Positions 1-64,000 of a stretch of 64,000 nucleotides of DNA are shown here, in pieces. A model generated the notes under the pieces. That model had not been told where the DNA came from, did no database searches, and was given only the letters and a program-made list of their open reading frames with translations. The DNA lies in assembly GCF_027912835.1 (NCBI RefSeq), contig NZ_CP115768.1:930001-994000 (forward strand), read 5' to 3'. Position 1 is the first letter of the stretch. Each line of letters begins with the position of its first letter. The DNA comes from Paracoccus sediminicola (GTDB lineage: Bacteria > Pseudomonadota > Alphaproteobacteria > Rhodobacterales > Rhodobacteraceae). A program made the translations under genes and the position numbers.

Positions 1-730
1 ATTCCTGCCGCGCGGCGATGTTGGACATGGACAGGCTTTCAGTGCCGATATCCTTCAGATCGAGCAGGGTCAGCCCGCGCGGGAACAGCTCGCGGAAGAT
101 CACCCGCTCGGCGAAACCCGGCGCGACGCGAAAGCCGATGCGCTTCGACAGCTCGCTCAGCGCCGAGCCGACCTTGCGCTTGTTGTGCATCTGCTGCGAG
201 CCGAGCCGGTTGCGCAGCACGATCCAGTCGATCGGTCCGGCACCGGCCGCCAGCCGGCCCTGCCGCGCGCTCCAGACCATTTCGGCATAGATCGACGGAC
301 CCAGCACCTTTCCGTCCGGCGCCATGCGGGCCAGCAGATCGAAATCGATGAAGCTGTCATTCAGCGGCGTGATCAGCGTATCGGCCAGCATATGCGCCAT
401 CTGCGCCAGCTTGGTATGCGAGCCGGGGCAGTCGATCAGGATGAAGTCGTGATCGGGGTCGAGATCCTCCATCGCGCGCGACAGCGGGTCGGTGTCGTTC
501 GGCGACTGCGCATCGATCCGGCCGAGCGTCGGGGTCGCGAGATCCAGCTCCTGTTTCTGCGTGAAATGGGCACGGTTCTCCAGATAGCGCCCGAAGCTGC
601 GCTGCCTTATATCCAGATCCAGAGCCGCCACGCGATGCCCCATCCGCGCCAGCGCCGTCGCCACATGCATCGAGGTGGTCGACTTCCCCGAGCCGCCTTT
701 CTCGTTTCCGACGACGATGATATGCGCCAC
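1..730 (-). CDS. mipZ: MipZ division-plane positioning ATPase (3' end cut by window)
   Basis: ParA/MinD-family ATPase that binds ParB near the origin and inhibits FtsZ assembly away from midcell in alphaproteobacteria. The start is a GTG at 730; the first residues VAHIIVVGNEKGGSGKSTT contain the deviant Walker A motif KGGSGKST at about 11-18. Further on LIDCPGSHTKLAQ (switch II region) and ADTLITPLNDSFIDFDLL are typical of MipZ rather than ParA. About 243 codons are present; the family is about 270 aa, so only the C-terminus is lost off the left edge. It is divergent from the L,D-transpeptidase, with 223 nt between them that could hold both promoters. The family call is by recognised motifs; the choice of GTG is inference because no in-frame ATG precedes the P-loop. 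Confidence 0.9.
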   Translation of the reverse strand, partial: MAHIIVVGNEKGGSGKSTTSMHVATALARMGHRVAALDLDIRQRSFGRYLENRAHFTQKQELDLATPTLGRIDAQSPNDTDPLSRAMEDLDPDHDFILIDCPGSHTKLAQMAHMLADTLITPLNDSFIDFDLLARMAPDGKVLGPSIYAEMVWSARQGRLAAGAGPIDWIVLRNRLGSQQMHNKRKVGSALSELSKRIGFRVAPGFAERVIFRELFPRGLTLLDLKDIGTESLSMSNIAARQE

Positions 731-953
731 GTCTGGCCTCCGCGCTGAACCGCGCGGACCCTAGCGGCAGGGCGAGGCGATGAAAAGCCGAAGCGCGGAG
801 GAAAGCTGTGGACAATTCGCGACGGCCCGCGCCGACATAAACCGATCGTGACCAGAATTCGCTTGAACCTCTAGTTGCTGTAGGTAGTAGCTCTGCCTGA
901 TCGAAATCTGGCTTCGCCAGCCGGGCACAACCGCATCCAACGAAAACGGGACC

Positions 954-1622
954 ATGCTGACAAGACGACATTTCATCCGCACCACCACGGCGCTGTTCTC
1001 GGCCTCGATGACCGCCAGCCCGCTTCTGGCCAGCACCTGGCCGACCGGAGCGGAGAAGGCAGCATGGGACGCGCAGGTCACGCCGCCCGGCTATGATCCG
1101 GCCACCTCGAATCCCTGGGGGCTGCATCCCCGCTTCCTGCCGCAGCGCGTTCAGGCGAATTACGGCCTGGTGCCGGGGGATATCCATGTCGATGCCGTGG
1201 CGCGGTATCTCTATCACATCGAAGAGGGCGGCACGGCGATGCGTTACGGCGTGGCCATCGGGCGCGGCGATCTCTATGAGCCGGGCACCTACACGATCAA
1301 GCGCAAGGTCGAGTGGCCGCATTGGACGCCGACCCGGAACATGATCGAGCGCGAGCCCGAGGTTTACGCGCAATATGAAGACGGGATGGAGCCGGGGCCG
1401 GAAAACGCGCTCGGCTCGCGGGCGCTGTATCTTTATGTCGGCGACCGCGACACCTATCTGCGCATCCACGGCACGCCCTTCCCGCGTTCGATCGGCAGCC
1501 GCGCCAGCTCGGGCTGCGTGCGGATGGTGATGGCCCATATCATCACGCTCTATCCGCAGGTGGCGATGGGCTCGACCGCCTATCTCTATGACGCCGACGG
1601 TACCGTCACCGCGCGCAGCTGA
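954..1622 (+). CDS. L,D-transpeptidase (YkuD domain), Tat-exported
   Basis: Periplasmic L,D-transpeptidase that forms 3-3 peptidoglycan crosslinks or attaches proteins to peptidoglycan. The 222-aa product begins with a twin-arginine type signal (RRHFIRTTTALF, residues 4-15) followed by a hydrophobic stretch and ends in the YkuD catalytic signature: H172-G-T and SSGC-V-R with the nucleophile Cys188. Strong rho-independent hairpin follows 24 nt after the stop. The gene stands alone between mipZ (divergent) and a lipoprotein gene (convergent). Substrate preference within the family cannot be read from sequence. Confidence 0.9.
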   Translation: MLTRRHFIRTTTALFSASMTASPLLASTWPTGAEKAAWDAQVTPPGYDPATSNPWGLHPRFLPQRVQANYGLVPGDIHVDAVARYLYHIEEGGTAMRYGVAIGRGDLYEPGTYTIKRKVEWPHWTPTRNMIEREPEVYAQYEDGMEPGPENALGSRALYLYVGDRDTYLRIHGTPFPRSIGSRASSGCVRMVMAHIITLYPQVAMGSTAYLYDADGTVTARS

Positions 1623-1645
1623 GCCGGCGCATATGGCGCGAAGGA

Positions 1646-1680
1646 AAACCGCCGGGCGCGATGCCCGGCGGTTTCGTCAT
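1646..1680. terminator. Bidirectional rho-independent terminator
   Basis: A perfect 12-bp stem (AAACCGCCGGGC, 1646-1657, with its complement at 1663-1674) and a 5-nt loop, with T-rich sequence on both sides. It lies between the convergent L,D-transpeptidase and lipoprotein genes and can serve both. Confidence 0.85.
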
Positions 1681-1682
1681 TT

Positions 1683-1955
1683 TCAGACGCTGGTCGCGTT
1701 GCAGATCTGGTTGCCGTTGGCGGCGCGCAGCGGCACGCGCGTCGTCTCTACCGGGCCGGCATAATAGTACCAGTAGCAGCCATCAGAGGGCTCGAACTCG
1801 ACTGTGCTGAGATCCTGGTTCGGCCCGGCAATGGCCAGAACCTGCGGCGGGATCTCATTCTGCGGCGGGGTATCCTCGACGGGTTCGGGCGAGCGCGCGG
1901 CGCAGCCGGCGGTGATCAGCGCCGCCGCTGCCAGGATTGCGTAACGTATGGCCAT
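1683..1955 (-). CDS. Small outer-membrane-type lipoprotein, function unknown
   Basis: 90-aa protein with a short lipoprotein signal peptide and lipobox ITAG-C (Cys18), so it should be lipidated and anchored in the envelope. The mature part starts with a Pro/Glu-rich linker (about 19-38) and then has a compact domain with two cysteines (near residues 60 and 86) and aromatic residues (CYWYYYAG). I do not recognise a named family. It is the last gene before the bidirectional terminator and lies downstream of the rpmE terminator, so it is probably transcribed on its own. Confidence 0.75.
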   Translation of the reverse strand: MAIRYAILAAAALITAGCAARSPEPVEDTPPQNEIPPQVLAIAGPNQDLSTVEFEPSDGCYWYYYAGPVETTRVPLRAANGNQICNATSV

Positions 1956-2042
1956 GAGCAGGTCTCCGGTTCAAAGGGCAAAGAGGTCAGGGGCAGCCTC
2001 ACACCGGCTTTCTGTGAACTCAAGCCTTAACGCCCTGCCAGA

Positions 2043-2068
2043 ATGCCGCAGCGCTTCGGCTGTGGCAT
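2043..2068. other. Hairpin upstream of the lipoprotein gene
   Basis: A 10-bp inverted repeat with one G-T pair (ATGCCGCAGC at 2043-2052 and its partner at 2059-2068) with a 6-nt loop. It lies just beyond the rpmE terminator in the 180-nt gap before the lipoprotein gene. No T-tract follows on either strand, so it is not an obvious terminator; role unknown. Confidence 0.45.
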
Positions 2069-2080
2069 ACTGGCATGCGC

Positions 2081-2112
2081 AAAGAAAAACGCCGCCCCTC
2101 GGGACGGCGTTT
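2081..2112 (-). terminator. Terminator of the rpsP-rimM-trmD-rplS-rpmE genes
   Basis: On the minus strand AAACGCCG pairs with CGGCGTTT around a CCC/GGG-containing apex and is followed by TTTTTCTTT. It begins 23 nt after the rpmE stop codon. Confidence 0.85.
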
Positions 2113-2135
2113 CCGGTTTGCACGGGGCAGGGCAA

Positions 2136-2357
2136 TCAGAAGCCCAGGCCGGCATATTTGTTCTTGAACTTCGACACGCGGCCGCCGGCATCCATCAGCC
2201 GGGCCGAGCCGCCGGTCCATGCCGGGTGCGAGGTCGGGTCGATATCCAGCGTCATCGTGTCGCCCTCGGCGCCCCAGGTCGAACGGACCTGATAGGTGGT
2301 GCCGTCGGTCATCTTGACGTCGATCATGTGATAGTCGGGGTGAATGCCTTGTTTCAT
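2136..2357 (-). CDS. rpmE: 50S ribosomal protein L31
   Basis: 73-aa L31, a small protein of the large ribosomal subunit at the intersubunit bridge. It starts with the family's [10 protein letters not shown] and shows the HPAWTGG motif in the C-terminal half. Zinc-binding cysteines are absent, so this is the C-minus form that does not depend on zinc. It follows rplS by 12 nt and precedes a strong terminator, marking the end of the ribosomal operon. Confidence 0.97.
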
Positions 2358-2369
2358 CGTGCCGGCTCC

Positions 2370-2759
2370 TTACGCGTTTGCTTCGGCGCTTTTCGGCGCG
2401 CGGTAGTTGGTCTTCTCGGCGATACGGGCCGACTTGCCGCGGCGCGAGCGCAGGTAATACAGCTTGGCGCGGCGGACCTTGCCGCGGCGGACCACGGTGA
2501 TCGCGTCGATATTGGTCGAATAGAGCGGGAACACACGCTCCACGCCTTCGCCGAAGGAAATCTTGCGGACCGTGAAGCTGGCACCGATGCCGTTGCCGCC
2601 CTTGCGGGAGATGCAGACGCCTTCATAGTTCTGCACACGGGTCCGGGTGCCCTCGGTCACCTTGTAGCCGACGCGGATCGTGTCGCCGGCCTTGAAATCC
2701 GGAATGTCTTTGCCGAGTTCGGCAATCTGCTCGGCTTCGAGCTGTGCGATCAGGTTCAT
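2370..2759 (-). CDS. rplS: 50S ribosomal protein L19
   Basis: 129-aa L19, located at the 30S-50S interface. Conserved blocks [30 protein letters not shown] and [14 protein letters not shown] are all present at full length. The start codon overlaps the trmD stop by 4 nt (ATGA arrangement), showing translational coupling with tRNA methylation gene trmD as in many bacteria. Confidence 0.98.
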
Positions 2760-3628
2760 CGCGGTTCATCCTTGTCTTGCGCGGGTTCGTTCCCCGCTTG
2801 GTGTGATGCGCCCGAGAGCTGTGCGTCCTTTGCCGGGTCATGATCGGTGCCGGTGATCCGGTCCCGATATGCCCGCCACAGGTCGGGGCGGCGTTGCTTT
2901 GTCAGCCTTTCGGCCTCGTCTCGCCGCCAAGCAGCAATGGCCGCGTGATTTCCGGACATGATGACATCCGGGATCCTGCGGCCTTCCCACTCGGCGGGGC
3001 GAGTATATTGCGGGTGTTCAAGCAAACCGTCCGAAAAGGACTCTTCAGCCAGCGATGCCTGATTCCCGACGACGCGCGGTATAAGCCGAACCGTCGCATC
3101 GATCAAGACCTGAGCGGCGAGTTCCCCACCGGTGAGGACATAATCCCCGATCGAGATCTCCTCGACACCATGCGCGTCCAGTACACGCTGGTCCACGCCC
3201 TCGAAACGGCCGCAGATCAGCGTGACGCCGGGGCCCGCGGCCAGAGCGCGGGCGCGGTGCTGGGTCAGCGGCCTGCCGCGGGGTGAAAGATACATCACCG
3301 GCAGCCGGTCCCCGGCTTCGCGCAAAGCCGCGTCCATCACATCGGGCCGGATCACCATCCCCGCCCCGCCGCCCGCCGGCGTGTCATCGACATTGAGATG
3401 CTTGCCGACGCCATGCGCGCGCAGCGGGATGCTGCGCAGGTTCCACAGCCCCTCATGCAGCGCCCGCCCGGTCAGCGACAGGCCCAGCACGCCGGGAAAC
3501 GCTTCAGGGAACAGCGTGATCACATTCGCCGTCCACGCGCCCGCCACCTGCGGCTCGGCCATCAGGTCGCGCGGCTTGCGGCTGCCCCGCGCGGACAGCC
3601 TGCCGTGGGATTTCGGCGGCGCGGTCAT
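2756..3628 (-). CDS. trmD: tRNA (guanine-37-N1)-methyltransferase
   Basis: Methylates G37 next to the anticodon of tRNAs reading CNN codons, preventing +1 frameshifting; S-adenosylmethionine is the donor. The core starts at [11 protein letters not shown] (about residue 36) and contains [22 protein letters not shown] and the trefoil-knot motif YVLTGGELA. At 290 aa it is longer than E. coli TrmD (255) because of a basic N-terminal extension and a charged C-terminal tail. Start and stop both overlap neighbours by 4 nt (rimM upstream, rplS downstream). Confidence 0.97.
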
Positions 3629-4119
3629 TCGTCCGAGCCGGGCGGATCGGCAATGATGCGCCCCGCGCTCAGATCCACGGTCGGGACGATCTCGCGGGTG
3701 AAGGGCAGCAGAAGCGGCTGCGGCCCCGAGATTTCCAGAATATCGCCCGCGCCGTGATCGTAGATCGCGCGGACCCGGCCCAGCAGCTTGCCGCCGGGGT
3801 CGTAAACCTCCAGCCCGATCAGATCGGCATGGTAGAATTCATCGTCGGGCAGCGAGGGCAGGGCGTCGCGCGCGGCCCAGAGTGTGGTGCCTTTCAGCGC
3901 CTCGGCATGTTCGCGGGTCGAGACGCCGGACAGCCGCGCCCCGAGCCCGCCGGTGACCGGCCGGGTCAGGGTCACGGTAAAGCTGCGCGCGCCGTCCTCG
4001 GTGGTCAGGGGACCGTAAGCGGCGATGTCCTCGGGCGTGGCGGTGAAGCTTTTCAGCCGCGCCTCGCCCTTGACGCCGAATGCGCCTGCGATGGCGCCTA
4101 CGCAGATCCTGTCGGTCAT
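3625..4119 (-). CDS. rimM: Ribosome maturation factor RimM
   Basis: 164-aa 16S rRNA processing factor that binds S19 and helps mature the 30S head. The start at 4119 ([24 protein letters not shown]) is chosen because the family begins there and AAGGGGG lies about 9 nt upstream; an in-frame ATG farther upstream would add 28 Cys/Pro-rich residues with no family support. The N-terminal RimM barrel is followed by the PRC-barrel half ([15 protein letters not shown]). Ends in a 4-nt overlap with trmD. Confidence 0.95.
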
Positions 4120-4224
4120 CGCTCTGGCCCCCTTGCACAAGCGGTCGCAATCCGGAGGTGCCGCGCATGGGCACGGCACCCCCGATAGCGCAGCGGCCCG
4201 CAAAGAGGACGGGCCGGCACTGGC

Positions 4225-4674
4225 TTATTCCGACGCGGTTTCCTCGGCCGGAGCGTCATCGGCGGGGGCTTCCTCCGCCGGAGCGTTCTTAGCCTCTTCC
4301 GCGGCGCGCTTGGCTTCCTCTTCGGCTTCCTTGGCGGCGGCGGCCTTGTCCTCGCGCTCCTTGATGCGGTCCTGAGCCTTCTTGCCGGGCTGGGCCTTCT
4401 TCATGTTCTTGCGCTCGGCCTTTTCGCGGACGCCTGCGGCTTCGAGGAAGCGGGCGATGCGGTCGGTGGGCTGTGCGCCCTGGCCGAGCCAGTATTCCAC
4501 ACGCTCCATGTTCATCTGGACGCGCTGCTCGCTGTCCTTCGGCAGAAGCGGGTTATAGGTGCCCAGCTTCTCAATGAAGCGGCCATCGCGCGGCATGCGA
4601 GAATCGGTTGCGACGATCGCGTAATGGGGGCGCTTTTTCGAGCCACCACGGGCGAGACGAATTTTCATGGCCAT
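4225..4674 (-). CDS. rpsP: 30S ribosomal protein S16 with long acidic tail
   Basis: The first 80 residues ([21 protein letters not shown], then [13 protein letters not shown]) are standard S16. The protein reaches 149 aa, almost twice the E. coli length, through a lysine-rich stretch and then an Ala/Glu-rich acidic tail of about 50 residues; such tails occur in alphaproteobacterial S16. It opens the rpsP-rimM-trmD-rplS-rpmE set and is followed by a 105-nt gap before rimM. Confidence 0.97.
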
Positions 4675-4722
4675 TGCGTTTTCTCCTTTGGAATGGCGGG
4701 TTTGAGACGCAGACTTGAAGCG

Positions 4723-5019
4723 TCACGATTGGAAGGTTTCGTGATGTCGGATGACCTCCGCGATCACGAAATTGAGGAATTTGCGCGCGAATTCCGGGTC
4801 GAGATCGGCCTCGCGCGCGAGGCGTTCCAGCCGCTCGATCTGCGCAGCTTCGCGCGAGGGATCGGACGGCGGAAGGTCGTGTTCGGCTTTGAGCTTGCCG
4901 ACAGCCTGGGTGCGCTTGAACCTCTCGGCCAGCGTATAGACAAGGATCGCGTCGAGCCGGTCGATGCTGTCGCGATGTTCGGCCAGAAGGGCTGCGGCGC
5001 GGGTGACGGGATCGGTCAT
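4723..5019 (-). CDS. Chorismate mutase, AroQ class (type II)
   Basis: 98-aa all-helical chorismate mutase converting chorismate to prephenate for Phe and Tyr synthesis. Helix 1 carries RDSIDRLDAILVYTLAER (active-site Arg and Asp pattern), then KLKAEHDLPPSDPSRE and a third helix ending near EVIRHHETFQS. The ATG at 5019 is chosen because the family starts there; the open frame farther upstream is out of family. It lies between a GNAT gene and rpsP, and the dehydratase of the same pathway, pheA, is found at 14.7-15.6 kb. Confidence 0.92.
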   Translation of the reverse strand: MTDPVTRAAALLAEHRDSIDRLDAILVYTLAERFKRTQAVGKLKAEHDLPPSDPSREAAQIERLERLAREADLDPEFARKFLNFVIAEVIRHHETFQS

Positions 5020-5124
5020 GCGAGCCTCCGAAGCTTCTGTGCGGCGCGTATACCGCACGCCGACAGGCTGTGCACCGCATATACACCGGCAGTGGTGGCG
5101 CAGGCGCGCTTGCCGGCGCGCAGG

Positions 5125-5160
5125 CCGGGGGCGCTGCCCCCGGACCCCCGGGATATTTCG
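5125..5160. repeat. Intergenic palindromic repeat (stem-loop)
   Basis: CCGGGGG (5125-5131) pairs with CCCCCGG (5137-5143) around CGCTG, followed by ACCCCCGGGATATTT. From memory, hairpins of this kind are common downstream of genes in Rhodobacter and Paracoccus genomes. Here it sits 20 nt after the GNAT stop, between that gene and the chorismate mutase. No second copy was noticed in this window. Confidence 0.6.
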
Positions 5161-5179
5161 GTCAGGATGAAGGCGCGGA

Positions 5180-5728
5180 TCATGCGGCACCTGCCGGGTG
5201 ACGGAACACCATGACCGGGTCTTCGGTGTCGGGACCGGCGGCCGCCGGGTCATGAGTCGCGCCGAGGCGTTTTGCCAGCGCGATAGAGCGGTGGTTCTGC
5301 GGGTCGATATAGCTGACGATATCGGTCCAGCCATGAATCTTGCGCGAGAAGTCGCGCGCGGCGGATGCGGCTTCAAAGGCGTAGCCCTTGCCCTCGGCAT
5401 CCGGGGTCCAGATCGTCCAGCCGATCTCATGCTCGGGCCAGCCGGCAGGGAACCACATGCCCGCCATGCCGATCGGGATGGCGCTGTCCTTGGCGCTGAA
5501 AACGAACATGCCATAGCCGCGCAGAACCCAATGGCCGATCACATGGCCGAAGCCGCGCCACATGGCAGCCTCGGTCTTATCGCTCCCGCCGCCGATGAAG
5601 CGGGCGCGGTCGGTCAGCGTGAAGTCGCGCCAATAGGGCCAGTCGGCGGCAGCAGGTGCGCGCAGAATCAGCCGCTCGGTTTCGAGAACCGGCGCGTCGA
5701 TCCTGATTATGGCGGTGTCGCGTGACAT
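5180..5728 (-). CDS. GNAT N-acetyltransferase, RimJ/RimL type
   Basis: 182-aa acetyl-CoA-dependent acetyltransferase. It opens with the RimJ/RimL hallmark LETERLILRAP (about residue 15) and has the beta4/acetyl-CoA region ending in EGKGYAFEAA and the NHRSIALAKRLGA motif near the end. The acceptor (protein N-terminus, antibiotic or small molecule) cannot be deduced. Starts 3 nt after ffh, so it is expressed with it. Confidence 0.85.
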   Translation of the reverse strand: MSRDTAIIRIDAPVLETERLILRAPAAADWPYWRDFTLTDRARFIGGGSDKTEAAMWRGFGHVIGHWVLRGYGMFVFSAKDSAIPIGMAGMWFPAGWPEHEIGWTIWTPDAEGKGYAFEAASAARDFSRKIHGWTDIVSYIDPQNHRSIALAKRLGATHDPAAAGPDTEDPVMVFRHPAGAA

Positions 5729-5731
5729 GGG

Positions 5732-7225
5732 TTACTTCTTCCCGAACAGCCCCGAAAGCCCGCCCGGCAGGCCCGCACCGCCCAGCTGGCCGCCAAGCCC
5801 CTTGGGGTCCTGCAGCATCTTGGTCGCCTCGGCCATTTTCGTCGGATCAACATTTTCCATGTCGGGCAGTCCGCCGCCCTTGCCGGTCATGGCGCGCATG
5901 GCCTGTTTCAGCATGCCGCCCTTCATCTTGCCGAGCTTCTTCATCGTGTCGGCCATCTGGCGCTGCATTTTCAGAAGCTTGTTGAGTTCCGATACCTCCA
6001 TCCCGGCGCCCGCCGCGATGCGTTTCTTGCGGGAGGCCTGAAGCAGGGCAGGGTTGGCGCGTTCCTTCTTGGTCATGGAGTTGATCAGGGCGATCTGGCG
6101 GCGGATCATCCTGTCGTCCATGCCGGCCTCTTCCGCCTGTTTGGCCATTTTCTGCATGCCCGGCATCATCTGCATGATCGAGCCCATGCCGCCCATCTTC
6201 TGCATCTGCTCAAGTTGGCTGCGAAGGTCGTTCATGTTGAACATGCCCTTCTGGAAGCGCTTCATCATGCGCTCGGCCTGTTCGACCTCGAGCACTTCCT
6301 GGGCCTTCTCGACAAGCGCCACGATGTCGCCCATGCCGAGGATGCGGCCGGCGACACGCTGCGCGTCGAAGGATTCGAGCGCGTCCATCTTCTCGCCCAG
6401 GCCGACGAAGCGGATAGGCTTGCCGGTGACGGCACGCATGGACAGTGCTGCACCGCCGCGCCCGTCGCCATCCATCCGGGTCAGCACGACGCCGGAAATC
6501 CCGACCTTGCCGTCGAATTCGGTGGCGACATTCACCGCGTCCTGACCGGTCAGGCCATCGACGACCAGCAGCGTTTCGCGCGGGTTGGCGACGTCGCGGA
6601 CGGCCTGCACCTCGTCCATCAGCACTTCGTCGATATGCAGGCGGCCCGCCGTATCCAGCATATAGACGTCATAGCCGCCAAGCGTGGCCTGCTGCTTCGC
6701 GCGTCTTGCGATCTGGACGGCGCTTTCGCCCTTGACGATGGGCAGCGTGTCCACGCCGATCTGGGTGCCGAGAATGGCCAGCTGTTCCATCGCCGCGGGA
6801 CGGTTCGTGTCCAGCGAGGCCATCAGCACCTTCTTCTTCTCGCGATCCTTCAGCCTCTTGGCCAGCTTGGCGGTGGTGGTGGTCTTGCCCGAGCCCTGAA
6901 GCCCGACCATCAGGATCGGCGCGGGCGGGTTGTCGATGCGCAACGCGTCGGGTTCGCCCTCGCCCTGAAGGGTCTTGATCAGCTCGTCATGGACGATCTT
7001 CACGACCCGCTGGCCCGGTGTCACCGATTTCGTGACCGCAGCGCCCGTGGCCTTGCCGGTCACCGCTTTGACAAAGCTGCGGGCGACGGGCAGCGAGACA
7101 TCGGCTTCCAGAAGCGCGGTGCGGACCTCGCGCATGGCGGCGGTGACGTCATCCTCGGTCAGGGCACCCTGCTTGGTCAGCCGGTCGAAGACGCCGCCAA
7201 GACGGTCGGAAAGATTCTCGAACAT
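5732..7225 (-). CDS. ffh: Signal recognition particle GTPase Ffh
   Basis: 497-aa SRP54 homologue that binds 4.5S RNA (ffs, 11.3 kb here) and targets membrane proteins to FtsY and SecYEG. Start MFENLSDRLGG at 7225 is preceded by AGGAGG with a short spacer; an in-frame upstream ATG lacks this. G motifs: GLQGSGKTTTTAKLA (G1, near 105), DTAGRLHID (G3) and LTRMDGDGRGG (G4). The C-terminal M domain is methionine-rich with MMKRFQKG and MQKMGGMG blocks and a Gly-rich end. First gene of the minus-strand run that continues to rpmE. Confidence 0.97.
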   Translation of the reverse strand: MFENLSDRLGGVFDRLTKQGALTEDDVTAAMREVRTALLEADVSLPVARSFVKAVTGKATGAAVTKSVTPGQRVVKIVHDELIKTLQGEGEPDALRIDNPPAPILMVGLQGSGKTTTTAKLAKRLKDREKKKVLMASLDTNRPAAMEQLAILGTQIGVDTLPIVKGESAVQIARRAKQQATLGGYDVYMLDTAGRLHIDEVLMDEVQAVRDVANPRETLLVVDGLTGQDAVNVATEFDGKVGISGVVLTRMDGDGRGGAALSMRAVTGKPIRFVGLGEKMDALESFDAQRVAGRILGMGDIVALVEKAQEVLEVEQAERMMKRFQKGMFNMNDLRSQLEQMQKMGGMGSIMQMMPGMQKMAKQAEEAGMDDRMIRRQIALINSMTKKERANPALLQASRKKRIAAGAGMEVSELNKLLKMQRQMADTMKKLGKMKGGMLKQAMRAMTGKGGGLPDMENVDPTKMAEATKMLQDPKGLGGQLGGAGLPGGLSGLFGKK

Positions 7226-7455
7226 GCGGGCCTCCTGAGGTCCATGGCAGGGCTGCGCGGGTGCGAAATGCACGAACGCCCCCGTGGGCGCAACGCGCTG
7301 ACGGGGGGCGATCCCCGCGCAAGGTCGGGGACCGGAAGGGCAGACCTTCCGGGAATTGAGCCGTCAGATACGGGGCGCGGCTGCGAAAGTCAAGCAAGGC
7401 CGGGTATTAACGCGATGTTGAGCCTTGGCGGCGTAAGCTGCCCCACGATTCGCCG

Positions 7456-8079
7456 ATGCCGAGGAATGGGCTGCCGATGCTGAAACAGGTCACGATCAAC
7501 GCGGTGCCGATGATGGGCGATATGGTTGTGCCCGCGGTCATGCATATCAGCCACACCATGCCTGATATTCAGATCACCTATCGCAGCACGCTGGATATGG
7601 CGGATCTCTCGGATGGTTGCACGATCGGGGTACGCGCCGGCGTCGAACCCTCGACCCAGGAGATGGAGGTGTCCTGGCTGGGCCGGATCGGGCTCGCCCT
7701 GGTTGCGGCGCCGGAATATATCGCGCAGCGGGGCAAGCCGTCCAGCCCCGCCGATCTGGCGCAGCATGTCTTTGCAAGCAATGATTTCAGCGATGCGGGG
7801 ACGCCCTGGTCGCGATGGCTGCACGAGGTGGTGCCGACCCCGAATATCGTGTTCCGCACCGATGACGAAACCCTTTTGCGGCAGGCGATCAAGTCCGGCC
7901 GCTGCGCCGGATTTCTGCCGATATCCAGCCTGTGCTGGTCGGCGGAACTGGTCGAGATTCTGCCGGCGCGCGAGGAATGGGCCTTACCGCTCTGGCTGGT
8001 CCGCTGCCACAATGCGAGCGAGGCCTGCGTTTCGGTCGGGGCCGAGCTCGCCGACATGATGTCGCGGCAATTGTTCTGA
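7456..8079 (+). pseudogene. LysR-type effector-binding domain without HTH (truncated regulator)
   Basis: The 207-aa frame matches the C-terminal co-inducer (substrate-binding) half of LysR-type regulators: LGRIGLALVAAPEYIAQRG, ADLAQHVFASND, and GRCAGFLPISSLCW. A full LysR protein has an extra 80-90 residue N-terminal HTH, and none of the three forward frames between the ffh start and 7456 encodes one. It is either a decayed gene or an unusual stand-alone effector domain. The start is uncertain (7456 or the ATG at 7477). Confidence 0.65.
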
Positions 8080-8177
8080 GGCTGTGCCAGAACGGCTCTG
8101 TGTCGCGGCGTGTCGGGGCCGCGTTGATCCGGCGCCTGGCTGCGAGACCGCCCCGGCTTGCGGTTGCAGCGCGCCGG

Positions 8178-8774
8178 CTAGAAGCGGCGGCGCGCCCGCA
8201 AGGCTGCGGTGATGGTGCCGTCGTCGAGATAATCCAGCTCGCCCCCGATCGGCACGCCCTGGGCCAGCCCGGTGACGCTCAGCCCGTCGGGCAGGGCGTC
8301 GGCGATGTAATGCGCGGTGGTCTGGCCCTCGACCGTGGCGTTCAGCGCGAGGATGATCTCGGTGATCTCCTCGGGCGCGATCCGGTCCAGCAGGCGCGGG
8401 ATGCCCAGATCCTCGGGCGTGACGTCGTCCAGCGCCGACAGCGTGCCGCCGAGCACGTGATAGCGTCCGCGAAAGGCACGGCCGCGTTCCAGCGCCCAGA
8501 GATCGGCGACATGTTCGACCACGCAGAGCTCTCCGGTCTGGCGCGCGGGATCGGCGCAGATCGGGCAGATGTCGGATTCCGAGATATTGCCGCAGCGCGT
8601 GCAGGGCCGGGCGGTGTCGGCCACGCGCGACATCAGCGAGGCGAGCTGCGCCATCTGGCCGGGCCGCCGACCGATCAGCGACAGCACGATGCGCCGCGCC
8701 GATCGCGGCCCCAGACCGGGCAGCCGCGCCATCGCCGCGATCAGCGCCTGAATATCCTCGCCGCCCTCGGCCAT
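8178..8774 (-). CDS. recR: Recombination mediator RecR
   Basis: 198-aa RecR that works with RecO/RecF to load RecA on gapped DNA. An N-terminal helix-hairpin-helix ([12 protein letters not shown]), a C4 zinc finger (CTRCGN and CPIC, about residues 58-73) and a Toprim domain ([14 protein letters not shown]) are all present. It closes the dnaX-ebfC-recR operon, 15 nt after ebfC. Confidence 0.97.
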
Positions 8775-8789
8775 GCGCGCGGGACCGGC

Positions 8790-9134
8790 TTAGAACGGCA
8801 GCTTCATATCCGCGGGAAGCCCCAGTTCCTGCGTGATCCGGCCCATTTCGGACTGCGCCTTTTCATGGGCGCGGCGCTGCGCATCCTTGATCGCGGCCAG
8901 GATCAGATCCTCGACCACCTCTTTTTCCGAGGCCACGAAGATCGAGGGGTCGATCTCCAGCCCCGTCAGCTCGCCCTTGGCGGTGGCGGTGGCCTTGACC
9001 AGCCCGGCGCCGGATTCGCCGGTCACCGTCATCTTTTCCAGCCCCTCCTGGATCTCGGCCATCTTGGACTGCATATCCTTCGCCGCGGCCATCATCTTGG
9101 CCATATCGCCAAAACCGCCCATTCCTTTAAACAT
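8790..9134 (-). CDS. ebfC: YbaB/EbfC nucleoid-associated protein
   Basis: 114-aa dimeric DNA-binding protein of the YbaB/EbfC family. The Met/Gly-rich start (MFKGMGGFGDMAKMMAAAKDM) and the core ATAKGELTGLEIDPS are characteristic. It starts 3 nt after the dnaX stop and precedes recR, the standard dnaX-ybaB-recR arrangement. Confidence 0.95.
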   Translation of the reverse strand: MFKGMGGFGDMAKMMAAAKDMQSKMAEIQEGLEKMTVTGESGAGLVKATATAKGELTGLEIDPSIFVASEKEVVEDLILAAIKDAQRRAHEKAQSEMGRITQELGLPADMKLPF

Positions 9135-9137
9135 CGT

Positions 9138-11006
9138 CTACTCCTCGTCCTCGAAAGGGTCCCACTCCTCGGCCTCGGCGACCGGGACGGTTCCGTCATC
9201 ATGCATGGCGCCCGGCCGCTCCGCGGGGACGTCTGTCTCGTCAGTTTCCGGCGGCGCGACCTTGCGCGCCGCGATCAGCTTCGCGCCGGGAAAGGCCTTC
9301 AGCGCGGACTGCACGACCGGATGCGCCTCGGCGCGGGCAAGGGCCTCGGCCTGTGCTTCGGCGCGGGTCTCGGCCACGGTCGGCCCGCCGCCCTCGTTCA
9401 CCACGGTCACGGCCCAGCGCTGCCCTTCCGTCCAGCCGCGCAGCCGCTCGGCCAGCCGCGCCGCCATGTCGCGCGGCGCGTCTTCGGTGGGCTGGAACTC
9501 GATCCGGCCCGGGCTGTAGCGCGCCAGGCGGAGATGGTTTTCCACCATAATCAACAGCGGCATGTCCCGCATCCGCCGGATCAGCGCCAGCACGCTGTCG
9601 AAATCGGGATAGGACGCGACGAGCGATTCGGGCGCCTCCGCCAGTGCCGGAACACGGGCCTGCATATGTCCGCCGCTGCGGCTGGAAAATCCGCCCTGCG
9701 CCGGCTGCCCGGCATGGGCTTGGGAGGCTTGCGCCATGGCAGGGGCCGTGGCGGGGGCAGGGGTGCCGCCCGCACCAAGCCGCGCCGTCGCACCGCCGCC
9801 GGATGCACCATTCGGGCCGGGCCGGCTCAGCTCTCCGGCGGCCTGCGCCGACTGGATCTTGCGGATCAGCGCTTCGGGATCGGGCAGATCGGCGACATGG
9901 GTCAGCCGGATCACCGCCATCTCGGCGGCCATCATCGCATTCGGCGCGGCAGAGACCTCGTCCAGCGCTTTCAGCAGCATCTGCCACAGCCGGGTCAGCG
10001 CGCGCATCGGCACCTGTTCGGCCAGCGCCACGCCGCGATTGCGCTCATCCGGCGAAATCGTCGGATCGTCGAGCGCGTCCGGCGTGATCTTGATGACCGA
10101 CAGCCAATGGGTAATTTCGGCCAGATCGCGCAGCACGGCGACCGGATCGGCCCCATCGGCATATTGCGCCTGCAACTCGGCCAGAGCCTGCGCCGCATCG
10201 CCGCGAAGAACCATCTCGAACAGGTCGATGACCCGCCCGCGATCGGCGAGGCCCAACATGGCGCGCACCTGGTCCGCCGTCGTCTCGCCCGCACCGTGGC
10301 TGATCGCCTGATCGAGAAGCGAGGTCGCATCCCGCGCCGAGCCTTCGGCCGCACGGGTGATGAGCGCCAGAGCGTCATCGGTGATCTGCGCGGATTCGGC
10401 CTCTGCAATCCGGCGCAGAAGATCGATCATCACCTCGGGCTCGATCCGGCGCAGATCGAAACGCTGGCAGCGCGACAGCACGGTGACGGGAACCTTGCGG
10501 ATCTCGGTCGTGGCGAAGATGAATTTCACATGCGGCGGCGGTTCCTCCAGCGTCTTGAGCAGCGCGTTGAACGCACTGGTCGAGAGCATGTGCACCTCGT
10601 CGATGATATAGATCTTGTAGCGCGCCGAGGCGGCCCGGTAATGCACGCTTTCAATGATCTCGCGGATATCGCCGACGCCGGTGCGGCTTGCGGCGTCCAT
10701 CTCCAGCACATCGACATGACGCCCCTCGGAAATCGCCACGCAATGTTCGCATTGCCCGCAGGGCTCGGTGGTCGGCCCGCCTTCGCCATCGGGACCGATG
10801 CAGTTCAGCCCCTTGGCGATGATCCGCGCGGTGGTGGTTTTCCCGGTTCCGCGAATGCCGGTCATGATGAAGGCCTGCGCGATGCGGTCGGCGGCGAAGG
10901 CGTTTTTCAGCGTGCGCACCATCGCATCCTGCCCGACCAGGTCGGAGAAGGTCTCGGGCCGGTATTTCCGCGCCAGCACCTCGTAGCTCGTGTCGCTCTC
11001 GGTCAT
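9138..11006 (-). CDS. dnaX: DNA polymerase III subunits gamma and tau
   Basis: 622-aa clamp-loader ATPase. N-terminal domain: RKYRPETFSDLVGQ, Walker A GIRGTGKTTTARI (about 49-61), a zinc module (C...PCGQCEHC), Walker B IIDEVHML and the SRC sensor motif LSRCQRF. The C-terminal third has an Ala/Gly/Pro linker and a domain for binding the polymerase alpha subunit. The acidic end (EEWDPFEDEE) fits alphaproteobacterial tau. The gamma form, if made, would need frameshifting or proteolysis; I did not identify a slippery site. Confidence 0.97.
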   Translation of the reverse strand: MTESDTSYEVLARKYRPETFSDLVGQDAMVRTLKNAFAADRIAQAFIMTGIRGTGKTTTARIIAKGLNCIGPDGEGGPTTEPCGQCEHCVAISEGRHVDVLEMDAASRTGVGDIREIIESVHYRAASARYKIYIIDEVHMLSTSAFNALLKTLEEPPPHVKFIFATTEIRKVPVTVLSRCQRFDLRRIEPEVMIDLLRRIAEAESAQITDDALALITRAAEGSARDATSLLDQAISHGAGETTADQVRAMLGLADRGRVIDLFEMVLRGDAAQALAELQAQYADGADPVAVLRDLAEITHWLSVIKITPDALDDPTISPDERNRGVALAEQVPMRALTRLWQMLLKALDEVSAAPNAMMAAEMAVIRLTHVADLPDPEALIRKIQSAQAAGELSRPGPNGASGGGATARLGAGGTPAPATAPAMAQASQAHAGQPAQGGFSSRSGGHMQARVPALAEAPESLVASYPDFDSVLALIRRMRDMPLLIMVENHLRLARYSPGRIEFQPTEDAPRDMAARLAERLRGWTEGQRWAVTVVNEGGGPTVAETRAEAQAEALARAEAHPVVQSALKAFPGAKLIAARKVAPPETDETDVPAERPGAMHDDGTVPVAEAEEWDPFEDEE

Positions 11007-11139
11007 TCTGCCTCTTTGGTTAAGCCTTCTTAGCCACAGTCAGAGCAGGCCACAACCGTTCCGGCGCGTGCGGATATGGGGCAGGGATCGGCGGGATAGA
11101 TCGAATTGGAACGATCGCTTTCTTGCCGGGAGTTGTTCT

Positions 11140-11154
11140 GAACAATACAAGAAC
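11140..11154 (-). promoter_or_regulatory. LexA-type SOS box upstream of dnaX
   Basis: The minus strand reads GTTC-TTGTATT-GTTC, an exact match to the alphaproteobacterial LexA consensus GTTC-N7-GTTC. An overlapping odd palindrome (TTGTTC/GAACAA, 11133-11145 on the plus strand) adds a third half-site. The box is 134 nt upstream of dnaX and faces the dnaX-ebfC-recR operon. LexA binding is inferred. Confidence 0.6.
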
Positions 11155-11251
11155 ATTATTGCTCGGGTCATGATGGAGGGATGGATGAAGCACGGGCGAC
11201 GCGACGACACTGGGCCTGCTCAGGGGAGTTGCAATGGCGATGTGCGGGAAA

Positions 11252-11351
11252 GGTGAGAGGCTGGACAGCGACCCGAACGGAATTCGTTGCGGCTGCTTCC
11301 TTCCGGACCTGACCGGGTTGGCGAAGCGTTCGCCCGCGCCAACCTCTCACC
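11252..11351 (-). ncRNA. ffs: 4.5S signal recognition particle RNA (small bacterial type)
   Basis: The minus strand contains the invariant SRP RNA core GTCAGGTCCGGAAGGAAGCA, which forms the Ffh-binding internal loops and GGAA tetraloop. The ends GGTGAGAGG and CCTCTCACC pair perfectly, giving a 100-nt hairpin like E. coli 4.5S RNA. It lies upstream of dnaX, pointing the same way, and its protein partner Ffh is encoded 4 kb away. Confidence 0.95.
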
Positions 11352-11354
11352 GGC

Positions 11355-11383
11355 TAGATAGGGGGCATGGCGCGGCGATGCAA
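11355..11383 (-). promoter_or_regulatory. Sigma-70 type promoter of ffs
   Basis: On the minus strand TTGCAT (11383-11378) and TATCTA (11360-11355) are separated by exactly 17 nt and end a few bases before the 5' end of ffs. Good spacing and position for a stable-RNA promoter. Confidence 0.65.
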
Positions 11384-11524
11384 CCCCTTGCCAGGGTGCG
11401 GGGCCGTGGGAAGGGGTTGGGAAAGATGCCAGAGCAGTGCGATACGGCCGGCCGAGGTCGGGCATGCCGGCGAAACCGGGCGGTGGACCGGGGTCAGAGG
11501 ACGGGCACGGTGCCGGATCGCGGC

Positions 11525-13390
11525 TTAGAACCCCAGCGTCAGACGCTGGAAGCCGGAATCGCTTCGCGCGACCTCCAACACCGGCACGGGGCAGTCCGCG
11601 GGGATCGCCTCTGGCGCGGTGTCGAACCAGACGCGGGTGCCGGGCGGGGCCGTCAGTGTAAAAAATTGCGCCGTGCCGGGGCGGCGGATCGTGGCACCGG
11701 TCAGATGCCGCGCCACGATGTCGCGGACGCGAATTCGCGCCTCCGGGGGCAAGACGCAGCGCCGCCCCGAGGTCAGCGGCGCATAAAGCGGCCAGCCGCT
11801 CATCCGGTAGCTGTTGGTGGCCAGCAGGAACAGGTCATGATCGCCCATCGCGCGTCCGGCATGGCGCAGATTGCGGATCCGGCCCGGCCCGCCGCGATGC
11901 TGCCCGGTGACGTCGAAAGAAGGGGGCGCGCCGAGGTCGATCTGGTAATCCAGCCCTGCGATGATGTCGAACTGGAAGCCGGGAAGGTCGCGGTCGATCA
12001 GCGGTCCGGCCGGTTGCGCCCCTTGCGGTCCTGTCGCGTCGGCGGTCGCTTCGCCGGGAAGATGGCGGAACAGAGAGGCCGCCCGCTCCAGCCATTCGCG
12101 GATCTCTGCCCCGGAGAGCCTGATCGCGGCGAGGTGATTCGTGAATGGATACAGCACCGACAGATCTGCCCGCCGCACCGGCCCGGCGGGGATCGAGACG
12201 AAGTGGTCCGGTCCGCCGCGCCCGCCGGTGCGGAACGGCGCGAATGCGGTAAGCAGCGGCATCCCGCGCTGCGGCATCGCCTCGTCGATATGCGCGCGCA
12301 GCGCCGCCTCGATGAGCCGCAGCCCCGGATCCGCGCCGAGCAGGGCGTAATGGCTGGACAGCGGCGCCGAGATTTCGCCGATCGGCGCGTTCAGCCTTGC
12401 CTCGGCATCCGCCCGCAGCATGATGGCGCTATGCGGAAAGGCCGGGCAGGGGGTGTCCGCGGCCTTCAGCACCTCGGCGCGGTCGCAGTCGACCCGCCAG
12501 GATCCGGCCCGCCCCGAAAGGCGCAGCGTGACCGCCGCCAGATGAGAACCGCCGAACCCGGCCTTGATGATCGGCGCGGCACCTCCGGTCGCGGCGCGGA
12601 CCATCACCTCATGCGTATGACCCGCGATCACCGCGTCGATGCCGGGCAGTTCGGCGATCGCACCGGCGGCGTTCTCGGCGCGATAGCCATTGCCGCTGCC
12701 ATGCCCGCCATGGCTGAGCGCCACGATGACATCCGCCCCCTGCGCACGCAGGCTGGACACGGCGCGCCGCGCGGCATCCACGACGTCATCGGTGCGCAGG
12801 AATTGCGACAGCCCCGCCTCCCAGTCGACGGTCTGAGGCGGCAGCACGCCGAACACCCCGACCCTGACCGGCTGGATGCGGCCCTCGTTGTCGTGCATTT
12901 CACGGTCGAGCAGCACCGTCTCCTGCCACAGTGCCGGGCCGTCGATCAGCCCGGCATTGGCCAGCGTCACCGGGTATTCCGCGTCGCGCAGCACCCGGCG
13001 CAAAAACGGCACCCCATGCGAGAAATCGTGATTGCCAAGCGTCGCCGCATCGAAGCCGAGCCGGTTCAGCGCAGCGATCGCCGGATGCAGATCGCAGCGC
13101 CCGAGCCCGCCGCGCGCCAGCTCGTCGGCCAGCGGCGTTCCCTCGATCAGATCGCCATTGTCGAAAAGCAGCAGATTGGATGCCGTCTCCCGCTCTGCCG
13201 CGATCAGCGGGGCGAGCCGCGCCAACCCACCCGTCCCCGGCTCATCCCCGAGCCGCATATGGAGGTCGGTGGTGGCCAGGATGCGCAGCGAAACCACCGT
13301 GTCGCCCCGATGCGCGGGGGCGATTTCCGGCGTGCTGGCTCCGTCGGGCATTGCGCAATGGTCCGTTACTGCCGCAGGGTGGATCTGCAT
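11525..13390 (-). CDS. 2',3'-cyclic-nucleotide phosphodiesterase / 3'-nucleotidase (CpdB-like)
   Basis: Two-domain metallophosphoesterase of the 5'-nucleotidase/CpdB family. Metal motifs in order: TTDLHMRL, NGDLIEGTP, GNHDFSHG, LSHGGHG and AGHTHEV; the C-terminal half has the substrate-binding domain (ATNSYRMSGWPLY is the adenine-stacking type motif). Size (about 620 aa) fits CpdB. Oddly, no signal peptide is visible from any start: ATG 13390, ATG 13351 and TTG 13429 are all possible and none has a strong ribosome site, so location in the cell is uncertain. ATG 13390 is used here. Confidence 0.85.
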   Translation of the reverse strand: MQIHPAAVTDHCAMPDGASTPEIAPAHRGDTVVSLRILATTDLHMRLGDEPGTGGLARLAPLIAAERETASNLLLFDNGDLIEGTPLADELARGGLGRCDLHPAIAALNRLGFDAATLGNHDFSHGVPFLRRVLRDAEYPVTLANAGLIDGPALWQETVLLDREMHDNEGRIQPVRVGVFGVLPPQTVDWEAGLSQFLRTDDVVDAARRAVSSLRAQGADVIVALSHGGHGSGNGYRAENAAGAIAELPGIDAVIAGHTHEVMVRAATGGAAPIIKAGFGGSHLAAVTLRLSGRAGSWRVDCDRAEVLKAADTPCPAFPHSAIMLRADAEARLNAPIGEISAPLSSHYALLGADPGLRLIEAALRAHIDEAMPQRGMPLLTAFAPFRTGGRGGPDHFVSIPAGPVRRADLSVLYPFTNHLAAIRLSGAEIREWLERAASLFRHLPGEATADATGPQGAQPAGPLIDRDLPGFQFDIIAGLDYQIDLGAPPSFDVTGQHRGGPGRIRNLRHAGRAMGDHDLFLLATNSYRMSGWPLYAPLTSGRRCVLPPEARIRVRDIVARHLTGATIRRPGTAQFFTLTAPPGTRVWFDTAPEAIPADCPVPVLEVARSDSGFQRLTLGF

Positions 13391-13530
13391 GACGCATTCA
13401 GCGTAGGCGAACTGTCGCTTATAATACAACCCTTGATTGTATGGGGGTGGAAAAATCGATCTTCAGGAACCTTGCGGCGTTCGCTCCGGTTCTCTAACGA
13501 CTGTATTATGACGGATAACCATTTGCGATC

Positions 13531-13974
13531 ATGAAGTTCTCTACGCGAACCGATAAGGAAATCACGGCAGAACGGCTGTTCGAAGCAGTTTCGGATTTCG
13601 ACCGGATCGAGCGGATTCTGATGCGGCGGGGGCTGTCGGTGACACGGGTCAACAACGCCGCCGAGGGCGCGCGGGCCTGGGATCTGGCCTTCGACTGGCG
13701 CGGCCAGCGCCGCGAGCTGCGGTTGGTTCTGGTTCAGTTCGACCGGCCTGAGCATCTGGCGCTTTCGGGCCAGTCTGCTCCATTCGATCTTCGCATCGAC
13801 ATGAGCGTGGTGGCGCCTTCACGGCAGAAATCGCGGCTGATCTTCGAGCTTGAGGTAAAGCCGCGTCACATGCGGGCGCGGCTGGCCTTGCAGACCGCCA
13901 AGCTGGGCAAGGCGCAGATCGACCGCAAATTCGCCGAGAAGGTCCGCTCTTTCGTTGACAATGCGGTGGGCTGA
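13531..13974 (+). CDS. SRPBCC-family protein
   Basis: 147-aa single-domain protein with the START/SRPBCC ligand-pocket fold pattern: KEITAERLFEAVSDFDRIERIL at the N-terminus, a run of alternating beta strands (LDLAFDWRGQRREL and similar) and a long C-terminal helix ending in KFAEKVRSFVDNAVG. Family members bind hydrophobic ligands or act as polyketide-cyclase-like proteins; no specific ligand is evident. It is divergent from the CpdB-like gene across an AT-rich gap of about 100 nt with TATAAT-like sequences. Confidence 0.7.
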   Translation: MKFSTRTDKEITAERLFEAVSDFDRIERILMRRGLSVTRVNNAAEGARAWDLAFDWRGQRRELRLVLVQFDRPEHLALSGQSAPFDLRIDMSVVAPSRQKSRLIFELEVKPRHMRARLALQTAKLGKAQIDRKFAEKVRSFVDNAVG

Positions 13975-14001
13975 AGAGCGCCTTCCACAAAGTGTCGGGT
14001 T

Positions 14002-14673
14002 TCAGCGCGCGGTGGCGACAAAGCGGATAACGGATGAATGCAGGGCAGCGCCGCTCTGCCCGAGACGCGACAGGTCTGGGTCGGCGGCGGCTCTGGGCCC
14101 GGCTGCGATGTCCGGACGAAGGCTGACCCGTTGTTTCCGCATCGAAGCGCCTGAGCGGGGTGTTGCGGCGGTCGTCGCCGCGGTCGCGGCAACTGCGTTC
14201 CGGGGCGCGAGGGGCCGCATTCCGATCTTTTCAGCAACACGGATCGAGGCGTGATTCGCCGCCGCGATCCCGGCCACGATTCGGGGCAGGGCAAGATCGC
14301 CCAGCCCGTGATCCAGCACCAGACGCGCCGCTTCTCTGGCATAGCCACGCCCCCATGCGGCGCGGATGAAGCGCCAGCCGATCTCGATATCGGGGCCTTT
14401 CGCATCCTCGGGGATCAGCAGCACCCAACCGAGAAATCGATCCGGCGCGCTGCGCGCAAAGACCGACCAATAGCCCAGCCCCGGCCCGTAATCGGACGTG
14501 ATCCGCGTGCGGAGGAAGGCGACGTGCAGCTCTGGATCGGCCCAAGGGCCGGGAATATGGCGCGTCACCTCGGGGTCGCGATCCATCGCCAGACAGGCAT
14601 CGTAATCGCGCAGGGTCCGGGGACGCAGCCAAAGCCGCTCGCTGCGGAATTCGGGCAGCGCGGCGCCTGTCAC
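14002..14673 (-). CDS. GNAT N-acetyltransferase with divergent C-terminus
   Basis: RimJ/RimL-type acetyltransferase: FRSERLWLRPRTLRDYDACL at the start, IEIGWRFIRAAWGRGYAREAARL (acetyl-CoA region, quoted only in part by key residues RGYAREA) and NHASIRVAEKIGMRPL. The GTG at 14673, 17 nt after the pheA stop, is used; an upstream in-frame ATG at 14754 would overlap pheA. After GMRPL the tail is an unusual 55-residue Ala/Arg-rich stretch, where relatives normally end in a short strand, so a frameshift near the end is possible. Confidence 0.7.
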   Translation of the reverse strand: MTGAALPEFRSERLWLRPRTLRDYDACLAMDRDPEVTRHIPGPWADPELHVAFLRTRITSDYGPGLGYWSVFARSAPDRFLGWVLLIPEDAKGPDIEIGWRFIRAAWGRGYAREAARLVLDHGLGDLALPRIVAGIAAANHASIRVAEKIGMRPLAPRNAVAATAATTAATPRSGASMRKQRVSLRPDIAAGPRAAADPDLSRLGQSGAALHSSVIRFVATAR

Positions 14674-14689
14674 CTCACCGCGCAGCGGA

Positions 14690-15568
14690 TCAGCCCCGGC
14701 GATTGCGCAGCTGTTCGGCGCGCAGCGGATCGGCGGGATAGACGCCAAGCACATTCAGCATCGAGGTGAAATAGCGCAGCTCGTCCAGGGCGCGGCGGAC
14801 ATTGGCGTCCTCGGGATGGCCTTCGATATCGGCATAGAACTGCGTCGCGGTGAACACCCCGTCGACCATGTAGCTTTCCAGCTTGGTCATGTTCACCCCG
14901 TTCGTCGCAAAGCCACCCATCGCCTTGTAAAGCGCGGCGGGAATGTTGCGGACGCGGAAGACGAAGCTGGTCAGCATGCCCTCCTCGCCCGCACGGTTCG
15001 GGCGGCGGGCGTGATCGGGCTCACGCGCCATGATGAGAAACCGGGTGGTGTTGTTCTGGCGGTCCTCGATCTGGTCGGCGAGGCGGTTCAGCCCGTAGAT
15101 CTCGCCCGCGAGCGGCGCGGCCAGTGCGGCAATATGACGCTCTGCGCCTTCCGAGACGATTTTCGCCGATCCGGCGGTGTCGGCGCCGATCCGCCCGCGT
15201 ATATCGTGGCGGCGCAGGAAATCGCGGCATTGGCCGAGCAGCACGGTGTGGCTCATCGCCTCGGAGACGTCCTCCAGCCTGACGCCGGGTTTGGCCAGCA
15301 GGCTGATATGAACGCGCACAAAGGCTTCGTCGATGATGTGAAGGCCGGATTCGGGCAGCAGGTGATGGATATCCGCCACGCGCCCATAGGTAGAGTTTTC
15401 GACCGGCAGCATGGCCAGCTCGGCCTGACCCGAGCGCACCGCCTCGATCACGTCCTCGAAGGTGCGGCAAGGCAGCGCCTCCAGCTCGGGGCGGGCATCG
15501 CGGCAGGCCTGATGGCTATAGGCGCCGGGCTCGCCCTGAAAGGCGATAAGGTTGCTTGCGTCGGTCAT
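14690..15568 (-). CDS. pheA: Prephenate dehydratase
   Basis: 292-aa monofunctional prephenate dehydratase: prephenate to phenylpyruvate in Phe synthesis. The catalytic domain starts IAFQGEPGAYSHQAC and includes VENSTYGRV and NNTTRFLIM; an ACT regulatory domain follows (SFVFRVRNIPAALYKAM and LESYMV), the Phe-binding feedback domain. MTDASN at 15568 has AAGGAAA upstream; longer in-frame versions lack family support. The mutase activity is supplied by the separate AroQ at 4.7 kb. Confidence 0.95.
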   Translation of the reverse strand: MTDASNLIAFQGEPGAYSHQACRDARPELEALPCRTFEDVIEAVRSGQAELAMLPVENSTYGRVADIHHLLPESGLHIIDEAFVRVHISLLAKPGVRLEDVSEAMSHTVLLGQCRDFLRRHDIRGRIGADTAGSAKIVSEGAERHIAALAAPLAGEIYGLNRLADQIEDRQNNTTRFLIMAREPDHARRPNRAGEEGMLTSFVFRVRNIPAALYKAMGGFATNGVNMTKLESYMVDGVFTATQFYADIEGHPEDANVRRALDELRYFTSMLNVLGVYPADPLRAEQLRNRRG

Positions 15569-15615
15569 CTTTCGTTTTCCTTGCCGCAGATCGGCGATTG
15601 ACGGCCAACTATACC

Positions 15616-15645
15616 TTGAACAGGCTGAAAGAAAGCGGATAGATA
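15616..15645 (+). promoter_or_regulatory. Candidate promoter of cycM
   Basis: TTGAAC and TAGATA separated by 18 nt, 39 nt upstream of the cytochrome start codon. It lies in the divergent pheA-cycM gap. Sequence match only. Confidence 0.4.
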
Positions 15646-15683
15646 CGGCGTGAAATTTGAACACTACCTAGCGGGGACGGCAA

Positions 15684-16226
15684 ATGTTCGACACCATGAC
15701 CATCACCAAGGCGGCCGGCGCGCTGATTGGATCCTTGCTGGCGCTGCTGCTGCTGTTCTGGGCGGCCACCGGGCTGTATCATGTCGGCCCGCCCGGCGGC
15801 GCGGATCATGGTGAGGGCGAGGAGGTCGCGCAGGCCTATTCGATCCCCGTCGAGAATGCCGGCGGCGGCGAGGCCGAGGCCGAGGAAGAGATCGATTTCG
15901 AGGCGCTGATGGCCGCTGCCGATCCTGCCGCGGGTGAGCGCGTCTTTGGCAAGTGCCGGTCCTGCCACAAGCTGGATGGCTCGGACGGGATCGGGCCGCA
16001 TCTGAACGGCGTGATGGGCCGTGCGGTGGCCAGCGTCAGCGGTTTTGCCTATTCCGATCCCATGGTCGCCCATGCCGACGAGGCGCCGGAATGGACGCCC
16101 GAGGCGATGCAGGTGTTCCTGGCCGACCCGCGCGGCGTGGTGTCCGGCACCAAGATGACTTTCGCCGGCCTGCCCGAGGCGGAAGACCGCGCCAATCTGA
16201 TCGCCTATCTTCAAGAGCAGCCGTAA
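15684..16226 (+). CDS. cycM: Membrane-anchored cytochrome c552 (CycM type)
   Basis: 180-aa class I cytochrome c held in the inner membrane by an uncleaved N-terminal helix (about 8-30), with an acidic Gly/Glu spacer (35-72) and a periplasmic haem domain. Haem is bound by CRSCH (91-95) and the distal ligand is probably Met158 in GTKMTF. The architecture is that of Paracoccus cytochrome c552, which carries electrons from the bc1 complex to the aa3 oxidase. A strong terminator follows 25 nt after the stop, so it is monocistronic. Confidence 0.9.
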
Positions 16227-16251
16227 TTCTCGTCTCGAGCGGTGCAACGCG

Positions 16252-16280
16252 ACGCCCGGTCCCTCTGGCCGGGCGTTTTT
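16252..16280 (+). terminator. Rho-independent terminator after cycM
   Basis: ACGCCCGG (16252-16259) pairs with CCGGGCGT (16269-16276), followed by TTTT. An outer GCAACG/CGTTGC pair extends it. Confidence 0.88.
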
Positions 16281-16382
16281 CGTTGCGCGCGGCGGCGAAG
16301 CCGGGTCGTTCACGAAATCGCGGATTGATCCGAATGCGGCGGGCGGCGTAGCGTGACGGGCAGGACAACGCACAGGAATGCC

Positions 16383-18338
16383 ATGCCCGGATATGCTCGC
16401 CTCGCCGCCCTGATCCTGCCGCTTTCGCTGATCGCCGCGCCGCTCTCTGCTCAGGAGAGTGACGGCGCCGAAGCGCCGCCCGAGGCCGAGGCCGGTGCCG
16501 GCGAGGCGCAGCCCACGGCAGCGCCACCCGAGGCAGGTGAAGGGGAAAACGTCACCGTCGCGCATGGCATCGGCGTGTTCGGCCCCCCGGCGCTGCCCGA
16601 AGATTTCGAGCATCTCGGCTATGTGAATCCCGACGCGCCCAAGGGCGGAGAGATCTCGATCGCGCTGGCGGCCAGCTTTGACAGCTTCAACCCCTATACG
16701 GTCAAGGGACGCAGCGACGCGCTGTCGACGGTGATGCATGAATCGCTGATGACCGGCACGATGGACGAGGTCGGCTCTGCCTATTGCCTGCTCTGCGAGA
16801 CGGTCGAATATCCCGAGAGCCGCGACTGGGCGATCTTCAATCTGCGCGACGAGGCCAGCTTCTCGGATGGCACCCCGGTGACCGCGGAAGATGTGCTTTT
16901 TACCTATGAGGCTCTGCGCGATGACGGGCTGTCCTCGTTCCGCCGGGTGATTGCGCAATCCATCGCCGGGGCCGAGATCCTCGACGAGCGCCGGATCCGT
17001 TTCGATTTCGTCGAGGGTTATCCGCGCCGCGACGTGGTGCAGACGGCGGGCGGGCTGCCTGTGTTCTCCAAGAAGGATTTCGAGGAAAACGGCCGGACGC
17101 TGAGCGACAGCACCGCGACGCCCTATATCGGTTCGGGGCCCTATATGTTCGGCAGCGCAGATATGGGGCGGCAATCGATCTGGAAGCGCAATCCGGATTA
17201 CTGGGGCCGGGATCTGCCGATCAATCGCGGGCGGCATAATTTCGACACGATCCGCATCGAATATTTCGGCGATAACGAGGCGGCTTTCGAAGGTTTCAAG
17301 GCGGGCGAATACAGTTTCCGGCAGGAAAGCTCGGCCAGCCAATGGGCGACGGGCTATGATTTCCCGGCCATCGAGAACGGCTATGTCGTCAAGACCGCCG
17401 TCCCCAATGGTGACAAGGCCGCGGCGCAGGGTTTCTTTATCAATATGCGGCGCGAGAAGTTCCAGGATGTGCGCGTCCGAGAAGCGCTCGGGCTGATGTT
17501 CAACTTCGAATGGTCGAATGCGACGCTGTTCTATGACCAATACACCAGAACGGATTCCTTCTGGGAAAACAGTGATCTGGAGGCAACAGGTAAACCGGGC
17601 GAGGCAGAGCTTGCCTTGCTGGAACCGCTGGCGGCGGATTTGCCGGACGGGGTGCTGACCGACGAGGTCGTCACGGCGCCCGAAAGCGGCGCACGCCAGC
17701 TTGATCGCGGCAATCTGCGCGCCGCCGCGCGTCTGCTGGATGAGGCGGGATGGCAGGCCGGCAGCGATGGCATGAGGCGCAACGCGGATGGCGAGGTGCT
17801 AAGCGTCGAATTCCTGAACGATTCTCAGACATTCGATCGCATTATCAACCCGTTCATCGAAAATCTTCGCGCGCTCGGCGTGGACGCGACCATGGCCAAG
17901 GTGGATGGCAGCGAATACGAGAACCGGCGTTACGAATTCGATTACGATATCATGGTGACCCATGCGCTGACAGGGCTGATCGCGAGTGACGGGCTGTATC
18001 AGATCTTTGGCTCGCAGGGGGTGGATGACGTCTTCAACGCCGCCGGGATCTCGAACCCGGCGGTGGACAGCCTGATCGGCGCGGCGGTCGCAGCCGAGAC
18101 CGAGGACGAGATGACCACCGCCACCCGCGCGCTCGACCGGGTGCTGCGCGCGATCCGGCCCTGGGTGCCGAACTGGTATAGCGGAGATATCAGGCTGGCC
18201 TATTACGACCAGTATGATTATCCCGACGATCTGCCGCCCTACCTGTCGAACACCATCAGCAGCCCGTGGTATTTCGACTTTGCCTGGTTCGACGAGGAAG
18301 GCGCGGCGCGGCTGCGCGAGGCGGGCATCCTGCGCTGA
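16383..18338 (+). CDS. yejA: Oligopeptide ABC transporter substrate-binding protein YejA
   Basis: Periplasmic SBP_bac_5-family protein of the Yej peptide importer (in E. coli it takes up microcin C and some peptides). ATG 16383 is preceded by AGGA and begins a Sec signal peptide (MPGYARLAALILPLSLIAAPLSAQ); a GTG at 16353 is less likely. A Pro/Ala/Glu-rich linker of about 35 residues follows, then AHGIGVFGPPALPEDFEHLGYVNPDAPKGG (key YejA feature: LGYVNPDAPKGG) and the long binding domain. About 650 aa, usual for YejA. It heads yejABEF. Confidence 0.9.
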   Translation: MPGYARLAALILPLSLIAAPLSAQESDGAEAPPEAEAGAGEAQPTAAPPEAGEGENVTVAHGIGVFGPPALPEDFEHLGYVNPDAPKGGEISIALAASFDSFNPYTVKGRSDALSTVMHESLMTGTMDEVGSAYCLLCETVEYPESRDWAIFNLRDEASFSDGTPVTAEDVLFTYEALRDDGLSSFRRVIAQSIAGAEILDERRIRFDFVEGYPRRDVVQTAGGLPVFSKKDFEENGRTLSDSTATPYIGSGPYMFGSADMGRQSIWKRNPDYWGRDLPINRGRHNFDTIRIEYFGDNEAAFEGFKAGEYSFRQESSASQWATGYDFPAIENGYVVKTAVPNGDKAAAQGFFINMRREKFQDVRVREALGLMFNFEWSNATLFYDQYTRTDSFWENSDLEATGKPGEAELALLEPLAADLPDGVLTDEVVTAPESGARQLDRGNLRAAARLLDEAGWQAGSDGMRRNADGEVLSVEFLNDSQTFDRIINPFIENLRALGVDATMAKVDGSEYENRRYEFDYDIMVTHALTGLIASDGLYQIFGSQGVDDVFNAAGISNPAVDSLIGAAVAAETEDEMTTATRALDRVLRAIRPWVPNWYSGDIRLAYYDQYDYPDDLPPYLSNTISSPWYFDFAWFDEEGAARLREAGILR

Positions 18339-18462
18339 GCGCCGCCATCCATGGCGTGACGGCTTGATTTTTGGGCCGATCCGGCGGACAAGGCTGGAAC
18401 ACGGAAACAAGGCCGGGGCATTGCGATGTTAACCGGCCGGGAAAAAAAGCGGGCAAAGGGGC

Positions 18463-19602
18463 ATGGCAGCCTATATCCTTCGGCGCTTGATGCTGATCAT
18501 TCCGACGCTGATCGGGATCATGCTGGTGAATTTCGCCCTGATCCAGTTCGTGCCGGGCGGTCCGATCGAGCAGGTGATCGCGCGGGTTCAGGGCGAGGGC
18601 GACAGTTTCGCAAATATCGCCGACAGCAGCGGCGGCGGGGGCGGCGGCATCGAATATGCCGGCGCGCAGGGCCTGCCGCCCGAGCTTCTCGATGAGCTGG
18701 AATTGCAGATGGGCTTTGCCGAAATCGTTTGCGAGGACGATTTTACCGGAGAGCCTAGCCTGGAGGCCGAGCAATGCCGGAAGGAACAGGTCGGCGCGGC
18801 CCGCCGCTTCGGCATGATGCTGGTGAATTACCTGACCTTCGATTTCGGCGAGAGCTGGTTCCGTTCGGCCGGGGTGGTCGATGAGGTGCTGCGCACATTG
18901 CCGGTCTCGATCACGCTCGGGCTGTGGTCGACGCTGCTGGCCTATCTGATCTCGATCCCGCTCGGCATCCGCAAGGCGGTGCGCGACGGCACCCCTTTCG
19001 ACACCTGGACCTCCAGCGCGATCGTGGTGGCCTATGCGATCCCGGCCTTTCTGTTCGCCGTGGTGCTGATCACGCTGTTTGCGGGCGGCACCTATTGGAA
19101 GATCTTTCCGCTGCGGGGCCTGACCAGCAACGATTTCGAGACGTTGTCGCTGTTCGGCAAAATCAAGGACTATCTCTGGCATATCGCGCTGCCGGTGATT
19201 TCGATGTCGATTTCGGGCTTTGCGACGCTGACCCTGCTCACCAAGAACAGCTTTCTCGACGAGATCAACAAGCAATATGTGATGACCGCCCGCGCCAAGG
19301 GGCTGACCGAGCGGCGTGTGCTGTATGGTCACGTGTTCCGCAACGCGATGCTGATCATCATCGCGGGGTTTCCGGGGATGCTGCTGGCGATCCTGTTCGG
19401 CGCCTCGATCCTGATCGAGACGATTTTCTCGCTGGACGGGCTTGGCCGTCTGGGCTTCGAGGCGGTGGTGCAGCGCGACTATCCGCTGGTTTTCGGAACG
19501 CTTTACATCTTCGGGCTGCTCGGGCTGGTGATCGGGCTGATCTCTGACCTGATGTATGTGATCGTCGATCCCCGGATCGATTTCGAGAAGAGGGCCGGCT
19601 GA
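18463..19602 (+). CDS. yejB: ABC peptide transporter permease YejB
   Basis: 379-aa inner-membrane permease with six predicted helices, starting with the family's YILRRLMLIIPTLIGIML. The long periplasmic insertion after helix 1 (about residues 40-115, with a Gly-rich GGGGGGIEYAGAQGLPPELL segment and a CEDDF...AEQCRK pair of cysteines) is typical of YejB and longer than in DppB. The EAA loop is near TARAKGLTERRVLYGHVFRNA. Its TGA overlaps the yejE ATG by one base. Confidence 0.93.
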   Translation: MAAYILRRLMLIIPTLIGIMLVNFALIQFVPGGPIEQVIARVQGEGDSFANIADSSGGGGGGIEYAGAQGLPPELLDELELQMGFAEIVCEDDFTGEPSLEAEQCRKEQVGAARRFGMMLVNYLTFDFGESWFRSAGVVDEVLRTLPVSITLGLWSTLLAYLISIPLGIRKAVRDGTPFDTWTSSAIVVAYAIPAFLFAVVLITLFAGGTYWKIFPLRGLTSNDFETLSLFGKIKDYLWHIALPVISMSISGFATLTLLTKNSFLDEINKQYVMTARAKGLTERRVLYGHVFRNAMLIIIAGFPGMLLAILFGASILIETIFSLDGLGRLGFEAVVQRDYPLVFGTLYIFGLLGLVIGLISDLMYVIVDPRIDFEKRAG

Positions 19603-20705
19603 TGGCGATGTCCGAGCTCAACCGCCGCCGCTGGCGCAATTTCCGGTCGAACAAGCGGGCCTTCTGGTCGCTGATCCTGTTCTCGATCCTGTTCGGGCTG
19701 TCGCTCTTTGCCGAGCTGATCGCCAATGACAAGCCGATCATCGCCTCTTATCGCGGCGAGCTGCATTTCCCGATCTATCGCTTCTACCCTGAGACCGAAT
19801 TCGGCGGCGAGTTCGCAACCGAGGCGGTCTATACCGATCCGGCGGTGCAATGCCTGATCGTGTCGGGCGGGCGCGAGGATTGCTGGGACGATCCCGAAGG
19901 CTTCATCGCCGCGGTCGAGGATGGCAGCGCGCAGATCTCCGAAGACGAGAAAGGCTGGATGATCTGGCCGATCATTCCCTATCACTACCGCACGACCAAC
20001 AATGTCGGTCCGGCGCCGAGCGCGCCCGACGGCGATCATTGGCTGGGCACCGACGCGACCTCGCGCGATGTCGCGGCGCGGACGATCTATGGATTCCGCA
20101 CTTCGGTGCTGTTCACGCTGATCGTGACATCGATCGCTTCGGTGATCGGCGTGGCGATGGGCGCGGTGCAGGGCTATTTCGGGGGGCGTACCGACATCAT
20201 CATGCAGCGCATCCTCGAGATCTGGCAGAACGTCCCGGTGCTTTATGTCATCATCATCATGTTCGCGATTTTCGGGCGCGGCTTCGGACTTCTGGTCTTC
20301 ATCATGATCCTGTTCGGCTGGCCCGCGCTTGTGGCCGTCGTGCGCGCCGAGTTCCTGCGGGCGCGGAATTTCGAGTATGTCCGCGCCGCGCGCGCCCTCG
20401 GGGTGGGGGACCGCAAGATCATGTTCCGTCATATCCTGCCCAACGCGATGGTGGCGACGCTGACCATGCTGCCCTTCGTGGTGACCGGCACCATCTCGTC
20501 GCTGGCGGCGCTGGATTACCTGGGCTATGGCCTGCCGACGAGCGCGCCGAGCCTGGGCGAGCTGGCGCTCGTCGCCAAGCAGAATCTCAAGGCGCCCTGG
20601 CTGGCCTTTACCGCCTTTCTGACCTTCGCCATCATGCTGTCGCTTCTGGTCTTCATCTTCGAAGGCGTGCGCGATGCGTTCGACCCGCGAAAGACCTTCA
20701 AATGA
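19602..20705 (+). CDS. yejE: ABC peptide transporter permease YejE
   Basis: 367-aa second permease. N-terminal helix after RRRWRNFRSNKRAFWSL, a large periplasmic insert (about 45-145) with IIASYRGELHFPIYRFYPET and PYHYRTTNN as in YejE, then DHWLGTDATSRDVAAR and the EAA loop RAARALGVGDRKIMFRHILPNA. Starts within the yejB stop and overlaps yejF by 4 nt. Confidence 0.93.
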   Translation: MAMSELNRRRWRNFRSNKRAFWSLILFSILFGLSLFAELIANDKPIIASYRGELHFPIYRFYPETEFGGEFATEAVYTDPAVQCLIVSGGREDCWDDPEGFIAAVEDGSAQISEDEKGWMIWPIIPYHYRTTNNVGPAPSAPDGDHWLGTDATSRDVAARTIYGFRTSVLFTLIVTSIASVIGVAMGAVQGYFGGRTDIIMQRILEIWQNVPVLYVIIIMFAIFGRGFGLLVFIMILFGWPALVAVVRAEFLRARNFEYVRAARALGVGDRKIMFRHILPNAMVATLTMLPFVVTGTISSLAALDYLGYGLPTSAPSLGELALVAKQNLKAPWLAFTAFLTFAIMLSLLVFIFEGVRDAFDPRKTFK

Positions 20706-22480
20706 CGCGCCCCGACGACAAAGACCCGCATCTGCCCCCCGAGATCGAGACAGAGAATCTTGCGCCCGGTATGCCGCCTCCGCCGGTGGATGTTGAACAC
20801 GAGGTGGACCAGCCCGCCGACGAGACCGGCACCGCGCCGCCGCCCAATGCCGATGAGATGGTGGTCCATCCCGGCGGGCTGCCCGATGACGTGGTGTTGG
20901 ATGTGCGCGATCTTCGGATCAGCTTCAGCCAGGACGGAAACGTCATCCCGGCGGTGCGCGGGGTGAGCTTTCAGATCGGGCGCGGCGAAACCGTGGCGCT
21001 TGTCGGCGAATCCGGCTCGGGCAAATCGGTCACGGCGCTGTCGACGGTGCAGCTTCTGGGCGACTCGGCGAAGCTGGACGGTCATATCTCTTACGAGGGG
21101 CGCGAGCTGGTCGGCGCCCCGGAAAAGCTGCTGCGCGGCATCCGCGGCAACGATATCAGCTTCATCTTTCAAGAGCCGATGCTCTCGCTGAACCCGCTGC
21201 ACACGCTGGAGAAGCAGATTTCCGAAAGCATCCGCCTGCATCAGGGGCTGCGCGGTCCGGCGGTGCGGGCGCGGATCATCGAGCTTTTGACGCGGGTCGG
21301 GATCCGCGATCCCGAGACCCGGCTTGCCGATTATCCGCATCAGCTTTCGGGCGGGCAGCGTCAGCGGGTGATGATCGCCATGGCGCTGGCCAACGGTCCC
21401 GAGCTTCTGATCGCGGATGAGCCGACCACCGCGCTGGATGTGACGATTCAGGCGCAGATCCTCGACCTGCTGGACGAGCTGAAGCGCGAAGAGGGGCTGT
21501 CGATGCTGTTCATCAGCCATGATCTCGGGCTGGTGCGGCGGATTGCGGACCGGGTCTGCGTGATGAAGGACGGGGTCATCGTCGAGCAGGGGCCGACCCG
21601 GGCGATCTTCGACGATCCGCGCCACCCCTACACCCGAAAACTGCTCGCCGCCGAGCCGCAGGGACGCGCCCTCGACCTGCCCGAGGGGGCCGAGACACTG
21701 GTCGAGACCAAGGATCTCAGGGTGTGGTTCCCGATCCAGCGCGGTTTCCTGCGCCGCACCATCGGTCACGTCAAGGCGGTGAACGGCGCCTCGCTCTCGG
21801 TGCGCGCGGGCGAGACGCTGGGGATCGTGGGTGAATCCGGTTCGGGTAAGACGACGCTGGCGCTGGCGATCATGCGGCTGATCGAAAGCGACGGGCCGAT
21901 CCTTTATCTTGGCGACGATATTTCCGACTGGAAGGCGCGCCAGCTTCGCCGCTTGCGCCGGGACATGCAGATCGTGTTCCAGGACCCGTTCGGAAGCCTG
22001 TCGCCCCGCATGACGGTGGAAGAGATCATCGCCGAAGGGCTGGGGGTTCACGGCATCGAAAAGGGGCGCAACCGCCGCGAGATGGTTGCAGAGATCATGG
22101 CGGAGGTCGGGCTGAAGCCCGAATCGATGCATCGCTATCCGCATGAGTTCTCGGGCGGGCAGCGCCAGCGCATCGCGATCGCGCGGGCGATGATCCTGCG
22201 CCCGCGCGTGGTCGTGCTGGACGAGCCGACAAGCGCGCTCGACATGACCGTGCAGGTTCAGATCGTCGAGTTGCTGCGCCGGCTGCAACGCGATCACGGG
22301 CTGGCCTTTCTGTTCATCAGCCACGATCTCCGGGTGGTGCGCGCCATGTCGCATCAGATCATGGTGATGCGCGCCGGTGAAGTCGTCGAGCAGGGCAGCA
22401 CGGCGCAGATCTTTGATGCGCCGAAAAGCGATTATACGCGAACGCTGATGAACGCCGCCTTCCGCGACAAGGCGTCATGA
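20702..22480 (+). CDS. yejF: Twin ATPase of the Yej peptide transporter, with N-terminal extension
   Basis: 592-aa protein with two full ABC ATPase domains. First: Walker A GESGSGKS, signature LSGGQRQR, Walker [11 protein letters not shown]. Second: [30 protein letters not shown] 20702 overlaps the yejE stop (ATGA). Before the first domain (VLDVRDLRISF) there are about 62 Pro/Asp/Glu-rich residues not found in E. coli YejF; they look disordered. The stop overlaps the next gene by 4 nt. Confidence 0.92.
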   Translation: MTRPDDKDPHLPPEIETENLAPGMPPPPVDVEHEVDQPADETGTAPPPNADEMVVHPGGLPDDVVLDVRDLRISFSQDGNVIPAVRGVSFQIGRGETVALVGESGSGKSVTALSTVQLLGDSAKLDGHISYEGRELVGAPEKLLRGIRGNDISFIFQEPMLSLNPLHTLEKQISESIRLHQGLRGPAVRARIIELLTRVGIRDPETRLADYPHQLSGGQRQRVMIAMALANGPELLIADEPTTALDVTIQAQILDLLDELKREEGLSMLFISHDLGLVRRIADRVCVMKDGVIVEQGPTRAIFDDPRHPYTRKLLAAEPQGRALDLPEGAETLVETKDLRVWFPIQRGFLRRTIGHVKAVNGASLSVRAGETLGIVGESGSGKTTLALAIMRLIESDGPILYLGDDISDWKARQLRRLRRDMQIVFQDPFGSLSPRMTVEEIIAEGLGVHGIEKGRNRREMVAEIMAEVGLKPESMHRYPHEFSGGQRQRIAIARAMILRPRVVVLDEPTSALDMTVQVQIVELLRRLQRDHGLAFLFISHDLRVVRAMSHQIMVMRAGEVVEQGSTAQIFDAPKSDYTRTLMNAAFRDKAS

Positions 22481-23703
22481 AGATCCTGTTCGTCCACCAG
22501 AATTTTCCCGGTCAGTTCCTGCATCTCGCCCCCGCGCTCGCCCGTCGCGGGCATGAGGTGCTGGCGCTGACCGATCTCAAGAACGAGCGGCCAAGCCCGG
22601 TGCGGGTGGTGAAATACAAGACCCCGGGCGAGACGCGCTGCGGCCAGTCCCTGGCGCGGAGCTATGCCGATCACGTCGAGCGCGGCTATCTGGCGGCGCG
22701 GGGCGCTCGGGCCCTGCGCGACCGGCATGGTTATGTGCCCGACGTGATCTTTGGCCATTCCGGCTGGGGCGAGACGCTGTTTCTGCGCGAGATCTGGCCT
22801 GATGCGACGCTGTTGATCTATGCCGAGCTGATGTATCGCACGCGCGGGCATGACGTTGCCTTCGACCCCGAGACGACGCAGGATGCCGATCTGGCGCGGT
22901 TCAGCAGCGTGGCGCGGAATGCGCATCTGGCGCTTGGCATCCTGCAATGCGACGCGGCGCTTTCGCCGACGCGCTATCAGGCCGAAAGCTTCCCGCCCGA
23001 GCTGCAAAGCAAGATCACCGTGATCCATGACGGAATCGACACCGACAAGATGCGCCCGGACCCGGAGGCGCGCTTCACCCTGCCCAGCGGGCTTGTGCTG
23101 CGCGCGGGTGACGAGGTGCTGAGCTATGTGTCTCGCTCGCTCGAACCCTATCGCGGCTTTCACAGCTTCATGCGCGCGCTGCCGCAGGTCATGGCAGAGC
23201 GGCCCGGGGCGCAGGTGGTGGTGATCGGCGGAGACGGGGTGAGCTATGGCCGCAAACCGCCCGATGCCGAGAGCTGGAAGGCGAAGATGCTGGCCGAGAC
23301 CGGGGGGCGCATCGATCTCGACCGGGTGCATTTTCTGGGCCGGGTCAGTTACGGCGATTACCGGAGGGTCATCCAGCTCGCGCGGGTGCATTGCTATCTG
23401 ACCTATCCGTTCGTGCTGTCCTGGTCGCTGACCGAGGCGATGGCGGCGGGGGCCTATATCGTGGCTTCGGACACGGCGCCGGTGCAAGAGCTGATCCGCG
23501 ATGGCGAGAACGGGCGGCTCGTGCCGTTCTTCGACTGCGAGCGGATCGCGCAGGCGCTGATCCGCGGGCTCTCCGGCAGCGACCCGGAGGCCGGAGCGAT
23601 CCGCGCGGCGGCACGGCAGACGATCCTCGACAGCTATGATCTGAGGCGGCAGAGTCTGCCGAAGCTGATCGACTGGGTGGAGCGTTTCGGGCCGAAACGC
23701 TGA
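22477..23703 (+). CDS. Glycosyltransferase family 4
   Basis: 408-aa GT-B fold glycosyltransferase. The N-terminal Rossmann half begins MKILFVHQNFPGQFLHLAPAL with a GHSGWGET motif; the C-terminal GT4 half has VLSYVSRSLEPYRGFHSFMRALP (start of domain 2), FLGRVSYGDY and the nucleotide-sugar motif ending in E-AMAAGAYIVASD...VQELIRDGENG. No membrane segment, so cytosolic. The ATGA overlap with yejF shows translational coupling to the peptide transporter, an unusual partner. Sugar donor and acceptor are unknown; relatives make exopolysaccharide or O-antigen. Confidence 0.88.
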   Translation: MKILFVHQNFPGQFLHLAPALARRGHEVLALTDLKNERPSPVRVVKYKTPGETRCGQSLARSYADHVERGYLAARGARALRDRHGYVPDVIFGHSGWGETLFLREIWPDATLLIYAELMYRTRGHDVAFDPETTQDADLARFSSVARNAHLALGILQCDAALSPTRYQAESFPPELQSKITVIHDGIDTDKMRPDPEARFTLPSGLVLRAGDEVLSYVSRSLEPYRGFHSFMRALPQVMAERPGAQVVVIGGDGVSYGRKPPDAESWKAKMLAETGGRIDLDRVHFLGRVSYGDYRRVIQLARVHCYLTYPFVLSWSLTEAMAAGAYIVASDTAPVQELIRDGENGRLVPFFDCERIAQALIRGLSGSDPEAGAIRAAARQTILDSYDLRRQSLPKLIDWVERFGPKR

Positions 23704-23754
23704 GCGGTCAGGGGGCATCGCGCGCAGCCGATGCGCAAGGGGCGGCGAGGCCGC

Positions 23755-25062
23755 TTATCCCGGCAGCGTGATCCGCGCCGCCAGTCCGCCCAGTTCCGCA
23801 TCGCGACCGAGTTGCAATCCGCCGCCATTCAGCGCCGCGAGATCGGCCACGATGGCCAGGCCCAGCCCGGCCCCCGCGCCGCGTTCATCGAGCCGCGTGC
23901 CGCGTGACAGGGCCCGCGCGTGATCCGCATCGGCCATGCCCGGGCCGTCATCGGCGATAAGCAGGCGGGTCTGGCCGGGCGCGGCCTCGGCGCGGATGGA
24001 AATGTGGCGCGTGGCCCATCTCGTGGCGTTCTCCAGCAGATTGCCCATCATTTCCTGCGCATCCTCCTGTTCGACCGGCAATGTCAGCCCGACCGGAATA
24101 TCGCGCATGACCGTTATCCCACGTTCTTCCAGCTGACGGCGCAGCACCAGCAGGACATCGTCCAGCACCGCATCGAGCGGAGTGACCTGACCCAGCACCC
24201 GCCGCCCTCCGGCGCTGCGGGCGCGTTTCAGATGCCACGCCACCTGCCGGTCCATGCGGGCGATCATGGCTTGACCGGGATCGTCGGGCGCAAGCTCTCC
24301 CTGGAGCGACATGAGCGGCGTTTTCAGGGAATGGGCGAGATTGCCGATCTGCTCGCGCGTCCGGGACAACTGCTCGCGGTTCTGAGCCAGCAGAGCGTTA
24401 ATCTCTGCCGCGACGGGCTGAAGCTCCGAGACATCCGGGCGGGGCAGGGTTGCCGCCTTGCCCTCGCGCACCGAGCGCAGATCGCGGCCCATCCGGCGCA
24501 GGGATGACAGTCCCGCCGTCACCTGCACGATCACCGCCGCCGCCAGACCGGTCCCCAGAAGCGCCAGGGTGAGCGCCAGCGGATGGCGGACCGAGGCGAG
24601 CGCGGCGTCGATTTCGGCGCGCGGGGCGGTAACGACGACATTCAGCGCCTCGTCGCTGCCGGGAACGGTAAAGGCGCGCCCGGTCAGTCGCAGCGTCGCG
24701 CCATCGGGGCCTTGCGCCGCGACGCCCATCGCCTCGCCCGGGGCCGGAAGCGTGCCGTCATAAAGCGACTCGGAACTGGCGAAGCTGCTGCCATCCGCCG
24801 CGATCTGCCAGTACCAGCCCGAGAGCGGCGCCGAAAATCGCGGATCTCCGGGCACTGCGTAAAGCTGCGCCAGCCCCTGCGCGTCAGCCCGAGTCGCGGC
24901 GATCAGGGCATCGGCAATGGCGGCGGTTTCGGCATCGAAACGGGCGGTGATGAAGCGTTCCAGAACGCCGCCGATCACCAGATATGCGGCCAGAAGCGCC
25001 GCCGTCAGCCACGCCGCCGACAGCCACAACAGCCGTCCCCGGATCGAGTGCCAGCCGATCAA
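23755..25062 (-). CDS. Sensor histidine kinase (PhoQ-like)
   Basis: 435-aa inner-membrane kinase: helix 1 (about 11-32), a periplasmic sensor of about 130 residues, helix 2 (about 161-183), HAMP-like linker, then a dimerisation domain with phospho-acceptor His244 in LAHSLKTPL. ATP-binding motifs are NLLENATRWA (N box) and DDGPGM (G1), with GAGLGLAIV (G2). Start is a TTG at 25062 overlapping the regulator's stop (TTGA); no better start exists. The sequence LAHSLKTP is typical of the PhoQ subgroup. Pairs with the response regulator just upstream. Confidence 0.9.
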   Translation of the reverse strand: MIGWHSIRGRLLWLSAAWLTAALLAAYLVIGGVLERFITARFDAETAAIADALIAATRADAQGLAQLYAVPGDPRFSAPLSGWYWQIAADGSSFASSESLYDGTLPAPGEAMGVAAQGPDGATLRLTGRAFTVPGSDEALNVVVTAPRAEIDAALASVRHPLALTLALLGTGLAAAVIVQVTAGLSSLRRMGRDLRSVREGKAATLPRPDVSELQPVAAEINALLAQNREQLSRTREQIGNLAHSLKTPLMSLQGELAPDDPGQAMIARMDRQVAWHLKRARSAGGRRVLGQVTPLDAVLDDVLLVLRRQLEERGITVMRDIPVGLTLPVEQEDAQEMMGNLLENATRWATRHISIRAEAAPGQTRLLIADDGPGMADADHARALSRGTRLDERGAGAGLGLAIVADLAALNGGGLQLGRDAELGGLAARITLPG

Positions 25063-25745
25063 TCCTCTGCCGCCTTCTGCCCGGATCGGGTCGCGCGCAG
25101 CACATAGCCCTCGCCGCGCCGGGTCTCGATCACGCCATCTCCGATCTTCTTGCGCAGCCGCCCGATCACCACCTCGATGGATTTGAAATCGCGATCCGCC
25201 TGCGCATCATAGAGATGATCCGACAATTCCGCGCGCGAGACGACGCGGTTCTTGTGATGGATCAGATAGGACAGGATCCGGGTCTCGAAGGCGGTCAGCC
25301 GCAGAGGCACTCCATCGCGGGTGATGACGCCAAGCTGGCTGTCCAGCGACAGCGCGCCCGCCGGGATCACGGGCTGCGCATGGCCTGCCGCGCGGCGCAC
25401 AAGGGTCTGAGCGCGGATCACCACCTCGTCCAGCCGGAACGGCTTGACCGCATAGTCATCGGCGCCGGCGCGGAACCCGGCCACCTTATCGGCCCACTCG
25501 CCGCGCGCCGTCAGGATCAGCACCGGCATCGAGATGCCCTGAGCGCGCCAGCTTTCCAGCACCTCGATCCCCGACAATCCCGGCAGGCCAAGATCGAGCA
25601 CCGCAACATCATAGGTTTCGGTCGCGCCGAGAAATTCGCCCTCTTCGCCATCCGACGCATGGTCAGTCACGAAGCCTGCATCGCGCAGCGCCTGCACAAG
25701 CTGGTCCGACAGGGTCGGGTCATCCTCGATGATGAGGCAGCGCAT
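25059..25745 (-). CDS. Response regulator, OmpR/PhoP family
   Basis: 228-aa two-domain regulator. Receiver: acidic pair Asp8-Asp9, phosphorylation site Asp51 in AVLDLGLPG, Thr79 and Lys101 in VKPF. C-terminal winged helix ends with EVVIGRLRKKIG and RRGEGYVLRAT. The cognate kinase follows with a 4-nt overlap, and a PepSY protein gene precedes with a 1-nt overlap, so the three form one operon. Probable targets include the divergent PepSY/collagen-like gene at 26196; this is inference from position. Confidence 0.93.
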   Translation of the reverse strand: MRCLIIEDDPTLSDQLVQALRDAGFVTDHASDGEEGEFLGATETYDVAVLDLGLPGLSGIEVLESWRAQGISMPVLILTARGEWADKVAGFRAGADDYAVKPFRLDEVVIRAQTLVRRAAGHAQPVIPAGALSLDSQLGVITRDGVPLRLTAFETRILSYLIHHKNRVVSRAELSDHLYDAQADRDFKSIEVVIGRLRKKIGDGVIETRRGEGYVLRATRSGQKAAED

Positions 25746-26071
25746 TATCGCTCCTTTCGCGTCTGTGGCGGCACCCGCGCCGCGATCAGCCCGCGCCCGC
25801 GCACATCCAGCACCCGCCCGGTCATTGCGTCCAGCCTGATGCGGATCACGTTGCGCTGCGGCGAGATCAGGGTCAGCTCGTGGACGAGATCGGTGCCGAG
25901 CGCATATTCGAACGGATCGGGCGGGTCGAGCCGCGCCGCGAGCAGGCGTCCCTCATAGCGCGCAGCGATGATCGTCACGACGTCGTGAAGCGGCAGCGGC
26001 AGCGGCTGCCGCGGCGGCTCGGCGGCCAGTGGCAGGCTCAGCGCCAGCCATGTCAGGACGATGCGAAGCAT
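25745..26071 (-). CDS. Secreted PepSY-domain protein
   Basis: 108-aa protein with a short Sec signal (MLRIVLTWLALSLPLAAEP) and one PepSY-like domain: a helix (DVVTIIAARYEGRLLAARLDP), then strands ending in NVIRIRLDAMTGRVLDVRGRG. PepSY domains act as small inhibitors or sensors in the periplasm. It is the first gene of an operon with the two-component pair, a layout known for PhoPQ-like systems in alphaproteobacteria, so it may feed a signal to the kinase. Confidence 0.8.
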   Translation of the reverse strand: MLRIVLTWLALSLPLAAEPPRQPLPLPLHDVVTIIAARYEGRLLAARLDPPDPFEYALGTDLVHELTLISPQRNVIRIRLDAMTGRVLDVRGRGLIAARVPPQTRKER

Positions 26072-26195
26072 GCGATAAGCCTAGCCGGGTGAAGATAAAC
26101 GGAATCCAAATGGCTCATTGGTGAATGGTTCGCAATCGATTCGCTAGACCGTCTTCATCGGAGGCGATGCCTCTGCGAGTTTGAAAGGAAAAGAC

Positions 26196-27083
26196 ATGAG
26201 CAATTATTTCAAGACATCCGTGGCCGCCCTGGCTCTCGTCGCCGTGTTCGGCAGCGATCTGGCAATGGCGCAGAGCAGCACGGGCAGCGAAGCCGGGGAT
26301 CAGCCGCAAGCGCAGATGCAGACCCAGCCGGCCCCTGCCGATGATCCTGCCGAGGTCGAGATCCCCGAGATCCTTCAGGGTCCGGGGTTCAGCGACGTCA
26401 CAAGCCGCGAAGGGCCGCGAGGTTCGACGATCCTGCAGGGCAGCCTGACAGAGAGCGGCAAGGATTTCGACGCGATGCTGAACCCTGAGGGCGAGCTGGT
26501 CGCGGCGCGCACCGCAGAAGGCACTGCGCTGCCGGATGAGCTGATCGAGTCGCTTCTGCCCGAGGCGGTCCGCAACCACCCCGTGACTGCCGAAATCACC
26601 GAGCTGAATGCCATCGGCACGCGCGAGGGTTCGATGATGATCTCGGGTCAGGACGAGTCGGGCGACGCGCTGCGCATCGCCTTCGATGACGCGGGCGAGC
26701 TGATCCATTTCGAACGCGGCGACGGGATGCGTCACGGCCCGAAGGGCGAGATGCGCGGCGATAAGGGTCCGAAAGACGGCCAGCGCGGTGAGCGTGGCAA
26801 GCATGGCGATGGGCCGCGCGGCGACGGGCCTCGCGACGCAGAGCGCCGCGGTAACGCTCCGCGCGATCCGGGCCGCGACGGGGCGTCCGCCCCGGATGCG
26901 GGCGCTGCACCGTCGCCCGAGGGCGCGCTGCGCGACCGGCTGGGCGAAGCGGGTTACACCGATCTTGGCCGCGTGAACCCGCAGGACGATGGCGCCACGG
27001 TCGAGGCGGTGAATCCTCAGGGTGAGCCTGTCACGCTGACGCTTGACGAAAATGGCGAGGTGACACGCGAAACCTCGCGCTGA
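26196..27083 (+). CDS. Secreted protein with two PepSY-like modules and a collagen-like linker
   Basis: 295-aa protein with a signal peptide (MSNYFKTSVAALALVAVFGSDLAMAQ). The N-terminal module (about 50-185) contains two PepSY-like repeats (for example FDAMLNPEGELVAARTA and LRIAFDDAGELIHFERG). A 60-70 residue Gly/Arg/Asp-rich stretch with GPKGE, GDKGPK, GERGKHG and GPRGDGPRD resembles collagen triplets but is irregular. A final module (LRDRLGEAGYTDLGRVNPQ to LTLDENGEVTRET) repeats the PepSY pattern. ATG 26196 has AAAGGAA before it. It is divergent from the PepSY-regulator-kinase operon. Function unknown; likely an envelope sensor or inhibitor. Confidence 0.75.
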   Translation: MSNYFKTSVAALALVAVFGSDLAMAQSSTGSEAGDQPQAQMQTQPAPADDPAEVEIPEILQGPGFSDVTSREGPRGSTILQGSLTESGKDFDAMLNPEGELVAARTAEGTALPDELIESLLPEAVRNHPVTAEITELNAIGTREGSMMISGQDESGDALRIAFDDAGELIHFERGDGMRHGPKGEMRGDKGPKDGQRGERGKHGDGPRGDGPRDAERRGNAPRDPGRDGASAPDAGAAPSPEGALRDRLGEAGYTDLGRVNPQDDGATVEAVNPQGEPVTLTLDENGEVTRETSR

Positions 27084-27100
27084 TCCAGCGTCGGACGAAT

Positions 27101-27131
27101 ACAGGGCGCGGCCTTCCGGCCGCGCCGCTGT
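27101..27131. terminator. GC hairpin between convergent genes
   Basis: GGCGCGGCC (27105-27113) pairs with GGCCGCGCC (27118-27126) and ACAG/CTGT extends the stem. No T-tract on the plus strand, so termination is plausible but not certain. Confidence 0.5.
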
Positions 27132-27596
27132 CTAGGCCAGCGCGCGCATCATCATCCGCAGCGCATGTTCGACCGTGGCTGCGCGCACCTCCTGCCGTCC
27201 GATTGCGCCGAAATCGACCGTCTCGCTTTGTGTCCCTGTCTGGGTCGCGATGCCGAAACAGACCCGTCCCTCGGGTTTATGCGCCGAGCCGCCCGGCCCG
27301 GCGATCCCGGTCACCGCAACCGCCAGCCCCGCGGCGCTGCGGGCCAGAGCGCCGGCGGCCATCTCGGCGGCGGTCTCTTCGCTGACGGCGCCATATGTTT
27401 CGAGCGTTTCGGCGCGAACGCCCAGCATCTCCTGCTTGGCGGCGTTGGAATAGGTGACGAAGCCTCGATCCACCACATCGGACGATCCCGGCACCGCCGT
27501 CAGCGCCGCCGAGATCAGCCCGCCGGTGCAGCTCTCGGCGGTGGCGATCATCAGCCCGCGCGCGCGCGCCGCGTCGAGCAGGGCGGCGGCGCTCAC
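27132..27596 (-). CDS. pncC: Nicotinamide-nucleotide amidohydrolase (CinA C-terminal family)
   Basis: 154-aa stand-alone PncC that deamidates NMN to NaMN in pyridine-nucleotide recycling. Motifs: ATAESCTGGLISAALT (catalytic Ser region), VTYSNAAKQEMLGV, VTGIAGPGG and KPEGRVCFG. Start is GTG at 27596, whose GTGA overlaps the pgpA stop. Part of ispDF-pgpA-pncC on the minus strand. Confidence 0.92.
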   Translation of the reverse strand: MSAAALLDAARARGLMIATAESCTGGLISAALTAVPGSSDVVDRGFVTYSNAAKQEMLGVRAETLETYGAVSEETAAEMAAGALARSAAGLAVAVTGIAGPGGSAHKPEGRVCFGIATQTGTQSETVDFGAIGRQEVRAATVEHALRMMMRALA

Positions 27597-28084
27597 ATCA
27601 GCACCAGATGGCTGAACGCCGCGGCGATCATCACCGCGATCCCGGCAAAGAGCCCGGCCAGCAGATCGTCATACATCACCCCGCGCACACCGCCGCGCCG
27701 GTCCGCCCGGCCAATGATCCACGGCTTCCAGATGTCGAAAAGCCGGAAGAAGATCAGCGCCGCCAGCCAGCCGGGATAGGGAAAATTCGTCGCGTCGAGC
27801 CCGGCATACCAGAAGCCGAAGGACGGAAAGCACAGCGCCAGCCATTGCCCCGCCACCTCGTCGATCACGATCTCCGAGCGGTCGGGATCCTCCATCCCCT
27901 TCGTATAGCGCGGCACCGCCCAGAACCCGGCCAGCGTCACCGCGAGCGTTGCCACAAGCAGCAGCGGGAAATGTCCCACCCAATGGATCAGCACACCAAG
28001 AGCGACGGCGACCACCGATGCCCATGTGCCGGGGGCCGGGCGCATCTGGCCGGCACCGAACCAGGTGCAGAGCAGCTTTTCCAT
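27593..28084 (-). CDS. pgpA: Phosphatidylglycerophosphatase A
   Basis: 163-aa integral membrane phosphatase producing phosphatidylglycerol from its phosphate. Conserved motifs TWFGAGQMRPAPGTWAS (N-terminus), IVIDEVAGQWLAL and FFRLFDIWKPW are present with four hydrophobic segments; VMYDDLLAGLFAG near the end completes the family signature. Overlaps pncC by 4 nt and follows ispDF by 3 nt. Confidence 0.95.
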   Translation of the reverse strand: MEKLLCTWFGAGQMRPAPGTWASVVAVALGVLIHWVGHFPLLLVATLAVTLAGFWAVPRYTKGMEDPDRSEIVIDEVAGQWLALCFPSFGFWYAGLDATNFPYPGWLAALIFFRLFDIWKPWIIGRADRRGGVRGVMYDDLLAGLFAGIAVMIAAAFSHLVLM

Positions 28085-28087
28085 CTC

Positions 28088-29227
28088 TCACCCTCCGATC
28101 AGCGTGGCGGTGGCGATGGCGGCAATCCCTTCGCCGCGCCCGGTGAAGCCCAGCTGTTCCGAGGTGGTGGCCTTGACCGAGACCCGCGTCGGCTCGATGC
28201 CGATGATCGCCGCCAGACGGGCTTGCATGGCGCGGGCATGGGGGCCGATCCTGGGCGCCTCGCAGATCAGCGTGACATCGGCATTGCCGATGCGGAACCC
28301 CTTTTCGCGCGCCATACCCGCCGCGTGGCGCAGGAAGATTTCGCTGTCAGCACCTTTCCACTGCGGATCGCTGGGCGGGAAATGGCGGCCGATATCACCC
28401 TCGGCGAGCGCCCCGTAAATGGCGTCGGTCAGCGCATGCATGCCGACATCGGCATCGGAATGCCCGGACAGGCCGCGATCGTGATGTATGTGAACGCCGC
28501 AGAGCGTGACGTGATCGCCCTCGTCAAAGCCATGCACGTCGAAACCATTGCCGAGCCGAATATCCATGGCGCCCCTCATGATGCGGCGGGCGCGGTCCAT
28601 ATCCGGCCCGTAGGTGAGTTTCAGATTATCTTCCGAACCGGCGGTGATGGCCACCTCATATCCGGCTTTCAGCGCCAGCTCGACATCGTCTGCGGCATCG
28701 CCCGAATGGGTGCGATGCGCGGCGAGGATCACGTCCAGCCGGAAACCCTGCGGGGTCTGGGCGCGGAACAGCCCGTCACGCGGTTGTATCCCGGCGACAT
28801 TGCCCTTCGCACCCCGCCAGAGCGCATCGCTGACCGGGATGCCCGGCGCTGCCGCAACCGCGCCTGCGCGCAGCGCGTCGAGAACGCCTGCGAGCACCTC
28901 TGTCCCGACCAGGGGACGGGCACCGTCATGGATCAGCACATGGGTGACATCGCTGCCCTCTAGCAGTTCAAGCCCGGCGCGCACACTGGCCGCCCGGCTC
29001 TCGCCGCCCGCGACCAGTGTCACCGCCCCGGCAAGTTCCTCGGCGCCGCGCGCCATGTCCTCGGGATGCAGCACCACGACGATGCGGCCGAAACCGGCAA
29101 ACGCAGCGATGCTGCGCGAGAGGACGCTCGCGCCGTCCAGCTCGCGCCACTGTTTCGGCGGCCCGCCCATGCGGGCGCCGCGTCCGGCGGCGGTGATGAT
29201 GACGGCGATATGGTCCAGATCCTGCAT
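28088..29227 (-). CDS. ispDF: Bifunctional IspD-IspF isoprenoid enzyme
   Basis: 379-aa fusion catalysing two steps of the MEP pathway: 2-C-methyl-D-erythritol 4-phosphate cytidylyltransferase (residues 1-215; [26 protein letters not shown]) and MEcPP synthase (about 216-379; GNGFDVHGF with metal ligands, [17 protein letters not shown] and [16 protein letters not shown]). ATG 29227 begins MQDLDHIAV; the frame is open farther upstream but without homology. The fusion is common in alphaproteobacteria. Confidence 0.96.
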
Positions 29228-29373
29228 GGCGCCTGATCTAAGCCAGCCGCGCCTGCCGCGCAATCACATGAGGAGCGGGCGCGGCGTGATGCGGATCTGT
29301 CGCGTTGCGTGCCTCGTCAACCCCATCGCGGCGCGGTATAAGCAGGCCGTTCCACCGTAAACGGATGACCACC

Positions 29374-30234
29374 ATGTTTCTACGCGCTGCCCTGACTGCC
29401 GCTGCTCTCGTTCTGGCCGGATTGTCCTTGGCCGGGGCGCAGACCTTCTATTTCTCGGCCATTCCCGACGAAGACGACACGGCACTCAAGACCCGCTTCG
29501 ACCGTGTCGCTGCCTATCTGGAGGAGGAACTTGGCGTCGATGTCGCCTTCCTGCCGGTCAAGAATTACGGCGCCTCGGTCACCGCCTTCCGCAACGATCA
29601 GGTGCAGCTGGCCTGGTTCGGCGGTCTGACAGGGGTGCAGGCGCGGCTGGCGACGCCGGGGGCGCGGGCCATTGCGCAGGGCGTCGAGGATCAGAGCTTC
29701 GTGACCTATTTCATCGCCAATGAGGCGACCGGGCTGACCCCTTCGGAAAGCTTCCCGCAGGAAATGCGCGGCCACAGCTTTACTTTCGGTGCCAAGACCT
29801 CGACCTCGGGGCGGTTGATGCCGGAATATCACCTGCGCCAGGAGACGGGCGAGGCGCCCGAGGCGTTTTTCGACCGTGTCGGCTTCTCGGGCGACCATGC
29901 CCAGACGCTGCGTCTCGTGGCCAGCGGGGCCTATGAGGTCGGGGCGCTGAATTTCTCGGTCTATGACAAGGCGGTTGAGGATGGGCTGCCCGAGGTCGAG
30001 ACCGCGCCGATCATCTGGAAGACCCCGCCATATCCCGATTACAACTGGACCATTCGCGGCGATGTCGATGAGCGCTTCGGCGAGGGCTTTGCCGAGCGTG
30101 TTCAGCAGGCCCTGCTCGATATGGACGACCCCGATCTGCTGGCCAGCTTCCCGCGCTCGGGCTTCGTCCCCGCCGAGAATGCGGATTACGCCCCGATCGA
30201 AGCCGTCGCGCGGGAGCTTGGCCTGATCGAATGA
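29374..30234 (+). CDS. PhnD-like substrate-binding protein, putative selenate transporter
   Basis: 286-aa periplasmic protein of the phosphate/phosphonate (PhnD) group with a cleavable signal (MFLRAALTAAALVLAGLSLAGAQ). The mature part begins FYFSAIPDEDDTALKTRFD, matching the branch that annotation pipelines call putative selenate-binding, followed by FLPVKNYGASVTAFRN, LAWFGGLTGVQAR and the KTSTSGRLMP loop. It is the first gene of a three-gene ABC cassette ending immediately before the selenocysteine tRNA. Selenate as substrate is inferred from family resemblance and context; phosphonate or phosphite remain possible. ATG 29365 is an alternative start. Confidence 0.75.
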   Translation: MFLRAALTAAALVLAGLSLAGAQTFYFSAIPDEDDTALKTRFDRVAAYLEEELGVDVAFLPVKNYGASVTAFRNDQVQLAWFGGLTGVQARLATPGARAIAQGVEDQSFVTYFIANEATGLTPSESFPQEMRGHSFTFGAKTSTSGRLMPEYHLRQETGEAPEAFFDRVGFSGDHAQTLRLVASGAYEVGALNFSVYDKAVEDGLPEVETAPIIWKTPPYPDYNWTIRGDVDERFGEGFAERVQQALLDMDDPDLLASFPRSGFVPAENADYAPIEAVARELGLIE

Positions 30235-30890
30235 TGGTTAGGCTGGATGACGCCACGCTTGGCTATGCCGGGAAAACCGTGCTTCGCGGGATCAGCATCT
30301 CGCTGGAGCCCGGCGAGCGCGTCGTTCTGCTGGGTCCGTCCGGGGCAGGGAAATCCACCCTGCTGAACGCGATTTACGCGCAGCTTGCCGGGCAAGACGC
30401 GCGCGTGGCTTTCGTCCCGCAGCATCACGGTCTGGTGCCGCAGCTTTCGGTGCGGCGCAATGTCTATATGGGTCGGCTCGACGATCACACTGCGGCGGTC
30501 AACCTGTCGCGTCTGATCTTTCTGCCGCGCCAGATCCGGGCCGAGATCGAGGCGATCCTGTCGCAGCTCGGTCTCGCCGGGCTCGCCGAGCGCCCGGTCG
30601 AGGCGCTTTCGGGCGGCCAGCAACAGCGCACCGCACTTGCACGGGCGCTCTATCGCGGGGGCAGGGCAATTCTCGCCGACGAGCCGGTTTCGGCCATCGA
30701 CCCGGTGCGGTCCCGCGAGGCGCTGAGGCTCATCGCGGGGCGGTTCGACACGGCCCTGATTGCGCTGCACGACGTGACGCTCGCGCGGGAATTCGCCACC
30801 CGCATCGTCGGGCTGCGCGATGGCGGGATCATGTTCGACCGACCCGCGAGCAGGCTGGATGATCGAGACATCGCGGCGCTCTATGGCTGA
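30231..30890 (+). CDS. PhnC-like ABC transporter ATPase
   Basis: 219-aa ATPase: Walker A LLGPSGAGKST (about 33-43), Q-loop FVPQHHGLV, signature LSGGQQQRTALARAL, Walker B AILADEPVSAID and switch His in ALHDVTLA. Starts inside the preceding gene (ATGATG overlap, 4 nt) and overlaps the permease by 8 nt. Energises import of the oxyanion bound by the upstream protein. Confidence 0.9.
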   Translation: MMVRLDDATLGYAGKTVLRGISISLEPGERVVLLGPSGAGKSTLLNAIYAQLAGQDARVAFVPQHHGLVPQLSVRRNVYMGRLDDHTAAVNLSRLIFLPRQIRAEIEAILSQLGLAGLAERPVEALSGGQQQRTALARALYRGGRAILADEPVSAIDPVRSREALRLIAGRFDTALIALHDVTLAREFATRIVGLRDGGIMFDRPASRLDDRDIAALYG

Positions 30891-32412
30891 GCGGCTGTCG
30901 CCCATGCGCGTGGTGGCGGGGTTTACCGCCGTCGCGGTCCTTGCGTTGCCGGTCGCGGATCTGGAACTCGCGGGCCATGATCCGTGGGCGATGATCGGCC
31001 GGATGCTATCCGGGTTCGCCCGGCCCGATTTCGGCGCGGTCGAGGCGCTTTCCCGTGCGCTGGCGATGACCGTGGCCTTCGCCGTGGCCGGGGTGGCGCT
31101 GGGCGCTGCGGCGGGGCTGGCCCTCGCCCCGTTCTATGACCGTGCCGTGCCGCGGGCGCTTTGCGTGGCGCTGCGCTCGGTGCATGAGATCTTCTGGGCG
31201 CTGCTGCTGATCCAGGCCATCGGCATTGGCGCCCCGGCGGGAGTGCTGGCGCTGGCGCTGCCCTATGCGGGGATCTTTGCCAAGGTCTTTGCCGAACAGA
31301 TCGAAGAGGCCGATCCGCGCCCGTCTTGCGCCTTGCCGCCACGCAGCGATGCGGTCTCGCGCTTTGCCTATGCCGCCATGCCGCTGATCCGCGCCCCGAT
31401 GCTGGCCTATTGCCTCTATCGGCTGGAATGCGGAATGCGGGCGAGCGCGGTGATCGGCTTCATCGGGCTGCCGACGCTCGGCTTTCAGCTGGACAGTTTC
31501 TTCCGCAAGGGAGATTACGGCGCGGCTTCGGCGGTGCTGATCTGTTACATCGTGATGATCGCGACGCTGAGATGGTGGATGCGCCCGCGTCTCGCGCCGC
31601 TGTGGATCGTGGCGTCGGTCGCGATGCTGGCCACGCTGAACGCGCCGCCGATGGGCGAGGGCGCGCTGTGGCGTTTCCTGTCGCAGGACATCATCCCGCA
31701 GCCCCTGCGCGGCGGCGAGGGTCCGGCCGGGCTGATACCGTGGTTGCAGGAGATCACGCTGTCCGAGATCGGTCCGGGGTTGTGGAACACGCTGATCGCG
31801 ACGCAGATCGCGCTCGTGCTGACCGGGCTGATCGCATTTCTCAGCTTTGGCAGCACCATCACCGCCATTGCCGGGCGTTGGGGCAGCGTGATCGGGCATC
31901 TGGCTCTGGTCGTGCTGCGCAGCCTGCCGGAATATATGCTGGCCTATCTGTTCCTGCAAATCTTCGGGCCGTCGCTCCTGCCCGCGATCCTGGCGCTCGG
32001 GCTGCATAACGGCGCGATCATCGGCCATCTTCTCGGGCGCGAGGCCGATGCGCTGATCCCCGGATTGCGCGCCGACCATCCGCGCGGGCTGCTTCTCTGG
32101 GGGTGGGAGCTGGTTCCGCGCATCTTCGGGCGTTTCCTGGCCTTGTGCCTTTACCGATGGGAGATCATCCTGCGCGAAAGTGCCGTGATGGGCATTCTCG
32201 GCATCGCCACGCTCGGGTTCTTCATCGACAGCGCCCTGGCCGAGCTGCGCATCGACCGCGCGGTGGTGCTGCTGATCGCCATCGCATTCTCAAGCGCGGT
32301 GATCGACCGGATCTCGGTCCGGGTGCGGGCGCGGATGAAGCTGCCGAAGCTGAGCGATGCCGATTGCGCAACCGATCCAGGTCCGCTTGCCGCGCGGACC
32401 AACCCGGTATAG
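30883..32412 (+). CDS. PhnE-like ABC permease, two fused domains
   Basis: 509-aa permease containing two PhnE-type transmembrane domains in tandem (about 1-245 and 280-495). Each ends in a related motif: YRLECGMRASAVIGFIG-LPTLGF in the first and YRWEIILRESAVMGILG-IATLGF in the second. Most PhnE permeases are single and dimerise; here one chain supplies both halves. ATG 30883 overlaps the ATPase stop. Ten nucleotides separate its stop from tRNA-Sec. Confidence 0.85.
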   Translation: MAERLSPMRVVAGFTAVAVLALPVADLELAGHDPWAMIGRMLSGFARPDFGAVEALSRALAMTVAFAVAGVALGAAAGLALAPFYDRAVPRALCVALRSVHEIFWALLLIQAIGIGAPAGVLALALPYAGIFAKVFAEQIEEADPRPSCALPPRSDAVSRFAYAAMPLIRAPMLAYCLYRLECGMRASAVIGFIGLPTLGFQLDSFFRKGDYGAASAVLICYIVMIATLRWWMRPRLAPLWIVASVAMLATLNAPPMGEGALWRFLSQDIIPQPLRGGEGPAGLIPWLQEITLSEIGPGLWNTLIATQIALVLTGLIAFLSFGSTITAIAGRWGSVIGHLALVVLRSLPEYMLAYLFLQIFGPSLLPAILALGLHNGAIIGHLLGREADALIPGLRADHPRGLLLWGWELVPRIFGRFLALCLYRWEIILRESAVMGILGIATLGFFIDSALAELRIDRAVVLLIAIAFSSAVIDRISVRVRARMKLPKLSDADCATDPGPLAARTNPV

Positions 32413-32422
32413 CGTCGCCCGC

Positions 32423-32516
32423 GGAAGAGCGACATTCCCGGTGGGGTGCCCGGACTTCAAATCCGGAGGGGGGCGCGCGGCGTCTCCGGTGGGTTCGACT
32501 CCCGCCTCTTCCGCCA
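32423..32516 (+). tRNA. selC: tRNA-Sec (anticodon TCA)
   Basis: 94-nt RNA with anticodon TCA at 32457-32459 in loop CTTCAAA, a 6-bp D stem (CATTCC/GGGGTG) with 4-nt loop, a 7-bp long variable arm, T loop TTCGACT, G73 and encoded CCA. These are hallmarks of selenocysteine tRNA. The acceptor stem shows only 7 strict pairs (GGAAGAG/CTCTTCC) plus a 5-bp T stem, where E. coli has 8+5. It indicates that the organism makes selenoproteins; selA/selB must lie elsewhere. Confidence 0.93.
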
Positions 32517-32530
32517 CGCTTCCGCGACGA

Positions 32531-33412
32531 TCACACCGGATCGCTGCGCACATCGAGCGCGTCGCGCAGCCCGTCACCGATAAAATTGAAGCTGGTCACG
32601 GCGATGGTGATCGCGATGCCCGGCACGATGGCGAGCCAGGGCGCGCTGCCCAGATATTGCTGCGCCCCGTTCAGCAGGTTCCCCCAGCTTGGCAACGGAG
32701 GCTGGATCCCGTAGCCCAGAAAGCTGATATAGGCTTCGAGCAGGATGGCGCGGGCGACGGTCAGGCTGGCGGCCACGATGATCGGGCCGATCACGTTGGG
32801 CAGCACCTCGCGGAACATGATGTGCCACTGGCTCAGCCCCAGCATCCGCCCGGCCTCGACAAATTCGCGCTCGCGCAGCGAACGGGTCTCGGCCTCGACG
32901 ATGCGGGCGATCTCCATCCAGCTGGTGACGGCGATGATGATGGTGATCATGACCGGCGACGGTTCCATCAGCGCGGCCAGAACCAGAACGAGGAAGATCG
33001 ACGGAAAGGCAAGGAATGCGTCGGTCAGCCGCATCAGGATGGTCGCGGTCCAGCCACCGCGATAGCCGGCGAGGATCCCGACAAGCGCCCCGATCGCCGT
33101 CGACAGCAGCATCGCAGCAAAGCCGACGAGCAGCGAAATCCGCCCCGCCATCAGCAGCCGCGCGGCGATGTCGCGCCCCAGCGGGTCGGTGCCGAGATAA
33201 TGGTCCCCGGTCAACGGCGGCGCGAAACGTGCGCGCAGGTCGATATAGAGTGAATCATAGGGCAGCAGATAGGGCCCGAAGACGCAGGCCAGCGTCAGCA
33301 GCGTAATCATCGCCAGCCCGGTCAGCGCCAGCCGGTGATTACGGAAACGCCGCGCGGCGCGGCTGTTCCACCAGCGTTGCCTCGGGGCGGGATCGGTGAG
33401 GGCGTCAGACAT
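32531..33412 (-). CDS. Dpp/Opp-type ABC peptide permease, DppC subunit (system 1)
   Basis: 293-aa permease: cytoplasmic start, helix 1 (LALTGLAMITLLTLACVFGPYLL region), DHYLGTDPLGRDIAARLLMAGR typical of DppC, and the EAA loop VEAGRMLGLSQWHIMFREVLPN. Last gene of a four-gene transporter read from 37818 leftwards. It converges on tRNA-Sec with a 14-nt gap. Confidence 0.9.
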   Translation of the reverse strand: MSDALTDPAPRQRWWNSRAARRFRNHRLALTGLAMITLLTLACVFGPYLLPYDSLYIDLRARFAPPLTGDHYLGTDPLGRDIAARLLMAGRISLLVGFAAMLLSTAIGALVGILAGYRGGWTATILMRLTDAFLAFPSIFLVLVLAALMEPSPVMITIIIAVTSWMEIARIVEAETRSLREREFVEAGRMLGLSQWHIMFREVLPNVIGPIIVAASLTVARAILLEAYISFLGYGIQPPLPSWGNLLNGAQQYLGSAPWLAIVPGIAITIAVTSFNFIGDGLRDALDVRSDPV

Positions 33413-33432
33413 GAAAGCTCCTTTCCACCGCT

Positions 33433-34383
33433 TCAGCCGAGACGAATGCGCGGATCGACAAGCGCGACGACGATATCGGCGATGAGGTTGCCGATCACGA
33501 CGAAGAGCGCCGAGAACATCAGCAGCCCCATGACCACCGGGTAGTCGCTGTAACCGAGGCTGTCGAGAAACAGACGTCCCATGCCGGGCCATGTGAACAC
33601 GGTCTCGGTGACAAGCGCGCCGCTCATGATATTGGGAAGCTGCATCCCAGCGAGCGTGATCATGGGCAGCAGCGCGTTGCCCACGACATGTTTCATCACC
33701 ACGCGCCGCTCGCTCAGCCCTTTTGCGCGGGCCGTCTTGACGAAATCCTGGTTGATGACGTCGAGCGTCGCGGTCCGCATATAGCGGCTCCAGATGGCGA
33801 CATTGACCAGCGACAGAACGATGCTGGGCAGGATGAGGTGGTGCAGATAGTCCAGAACGGACTGATCGCCGATCGTGTACATGTTGCCGGCGGGAAGCCA
33901 GCCGAGTTCGAGCGAGAAGATATAGATGCCGACCAGTCCGAACCAGAAGGTCGGGATCGACAGCGCGACCATCGCGCCGATCGTTGCCACGTAATCGAAG
34001 GTCGAATAGCGATGCGTCGCGCCACGGATGCCCAGCCATGTGCCCACGGCGATGGCGATGGCGGTCGATGTGCCCATCAGCAGAAGCGTCGCGCCCAGAT
34101 GCCGCATGATGACCTGCAAGACCGGTGTCCCATCGCGGAACGAGCGGCCCCAATCCCCGGTAACCAGATGTCCGGCCCAGTCCAGATATTGCACGGGCAG
34201 GGGGCGATCCAGGCCCATCTGCTCGGCCAGCCGGTCGATATCGGCCTGGGTCATTCCCGGGTCCAGCGCGAATTGCGCCAGCGGGCCACCCGGGATCAGG
34301 TTCAGCACCGTGAAGCCGACGATCGAGACGATGATCAGCAGCACGAGGCTCTGCCAGAGCCGGTTCAGCAGAAAGCCGAGCAT
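33433..34383 (-). CDS. Dpp/Opp-type ABC peptide permease, DppB subunit (system 1)
   Basis: 316-aa permease starting MLGFLLNRLWQSLVLLIIVS, with VLNLIPGGPLAQFALDPG, six helices and the EAA loop TARAKGLSERRVVMKHVVGNALLP. 20 nt before the DppC gene and 74 nt after the binding-protein gene. Confidence 0.92.
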   Translation of the reverse strand: MLGFLLNRLWQSLVLLIIVSIVGFTVLNLIPGGPLAQFALDPGMTQADIDRLAEQMGLDRPLPVQYLDWAGHLVTGDWGRSFRDGTPVLQVIMRHLGATLLLMGTSTAIAIAVGTWLGIRGATHRYSTFDYVATIGAMVALSIPTFWFGLVGIYIFSLELGWLPAGNMYTIGDQSVLDYLHHLILPSIVLSLVNVAIWSRYMRTATLDVINQDFVKTARAKGLSERRVVMKHVVGNALLPMITLAGMQLPNIMSGALVTETVFTWPGMGRLFLDSLGYSDYPVVMGLLMFSALFVVIGNLIADIVVALVDPRIRLG

Positions 34384-34457
34384 GTCACCCCCTTGCGCCT
34401 TGGTGATTTGCGGATCAGCCGCCGCCCCGTCGTGTCAGGCGGGGCGGCGGCCACGGC

Positions 34458-36119
34458 TTATTCCGCCCAGTACCAGCTTGCGGCGTTCCACGATTCGGTC
34501 CGCGTGTTGGTGTTGGGCGTCACGTTCTCGAGCCCGGCCTTCCAGCCGCGCACTTCGGAATTGGCGTAAAGCGGCAGGAAGGGCAGATCTTCGCGGATGA
34601 TCTCCTGAACCTCGAAATAGAGCGCCTTGCGCTCTTCGGGGTCGAAGACCTGCGTGCCCTGTGCCAGCAACTCGTCCACCCGCTCATTGCGATATTGTGC
34701 AACATTGGAGCCGGATCCGCCCGCGGCGGGGATCGAGTTCGACCCGAAGCGGCTTGTGACATCCGGGTCGGTGCCGATCAGATAGGTGATGCCAACGACC
34801 ACGGAATCGAACTGCGATTGCTGCCAGAACTCGCCCCAGATCACCGCGGCGGGCAGGTTCGAGATGGTCATCTCGACGCCGATCTCGCGAAAGGTCTGTT
34901 GCAGGAATTGCTGGGTCTGCTCGCGCAGGTGATTGCCCGACGTCGTCGAGTTTTCGAAGGCCAGACGAACGCCGTCCTTTTCGCGGATCCCGTCGCCGCC
35001 GCGTTCCCAGCCGGCTTCGTCGAGGATCCGGTTGGCCTCGTCGAGGTTGAATTCTTGCTGCGGGAGGTCCGGGTTATAATAGAACGAGGCCTGCGGCATG
35101 AAGGTCTCTGTCGGTGTCGGCAACCCGTAATAGAGCGCGTCGATGATCGAGGCCTTGTCGATGGCCGCGTAAAGCGCCTGACGCACGGCGAGATCCTGGA
35201 ATTGCGGGCGTTCCTGATTGAGATAGATCCCCTCGACCGAGCTTGCGGGCACGACCTCGATCACGCGGTCGGACAGGGTCTGCGCCTCGGCATAGTTGTC
35301 CGGGGTGATATACTGGCGGCCCACAACGTCGATATCGCCGCTTTTGAACTGGGTATAAAGCACCGTCAGATCGGGAATATACTTGAAAATCAGCTCTTCG
35401 AGATAGGGGCCTTCGCCGAAATATTCGGTATTGGCGCTGAGCTGGATATTGTCCCCCGCGACACGGTTGCTCCATTTGAAAGGCCCGGTGCCGATCGGAG
35501 CCTCGTTGAATGAGGCTGTATTCGGGTCTTCGGCACCTTCGAGGATGTGCTTCGGCACCATGAAGGTCTCGGTGAGGAAGTTGAGATAGGGCGAGAAGGG
35601 CTCTTCCATCCGCCAGGTGATCTCGGTCGGCGACACGACGGTGATGTCACGCAGCAGCGAATGACCGGTGGTCCGCCAGGCGCGGAAATCCGGATTGACG
35701 ATCAGCTCCAGCGTGAATTTCACATCCTCGGCGGTGAAGGGCTCGCCATCATGCCAGGTGACGTCGTCGCGCAGCTTGATGCGCCACTCCAGACCGTCCT
35801 CGGAGATGCCGCCATTTTCCTGCGACGGCACTTCGGTGGCCAGGTTGGGTACGATCTCGCCCTCGGGATTGATGCGGAACAGCGCGTCGAACAGGGCGAA
35901 ATGCACGCCGTCATCGACTTCGATCTTGACCATGAGCGGGTTGAAGACGGTCGGTTCCTGAGAAAGTCCGACGATCACGCGCCCGGTCGGCGCGGCGGGC
36001 GGTTCCTGTGCGAAAGCGGGTCGGCCGAGCAGATTTGGCGCAAGCAGCGCTGCCGTGCCCGCAGCGCCCATCAGTCCGAGCGCACCGCGCCGCGTGGTTC
36101 CTGTTTTCCTTGTGGTCAT
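34458..36119 (-). CDS. Peptide ABC transporter substrate-binding protein, Tat-type signal (system 1)
   Basis: 553-aa SBP_bac_5-family protein. The signal has twin Arg (TTRRGALGLMGAAG) and ends AFAQ, suggesting Tat export. The domain begins GRVIVGLSQEPTVFNPL and has WRIKLRDDVTWHDGEPFTAEDV, the family signature. Of two tandem ATGs (36125, 36119) the second is chosen because GGGAGG lies 6 nt upstream of it. Its exact ligand is unknown. Confidence 0.9.
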   Translation of the reverse strand: MTTRKTGTTRRGALGLMGAAGTAALLAPNLLGRPAFAQEPPAAPTGRVIVGLSQEPTVFNPLMVKIEVDDGVHFALFDALFRINPEGEIVPNLATEVPSQENGGISEDGLEWRIKLRDDVTWHDGEPFTAEDVKFTLELIVNPDFRAWRTTGHSLLRDITVVSPTEITWRMEEPFSPYLNFLTETFMVPKHILEGAEDPNTASFNEAPIGTGPFKWSNRVAGDNIQLSANTEYFGEGPYLEELIFKYIPDLTVLYTQFKSGDIDVVGRQYITPDNYAEAQTLSDRVIEVVPASSVEGIYLNQERPQFQDLAVRQALYAAIDKASIIDALYYGLPTPTETFMPQASFYYNPDLPQQEFNLDEANRILDEAGWERGGDGIREKDGVRLAFENSTTSGNHLREQTQQFLQQTFREIGVEMTISNLPAAVIWGEFWQQSQFDSVVVGITYLIGTDPDVTSRFGSNSIPAAGGSGSNVAQYRNERVDELLAQGTQVFDPEERKALYFEVQEIIREDLPFLPLYANSEVRGWKAGLENVTPNTNTRTESWNAASWYWAE

Positions 36120-36174
36120 GGTCATCCTCCCTTGTGGTGACTCGGGCCGGTCCGGCCCGTGTTTCTTGGCTGTC

Positions 36175-37818
36175 TCAGGCCGAGACGGTCTGCCGCTCCT
36201 CTCCGGGGATGGCGGCGACAAGCTGGCGCGTATAGGGCGAGCGCGGATCACGGAAGATCCGCGACGGCGGCCCATATTCGACGACTTCCCCCTTTTGCAT
36301 GACCGCGATATCGTCGCAAACCTGGCTGGCCACGCGCAAATCATGGGTGATGAAGATCATCGCCACCTCGGTCTCCTGCTGGACCCGGTTGAGCAATTCC
36401 AGAATCTGCGCCTGGATCGACACGTCAAGCGCCGAGACGGCCTCATCTGCGACCAGAACGCGCGGCTTGAACATCAGCGCGCGGGCGATGCCGATACGCT
36501 GCCGCTGACCGCCCGAGAATTCATGCGGATAGCGCCCGTAAGCCCCCTCATCCAGGTCGACATGGCGCAGCATCGCCTCGGCCTCGCGCCGGGCATCGGC
36601 GCGGCGCATCCCATGCGCGATGGGGCCGACAGTCAGGATATGGCCAATGGTCGAGCGCGGGTTCAGCGAGTTGAACGGGTCCTGAAAGATCATCTGTATC
36701 TTCGGCCGCATCGGCCTGAATTCGGCCTCGCTCATCGCCGCGATATCCTTGCCCTCGAAGAGAATGCGCCCGCCATCGCTCTCCATCAGCTTGACGATCA
36801 GCCGACCGAGCGAGGACTTCCCCGAACCGCTCTCGCCCACAATGCCGAGCGTGCGGCCCGGCAAAAGCTCGAAGGACACGTCGCGCACCGCCCGCGTGAT
36901 GCGCTGGCTGCCCAGGAAGCGGTTGCCACTGACATAGGTCTTGACCAGCTTCTCTGCGGTCAGCACCGGCGCGGGGCTGCCCTGCTGCGCGCGGTCCTCA
37001 TCGGTGAGATGCGGCACGGCGGCGATCAGCCGTTGCGTATAGGGATGCTCGGGCGCGCGCAGCACCTTGTCTGCCGGGCCCTGTTCGACGATCCGGCCCT
37101 TTTCCATGACCACGACACTGTCGGCGATCTCGGCCACGACGCCGAAATCATGGGTGATGAACATGACGCTCATCCCCTTGCGCCGCTGAATTTCGCGGAT
37201 CAGTTCGAGGATCTGCGCCTGTGTCGTCACGTCGAGCGCGGTGGTCGGCTCATCGGCGATCAGGATTGACGGCTCGAGCGTCAGCGCCATTGCGATCATC
37301 ACCCGCTGCCGCTGCCCGCCAGAGAGCCTGAACGGATATTGGTGATACATGAGCTCCGGCTCTGGCAGGCCGGTCTCGGTGAGAAGGGAGATGGCGCGCG
37401 CCTTGCGCTCTGCCGGGGTGCCGACGCCGTGGGCGCGCATGACCTCGGTGATCTGGTCGCCGACGGTCATCAAGGGATTAAGCGCCGAAAGCGGGTCCTG
37501 AAAGATCATCGCGACATCGCGCGCCCGCATCGCCCGGATGGTTTTCGGCGGCGCGTTCAGCACCTCGCGCCCTTCGACGGTGATCGAGCCCGCCGTGGCG
37601 CGGATCGCCGGCGGCAGCAGCCCCATCACCGTGTTCGCCGTGACCGATTTTCCCGAGCCCGATTCGCCGATCACGCACAGGATCTGGCCGCGCTTCAGAT
37701 CGAAAGAGATATCTTCGACCGCATGCGCCCGCTCCATCCCCTTGGGAAGGCTGACGGTCAGCCCGGTGACGGTCAGGGCGGGCGTTTCGCTTGGATCGGG
37801 TATGTTCGACAAAATCAT
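36175..37818 (-). CDS. Fused twin ATPase of peptide transporter (system 1)
   Basis: 547-aa protein with two ABC domains (DppD-like then DppF-like). First: [35 protein letters not shown]. Second: [35 protein letters not shown] (note Ala in place of the usual Pro after DE). ATG 37818 has GAAGG upstream; a TTG at 37851 is an alternative. First gene of the operon and divergent from the XRE-cupin regulator. Confidence 0.92.
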
Positions 37819-37916
37819 AACCTTCGGTGAAGGGCCGACAGGCAGATGCAAGCATATAATGAAAAACCTGACAAGACCGACGCGCGAACGCTTCTGCCTG
37901 TTGAAGGTAGTTATTC

Positions 37917-37928
37917 TACATAGATGTA
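37917..37928. promoter_or_regulatory. Palindrome TACATAGATGTA, candidate operator
   Basis: Near-perfect inverted repeat TACAT-AG-ATGTA (the central AG is the only break) in the AT-rich divergent region between transporter system 1 and the XRE-cupin gene. A GTAG/CTAC pair overlaps it. Position suggests an operator for the adjacent regulator; no experimental support. Confidence 0.4.
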
Positions 37929-38064
37929 TGATTATATTGACTAAATTATCTGAACACGCTGAAAAAATCCCGCGTGCGGCGGAACAAGGCGAATTTCAGT
38001 CTTTGGATATATTGAAAAATTTCTGCGACCCCGTAAAGATCGGGATGCAGAGCGCGGAGAGATC

Positions 38065-38685
38065 ATGGACGAGGCTTCAGGCGGGGGCGAAAGGGCAGAC
38101 GCGACCGAACATCGCGTGGGTGCCACGCTGCGGCGGCTGCGAAAGCAGAAGAAAATGTCGCTGCAGGCGCTCGCGCAGGAATCGGGCGTCTCGGTCAGCA
38201 TGATCAGCCAGGTCGAGCGCGGGCTGGCCAATCCCTCGATCCGTCTGCTGACGGCGCTGCGCCGGGCGCTGAACATCTCGATGCAGGAAATGTTCGGCGA
38301 GAGCGCCACGCTCGGTCCCTCGGCCGAGCCGGACGGTGATCCGGCCTTTGTGCGCCGGGCGGGAAAGCGCCCGCAGATCGACCTGGACTTGATCCACAAG
38401 GAATTGCTGACGCCAACCGACGCGCATCATTTGCAGCTGATGATCCTGACCATTGCGCCGGGCGGCGAATCGGGCGGGCGGGCGCTCAGCTATCCCGCAG
38501 AGAAAGCGGCTCTGGTGCTGCGCGGCGCGCTGACGCTGCATGTGGGCGATCAGGTGGCGACGCTGCATGCGGGTGACAGCGCGGTGTTCGACAGCGCCCG
38601 GCCGCACAGCCTGCGCAATCTCGGAGATGCGCCGGTCGAGTTGCTGTGGATCATCGGCGCGGTGCGTTTCGACCGGCATTTGTGA
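38065..38685 (+). CDS. XRE-family regulator with cupin domain (PuuR-like architecture)
   Basis: 206-aa transcription factor: HTH_3 (about 18-72, TLRRLRKQKKMSLQALAQ and GVSVSMISQVERGLANPSI) joined to a C-terminal cupin (about 125-200, EKAALVLRGALTLHVGD and HAGDSAVFDSARPHSLRN). In PuuR and relatives the cupin binds a small ligand such as putrescine. It starts a plus-strand set with an FAD oxidoreductase and a GhrA-like enzyme and is divergent from a peptide transporter, which it probably controls. Confidence 0.9.
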   Translation: MDEASGGGERADATEHRVGATLRRLRKQKKMSLQALAQESGVSVSMISQVERGLANPSIRLLTALRRALNISMQEMFGESATLGPSAEPDGDPAFVRRAGKRPQIDLDLIHKELLTPTDAHHLQLMILTIAPGGESGGRALSYPAEKAALVLRGALTLHVGDQVATLHAGDSAVFDSARPHSLRNLGDAPVELLWIIGAVRFDRHL

Positions 38686-38718
38686 CCCCGCGCGGGTCGG
38701 ATATGGGAGGCAGAGAGA

Positions 38719-40029
38719 ATGACCAGCCAAGCGACAGGGCCCAAGGATACCCCCTATTGGTGGGAGGCCGCGCCGGTCGTGCCGCTGCCAGAGACGCCGT
38801 TGCCCAAAAGGGCCGATGTGGTCATCATCGGCGCAGGCTATGCCGGGCTTTCCGCCGCTATCGAGCTTGCGCGGCAGGGCCGCTCGGTGGTTGCGCTGGA
38901 CCGGATGAATCCGGGCGAGGGCGCGTCATCACGCAATGGCGGCATTACCAGCGGCAATATCCGCGTCGGCTTCGACGCGCTTGTCAAACGGCATGGCGAG
39001 GCGCGGGCCCTGGCCATCGAGGCCGAAGGCAAGGACGCGCGGGATTATCTCTATGATGTCATCTCGACCGAGCGGATCGATTGCGACCTGCAACTGACCG
39101 GCCGCTTCAACGGCGCCATCGGTCAGGAACAATACGACACCGCTGCCCGCAACGCGGAAAAGCTGGCGAAGAAATTGGGGATCGACGCCTTTGCCGTGCC
39201 CCATGCCGAGCAACACAGCTATATCGGCACCGATCATTACCGCGGCGGCTCGGTGCGCATGGATATTGGCGGGCTGCACCCGGCCAAGCTCCATGCGGGG
39301 CTGCTGCGCGTTGCGCAGGAAGCCGGGGTCGAGATCCACTCCGGCACCCATGTCAGCAGCGTCTCACGCGATGTCCGGGGCTTTCGCGTCGTGACCGGGC
39401 GGGGCGAGGTTTCGGCGGGCAAGCTTCTCGTCTGCACCAATGGCTATACCGATGGGGCCGACCCCTGGCTTCGCCGCCGTCTGGTGCCCGTGCGCAGCCG
39501 GATCATCGCGACCGAAAGGCTGGCGCCCGAGGTGATGGACCGGCTGATGCCAAGGCGCAGCATGTTCGGTGAATTCAAGAAGGTGGGAAATTACTATCGC
39601 CCCTCGCCGGACGGCACGCGCATCCTGATCGGCGGGCGGGATTCGGTGCAGATGGGCAATTCCGACGCCGGCAATCAGCGGCTGCGCGGCGATCTGGCGC
39701 GGCTCTTCCCCGAGCTGGCGGATGTCGGGCTGAGCCATAGCTGGTGGGGCTATGTCGCGATGAATCGTGACATGCTGCCGCGTATCTTCGCCCATGACGG
39801 CATCCTGTATGCGACCGGGTTCTGCGGCTCGGGCGTGGTCTGGGCCAACTGGCTGGGCTATCGCGCCGCGCGCAAGCTGATCGGCGAAGATCGCGCCCCC
39901 GGCTCGGCCTTCGATTTCCGGCCGCCTGCGGCGATCCCGTTCTATGCTGGCAAGCCGTGGTTCATGCCTGCCTTCATTTCGATGTATCGGCTGCAGGACA
40001 GGCGCGCCTTCCGCCGTGCGACACGGTAA
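38719..40029 (+). CDS. FAD-dependent oxidoreductase, PuuB/glycine-oxidase (DAO) type
   Basis: 436-aa flavoprotein. N-terminal TPYWWEAAP as in gamma-glutamylputrescine oxidase relatives, then the FAD Rossmann motif VVIIGAGYAGLSAAIELARQ (about 35-54) and RNGGITSGNIRVG. The C-terminus has SWWGYVAMNRDMLPRI and the FAD-binding TGFCGSGVVWANWLGY. It oxidises an amine or amino acid, giving an imine and H2O2. Cytosolic. PuuR-like and GGT neighbours suggest a gamma-glutamylated amine as a possible substrate. Confidence 0.88.
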   Translation: MTSQATGPKDTPYWWEAAPVVPLPETPLPKRADVVIIGAGYAGLSAAIELARQGRSVVALDRMNPGEGASSRNGGITSGNIRVGFDALVKRHGEARALAIEAEGKDARDYLYDVISTERIDCDLQLTGRFNGAIGQEQYDTAARNAEKLAKKLGIDAFAVPHAEQHSYIGTDHYRGGSVRMDIGGLHPAKLHAGLLRVAQEAGVEIHSGTHVSSVSRDVRGFRVVTGRGEVSAGKLLVCTNGYTDGADPWLRRRLVPVRSRIIATERLAPEVMDRLMPRRSMFGEFKKVGNYYRPSPDGTRILIGGRDSVQMGNSDAGNQRLRGDLARLFPELADVGLSHSWWGYVAMNRDMLPRIFAHDGILYATGFCGSGVVWANWLGYRAARKLIGEDRAPGSAFDFRPPAAIPFYAGKPWFMPAFISMYRLQDRRAFRRATR

Positions 40030-40034
40030 CGGCC

Positions 40035-40961
40035 ATGAGTTTTCTGCTGCTTTCACAAGAGGACCGGGTCCGCGTCTTCCGCAAGGTGTTTGCGCGCGAA
40101 CTGCCCGATCTGCATTTCGCCTCGGACCCGGCAGATGTCGATCCACGTCAACTGCGCTTCCTCATGGCGTGGCAGTTTCCCGATGACCTGGCGCGCCGCT
40201 ATCCCAATCTAGAGCTGGTGCTTTCGACCGGCGCAGGCATCGACCAGCTGATCGGCGCGGCGCTGCCGGCTGGGGCGCGTCTGGTGCGGATGGTGGAAAG
40301 CGGGGTCGCCTCGCTGGTGCGCGATTACGTCGTGATGAGCGTGCTGGCCCTGCATCGTGACCTGCCGGGCTATCTGCAACAGCAGCGCGCGCAGATCTGG
40401 CAGACCCGCGATTTCGTCTGGGCCGATCAGCGCCGGGTCGGATTTCTGGGCCTCGGAGAGATGGCGCGGGGACCGATCGAGGTGTTGCGCGGCATGGGCT
40501 TCAAGCTGGCCGGCTGGAGCCGCAGCGAAAAGACCATCGACGGCGTCGAGACCTATGCCGGGCCGGACGGGCTCGATGCGATGCTCGCGGGCACGGATAT
40601 TCTCGTGTGCCTGCTGCCCCTGACCGCCGAGACGCGGCATATCCTGGATGCCCGCCTGTTTGCAAAGCTGCCGCGCGGGGCGGGGCTGGTCCAGGCCGGG
40701 CGCGGTGGCCATCAGGATCAGGCCGCGTTGCTTGCGGCGCTCGACAGCGGTCAGCTCGGGGCGGCCTTCATCGATGTGGCCGAGACCGAACCCCTTCCAA
40801 AGGGCGATCCGCTCTGGTCTCATCCGCGGGTGATCCTGACCCCGCACGCGGCCGGCAATACCCGTGCCGAGACCGCCGCTGAAGCCACCGCCGCGAATAT
40901 CCGCCGCTATCTGGATGGAGAGGACCCCGTGGGGCTGGTTGACCCCGACAAAGGATACTGA
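40035..40961 (+). CDS. D-2-hydroxyacid dehydrogenase, GhrA-like
   Basis: 308-aa NAD(P)-dependent enzyme of the glyoxylate/hydroxypyruvate reductase A group. NAD motif VGFLGLGEMARGPIEVLRGMG (key GLGEM) at about 135-155, LVCLLPLTAETRHILD, QAGRGGHQDQAALLAAL and the catalytic His in LTPHAAGNTR. ATG 40035, 5 nt after the oxidoreductase stop, indicates an operon. It could reduce a 2-oxoacid released by the upstream oxidase. Confidence 0.88.
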   Translation: MSFLLLSQEDRVRVFRKVFARELPDLHFASDPADVDPRQLRFLMAWQFPDDLARRYPNLELVLSTGAGIDQLIGAALPAGARLVRMVESGVASLVRDYVVMSVLALHRDLPGYLQQQRAQIWQTRDFVWADQRRVGFLGLGEMARGPIEVLRGMGFKLAGWSRSEKTIDGVETYAGPDGLDAMLAGTDILVCLLPLTAETRHILDARLFAKLPRGAGLVQAGRGGHQDQAALLAALDSGQLGAAFIDVAETEPLPKGDPLWSHPRVILTPHAAGNTRAETAAEATAANIRRYLDGEDPVGLVDPDKGY

Positions 40962-40995
40962 GCGGGGTCCGGGTGCCATCGGCGCTTTCCCGGCA

Positions 40996-42387
40996 TCAGC
41001 CCGCAGAGCTGTTGCTCCGCGCGCCGATATCCCACCACAGCCCGGCCATGACCCGCAGCGCATCGCGCGAGAGCGGCTTCAGCACATGCTCGTCGGGGGC
41101 GTGCTGCGAACAGCCGCGATAGGAATGCGGCACCCAGACCGTCGGCAGGCCGAGAATATCGGTAAAGCTGTCATTGGGCAGCGACCCGGCGAGGTTGGGC
41201 AGGATATGCGGCTTGCGTCCCGAACTGCGCTCGAGCGAAGCGGCGGTAAAGCGCACCCATTCATGGTCGGGGTCCAGCCTCGTGGCGCGGAAGAACCCGC
41301 GATCATGAGGCTCGATGCCGATCTGCTGAAATCCCTCGGCGTCGAGATGGCGGCGCAGGGCCGGCAGGATGTCGTCGGGATCGGTGCCCACAACATAGCG
41401 AAGCTGGCAGGTCGCGCGCGCCCTGGACGAGATCGCGTTGACCGGAGCCTCGGGCACGCCAGAGGTCATCGCAAGCACCGCGAAGCTGTTCCAGCCAAAG
41501 ACCCGCTCGGCCGGGGTCAGGCTCTCCTCCCCCCAATCCGCGTCCACGCTCGGGCCTTCGCCGCCGGTCACGGGCAGATCCTTCAGCGCCGCCCGCACAT
41601 TGTCGGTCAGGCTGTCGGGGCGCCATTCGGCGATGCGGATCTGTCCGCGCCGATCGCAGATCGAGGACAGCGCATGGGACAGGATCATCGCCGGATCGGC
41701 CAGCAAACCGCCCCAATTGCCCGAATGATGCGCGCCCTCGCGCAGATCCAGCACCAGATCGAATGTCACCCCGCCGCGCGATCCCATGAACATGGTCGGC
41801 ACATCGGGCTGAAGACGCGGCCCGTCCGAGGCGATCAGCACATCGGCGGCAAGTCTGTCCTTATGGGCAGCGAAGAATTCCGGCAGGCCGGAAGAGCCGA
41901 CCTCTTCGGACATCTCGATCACGATGCGCACATTGAACCCAAGACGGCCCCGCGCCGCGATCACCGATTCCAGACCGGCAATGTTGATGAGATGCTGGAC
42001 CTTGTTATCGGCGGTACCGCGCCCGTAAAGCCGGTCGCCTTCCTCGACGAGCCGGAACGGGTGCAGCCCCTCGCGCCATTGCTCGGTCTGGGCGCGGATC
42101 ACGTCGCCATGCCCATAGGTCAGCACGGTGGTCAGCGATGAATCCTCGACCCGCTCACCGATCAGCAGCGGACCGCCACGCGGATCGGGGTTGTCATGGA
42201 TCTCGCAATCGAACCCCATGGCCTTAAGCCGCGGCAGCATTGCCTCCGCCAGATAGCGATACAGCTCCGGGCGCTGATCGGGATTCTGGCTTTCGGTCTG
42301 ATATTCGACCAGCCCGGCCAGATCGCTCTGGAAGCGGCCGCTGTCGAAATAGCGTTCGGCCTCGGAAATGGCGGCATCACGGGTCAT
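40996..42387 (-). CDS. M20-family metallopeptidase
   Basis: 463-aa zinc peptidase of the M20 dipeptidase/ArgE group. Metal ligands: His93 and Asp95 in TYGHGDVI, Asp127 in YGRGTADNK, Glu161-Glu162 in EMSEEVGSSG. A dimerisation domain separates the catalytic halves. No signal peptide, so it acts in the cytosol. ATG 42387 overlaps the GGT stop by 4 nt. It is the last gene of the system 2 operon and likely splits dipeptides or N-acyl amino acids brought in by that transporter. Confidence 0.9.
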   Translation of the reverse strand: MTRDAAISEAERYFDSGRFQSDLAGLVEYQTESQNPDQRPELYRYLAEAMLPRLKAMGFDCEIHDNPDPRGGPLLIGERVEDSSLTTVLTYGHGDVIRAQTEQWREGLHPFRLVEEGDRLYGRGTADNKVQHLINIAGLESVIAARGRLGFNVRIVIEMSEEVGSSGLPEFFAAHKDRLAADVLIASDGPRLQPDVPTMFMGSRGGVTFDLVLDLREGAHHSGNWGGLLADPAMILSHALSSICDRRGQIRIAEWRPDSLTDNVRAALKDLPVTGGEGPSVDADWGEESLTPAERVFGWNSFAVLAMTSGVPEAPVNAISSRARATCQLRYVVGTDPDDILPALRRHLDAEGFQQIGIEPHDRGFFRATRLDPDHEWVRFTAASLERSSGRKPHILPNLAGSLPNDSFTDILGLPTVWVPHSYRGCSQHAPDEHVLKPLSRDALRVMAGLWWDIGARSNSSAG

Positions 42388-43958
42388 GGCTGGGTCTCCG
42401 GTTCGGCGATGGCGTCGCCCCAGGGCGACATGATCTCGGTGCAGCCGCTGTTGATCTCGCCGTCGCGCATGATCCCGGCGGGGCAGGCGAAGGCGTAGGG
42501 GAACACGGTGCGGCGGAAGGGGGTGACGTCGTGGCGTTCGGAAAGGCTGCGCAGCAGCTCTGCGGGCAGCGACTCGTCCGCGGTGACCAGATCCCCGCCC
42601 GAGACGTCGATCCGTCCGTGATGAAAGGCCGCTTCCAGATCCATGCCGAAATCGGCCACGAAAGAGGAAAGCTGCGCCACCGCGCCGACGATCTTGCGCC
42701 CGCCCGACGCACCGAAAGCGAAGCGGCGGCTGCCTGTCTCGCCGATGACCGGGCAGACATTCATCAGGCATCGCTTGCCGGGCGCCAGTGAATTTCTCCG
42801 CCCCGGCACAGGGTCGAACCACATGATGCCGTTATTCATCAACAGCCCCGTCGAGGGCGAGACGGTATGCGCACCAAAGGCCGATAGCAGCGTCTGGGTC
42901 ATCGAGACCATATTGCCGTCGCGGTCAGTGATCGCGAAATGGGTGGTCGAGCCGGGCTGCGCGGGGCTTTCCCCGTCATCGCCCATCCCGTCCAGCCGGG
43001 CCGCATAGGCCGATTTCAGCGCCTCGGCAAAGGCGCTGAACGCCGCCGCATCCGGCTGACCCGAGAATGAGGGGAGGGCCGCGAAAATATCGCGGAATGT
43101 CGGACCCGCGGTCAGATGCGGGGTGACATGAAACCGCGCCGCGCCGCGCGCGAAGCTGAGCGGGGTCTGAAATTCGGCGTGATAATCGCGCAGATCCCCA
43201 TGCGAGAGCCTGCTGCCCTTTTCCTGCATGTCCCGCGCCAGCGACGCGCCCAGATCGCCGTCATAAAGCGCACGGTGACCCTGTTCCGCGATCTCTGAAA
43301 GCGTGGCGGCCATGCCATCCAGGCTGAGCGTCTTCTGCTGAGTGCTGGTCCACCCCGCCACGGTGGGCCATTGCCCGTCTTCCAGAAACATCGCCGCTGC
43401 ATCGGGATCTTCCGCCAGCCCGCGCGTCGCCGAGGCGATCATCAGCGCCGCATACCAGTCCACCGGCAGACCTTCGCGCGCGATCTTGATGGCGGGAGCC
43501 AGAAGTTCGCGCCAGGGCATCCGACCATAGCGGGCATGGGCTTCGCCGATCCCGTCCACCACGCCGGGAACGGCAACGGCGGACCCGCCGCGGATATTGC
43601 GGTCGCCAACCACCGCATCCCAGGGAAACAGATCGCCCGCCTTGCCGGTGCCCGCCAGCGGATAATCCGCCGGGTCCAGGGCAGAGGGCGCGCGCATCCC
43701 GTAGAACACGGTTTCGGCACGGCCCGCATCGCCATGCCAGAGCATCATCGCGCCGCCCCCGGCCGGGCCGCTCATCCAGGGTTCGAGCACGCCGATGGCG
43801 AACGATACGGCGACGGCGGCATCGACGGCATTGCCGCCCTCGGCCAGAACCTGCGCACCGATCCGGGCGGCCCGCGAGTTCTGCGCCGCGACAACGCCGG
43901 CGCGGGTCTTCGGCACGGTCTTGCGCACAATCTGAGTGCGGGACAGCGATGAAGTCAT
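42384..43958 (-). CDS. Gamma-glutamyltransferase family protein, cytosolic
   Basis: 524-aa Ntn-hydrolase. N-terminal part KTRAGVVAAQNSRAARIGAQVL and the GNAVDAAVAVSFAIGVLEP motif, self-cleavage/catalytic Thr338 in GSTTHFAITD, and GLLMNNGIMWFDP in the small subunit. Unlike E. coli Ggt it has no signal peptide, so it should work on imported substrates. Coupled to the M20 peptidase (ATGA) and 10 nt after the ABC ATPase, which argues for uptake then removal of a gamma-glutamyl group. Confidence 0.9.
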   Translation of the reverse strand: MTSSLSRTQIVRKTVPKTRAGVVAAQNSRAARIGAQVLAEGGNAVDAAVAVSFAIGVLEPWMSGPAGGGAMMLWHGDAGRAETVFYGMRAPSALDPADYPLAGTGKAGDLFPWDAVVGDRNIRGGSAVAVPGVVDGIGEAHARYGRMPWRELLAPAIKIAREGLPVDWYAALMIASATRGLAEDPDAAAMFLEDGQWPTVAGWTSTQQKTLSLDGMAATLSEIAEQGHRALYDGDLGASLARDMQEKGSRLSHGDLRDYHAEFQTPLSFARGAARFHVTPHLTAGPTFRDIFAALPSFSGQPDAAAFSAFAEALKSAYAARLDGMGDDGESPAQPGSTTHFAITDRDGNMVSMTQTLLSAFGAHTVSPSTGLLMNNGIMWFDPVPGRRNSLAPGKRCLMNVCPVIGETGSRRFAFGASGGRKIVGAVAQLSSFVADFGMDLEAAFHHGRIDVSGGDLVTADESLPAELLRSLSERHDVTPFRRTVFPYAFACPAGIMRDGEINSGCTEIMSPWGDAIAEPETQP

Positions 43959-43968
43959 GATCTCTCCT

Positions 43969-44945
43969 TCAGCCTGCCGCGCGGGCGGTGCTTTCATCGT
44001 AAAGATGGCACTCGACATGCCCGTCCGGCGTCGGCACCGGGCGCGGCGCGACTTTCGGGCAATGCGGCATGACCTTCGCGCAGCGCGGATGGAAGGAACA
44101 GCCCGATGGCGGCGAAATCGGGTTGGGATAGGCCGCGCCCAGCTGGGTGTCCGGCACGCCCATTTCCGGGTCCGGGGTGAGCACCGAGGCCAGCAGGGCC
44201 TGCGAATAGGGGTGACGCGATTCCTCGAACAGCGTCGCAACGCCGGCCTCTTCGACGATCCGGCCCAGATACATCACCGCGACCCGCGTCGCGAGATGCT
44301 CCACCACGGCGAGGTTATGGCTGATGAACAGATAGGTCAGCCCGAATTCATCGCGCAGATCGGCAAGCAGGTTCAGGATCTGCGATTGCACCGACACATC
44401 AAGCGCCGAGGTCGGCTCGTCGCAGACCACGATCTCCGGCTTCATGATCAGCGCGCGCGCGATGGCGACGCGCTGCCGCTGCCCGCCCGACATCTGGCTG
44501 GGATAGCTTTGCGCCACCCGGGCGGGCAGACCCACCGTGTCGAGCATCCGGCGCAGCTCGCGGTCGCGGCTGGCGCTGTCGCCGATGCCGTGAACGCGCA
44601 GGGGCAGGGTGACGATGTCCTCGATGCTCTTGCGGGGGTTCAGCGAGGAATAGGGGTCCTGAAAGATCGGCTGGATGCGGCGCGACAGGGCGATGCGGTC
44701 CTGTGCCGCCAGAGCCTCGCCATCGACCAGCACCTGCCCATCGGTCGGCGGCTCCAGCCCGAGCAGGATCTTGGCGAGGGTCGATTTGCCGCAGCCGGAT
44801 TCGCCGACCAGCCCCAGCACCTCGCCGCGGGCGAGTTGCAGCGAGACGTCATTCACCGCCCGCAGCGGTTTCGGGGTGCCGAAGAGCCCCTGCTTGACCT
44901 GATAGACCTTGCTGACATTGCGCAGTTCGAGAACCGGGGCCTCGC

Positions 44946-44949
<4 letters not shown>
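43969..44949 (-). CDS. Peptide ABC transporter ATPase, OppF/DppF type (system 2)
   Basis: 326-aa ATPase: GESGCGKSTLAKILLGLEPP (Walker A), [28 protein letters not shown], and the C-terminal oligopeptide-transporter module with an iron-sulfur/cysteine pattern (PSGCSFHPRC, then CPKVAPRPVP and CHLYDE). Overlaps OppD by 4 nt. Confidence 0.93.
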
Positions 44950-45962
<1,013 letters not shown>

Positions 45963-45975
45963 CTCGGCTCTCCTG

Positions 45976-46866
45976 TCAGCTGCGGTTCTCGGGGGCGGTC
46001 ACGTCGCGCAGACCGTCGCCCATCAGGTTGATCGCAAGCACCAGCACGAACAGCACCGCGCCGGGGATCAGCACCAGCCACGGCTCGAACAGCATCATGT
46101 TCTTGCCCTCGGACACCATCAGACCCCAACTCGGTGTCGGCGGCTGCACGCCAAGTCCCAGGAAGGACAGCGCCGCCTCCAGCAGGATCGCATGAGCCAT
46201 TTCCAGCGTCACCACAACGATCAGGTTGTTCATGATGTTGGGCATGATTTCCGAGAGCAGGATCCGTGGCGTCGAGCAGCCGATAGACCGCGCGGCGGCG
46301 ACGAATTCCCGGCCCCGGATCTGCAATGTCGAGGCGCGCATGACCACGGCGAACCGGTCCCAGAGCAGCAGGCCCAGCACTGCGATCACCACGGTCAGGG
46401 AACCGCCGAGGATGGCGACAACGGCAAGCGCCACCAGCACCACCGGCATGGCCAGTCGCACATTGATCAGAAACGTCACCACCGTATCGACCCAACCGCC
46501 GAAATACCCGGCCGCCACGCCCATCGCCGTTCCGATCAGCCCCGAGATCAGCGCGGCCACCGCGCCGATCAGCAGCGAGACCCGCGCGCCATAGATCAGC
46601 CGCGACAGGTAATCCCGCCCAAGATGATCGGTGCCAAGCGGATGCTCCCACGTGCCACCCATAAAGACCGGGCGCAGCATCCGGTCTCCGAGGCTTTGCG
46701 CATAGGGATCATGCGGTGCCAGAACCGGAGCGAGAATGGCGATGACGACGAGGACAGAGAGGAATATCGCGCCGATCAGAAAGCCCTGATGGCCGAACAT
46801 GCGGGCGCGGAGTTGTTGGCGCGGGGTCGGGCCGGTGATCTCCTGGACGTCGGGCAGGGCGGTCAT
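45976..46866 (-). CDS. Peptide ABC permease, DppC type (system 2)
   Basis: 296-aa permease with HPLGTDHLGRDYLSRLIYGAR typical of DppC, six helices, EAA loop ARSIGCSTPRILLSEIMPNIM and C-terminal INLMGDGLRD. One base separates it from the DppB stop. Confidence 0.93.
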   Translation of the reverse strand: MTALPDVQEITGPTPRQQLRARMFGHQGFLIGAIFLSVLVVIAILAPVLAPHDPYAQSLGDRMLRPVFMGGTWEHPLGTDHLGRDYLSRLIYGARVSLLIGAVAALISGLIGTAMGVAAGYFGGWVDTVVTFLINVRLAMPVVLVALAVVAILGGSLTVVIAVLGLLLWDRFAVVMRASTLQIRGREFVAAARSIGCSTPRILLSEIMPNIMNNLIVVVTLEMAHAILLEAALSFLGLGVQPPTPSWGLMVSEGKNMMLFEPWLVLIPGAVLFVLVLAINLMGDGLRDVTAPENRS

Positions 46867-46867
46867 G

Positions 46868-47785
46868 TCAGGAACTCCGCATCCGTGGGTCCAGCCAGGC
46901 GTTCATCACGTCGGCGAGGAAGGTGAAAACGATATAGAACAGCGCGAAGACGAGGATCAGCGCCTGCACCGTGGGAAGATCGTTCCGGCCGATGGATTCC
47001 CAGGCGAGATAGCCTGCGCCGTGCAGCGCAAAGACCGACTCGACCACGATGGACCCGCCCAGCATGAACCCCATCTGCACAGCGGCCAGCGACACCACCG
47101 GGATGATCGCATTGCGCAGCGCGTGTTTGAACAGCACCTTGCTTTCCGACGCCCCCTTGGCCCGCGCGGTGCGGATATAGTCGGCGGACAGGACTTCAAG
47201 CATCCCGGCGCGGGTCAGCCGCATGATGGCCGGCATCGCGTAATAGCCAAGCACGATGGTCGGCAGGATGAAATGCCGCCAGCTATCGGCGCCCGACGCG
47301 GGCAGCACTCCGAGCTGGATCGCGAAGACCACGATCAGGATCAGCCCGAACCAGAAGCTGGGCATGGCCTGACCGGCGACAGAGAGAAACAGCGCCAGCC
47401 TGTCGATCAGTGAATTCGGCCGGATCGCGGCAATCACCCCCAGAGGCACCGCCGTGACAAGGGCAAAGACGATCCCGCACACCCCGAGCGTCATCGTTAC
47501 CGACAACCGCTCGGCAATCAGATCCGCGACGGGCAGGCGGAAATAATAGCTCTGTCCGAAATCGAGCTGAAGCGCGCTCCATAACCAGTCGCCATATTGC
47601 ACCAGCATCGGACGGTCGAAGCCGTAAAGCTCGCGGATCGCGGCGACATCCTCGGCATTGGCGCTTTCGCCGGCCATGGCGATGGCGGGGTCACCCGACA
47701 GGTAGAGAAGGCTGAAGCTGATGAAAGAGACCGTCAGCGCGACTAGCAGCGCGAGACCGAGCCTCTTGAGAATAAAGCGAAGCAT
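46868..47785 (-). CDS. Peptide ABC permease, DppB type (system 2)
   Basis: 305-aa permease starting MLRFILKRLGLALLVALTVSF, EAA loop TARAKGASESKVLFKHALRNA and C-terminal WLDPRMRSS. 69 nt downstream of the binding protein gene. Confidence 0.94.
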   Translation of the reverse strand: MLRFILKRLGLALLVALTVSFISFSLLYLSGDPAIAMAGESANAEDVAAIRELYGFDRPMLVQYGDWLWSALQLDFGQSYYFRLPVADLIAERLSVTMTLGVCGIVFALVTAVPLGVIAAIRPNSLIDRLALFLSVAGQAMPSFWFGLILIVVFAIQLGVLPASGADSWRHFILPTIVLGYYAMPAIMRLTRAGMLEVLSADYIRTARAKGASESKVLFKHALRNAIIPVVSLAAVQMGFMLGGSIVVESVFALHGAGYLAWESIGRNDLPTVQALILVFALFYIVFTFLADVMNAWLDPRMRSS

Positions 47786-47854
47786 CCTGCCTTCTCCTTC
47801 CTGCGGGCTGACACACGGCCCGAAGGCCGTGCGCTAATGCTGGCATAGATGCGA

Positions 47855-49369
47855 TCAGTTCCAGCTCATGGTGTGGAACCGCAGCACCTCGTCGGCCGTC
47901 GGGGTATAGGACACCTCGTCCGTGAACACGTAATTCGTGTTGTAGGAGAACATCGGCGCCCAGAAAGCCTGATCGGCGATGCGCTGAAGCGCGTTGCGAT
48001 AATGCTCTTCGCGCACGGCGGGATCGGTCGAGCTGTCGGCGATGTTCAGCTCTTCCAGCACCTCGTCATCGCGCGCATCGTCCAACTCGCCATGCTTGAA
48101 GAACTGGCTCACCATGGCCGAGGCATCATTGACCGAGAACGACCCCCATGTCTGGAACGAGATCGGCACCTCGCCCTTCATGTTGAGATCGCGCAGCGCC
48201 GAATATTGCAGCATCTTGAAGTCGGTGGTGATACCGATCGCGTTCAGATAGCTGGTGATGGCCTCGGCATATTCGCGATCGCGATAGGCGTAGAACTCGG
48301 TGGTGAACCCGTCCGGATAGCCGGCCTCGGCCAGCAGTTCCTTTGCCTTCTCGGGATCGTATTCATATTCGGTCACCTCCTGCGAACAGCCGAACTGGCT
48401 GGGGAAACAGGCGGTGTGGACCGGGATGGACTTGCCCTTCAGCAACTCATCGACGAGCTCCTGCCGGTTGATCGCGTGGTTGACGGCCTTGCGCACCTCG
48501 ATCTTGGTGAACGGGTTGTCTTCACCGGACCGGCCCGCCGCATCCATCGCAAGATAACCGACGCGCATGGTGCTTTCATTGGCGACGGTGAACTGGTCCA
48601 TCTGCTCAAGCCGCTCGGCCTGATCCGAGGGCACCTGCCAGATCAGGTCAAGCTGCCCGCTGAAGATCTCGGCGATCTGGGTGTTCACATCGGGGATGGT
48701 GCGGATATCGATATTGCCGATGCTCGGCTGGCCCTTCGGTCCGTCGAAATAGTTTTCGTTCTTTTCGAGCACGAAGCGCTTGCCCGGCTCGACGCTGACC
48801 ACCTTGTAGGGGCCGGTGCCCACAGGTTCGAGCCCCATGCCCGAAGGACCGACCTCTTCATAGTAATCCGATGGATAGATCGAGACCGGACCCGAAAGAT
48901 ATTCCAGAGCGGCGGGGAAGGGCTCTCGCGTGTTGATCCGAACCGTGAAGTCGTCGATCTTCTCGGCGCTCTCCATCCAGTTCACGTTGCGCTGGGTCAC
49001 CGCGCCATTGGATTCGTCGGCAACGAAATTCACCGTATAGACGACGTCGTCGGCGTTGAACGCGCTGCCGTCATGGAAGGTGACGCCCTCGCGCAGCTTG
49101 AGTTCCAGCGTCGTGTCGTCGATCCATTCCCAGTCGGTCGCCAGGTTGCCGGTATACTCGCCGGTCTGCGGATCCGCATAGATCAGCCCGTCCCAGATCG
49201 CCCGTTGCAGCACGACGCCTTCACGGGCCGAGTTGAAATAGCTGTCGACGCTTTCCAGCTCTTTGGTGAAGGCGGCGCGCAGCGTGTCATTGGCCTTGTC
49301 CGCCCAGCCTGCCCCTGCGGCAACCATCGCCACTGCCGCAGCGCTGCTCGCGAGAATTTTCCGTGTCAT
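47855..49369 (-). CDS. Peptide ABC transporter substrate-binding protein (system 2)
   Basis: 504-aa SBP_bac_5-family periplasmic protein. Signal peptide MTRKILASSAAAVAMVAAGAGWA, then NDTLRAAFTKELESVD, DTTLELKLREGVTFHDGS (family signature) and a C-terminal lobe. ATG 49369 has GGGAGG 5 nt upstream, so it is chosen over a TTG/GTG start farther out. It heads an operon of SBP, DppB, DppC, DppD, DppF, GGT and M20 peptidase. Confidence 0.93.
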   Translation of the reverse strand: MTRKILASSAAAVAMVAAGAGWADKANDTLRAAFTKELESVDSYFNSAREGVVLQRAIWDGLIYADPQTGEYTGNLATDWEWIDDTTLELKLREGVTFHDGSAFNADDVVYTVNFVADESNGAVTQRNVNWMESAEKIDDFTVRINTREPFPAALEYLSGPVSIYPSDYYEEVGPSGMGLEPVGTGPYKVVSVEPGKRFVLEKNENYFDGPKGQPSIGNIDIRTIPDVNTQIAEIFSGQLDLIWQVPSDQAERLEQMDQFTVANESTMRVGYLAMDAAGRSGEDNPFTKIEVRKAVNHAINRQELVDELLKGKSIPVHTACFPSQFGCSQEVTEYEYDPEKAKELLAEAGYPDGFTTEFYAYRDREYAEAITSYLNAIGITTDFKMLQYSALRDLNMKGEVPISFQTWGSFSVNDASAMVSQFFKHGELDDARDDEVLEELNIADSSTDPAVREEHYRNALQRIADQAFWAPMFSYNTNYVFTDEVSYTPTADEVLRFHTMSWN

Positions 49370-49853
49370 ATCAACCTCCCTGTCGATTTTTCGACCCGCG
49401 CGCACACACCCTCCGGCCCGGCGGCGCGCCGTTTACCCAAAGCCAGTTGGCATCAGGAAGACTGTCTCCGTCAAGGGCAGGGTGCGGGGATGGATGGAAA
49501 TAGGGCGCGCGGGATATTGCCGGTGCGTGCGGCATGTCGGCAAAACCTTGGTGAATAAGATGGCGGTAGCGCGATTCTCACGAAAAGCCGGTCAGAAAGA
49601 CAGCCATCAGATCACTGACAGAAAATGTGCCAGGCCGCGTTAAGTCAGCTGCGGCGACACTTCGTTGAAGCCGGCTGGGGTAGACGCGGTGCTTCGCCTT
49701 ACCTCACGCTGCCGGGCCGGCCAGTGACGGACGAGGACGGTATCAACGCAATGCCTCCCCCTGTCTGCGCCACGGCGGTGAGCCGTCACTGCCAGAGGAT
49801 CCCGAGGGCGGGATTGGCTGAGCGTCAATCTATAAGATAGAAGTTAATGATTA
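49370..49853. other. 484-nt host intergenic region left of the island
   Basis: Upstream of the system 2 binding protein and before the left attachment repeat. It has host-like GC content. No open frame here has family features, codon periodicity or a ribosome site that I trust. It should contain the promoter of the system 2 operon, but I cannot place it. Confidence 0.5.
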
Positions 49854-49871
49854 ATGGCGGAGACGAAGGGA
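49854..49871. other. Distal attachment repeat of the island
   Basis: 18-bp direct copy of the tRNA-Ser 3' end. Sequence then diverges (GGCTCC here, TTCGAA in the tRNA), as expected for the distal att site. Confidence 0.85.
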
Positions 49872-50448
49872 GGCTCCACCACAAATCTAAGCCTTTGACT
49901 TAACTGGACATACAAGAGCGAAGGTTGCTCGTGTGTCTCACTTTGTGTGCCACTGTGTAGCCCGGATGTTTCGGAAAAGTCAAAGGTATCTGTTTGGGTA
50001 ACCGGAGAAGGTTTTATCCATGGTTTCAGCTTAAGTGTCCGAAAAGTATAAATATTCTTGGATGTAGGTGGATGTGATATTGGTTTTTGGATTGCGTGTT
50101 TGGAAGCTGGATACATCGAAGATTGAGATGAAGCAGGAAGGCAATCGGTTTTGAATATATATTGTAAGATATTGATTATAAATGATTTAATAAAGCAGAT
50201 GATTGATTATCTGGCCAGACAGATACTGCATGGCCTTCTGTCCTATAGGTGGCGCGATAGATTTATCTCATGGAAACAAGAGGATGGCTTAAGGCGGCAG
50301 CGAACACCGTACAACCTCTTGTCCTATAGTATCGGGGAGTGCTTTCGGGACGCATCGGCTTGTTGCAAGGCTGTGTCGGCTGTTAGGCTAGTTATGATGG
50401 AAAACAGATAGATACCGGACGCCGGGACGTTCGTCCGGGGCAAGTTGG
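49872..50448. other. AT-rich left flank of the island, no convincing gene
   Basis: 577 nt with clearly lower GC than the host. Two short open frames (49844-50116 minus, 50151-50411 plus with a TTG start) lack recognisable domains and ribosome sites. TGTCCTATAG is repeated directly at 50239-50248 and 50330-50339, 91 nt apart. Could contain integrase arm sites or a decayed gene. Confidence 0.5.
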
Positions 50449-51147
50449 TCAGGCTGAAAAAAGCCAACGCATAAGGCCGTAGACTGCCCCCAGCGCCACC
50501 CCTGCCATAGCGAAAAAGAACGCGACGACGATGGGAACGGCCCATATTTCATAGTAGCTGAGGACGCCCAGCCTCGGGACGACAAGTCCGAAAACAAACC
50601 CCGCCCCCGCGCCGCGCACGCCCCAGCGCGCGCCTGTGAAGATGATCGCCTGCAAGGCAGACCTCAGCGCGTCCTTGTTGGCTTCGATCTTCTCAAACCC
50701 GGCATGGTAGGTGTCTGTCAGAACGGACGGGGCATGGGGGAAAGTCCGGTGCGCTGCAGTAGTAGATTGGCCCTCGGAAAAATCTGCCGCAAAATCTTGA
50801 GAACGGTTCGTCTGGGCCTGCGCTTGTGACAGGTGCGCCATGTCCAAGCGCGTATCGCCACTGTCGATTGCGAAACCGCGTTGTCGGGCTTCGTCAATCC
50901 AAGGCAGTTGTTTGCCTTCAGTCATGCGGTTGGCCTTGTCTGTCGCGTATTCGATAGCTGCAACGTCCGTTTCAGGTGTTGAGTGCTTGGTGAACAACCG
51001 GGCGACTTTTCCGTTTGCCTCGTCTGTATTCGCTCCACTGTCCAGCAAGTCGAGAAAGTGAACCGCCCGGACAAACCTCTGAGCGCGGCGCTTGTTGGAG
51101 TACCAGACCAGCGCCGTCCCGATGCAGAGGATAACCACGATCCACAT
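50449..51147 (-). CDS. Island membrane protein of unknown function
   Basis: 232-aa protein with one N-terminal helix (MWIVVILCIGTALVWYS), a hydrophilic middle of about 130 residues, and two C-terminal helices (for example FVFGLVVPRLGVL and VVAFFFAMAGVALGAVYGLM). ATG 51147 follows GGAAGGG. I recognise no family. It lies at the far end of the island from the integrase and is divergent from the small XRE gene. An effector or envelope role linked to defence is only a guess. Confidence 0.6.
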   Translation of the reverse strand: MWIVVILCIGTALVWYSNKRRAQRFVRAVHFLDLLDSGANTDEANGKVARLFTKHSTPETDVAAIEYATDKANRMTEGKQLPWIDEARQRGFAIDSGDTRLDMAHLSQAQAQTNRSQDFAADFSEGQSTTAAHRTFPHAPSVLTDTYHAGFEKIEANKDALRSALQAIIFTGARWGVRGAGAGFVFGLVVPRLGVLSYYEIWAVPIVVAFFFAMAGVALGAVYGLMRWLFSA

Positions 51148-51256
51148 ATGAAGCCCTTCCAATCCGACGACCGCCCTCGGCCCCAACGGCCCGGATAGCC
51201 TGATTATCCTAAGTTGGGATTACCCGACTGCCTGCACCCGATCAACAGGCAGTCAC

Positions 51257-51511
51257 TTGAGCAAGACCCTTCGCACACCGGAACACGTCTACCTGTGCCA
51301 GCGGCTTAGGCAGGTGCGCGTTGATGCGGGGCTGACCCAAGCGGACTTGGCCGAACGGCTGCACAAGCCGCAATCCTTCGTGGCGAAGGTCGAGACGCAG
51401 GAACGCAGGCTCGACGTGATCGAGTTCGCCAAGTGGATGGCAGCCTGCGACGGCTTGGACGCGGTGTCGGAGATCGTGGCGACCATAGCAAAAGGGCAGG
51501 CCGACGCCTGA
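51257..51511 (+). CDS. Small XRE-family HTH regulator
   Basis: 84-aa single HTH_3 domain: RLRQVRVDAGLTQADLAERL, then KPQSFVAKVETQERRLDVIEF as recognition helix region. Start appears to be TTG at 51257. Divergent from the membrane protein gene with a 109-nt gap, so it may repress it or the island genes. Confidence 0.75.
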   Translation: MSKTLRTPEHVYLCQRLRQVRVDAGLTQADLAERLHKPQSFVAKVETQERRLDVIEFAKWMAACDGLDAVSEIVATIAKGQADA

Positions 51512-51572
51512 ACGCGATTTCCGGGCGTGTGAGGCTCGTTGTGGTTTTTCGGTCGCCATACCAAACCAGAGT

Positions 51573-51803
51573 ATGACTAGGCCGCTCGCCGCTTGGGCTG
51601 CCGACTACAACACCGAGCGTCCGCATTCGGCCTTGGGCTACCAGACCCCGGCTGACTACGCACGGGCCCTGACCACCGCAATCGCCCGCCCCGCTGCGCG
51701 AGATGAAAGCTCCGCGCGTCGGGCGATTGCTCAACCTGCGCCAATCGGCATAAACACTAACCGGGCTCCGGTCGCGGCTGGATGAAAGTTCAGCGGTAGG
51801 TCA
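51573..51803 (+). pseudogene. IS3-family transposase C-terminal remnant with right end
   Basis: The reading frame encodes the end of an IS3 OrfB integrase: WAADYNTERPHSALGYQTPADYA is the conserved tail (key NTERPHSALGYQTP). The rest of OrfB, including the DDE core, and OrfA are missing. The stop is at 51785 and GGTAGGTCA at 51795-51803 looks like the right terminal repeat (IS3 members often begin TGACCT). A left end was not found. Confidence 0.8.
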
Positions 51804-51976
51804 GAAAAGCTTCAATGCTCTGCCAAGTCGCAGGGCCACGCCCTTGGGCGGAAGGGACAATGTGGGAAACTGCGGCCTTGTCGGTGAAGAAATGACCGCT
51901 CAAAAAATCCGGCTCATTTTCCAGCGGTCCGGAAAACTCGAAAACTACTCAGCACGCAAGACTTCCGTCGATATAC

Positions 51977-54058
51977 CTATACAGCCTGCTGAAGCCATTC
52001 CCTTTCAAAGTCCGAGAGTTGCGATGTTGGGGATTGGCACTCGTCCAATAGCCGTGCCCTAAGTCTAGGCTTATCGTCGCCTTCGACGTAGTAGCGTTCA
52101 GATATCTGTATTGGAACACCTTCCTCATCTAGCTCCTTAAGAACTTCAGGGCGGAACCAACTGGCGACACTTCCAAGGAATAGGCTGTAGTCAGCTTGCG
52201 GGGCGACTTGACGAACGAAAAGTTCCACAAGCGCGAAGTTCTGAGGTAAGCCATATTCACATGCTCTGAGGAACTTAAAGATGTTGTCTTGTTCTTCGGG
52301 CTTGCCGGGGTAGCTCGCGTCTTGGGTTAGCAAAAAGCCTTTAAAGGACGATGCTTGTCTGAGCTTATTGATAAGCGTGGCAAGTTGCTTTGTGCTGTAT
52401 GCTCCAAATGCGCCAACCTTTTGCGGCTCACAGAAAACGTCGCATACTTCCTTTATTTCTGGCCAACTTGGCCAGTTGCTCCATATCAGCCGATCACTTT
52501 GCCTCAAAGACCGACGAACTGCCTCTTTTATCAGTATCGACGTCTCAAGTCCAATCGAAGACGCAAGTTTTAAGTCATCGCCGTCGAGTTCAAGTCGATC
52601 TCTATAGTAACGGAACCGGTCGTCTGACCGGTCTGAGCGATCAGGTTTATCAATGTGTATGATGTATTCATCAGGAAAGTCATCATCATCTGAGAACATG
52701 GTGGGGTTAACTTCGAGTTCGGTTTGCTCAGGCACATCATTGAAGACCATAACTTGTCCGATATGATGTTGCCCGAGACGACCCGCACGCCCTCTAATGT
52801 TCGAGAACGTAAAAAAGTCATAACTGTCGCGATTGATTGTCTTGTCATAGATCATGACGGTTTTCGCAGCAGTGTTTACGCCTTCGATCAGAGTTGAGGT
52901 ACATAGCAAAACTGGCAGCTTTTCTTGATTAAATAATCTGACCATATGTGCCGCAATGGCACGAGGTATGCGCCCATGGTGGACACCAAACCCATATTCA
53001 ACAGCCTCAGAGAGGAAGTTCTTTCTTCCGATGTTTTCCTTGAGCCAAGCTGAAAAGTCTCCGCTCAGTTCGGAGACAGCCATCTTTTCGGATAGTTCGA
53101 TAGCCAGCTTGTTCGCCTTTCCCGGTGATGAAACAAAAACGAGAGCAGGCCAGTTCTTGTCTTCGCCAATCTCGTCAATCAACCGTCCACGTTTGTCAGC
53201 AATATCTTTAAGGTCGAGAGTGTCTACTGCGACCGTTGAAAAACGTGTTTTGAGAAACTCGAAGTTCCATCGCGCATCCGGCGCGACAGAAACCTTATCA
53301 ATGTTTGGTCCCAAAAAGAAGAACTGCTTTGAACGCTTGAGTAGTCGATACACTGCCGCATTAAGCGTAACGCTGCGGTCATCACGCCTTGCAGGATCAA
53401 GTTTATAGAACTCGTCAACAACTGTTAGGTCTAAACGTCCCAAGTCTTCGCGATAGATTAGTCTCTCTTGTGTCCCGAGGAATATGGTGGGCCCGTCTGA
53501 TGAAGTTTCGCTTTGGTGCATCACGATATTGAACCTGTCTGCAAAGCGATGACGAAAGCGCCGCCGGAACTCGTCAAGAAGCGCGATGGTTGGCAGTACC
53601 ACTGCAATGCGTTGATACTTGTTTGTAGCAAGCAATGCATCGACAAGTAGGCTCTTGCCGAAACTTGTAGGCGCACTGAGAATAAGGTTGCGCCCGGAAA
53701 GCAGTGCATCCAATGCGTTTATCTGTTCACGATGAAAAGTTACGCCATCAAGCTCATATGCTGTTGCGGCCTCGGCTACAAAGGCATCGCTTGCATCAGC
53801 GTTTTTGATATCAATGTAGTTCCATAAGCCCGTCGATCTTGCCAACGAACTGACCAACTGCTGAAACGCGCCAAGTTCTTGTGGGTTTCGGCCAACTAGC
53901 TCAGAAAGCCGAGGCACCGCTTCAAGTAACGAGGGATCATCAGTCTGCGTGCTTTGAATGCAGAAAGCCGCCTGCTGAATGGTCTTAAAGGTGGCGCGCT
54001 TTAGTTCCGCACCTTTGAGTGCGTTTAGAGCATTCCAGTCAACCTCAAGTTTAGACAT
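51977..54058 (-). CDS. hamB: Hachiman defence helicase HamB
   Basis: 693-aa superfamily 2 helicase. Walker A APTSFGKS (129-136), Walker B DEFY (215-218) in LTVVDEFYKL in place of DEAD/DEAH, motif IV-V TSTLIEGVNTAAKTVMIYD, motif VI RGRAGRLGQ. The C-terminal third (from about 480) is a helical region specific to HamB. The gene directly follows hamA (9 nt), the standard two-gene Hachiman layout. HamB is thought to sense phage DNA damage or ends and restrain HamA until activated. Base composition is clearly lower in GC than the host. Confidence 0.9.
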   Translation of the reverse strand: MSKLEVDWNALNALKGAELKRATFKTIQQAAFCIQSTQTDDPSLLEAVPRLSELVGRNPQELGAFQQLVSSLARSTGLWNYIDIKNADASDAFVAEAATAYELDGVTFHREQINALDALLSGRNLILSAPTSFGKSLLVDALLATNKYQRIAVVLPTIALLDEFRRRFRHRFADRFNIVMHQSETSSDGPTIFLGTQERLIYREDLGRLDLTVVDEFYKLDPARRDDRSVTLNAAVYRLLKRSKQFFFLGPNIDKVSVAPDARWNFEFLKTRFSTVAVDTLDLKDIADKRGRLIDEIGEDKNWPALVFVSSPGKANKLAIELSEKMAVSELSGDFSAWLKENIGRKNFLSEAVEYGFGVHHGRIPRAIAAHMVRLFNQEKLPVLLCTSTLIEGVNTAAKTVMIYDKTINRDSYDFFTFSNIRGRAGRLGQHHIGQVMVFNDVPEQTELEVNPTMFSDDDDFPDEYIIHIDKPDRSDRSDDRFRYYRDRLELDGDDLKLASSIGLETSILIKEAVRRSLRQSDRLIWSNWPSWPEIKEVCDVFCEPQKVGAFGAYSTKQLATLINKLRQASSFKGFLLTQDASYPGKPEEQDNIFKFLRACEYGLPQNFALVELFVRQVAPQADYSLFLGSVASWFRPEVLKELDEEGVPIQISERYYVEGDDKPRLRARLLDECQSPTSQLSDFEREWLQQAV

Positions 54059-54067
54059 GTTCTTGCC

Positions 54068-54919
54068 CTACTGTTGAAGTGCTTTGAGGCGATTGTCGAA
54101 AGCAGTGTTGAGCTTGTCTTTGTCTCCTAACGGGACATAGATGAGCCTCACCTTGATCTTTTTCGTCAATCCAGATGCTTTGAGTGTTTCCCAAAGAGTT
54201 GCCATCTCTTTCGCTGCCCCCGTTTTGTATTTTTCGCAGGGCTCAGTGTTCTTTTTCGTTGCACCACTGTTTGCTGCGATGAGTACCGGGAAAACAGCAT
54301 TGCTAAAGAGTTCATCAAGAGAGGTTTCGGAGGCTAGCAGCTCTTTGATCTTTGCACTGTGCGGAATGTCGTCCGAGACTTGTGGACCCAGTAGCAACTT
54401 TTCGTTCTTTAAGAAGCCTGCGGTTATATGACTTTCAATAGACGTAATGGCGTCATTTATGGCGCTACTGCGTGTCTTGAAAAACTTAGCCTCACCTAAC
54501 CACAGTTCTATGTCTCCATCGTTGACGTAGCGGACATGAACTAGATCGAATGCTTTCACCGGATCATTTGATGCGCTTAAGTAGTTCACTCGCGCAGCAA
54601 TAGGTATCGTGTCAAAGTAAGTTCTACAAATCGCATGTGCTGCAATCTCACCAACTTCTCCACGGCGTTTGTAGTTTTCGCTTATGTAAACACGTGTAGC
54701 TGCCTGCTTAAGACGCACGTAGTTATTTGTGTGATTGCTGTTTCGCAGTTCATCTGACTTCAGCGCATAGTCAGTAATCCACTCCATAAGATTGTCAGCA
54801 AGCCCATCGCAGCGCCATTCACTGAGTTCAAAACCAGCGCAATAGCTTTCAGATGACTCATCAGCTTCCGTCAGGCGTGTTAGAACGCACGCTGGTTTCA
54901 GCTTGTATGGATGCGACAT
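54068..54919 (-). CDS. hamA: Hachiman defence protein HamA (DUF1837)
   Basis: 283-aa DUF1837 protein with the nuclease-like core of HamA: RRGEVGE (85-91), an acidic residue in VKAFDLVHV (Asp125) and LGEAKFF (Glu143, Lys145), arranged as a PD-(D/E)xK site. The known family cleaves DNA indiscriminately when released by HamB, giving abortive protection. It starts 115 nt downstream of the integrase stop on the same strand and is followed at once by hamB. Confidence 0.9.
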   Translation of the reverse strand: MSHPYKLKPACVLTRLTEADESSESYCAGFELSEWRCDGLADNLMEWITDYALKSDELRNSNHTNNYVRLKQAATRVYISENYKRRGEVGEIAAHAICRTYFDTIPIAARVNYLSASNDPVKAFDLVHVRYVNDGDIELWLGEAKFFKTRSSAINDAITSIESHITAGFLKNEKLLLGPQVSDDIPHSAKIKELLASETSLDELFSNAVFPVLIAANSGATKKNTEPCEKYKTGAAKEMATLWETLKASGLTKKIKVRLIYVPLGDKDKLNTAFDNRLKALQQ

Positions 54920-55034
54920 GCCGATATCTGCTCATTATTGTTTGTTGTCGATAATGCTTCTGTCGAGACTACATCGCAACACCTTTGAGTTGTAGTGATG
55001 CGAAGTAGCACAAGACACCACCGTACTTTGCGCC

Positions 55035-56609
55035 CTATGCAATGAACTTCTCAAGGGCCTCCTGCTTCTGTGCCAGCGTGTGCCCTTCCTTGAAATAGAC
55101 CTGTTGCGCCACGCCTGCGCGTTCGTGGCCCACGATGTCCTGAAACAGCGGCTCGGGCACACCTGCTTGCGCAAGCCGCGTAACCATCGTGTGGCGCAGG
55201 CTGTGGAACACCAGACCGCCCTCCTTCATGCCCAGCCCCGGCAAGAGCACGTTGTTGAACCGGCGACCCAAGTTGCGGCCATAGCCCTCCTTGGCATTGT
55301 AGCTGAACGATAGGAATAGCCGCTGATCCTTAGGCTTGCTCCCGACCCAATCGAGGAAGCCCAGCCCGATCAGGTCCGAGTGGATTGGCACGCGGCGCTT
55401 GGCGGCAGGGGTTTTGAGGCTCTTGTTTGGCCCGTCATCATTGATATCGAGGTACCAGATATCGCCTTCTTGTCGAATGTCGGCGACGTCAAGCTGGGCA
55501 ATCTCGCGCAGTCTTGCGCCCGTGTAGAGGCCCAGAAGCGCACCCCACTTGTGATCGTCCTCCTTCACAAACCCCGACGTGTTCTCAGTCAGTTCTTGGA
55601 ACAGTCGCTTGGTTTGGGCTGGCGAGAATGCCTTGCGTCCGTCATCCGGCTTTTTCCGCGCCTTGATCTTCATTTCTTCAAATAGCTTCTCGGTGGCTAC
55701 ACCATGCGTGACGGCCCATTTCCAGAAGCGATAGAACATGGCCATATGATTATTCACCGTCTCAACAGATACCTTCTTCATTCCCGGCACTTCTATCGCC
55801 TCAAGAAGCGGTAAGTCTTTCGTTTCATTCTTGGTTTTCCGATTGAGCGGCAGGGACTGCACCACCTTTTTGACTTCGGCAGCGTCATGGCGAGTTATTT
55901 CCGCCATCCTACGATCCGGCCCGAAATACTCCAACAGCACAGACAAGAAAGCTCTCGCCTTCGCGGCCATCTGGTCAGACCATTGCGGCTCAGCCATGAA
56001 GTCCTCGATTGCCTCTCCCAGAGACGCGGAGCGGGCCTGTGGTGGCCTTGGCGCTGTCTGGGCGGGTTCGGTGAAGGAATAGCCCTCAAGGCGCTCAGCG
56101 GCGCTCAGAATGGCTTTGATCTGATCCCGGCGGGCCTTGCGCATTTCTTGGCGCAGGGCTGGCTCATTTTCGGTCCACTGAGCCTCTGTGAGGCCCGTTG
56201 AGGCCCGGAAGCTGTCAAAGGTGCCTGCATCAAGGTAGAGGTCTGACAAGTCGTCAAAGCCGCCTATGGCGTCCTCATGCACGTCCAACTCTTGGCGCAG
56301 GGTATCAAGGGACCGCTCAGACAGCCCGGTATCGTTCAAACGCTCCACATACCGATCCAGCGAAGCCGCAAAGTAGCTTCGCACCATATCCCGCATCTCG
56401 TCTTGTCTGAGCCTAGCCAAAGTCTTGTTCTCGCGCATCAATCTGCCACAGGATGCAAGATGACGGGCAAGATCGCCAGCCCGATCTGGGCACTTTGTGC
56501 GTAAGGATATTCTGACTGTGCGGCGCTTCTGGTTCTCAGCCCGAGGGAGAGGCCAACGGAAGTAGTAGACCCCGTGACGTGATGGCGAAAGATAGGCGGA
56601 CAGTTTCAT
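55035..56609 (-). CDS. Tyrosine recombinase (island integrase)
   Basis: 524-aa site-specific recombinase. Start MKLSAYLSPSRHGVYYFRWPL at 56609; catalytic residues in TGARLREI (Arg), HSLRHTM (His-x-x-Arg) and GHERAGVAQQVYF (His and nucleophile Tyr). A long N-terminal half (about 1-190) precedes the core-binding region, which starts near EAIEDFMAEP. It lies 66 nt from tRNA-Ser, its presumed attachment site, and points away from it. An upstream in-frame start at 56648 would add 13 residues. Confidence 0.93.
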   Translation of the reverse strand: MKLSAYLSPSRHGVYYFRWPLPRAENQKRRTVRISLRTKCPDRAGDLARHLASCGRLMRENKTLARLRQDEMRDMVRSYFAASLDRYVERLNDTGLSERSLDTLRQELDVHEDAIGGFDDLSDLYLDAGTFDSFRASTGLTEAQWTENEPALRQEMRKARRDQIKAILSAAERLEGYSFTEPAQTAPRPPQARSASLGEAIEDFMAEPQWSDQMAAKARAFLSVLLEYFGPDRRMAEITRHDAAEVKKVVQSLPLNRKTKNETKDLPLLEAIEVPGMKKVSVETVNNHMAMFYRFWKWAVTHGVATEKLFEEMKIKARKKPDDGRKAFSPAQTKRLFQELTENTSGFVKEDDHKWGALLGLYTGARLREIAQLDVADIRQEGDIWYLDINDDGPNKSLKTPAAKRRVPIHSDLIGLGFLDWVGSKPKDQRLFLSFSYNAKEGYGRNLGRRFNNVLLPGLGMKEGGLVFHSLRHTMVTRLAQAGVPEPLFQDIVGHERAGVAQQVYFKEGHTLAQKQEALEKFIA

Positions 56610-56674
56610 GGGCGGTGCGCTCCACTTTGTGTCGCACTTGCCTGTCAAGACCTAAGCCATTGTTTTAGTGTGTT

Positions 56675-56692
56675 ATGGCGGAGACGAAGGGA
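56675..56692. other. tRNA-proximal attachment repeat
   Basis: Overlaps the 3' end of tRNA-Ser; identical for 18 bp to 49854-49871. The tRNA remains complete, so integration regenerates the gene. Confidence 0.85.
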
Positions 56693-56765
56693 TTCGAACC
56701 CTCGATACCATCTCTGGTATACTCCCTTAGCAGGGGAGCGCCTTCGACCACTCGGCCACGTCTCC
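56676..56765 (-). tRNA. tRNA-Ser (anticodon GCT)
   Basis: 90-nt type II tRNA: acceptor GGAGACG/CGTCTCC, G73, encoded CCA, D arm TGGCCGAGTGG, anticodon loop CTGCTAA (GCT), long variable arm (TATACCAGAGATGGTATC region) and T loop GTTCGAATC. It reads AGC/AGT and serves as the island's insertion site. Confidence 0.97.
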
Positions 56766-56833
56766 GCCGACGCGTTTAGCAGCCCCGGCGCGCGGACCAC
56801 AAGCGGAAAATCTCTGCCCTGTCGGATCGGCGC

Positions 56834-57703
56834 TCAGGCGACGCGGATCAGCAGGATCACCCCGGCGACGATCATGGCCATGCCCGTCATCTGGCGCAGA
56901 CTCGCGCCCTGGCGGAACAACCGGGCAGAGAGGATCTGGGCGAAGATCACCTCGACAAGCGCCAGCGTGCGGACATTGGCGGCCGAGGTCAGGGCGAAGC
57001 CGATGAACCAGAACAGCGAGGCAAAGGCACCAAGCGCCCCCGCCGCCAGCGAGATGCGCCAGCTTCGGGCGATGGCGCGCAGCACGGCGCGGTCGAGCAG
57101 GCCCAGCCAGGCCAGCATGGCGGCGGACTGCATGGCGAGTGCGATCACCAGAACGACGCTCGCGCGCAGGACCGGGCCGCCATCGGGGAGGGTCAGGATG
57201 GCGCCGCGAAAGCCGATGGCCGAGAGGCCGAACAGCGCTCCGGCGGCGATGCCGATGGCGATGGAGGTGGCGCGGGCGCGGGACCAGTTCGCGCCGGACA
57301 TCAGGATCACGCCGAACGTGGCCAGCAGGATCGCTCCGAGCCGGGGCAGGCCGAGCGGTTCGGACAGGAACAGCACGCCAAAGACCGCCAGCGTCACCGG
57401 CTCGGTCTTCATCAGCGCCGTGGCGACGCCGAACCCCTGGCCGCGCATGGTGACCAGCATGAAGGCGGTGGCGGCGATCTGGCTGAAGGCGCCAAGCGCC
57501 GTCCAGCCCAGCGTCGCGGCACTGACCGGGGGCAGGGCGCTTTGCGTCGACATGACCAGCAGGAACAGCGCCGCGAAGGGCAGCCCGAAGACGAAGCGCA
57601 CCGCCGTGGCGCCGATCGTACCGATCTGTCCGGTCAGCCCGGCCTGCGCCGCGTTGCGCCCGGTCTGCGCCAGGGCCGCGATCAGCGTGGCCAGCACCCA
57701 CAT
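56834..57703 (-). CDS. EamA/DMT-family transporter
   Basis: 289-aa membrane protein with about ten hydrophobic helices in two related halves, as in drug/metabolite exporters. Helical blocks include GATAVRFVFGLPFAALFLLV, ALMKTEPVTLAVFGVLFL (the E-P-L motif of EamA) and GMAMIVAGVILLI. No substrate can be inferred. Starts 4 nt after hemE on the same strand. Confidence 0.88.
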   Translation of the reverse strand: MWVLATLIAALAQTGRNAAQAGLTGQIGTIGATAVRFVFGLPFAALFLLVMSTQSALPPVSAATLGWTALGAFSQIAATAFMLVTMRGQGFGVATALMKTEPVTLAVFGVLFLSEPLGLPRLGAILLATFGVILMSGANWSRARATSIAIGIAAGALFGLSAIGFRGAILTLPDGGPVLRASVVLVIALAMQSAAMLAWLGLLDRAVLRAIARSWRISLAAGALGAFASLFWFIGFALTSAANVRTLALVEVIFAQILSARLFRQGASLRQMTGMAMIVAGVILLIRVA

Positions 57704-57707
57704 CGGA

Positions 57708-58736
57708 TCAGCCGTTCCGCACCGTGTCGATCATCAGCGCGACATTTTCAGGATCCGCATCGGGGGTGATCCCGTGGCCGAGATTGAAGATATGCGGGCC
57801 GCCCCGGAACGCCTCGACAATGGCGCGGGTCTCGTCGATCAGGGCCTGACCGCCGGTCACCATATGGCCCGGCGCGAGATTGCCCTGCACGCAGCCATCG
57901 CGCTGCACATGCGCCGCGGCCCATCCGGCATCGACCGAGTTGTCGAGCGCCACGCAATCCGCCCCGGTCGCCTCGGCATAGCCCACATAGCGCTCGCCCG
58001 CCTCACGCGGGAAGGCGATGACCGGGATGCCGGGGTGGCGCTGTTTCAGCGCCGAGACGATGCGCGCGGCAGGGGCGATGCAGAAATCGTCGAAATCCTG
58101 CCCGCTCAGGCTGCCCGCCCAGCTGTCGAACAGCTTGACCACCTCGGCCCCGGCCTCGATCTGGGCCGAGAGATATTCGATGGTGGCCTCGGTCACCCGG
58201 TCGATCAGCGCCGAGAACGCCGCGCGGTCGGCCTGTTTGAACGCATGGGCCGGCCCCTGATCCTTGGTGCCGCGCCCGGCAATCATATAGGTGGCGACCG
58301 TCCAGGGCGCGCCGGCAAAGCCGATCAGCGTCGTCTCGGCGGGCAATTCGCGAGCAAGGATACGCACGGTCTCATAGATCGGCCAAAGCTTCTCATGCAC
58401 CGCATCGGCGGGTTTCAGCGCCGCGACGCCCTCGGCATCGGTGATGGTCGAGAGACGCGGGCCTTCTCCGGTCACGAACCACAGATCCGCGCCGAGCGCC
58501 TGCGGCACCAGAAGAATATCGGCGAACAGGATCGCCGCATCGAAACCATAGCGGCGGATCGGTTGCAGCGTCACCTCGGCGGCGAGTTCGGGGTTATAGC
58601 ACAGCGACAGGAAATCCCCGGCCTTTGCGCGCGTGGCACGATATTCGGGCAGATAGCGCCCCGCCTGCCGCATCATCCAGATCGGTGGGGTGGGAAGGGT
58701 CTCCCCCGCGAGCGCACGCAGGATCGTCTTGGTCAT
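57708..58736 (-). CDS. hemE: Uroporphyrinogen decarboxylase
   Basis: 342-aa enzyme that decarboxylates uroporphyrinogen III to coproporphyrinogen III. Signature [14 protein letters not shown] (about 20-33) with active-site Arg residues, [17 protein letters not shown] (Asp) and [13 protein letters not shown]; the C-terminus has [19 protein letters not shown] 58736. Divergent from hemC 78 nt away, so both haem genes may share a control region. Confidence 0.97.
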
Positions 58737-58814
58737 GGGGCCTCTCTTTCGCGCACCGTTCAACGGGGGTGGCCCGGCATTGTCAAGGCGGCGCCCCGTC
58801 GCTATGGCAGGGCC

Positions 58815-59792
58815 ATGACTGACTGGCCCACTCAGGACGACCGGCTGAAAATCGGCACGCGCGGCTCGCCGCTGGCGCTGGCGCAGGCCTACGAGACCCG
58901 CGACCGGCTGATGCTGGCACATGGTCTTGGTGCCGAGGCGTTCGAGATCGTGCCGATCAAGACCACGGCGGACAAGATCCTCGACCGGCCCTTGCAGGAG
59001 ATCGGCGGCAAGGGGCTGTTCACACGCGAGATCGAGGACGCGCTGTTGGATCGCAAGATCGACATTGCGGTGCATTCGATGAAGGACATGCCGGTCCTGC
59101 AACCGGACGGGCTGGTGATCGACTGCTACCTGCCGCGCGAGGATTGCCGGGATGCGTTTGTCAGCCTGAAACACGCGTCGATCAGCGACCTGCCTCAGGG
59201 CGCGGTGGTCGGAAGCTCGTCGCTGCGGCGGCGGGCGCAGCTGATCCACCGGCGGCCCGACCTGCAACTGGTGACGTTTCGCGGCAATGTGCAGACGCGA
59301 ATGCGAAAGCTGGGCGAGGGCGTGGCAGAGGCGACATTCCTTGCGATGGCCGGGCTGAACCGTCTCGGAGAGCCGGAGATTGCCCGCGGCGCGATCGCCC
59401 CCGAAGAAATGCTGCCCGCCATCGCGCAGGGCGCCATCGGGGTCGAGCGGCGGCGCGAGGATGATCGAGTGGCAGCGCTGCTGGCAGCGATTGCCCATGA
59501 AGACACCAGGCTGCGCGTCTCGGCCGAGCGGGCCTTTCTGGCGGCGCTTGACGGGTCATGCGAAACGCCGATTGCGGGGCTGGCTTTGCTGGAAGGGGAC
59601 CGGCTCTGGCTGCGCGGCGAGATCCTGTTGCCGGATGGCAGTCAGGTCTTTCGCGGCGAGCGAGAGGGGCTGGCGGCGGACGGCCCCGGAATGGGTCGCG
59701 ATCTGGCCGAGGAATTGCTGGACCAGGCGCCCGATAATTTCCATGAGCTGATCGGGGTGAACCCGCACCACGGCTCGCCGCCGAAAATCTGA
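58815..59792 (+). CDS. hemC: Hydroxymethylbilane synthase
   Basis: 325-aa porphobilinogen deaminase. Start [52 protein letters not shown] (substrate loop, key GGKGLFT), [11 protein letters not shown] and the cofactor cysteine in [10 protein letters not shown]. The stop overlaps the TetR start by one base (TGATG). Confidence 0.97.
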
Positions 59793-60376
59793 TGGCGCGG
59801 ACACAGGGATCGCGCGCAGAGATCACCGGCCCGCTGATCCGCGAGGCCGCGCGCAAACTCTTCGCGCAGCACGGATATGCGGCGGTCTCGATGCGCCAGA
59901 TCGCCAAGGCGGTCGGCGTGCAGGTCGGCACGATCTACGCCTATACCGAGGACAAGCAGGCTCTGCTGGCCGATCTGCTGCGCGACCATATGGAGCAGCT
60001 TCTGACGGACTGGCAGGATGCGCCCGATGCAGCGCCGCTCGACCGGCTCGACAGTTTCGTGCATTTCCACATCGAGACCAGCCTCGACCGGGCGGATGGC
60101 GTGTTTCTTTCATATATGGAACTGCGCAATCTCAACCCCGACAACCACGCCGAGATCACCGCGCTTCGCCGTTGCTACGAAAATGCGCTGCAGGCGATCC
60201 TCGATGCCGGGGTTGCGGCAGGCGTGATGCGCGTCGCCGATACGCGGCTGGCAACGATGGCGCTGATCGCGATGCTGACCGGGGTGACCAACTGGTATCG
60301 TGCCGGTGGGAGGCTGGATCGCGCCGCGCTGCATCGCCATTATGCCGGTCTCGTGCGCGGGGCGGTCGGGGCGTAA
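59792..60376 (+). CDS. TetR/AcrR-family regulator
   Basis: 194-aa regulator. N-terminal HTH (about 10-58): IREAARKLFAQHGYAAVSMRQIAKAVGVQVGTIYAYTEDKQALL (key VSMRQIAKAVGV). The C-terminal helical domain binds an unknown ligand. Translationally coupled to hemC, an unusual arrangement; a role in haem control is possible but not shown. Confidence 0.9.
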   Translation: MARTQGSRAEITGPLIREAARKLFAQHGYAAVSMRQIAKAVGVQVGTIYAYTEDKQALLADLLRDHMEQLLTDWQDAPDAAPLDRLDSFVHFHIETSLDRADGVFLSYMELRNLNPDNHAEITALRRCYENALQAILDAGVAAGVMRVADTRLATMALIAMLTGVTNWYRAGGRLDRAALHRHYAGLVRGAVGA

Positions 60377-60417
60377 GCCTCTTGCCGTGGCGCGCGGCGC
60401 AACCGATATTGGCGCCC

Positions 60418-62307
60418 ATGTCCATCTCACCCGCCTTTCTCGACGAGCTGCGCAATCGCGTCCCGGTCAGCCGGATCGTCGGGCGCAAGGTGACATGGGA
60501 TCTGCGCCGGTCGAACCAGGCCAAGGGCGACTGGTGGGCGCCATGCCCGTTTCACGGTGAAAAGACCGCATCGTTCCATGTCGATGACCGGAAGGGGTTC
60601 TATTACTGCTTCGGTTGCCACGCCAAGGGTGACGCGCTCACCTTCCTGCGCGAATCCGACGGTCTGGACTTTATCGAAGCGGTGAAGGTGATCGCGTCCG
60701 AAGCCGGGCTGCCCATGCCCGAGCGTGATCCGGCCGAGGCAAAGCGTGCCGATCGCCGCAGCGTGCTGGCCGACGCGATGGAGGCTGCGACACGCCATTA
60801 CAGGATGCAGCTCGGCACCTCGCAAGGGGCCGGGGCGCGCGACTATCTGACCCGTCGCGGGCTGGAACAGGCAGGCATCGACCGGTTCGAACTGGGCTTC
60901 GCCCCGGACATGCGGCAGGGGCTGTTCCATGCGCTGCGCGAGAAGGGCATGGCTGACGACGTGATCGTCGATGCCGGTCTTGCCGCCAGACCGGATAATG
61001 GCGGCGCGCCCTATGACCGGTTCCGTGGCCGGATCATCTTTCCGATCCGCGATGCGCGAGGCCGCGTGATCGCCTTCGGTGGCCGGGCGATGGACCCGAA
61101 TGCACGGGCCAAATATCTGAACAGCCCGGAAACCGCGCTGTTCGACAAGGGCCGCAATCTTTACAACATCGCCGCCGCGCGCAGCGCCGTCGGCAAAGGC
61201 GCGCCGTTGATCGTCGCCGAGGGCTATATGGATGTCATCGCGCTGGTGCTGGCCGGGTTCGAGGGCGCGGTGGCACCTCTGGGGACAGCGATCACCGAGG
61301 ATCAGCTGCGGCTGATGTGGCGGATCAGCCCCGAGCCGGTGATCATGCTGGACGGCGATGCCGCGGGGCAACGCGCAGCGCGGCGGCTGATCGATCTGGC
61401 GCTGCCGATGACCGGGCCGGGGCAGGCGCTGCGCTTTGCGGTGCTGCCGGCCGGAACGGACCCTGACGATCTGATCCGCGCCCATGGTGCGGGGGCGATG
61501 CAGAAAGTGCTGGAAGAGGCGCGTCCGCTGGTCGACCTGCTGTGGGAGCGCGAGGTCGAGGGACGCGATTTCGACAGCCCGGAACGCCGCGCCGCCCTGG
61601 ATGCGAGCCTGCGCAAGGCGGTCGGGCTGATCCCGGACGAGGCGACGCGCAACCACTACACGGCGGCGCTGCGCGAGCGGCGCTTTGCCCTGTTCGGCGG
61701 ACGGCGCGGGGCAGGGCGGCTGACCCCGCGCCCCGGCGAGCGGCGAGGCGCAGAGATGGCGCCGCGCGCCCAGACCCGCGCCACCCCGCTGGGCCAGCAG
61801 GATGCGGGCGACATGACGCTTGAAGCGATGGCGCTTGCGATCTGTGCCAGCTATCCCGGCCTGGCCGCCCGCGTCGAATCCCGGCTCGAATTGCTTGATC
61901 CGGCCGATCCCGGACGCGCCGCCTTGTGCCACGACTTGCTGTGCGGCGGCGAAAGCGGCGCGGGTCGCGCGGCTCTGGCGCGGATCATGGAGGACAGCTA
62001 TGTCCGCGCCGCGCCGATGATCCGGCAACCCGGCGATCCGGCCAAGGCGGCGGTAGTGCTGTCGAATATCCTCGACAAGATCGAGGCACGCCGCGCGGCG
62101 CTTTCGGAACTTGCCCGCGCCGAGGCCGAAATCCAGGGGCTCGTCGATGAGGGGCTGACCTGGCGGATGAGCGAATCGGCCCGCGCCCGACATCGCGCCG
62201 AACATCCCGAGCTGGAGGACAGCGCCGATCTGGACGAGGATCGCGACGCGCTGACCGCCCGGCTCGCTGCCTATTTCGACACCAAGCCAAGCCGCAAACG
62301 CCGGTGA
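60418..62307 (+). CDS. dnaG: DNA primase
   Basis: 629-aa replicative primase. CHC2 zinc finger with Cys43, His46, Cys64, Cys67 (CPFHGEKTASFHV, FYYCFGCHAKGD); catalytic TOPRIM region with VAEGYMDVIAL and MLDGDAAGQRAARR; helicase-binding C-terminal domain (about 470-629). ATG 60418 starts MSISPAFLDELRNRVPV, a family start. The next gene is rpoD, the standard dnaG-rpoD order. Confidence 0.97.
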   Translation: MSISPAFLDELRNRVPVSRIVGRKVTWDLRRSNQAKGDWWAPCPFHGEKTASFHVDDRKGFYYCFGCHAKGDALTFLRESDGLDFIEAVKVIASEAGLPMPERDPAEAKRADRRSVLADAMEAATRHYRMQLGTSQGAGARDYLTRRGLEQAGIDRFELGFAPDMRQGLFHALREKGMADDVIVDAGLAARPDNGGAPYDRFRGRIIFPIRDARGRVIAFGGRAMDPNARAKYLNSPETALFDKGRNLYNIAAARSAVGKGAPLIVAEGYMDVIALVLAGFEGAVAPLGTAITEDQLRLMWRISPEPVIMLDGDAAGQRAARRLIDLALPMTGPGQALRFAVLPAGTDPDDLIRAHGAGAMQKVLEEARPLVDLLWEREVEGRDFDSPERRAALDASLRKAVGLIPDEATRNHYTAALRERRFALFGGRRGAGRLTPRPGERRGAEMAPRAQTRATPLGQQDAGDMTLEAMALAICASYPGLAARVESRLELLDPADPGRAALCHDLLCGGESGAGRAALARIMEDSYVRAAPMIRQPGDPAKAAVVLSNILDKIEARRAALSELARAEAEIQGLVDEGLTWRMSESARARHRAEHPELEDSADLDEDRDALTARLAAYFDTKPSRKRR

Positions 62308-62311
62308 ACAT

Positions 62312-62348
62312 GGTGATTCGCCTGACAAAATCGTCAGCCCGAATCACC
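62312..62348. other. GANTC hairpin just after dnaG
   Basis: GGTGATTCG (62312-62320) pairs with CGAATCACC (62340-62348); inside, CTGAC pairs with GTCAG around AAAATC. It contains two GANTC sites (62315 and 62341). It starts 4 nt after the dnaG stop; there is no T-tract, so it may regulate rather than terminate. Confidence 0.65.
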
Positions 62349-62354
62349 CGGCCT

Positions 62355-62382
62355 TTGAAGAACGGCTCATCTTGTCTAAAAC
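62355..62382 (+). promoter_or_regulatory. Candidate rpoD promoter
   Basis: TTGAAG and TAAAAC separated by 16 nt, lying between the two GANTC hairpins and about 57 nt before the rpoD start. Confidence 0.4.
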
Positions 62383-62398
62383 GTCTCCGATCCCCACA

Positions 62399-62420
62399 TG
62401 ATTCGGACGCCCCCGAATCA
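62399..62420. other. Second GANTC hairpin, in the rpoD leader
   Basis: TGATTCGG (62399-62406) pairs with CCGAATCA (62413-62420), 6-nt loop, with two further GANTC sites (62400 and 62415). It ends 19 nt before the chosen rpoD start. Confidence 0.6.
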
Positions 62421-62439
62421 CTACGCTGACAGGATGCCT

Positions 62440-64000
62440 ATGGCCGCCAAGGACGAAGATAGCTCTCGCGACGAAAGCCAGGAAAACGCCCACTCGCTCG
62501 ATATCAGCCAGACGGCGGTCAAGAAGATGATCGCCGAGGCGAAAGAGCGCGGCTATATCACCTATGACCAGCTGAACAATGTTCTGCCGCCCGATCAGGT
62601 CAGCTCTGACCAGATCGAGGATGTGATGTCGATGCTGTCCGAAATGGGCATCCAGGTCGTCGAGAACGAAGAAGAGGGCGAAGACGGCGATAGCGGCGGC
62701 GAGGTGGTGACCACCTCGAATTCGCGCGAGGTCGCAGTGGCGACGACCGAGACCGAGAAACTCGACCGCACAGACGATCCGGTGCGTATGTATCTGCGCG
62801 AAATGGGATCGGTCGAGCTGCTCTCGCGCGAGGGCGAGATCGCCATCGCCAAGCGGATCGAGGCCGGGCGCAACACCATGATCGCCGGGCTGTGCGAAAG
62901 CCCGCTGACCTTCAAGGCGATCACCATGTGGCGGCAGGAACTTCTGGACGAGGATATTCTGCTGCGCGACGTGATCGACCTGGAGACCACCTTCGGTCAG
63001 TCGATGGAGGATGGCGACGAAGAAGAGCTTTCCCCCTCTGCGGCCGCGCCATCCGCCACCGGCGGCGAAAGCGGCTCTGCCGACAAGGCGCCGGAAACCG
63101 ATGCCGACGGCAACCCTCTGCAAAACGACGATGATGACGAGGATGACGGCGCCAATCTGTCGCTCGCCGCGATGGAAGCGAGCCTCAAGCCGCAGGTGCT
63201 GGAAACGCTGGAGGCCATTGCCCGCGACTATGAAGAGCTGGCCCATATGCAGGATCAGCGCATGTCGGCGACGCTGAACGAGGATGGCAGCTTCTCGACC
63301 AACGATGAATCGGCCTATCAGAAGCTGCGCGGCGAAATCGTCGTGCTGGTGAACTCTTTACATCTTCATAACAACCGCATCGAAGCGCTCGTCGATCAGC
63401 TTTACGGGATCAACCGCCGGATCGTGACCATCGATTCCGGCATGGTGAAGCTGGCCGATGCCGCGCGCATCAACCGGCGTGAATTCGTCGATGCCTACCG
63501 CGGCTCGGAGCTGGACCCGGCCTGGATCGACCGCATGTCCGAAAACAAGGGCCGCGGCTGGCAGGCGCTGTTCGAGCGCAGCATGGATAACGTCGAAAAG
63601 CTGCGCGGCGACATGGCCGAGGTCGGCCAATATGTCGGCGTCGATATCGAGGAATTCCGTCGCATCGTGAACCAGGTGCAGCGCGGTGAGCGCGAGGCGC
63701 GTCAGGCCAAGAAGGAAATGGTCGAGGCGAATCTGCGTCTGGTGATCTCGATCGCCAAGAAATACACGAACAGGGGCCTGCAATTCCTTGATCTCATTCA
63801 GGAAGGCAATATCGGCCTGATGAAGGCGGTGGATAAATTCGAATATCGCCGCGGCTATAAATTCTCCACCTATGCGACATGGTGGATCCGGCAGGCGATC
63901 ACCCGGTCCATCGCCGATCAGGCCCGCACGATCCGCATCCCGGTCCATATGATCGAAACCATCAACAAGCTGGTGCGGACGGGTCGCCAGATGCTGCACG
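62440..64000 (+). CDS. rpoD: RNA polymerase sigma-70 factor RpoD (3' end cut)
   Basis: Primary sigma factor. Region 1.1 (about 18-80), region 1.2 ([23 protein letters not shown]), a large acidic non-conserved region (about 190-230), and region 2 ([61 protein letters not shown]; key [10 protein letters not shown] for -10 recognition). ATG 62440 has AGGA 5 nt upstream; ATG 62434 is in frame too. Regions 3 and 4 lie beyond the window. Confidence 0.97.

Follow-up and report, generated by a model that had tools for sequence, protein, structure and literature searches.

The window, by which we mean the whole 64-kb stretch of DNA analysed here, contains an island of 6,839 bp (49854-56692) at the 3′ end of a tRNA-Ser(GCT) gene (56676..56765, minus strand), the integration site, which was called by ARAGORN and by Rfam (RF00005). 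Two exact, direct 18-bp core repeats bound the island: a distal copy at 49854..49871 and an integrase-side copy at 56675..56692, which overlaps the tRNA gene and constitutes its 3′ end. The two copies are identical, as claimed in the original prediction of a 6.8-kb island with exact 18-bp flanking repeats at this gene. A search with 17 core bases, allowing up to two mismatches, returned two places in the 64-kb window, namely the two island ends, against 0.02 expected from shuffled sequences. The tRNA alone reached the gathering score in an Rfam scan, the one sub-threshold match, to a plastid UTR, overlapping the tRNA itself, and a promoter scan gave 4 sites against 4.7 expected from shuffles. 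The left flank of the island is an ABC transporter operon. GC content is 46.4% in hamA, 48.3% in hamB, 52.4% in the island and 65.4% in the rest of the window. The ham genes had been described as having a lower GC content than all their surroundings, which does not hold, since GC is also 44-46% in blocks 49,750-50,499, at the island's left end.

The predicted content of the island, an integrase and a hamA-hamB pair, is present, and to this we add a small regulator gene, a putative membrane-protein gene and an insertion sequence remnant. The tyrosine integrase gene (55035..56609, minus strand) starts beside tRNA-Ser(GCT); it has a PF00589 match above cut-off, a PHROG integrase match and the catalytic segments. 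Its 524-codon frame is open, in keeping with the complete integrase foreseen, and translation probably begins at the ATG at 56609, since relatives begin MKLSA(Y/F)LS at the same point, giving a protein of about 523 aa. The genes hamA (54068..54919, 283 aa) and hamB (51977..54058, 693 aa), encoding a nuclease subunit and a Ski2-like helicase subunit, respectively, are open, adjacent and both on the minus strand. HamA matches PF08878 (HamA/DUF1837) at 150.9 bits against a cut-off of 25 and the PADLOC HamA profile at 374 bits (E 9e-113); HamB matches the PADLOC HamB profile at 633 bits (E 1.8e-190, residues 19-692). These Hachiman profiles cover nearly the full length of each protein, and the assignment to Hachiman is thus borne out for both. 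The regulator, an XRE-like HTH protein (51257..51511, plus strand), matches PF13560 and PF01381 above cut-offs.

The putative membrane protein (50449..51147, minus strand) has 232 aa and matches no family in Pfam, PADLOC, NCBIfam or PHROG; its structure model, of mean pLDDT 61, predicts long hydrophobic helices with low confidence. A search among 5.8 billion proteins listed 33, the window's own included; within the bacterial family, 9 of 394 genomes encode the protein (again including the window's), 3 of them at an identity of at least 91%, and a relative is carried on a 4.7-kb Thioclava plasmid. Between the regulator gene and hamB lies an IS3-family remnant (51586..51803), whose best plasmid match, at 98.6% identity, is a Frigidibacter plasmid gene annotated as an IS3 transposase. 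No transfer, packaging, replication or relaxase gene was recognised in the island by Pfam (7 ORFs), PADLOC and NCBIfam (5 ORFs) or PHROGs (3 ORFs). A search of phages with the integrase returned seven records, all partial and at 30-35% identity, and scans of viral contigs with the membrane protein, the integrase and HamB, single-protein queries that reach close relatives only, revealed no relative.

A HamB search of genome contigs led to four loci (4 of the 30 stretches that fitted a pattern). CCMM004 (L037) carries the same element, 86-87% identical in nucleotides throughout except for the IS segment; it sits at tRNA-Ser(CGA), flanked by 17-bp repeats of this gene. The IS3 remnant is missing there, and in the window it stands in place of about 260 bp of CCMM004 sequence. 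In Thioclava SK-1 (L038) the genes follow one another in the same order and each end has a core of the Ser(GCT) type; no tRNA was called within its 20-kb stretch. The order int-hamA-hamB-HTH-membrane protein is thereby common to three elements at different sites. The prediction could be challenged by a HamA outside the DUF1837 family or by relatives with the same genes and no repeats; HamA fits DUF1837, and the ham genes of CCMM004 and SK-1 also lie between flanking repeats. The ham pair occurs apart from this backbone too, since a Roseibium locus (L039, which stops just past hamB) and a Jannaschia contig (L040, the whole 4.9 kb of it) show the pair only, and G077, of the same genus as the window, has a 76% identical pair near tRNA-Asn without this integrase.

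Comparison of the window with CCMM004 reveals a mosaic. Nucleotide identity is 74.7% in the integrase gene, 96.5% in the integrase-hamA spacer, 98.0% in hamA, 92.3% in hamB, 89.4% in the HTH gene and 88.0% in the membrane-protein gene. By blocks of 100 columns it rises from 69% (55,299-55,200) through 85% to 99% (55,099-55,000), a step near 55,100 that lies within the end of the integrase gene. Exchange of modules would produce this pattern, and differences in rate alone could hardly cause so abrupt a step. G182 carries an integrase of 49% amino acid identity and other cargo, a type III restriction-modification system, yet its HTH and membrane-protein genes are 90.4% and 90.5% identical in nucleotides to those of the window. 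The HTH gene is retained in CCMM004, SK-1 and G182, and with the membrane-protein gene it probably forms a separate backbone module that is found with other cargo too. The claim that the ham genes came from another source than the rest of the island is upheld in that the histories differ, the mosaic being clearer evidence of this than GC content.

Integrase matches at E 1e-60 or better were found in 28 of 394 genomes of the bacterial family, the window's included. The search for a distal repeat covered 15 loci with an ARAGORN tRNA, taken from 18 regions plus L037, L080 and the G015 site (L032); L116, L118-L120, L131 and L132 were left out for want of an ARAGORN call. A distal repeat of 17-22 bp was present in 11 of the 15, and none was counted for L117, L124 and L133, which run into contig or stretch ends, or for L032, which has another integrase. 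The window and L038 bring the number of bounded elements to 13, and L174 (G134) may be a fourteenth, though its distal repeat is of 14 bp only and its outer boundary is doubtful. Element sizes are 5.6-14.5 kb, the integrase is at the same end in the thirteen with matching ends, bounded relatives occupy tRNA-Cys and tRNA-Ala genes, and the named relatives belong to the Paracoccaceae. A tree of 19 integrases, lacking L118 (no full ORF under the filter) and L131-L133, requires one change each for the Ser, Cys and Ala groups (supports 100/99, 98/96 and 100/100), with the two Ser(CGA) integrases grouping at 100/100; the tRNA labels of L038, L116, L119 and L120 were taken from the att sequence rather than from ARAGORN. 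On these sequences, the integrase clade tracks the tRNA used.

Just inside each core lies a putative arm-type site, at 56623..56636 on the integrase side, 39 nt inside the core as in relatives, and at 49939..49952 on the distal side, with two mismatches and about 82 nt inside the core. The motif, TGCGACACAAAGTG, was read off the window and chosen after inspection, and the shuffle figures are therefore flattering. Its best match falls 38-40 nt inside the integrase-side core in all 14 elements, with 0-5 mismatches, six of these matches (L080 and L126-L130) being weak, with 4-5 mismatches and 0.04-0.27 of shuffles equalling them. Of the 14 elements, 13 have their best distal match, with 1-4 mismatches, at 69-87 nt from the core, the match being weak in L127-L130; L174 has none (6 mismatches). 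Constant spacing is stronger evidence than the shuffle figures, and the arm-like repeats inside both ends look like putative attP arm sites.

Related integrases accompany differing cargo. A PADLOC defence match (E 1e-5) was obtained in 11 of the 14 elements, or 10 of 13 without L174, from a scan that covered part of each element's ORFs, and in 1 of 10 flanking host proteins used as a control, that one being to an unrelated desaturase model. Hachiman is the cargo of the window, L037 and L038. Type III components occur in L080, as a methylase (7.3e-151, split by an IS) with a restriction subunit at only 3.3e-09, and in L174, as a restriction subunit (2.7e-138). L121 and L122 carry a type I methylase and specificity subunit with no separate restriction subunit recognised, L125 a type II methylase, L126 a type II pair with EcoRII domains by Pfam, L129 a type II pair with a BamHI domain and L130 a HEC-04-like ATPase. 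No defence match was returned for the three proteins scanned in L123 or the single one in L128, and L127 contains respiratory genes, as read from its ORFs rather than from a PADLOC scan.

A tRNA-Ser(GCT) match was found in 123 of the 125 genomes of the genus. Among 30 such loci, which are the closest matches and no random sample (L146 is the window), 7, window included, have an integrase-like match downstream. In L148, which is in G134, the integrase is of the same family (68%) and accompanies a type III restriction enzyme, and L145, L149, L161, L162 and L173 match other integrases best, weakly in some cases. The remaining 23 gave no match to the integrase panel, one of them, L167, having no downstream sequence. 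Islands of this type are thus present at tRNA-Ser(GCT) in some related genomes, and the integrase match is absent in others. The proposed comparison with related genomes whose tRNA-Ser site is empty yielded tRNA loci lacking an integrase match. A joined empty site was not recovered, because in the relatives examined the left flank does not adjoin tRNA-Ser(GCT). Homologues of the ABC operon, 75-86% identical, are present in seven genomes (L042-L048). Because their alignment to the left flank is confined to the coding region and no tRNA lies inside their stretches, the left flank was rejected as an ancestral neighbour of the tRNA for the genomes seen.

We consider it highly probable that the island is an integrase-only integrative element with a Hachiman anti-phage module as its cargo. 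The integrase would bind the arms and recombine the 17-18-bp core with the 3′ end of the tRNA, which would be rebuilt in the process, and excision would be the reverse reaction. This reading is weakened because neither a joined empty site nor an excised circle was seen, the left flank lies elsewhere in the relatives examined and the arm motif was chosen post hoc and is weak at one or both ends of L080 and L126-L130; it is weakened further because no transfer gene was recognised and motif II of HamB is DEFY and not DEGH. As relatives of the element carry other defence genes at other tRNA genes, the island looks like one member of a family of small, interchangeable immunity cartridges.

The repeats could instead be old scars, with hamAB having arrived later, by homologous recombination or another route, in a tRNA island that already existed, rather than with the integrase. 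The contrast between hamA and the integrase in identity to CCMM004, with its sharp step, favours such a history, as does the ham pair of G077 near tRNA-Asn; the sharing of the whole gene order by three elements at different sites speaks against it and implies that the present unit moved as a whole at least at times. We regard later arrival as possible, though on the less probable side, and it is compatible with an integrase-only element carrying Hachiman as far as the longer history of the cargo is concerned. A broader proposal builds on the integrase-only reading, namely that these elements are an undescribed, modular family of Alphaproteobacteria in which three modules are swapped by recombination: a tRNA-specific integrase with its end, the immunity cargo in the centre, and the HTH and membrane-protein pair on the distal side. 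The membrane protein, with its relative on a small plasmid, could be the maintenance or transfer factor that is missing from some integrase-only islands. We put this forward tentatively, leaning only slightly against it. If true, an immunity system could gain a new tRNA site by a swap of the integrase module alone.

HamB has a Walker A at residue 128, a DEFY motif II and an RGRAGR motif VI; DEFY retains D-E and is also present in AbpB. HamB is nearer to AbpB than to ECOR31 HamB, which has DEGH at motif II. HamA residues D125, E143 and K145 are invariant among 21 homologues, and the E-x-K spacing suggests that E143/K145 correspond to E138/K140 of ECOR31 HamA. The best solved fold matches of the predicted HamA structure are AbpA and HamA, ECOR31 HamA having been missed by a profile search of solved sequences and found by fold only. 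The HamB chain of ECOR31 HamAB (PDB 8VX9, 8VXY; PMC12278908) has 1,174 aa against 693 here and is matched by sequence at only E 4e-6. AbpA of E. coli K-12 (PDB 8ZUE; PMC10732053) carries a Cap4 nuclease, whereas our HamA, with 283 aa and PF08878 as its sole Pfam match, has no N-terminal Cap4. The HamA domain of AbpA is catalytically inactive and that of the island keeps its nuclease residues, reading WLGEAKF where AbpA has WIGFSEL. The pair is a Hachiman system with a short HamB, and its HamA looks active and is not fused to Cap4.

Classing the pair as AbpAB-type rather than Hachiman proper seems unlikely to be the better choice. HamA has no Cap4 and keeps residues lost in AbpA, and PADLOC-DB calls both proteins Hachiman. 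In the HamA tree AbpA falls on the window's side, but its branch is very long and leaves from an unresolved fork, and the placement was not taken as proof. The names are perhaps not mutually exclusive, as AbpAB is counted as a Hachiman variant in PMC12278908 and a direct equivalence is doubted in PMC10732053. According to the former source, the HamAB helicase senses DNA ends and HamA is released, all DNA being degraded in abortive infection, and according to the latter AbpAB is activated by a phage single-strand-binding protein or by DNA damage. Transferring these mechanisms by homology and conserved residues, HamA and HamB of the island would form a nuclease-helicase complex in which HamB might detect aberrant DNA ends or single strands from phage replication and release HamA; freed HamA would degrade phage and host DNA, so that the cell is sacrificed and the infection stops. 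A pair near AbpAB with a seemingly active HamA and no Cap4 bears on why AbpAB has a HamA domain that is inactive, which is termed enigmatic in PMC12278908.

That the island is what decay has left of a larger prophage, satellite or ICE, selection having kept ham while movement was lost, would fit the want of recognised transfer, packaging or replication genes, the IS3 replacement and the broken integrase genes of several relatives, but it is improbable, since independent decay would hardly yield thirteen matching-end elements that are all small (5.6-14.5 kb) and have their integrase at the same end, and since the window has an intact integrase and two intact cores.

Integrative mobilizable elements and phage satellites integrate at tRNA genes and carry defence cargo (PMC10121019), traits that the island shares; such elements have a relaxase, packaging or replication gene, whereas none was recognised here. 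The same source describes E. coli integrase-only defence islands, some with Hachiman, which likewise consist of an integrase and defence genes with no other known mobility gene, belong to a different host order and have a transfer that is unexplained (PMC10121019). Compared with the E. coli islands, the present family visibly shares its ends, has integrase clades that are each specific to a tRNA and exchanges modules. The kind of element is thus already known, and the family looks new within the open-licence literature searched, in the search listings of which no description of it in this bacterial group was found. With defined ends, site-specific integrase clades and cargo exchange, the spread of integrase-only defence islands, an open question in print (PMC10121019), becomes testable. 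A search of the host genome (3.53 Mb, 7 contigs) with the window's HamA gave a single match, and HamA (PF08878) is present in 11 of the 125 genomes of the genus.

The tRNA-Ser(GCT) gene of a sister species (G015) is also occupied, by another integrase gene that is broken (locus L032, 2652-14856). Large genes with helicase-like and phospholipase-D-like products come after the broken gene, and their PADLOC matches are partial only (GajB, DrmD and others). Judged from its sequence, the occupant is a defence-like island distinct from that of the window. An integrase 86% identical to that of the Hachiman island, with a core (the repeat of the tRNA 3′ end) of the Ser(GCT) type, is present in locus L116 (611-10394; genome G425), where a search for a tRNA at this core yielded no call. 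Reading by eye farther downstream in L116 revealed ORFs with peptides repeated at regular spacing as well as Cas1/Cas2-like proteins, which together suggest a CRISPR locus.

In four further loci (L119, L120, L131 and L132), a stretch close to the integrase start looks like the 3′ half of tRNA-Cys, anticodon loop included, and no complete tRNA was called there when one was sought. From this arrangement, these are perhaps second elements, lying in tandem behind another. Three tRNA-Cys elements share a related protein of 463-483 amino acids that starts ...FDPQWTTD..., encoded at 3656-5068 in L121, 2317-3768 in L122 and 14332-15723 in L123. None of the three proteins has a PADLOC match, and neither of the two scanned against Pfam gave a match above cut-off.

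The 14.5-kb family element in L127 (568-15080; genome G454) seems to carry a cytochrome bd oxidase and related genes as cargo instead of defence genes, and a truncated relative of the island's putative membrane protein lies at its far end. Another relative is encoded on a 4,689-bp plasmid of Thioclava sp. FTW29 (L177, 2737-3420), where its neighbours are genes for BrnT and CopG plus one for replication. Elsewhere in the window, ARAGORN called a selenocysteine tRNA at 32423-32516.
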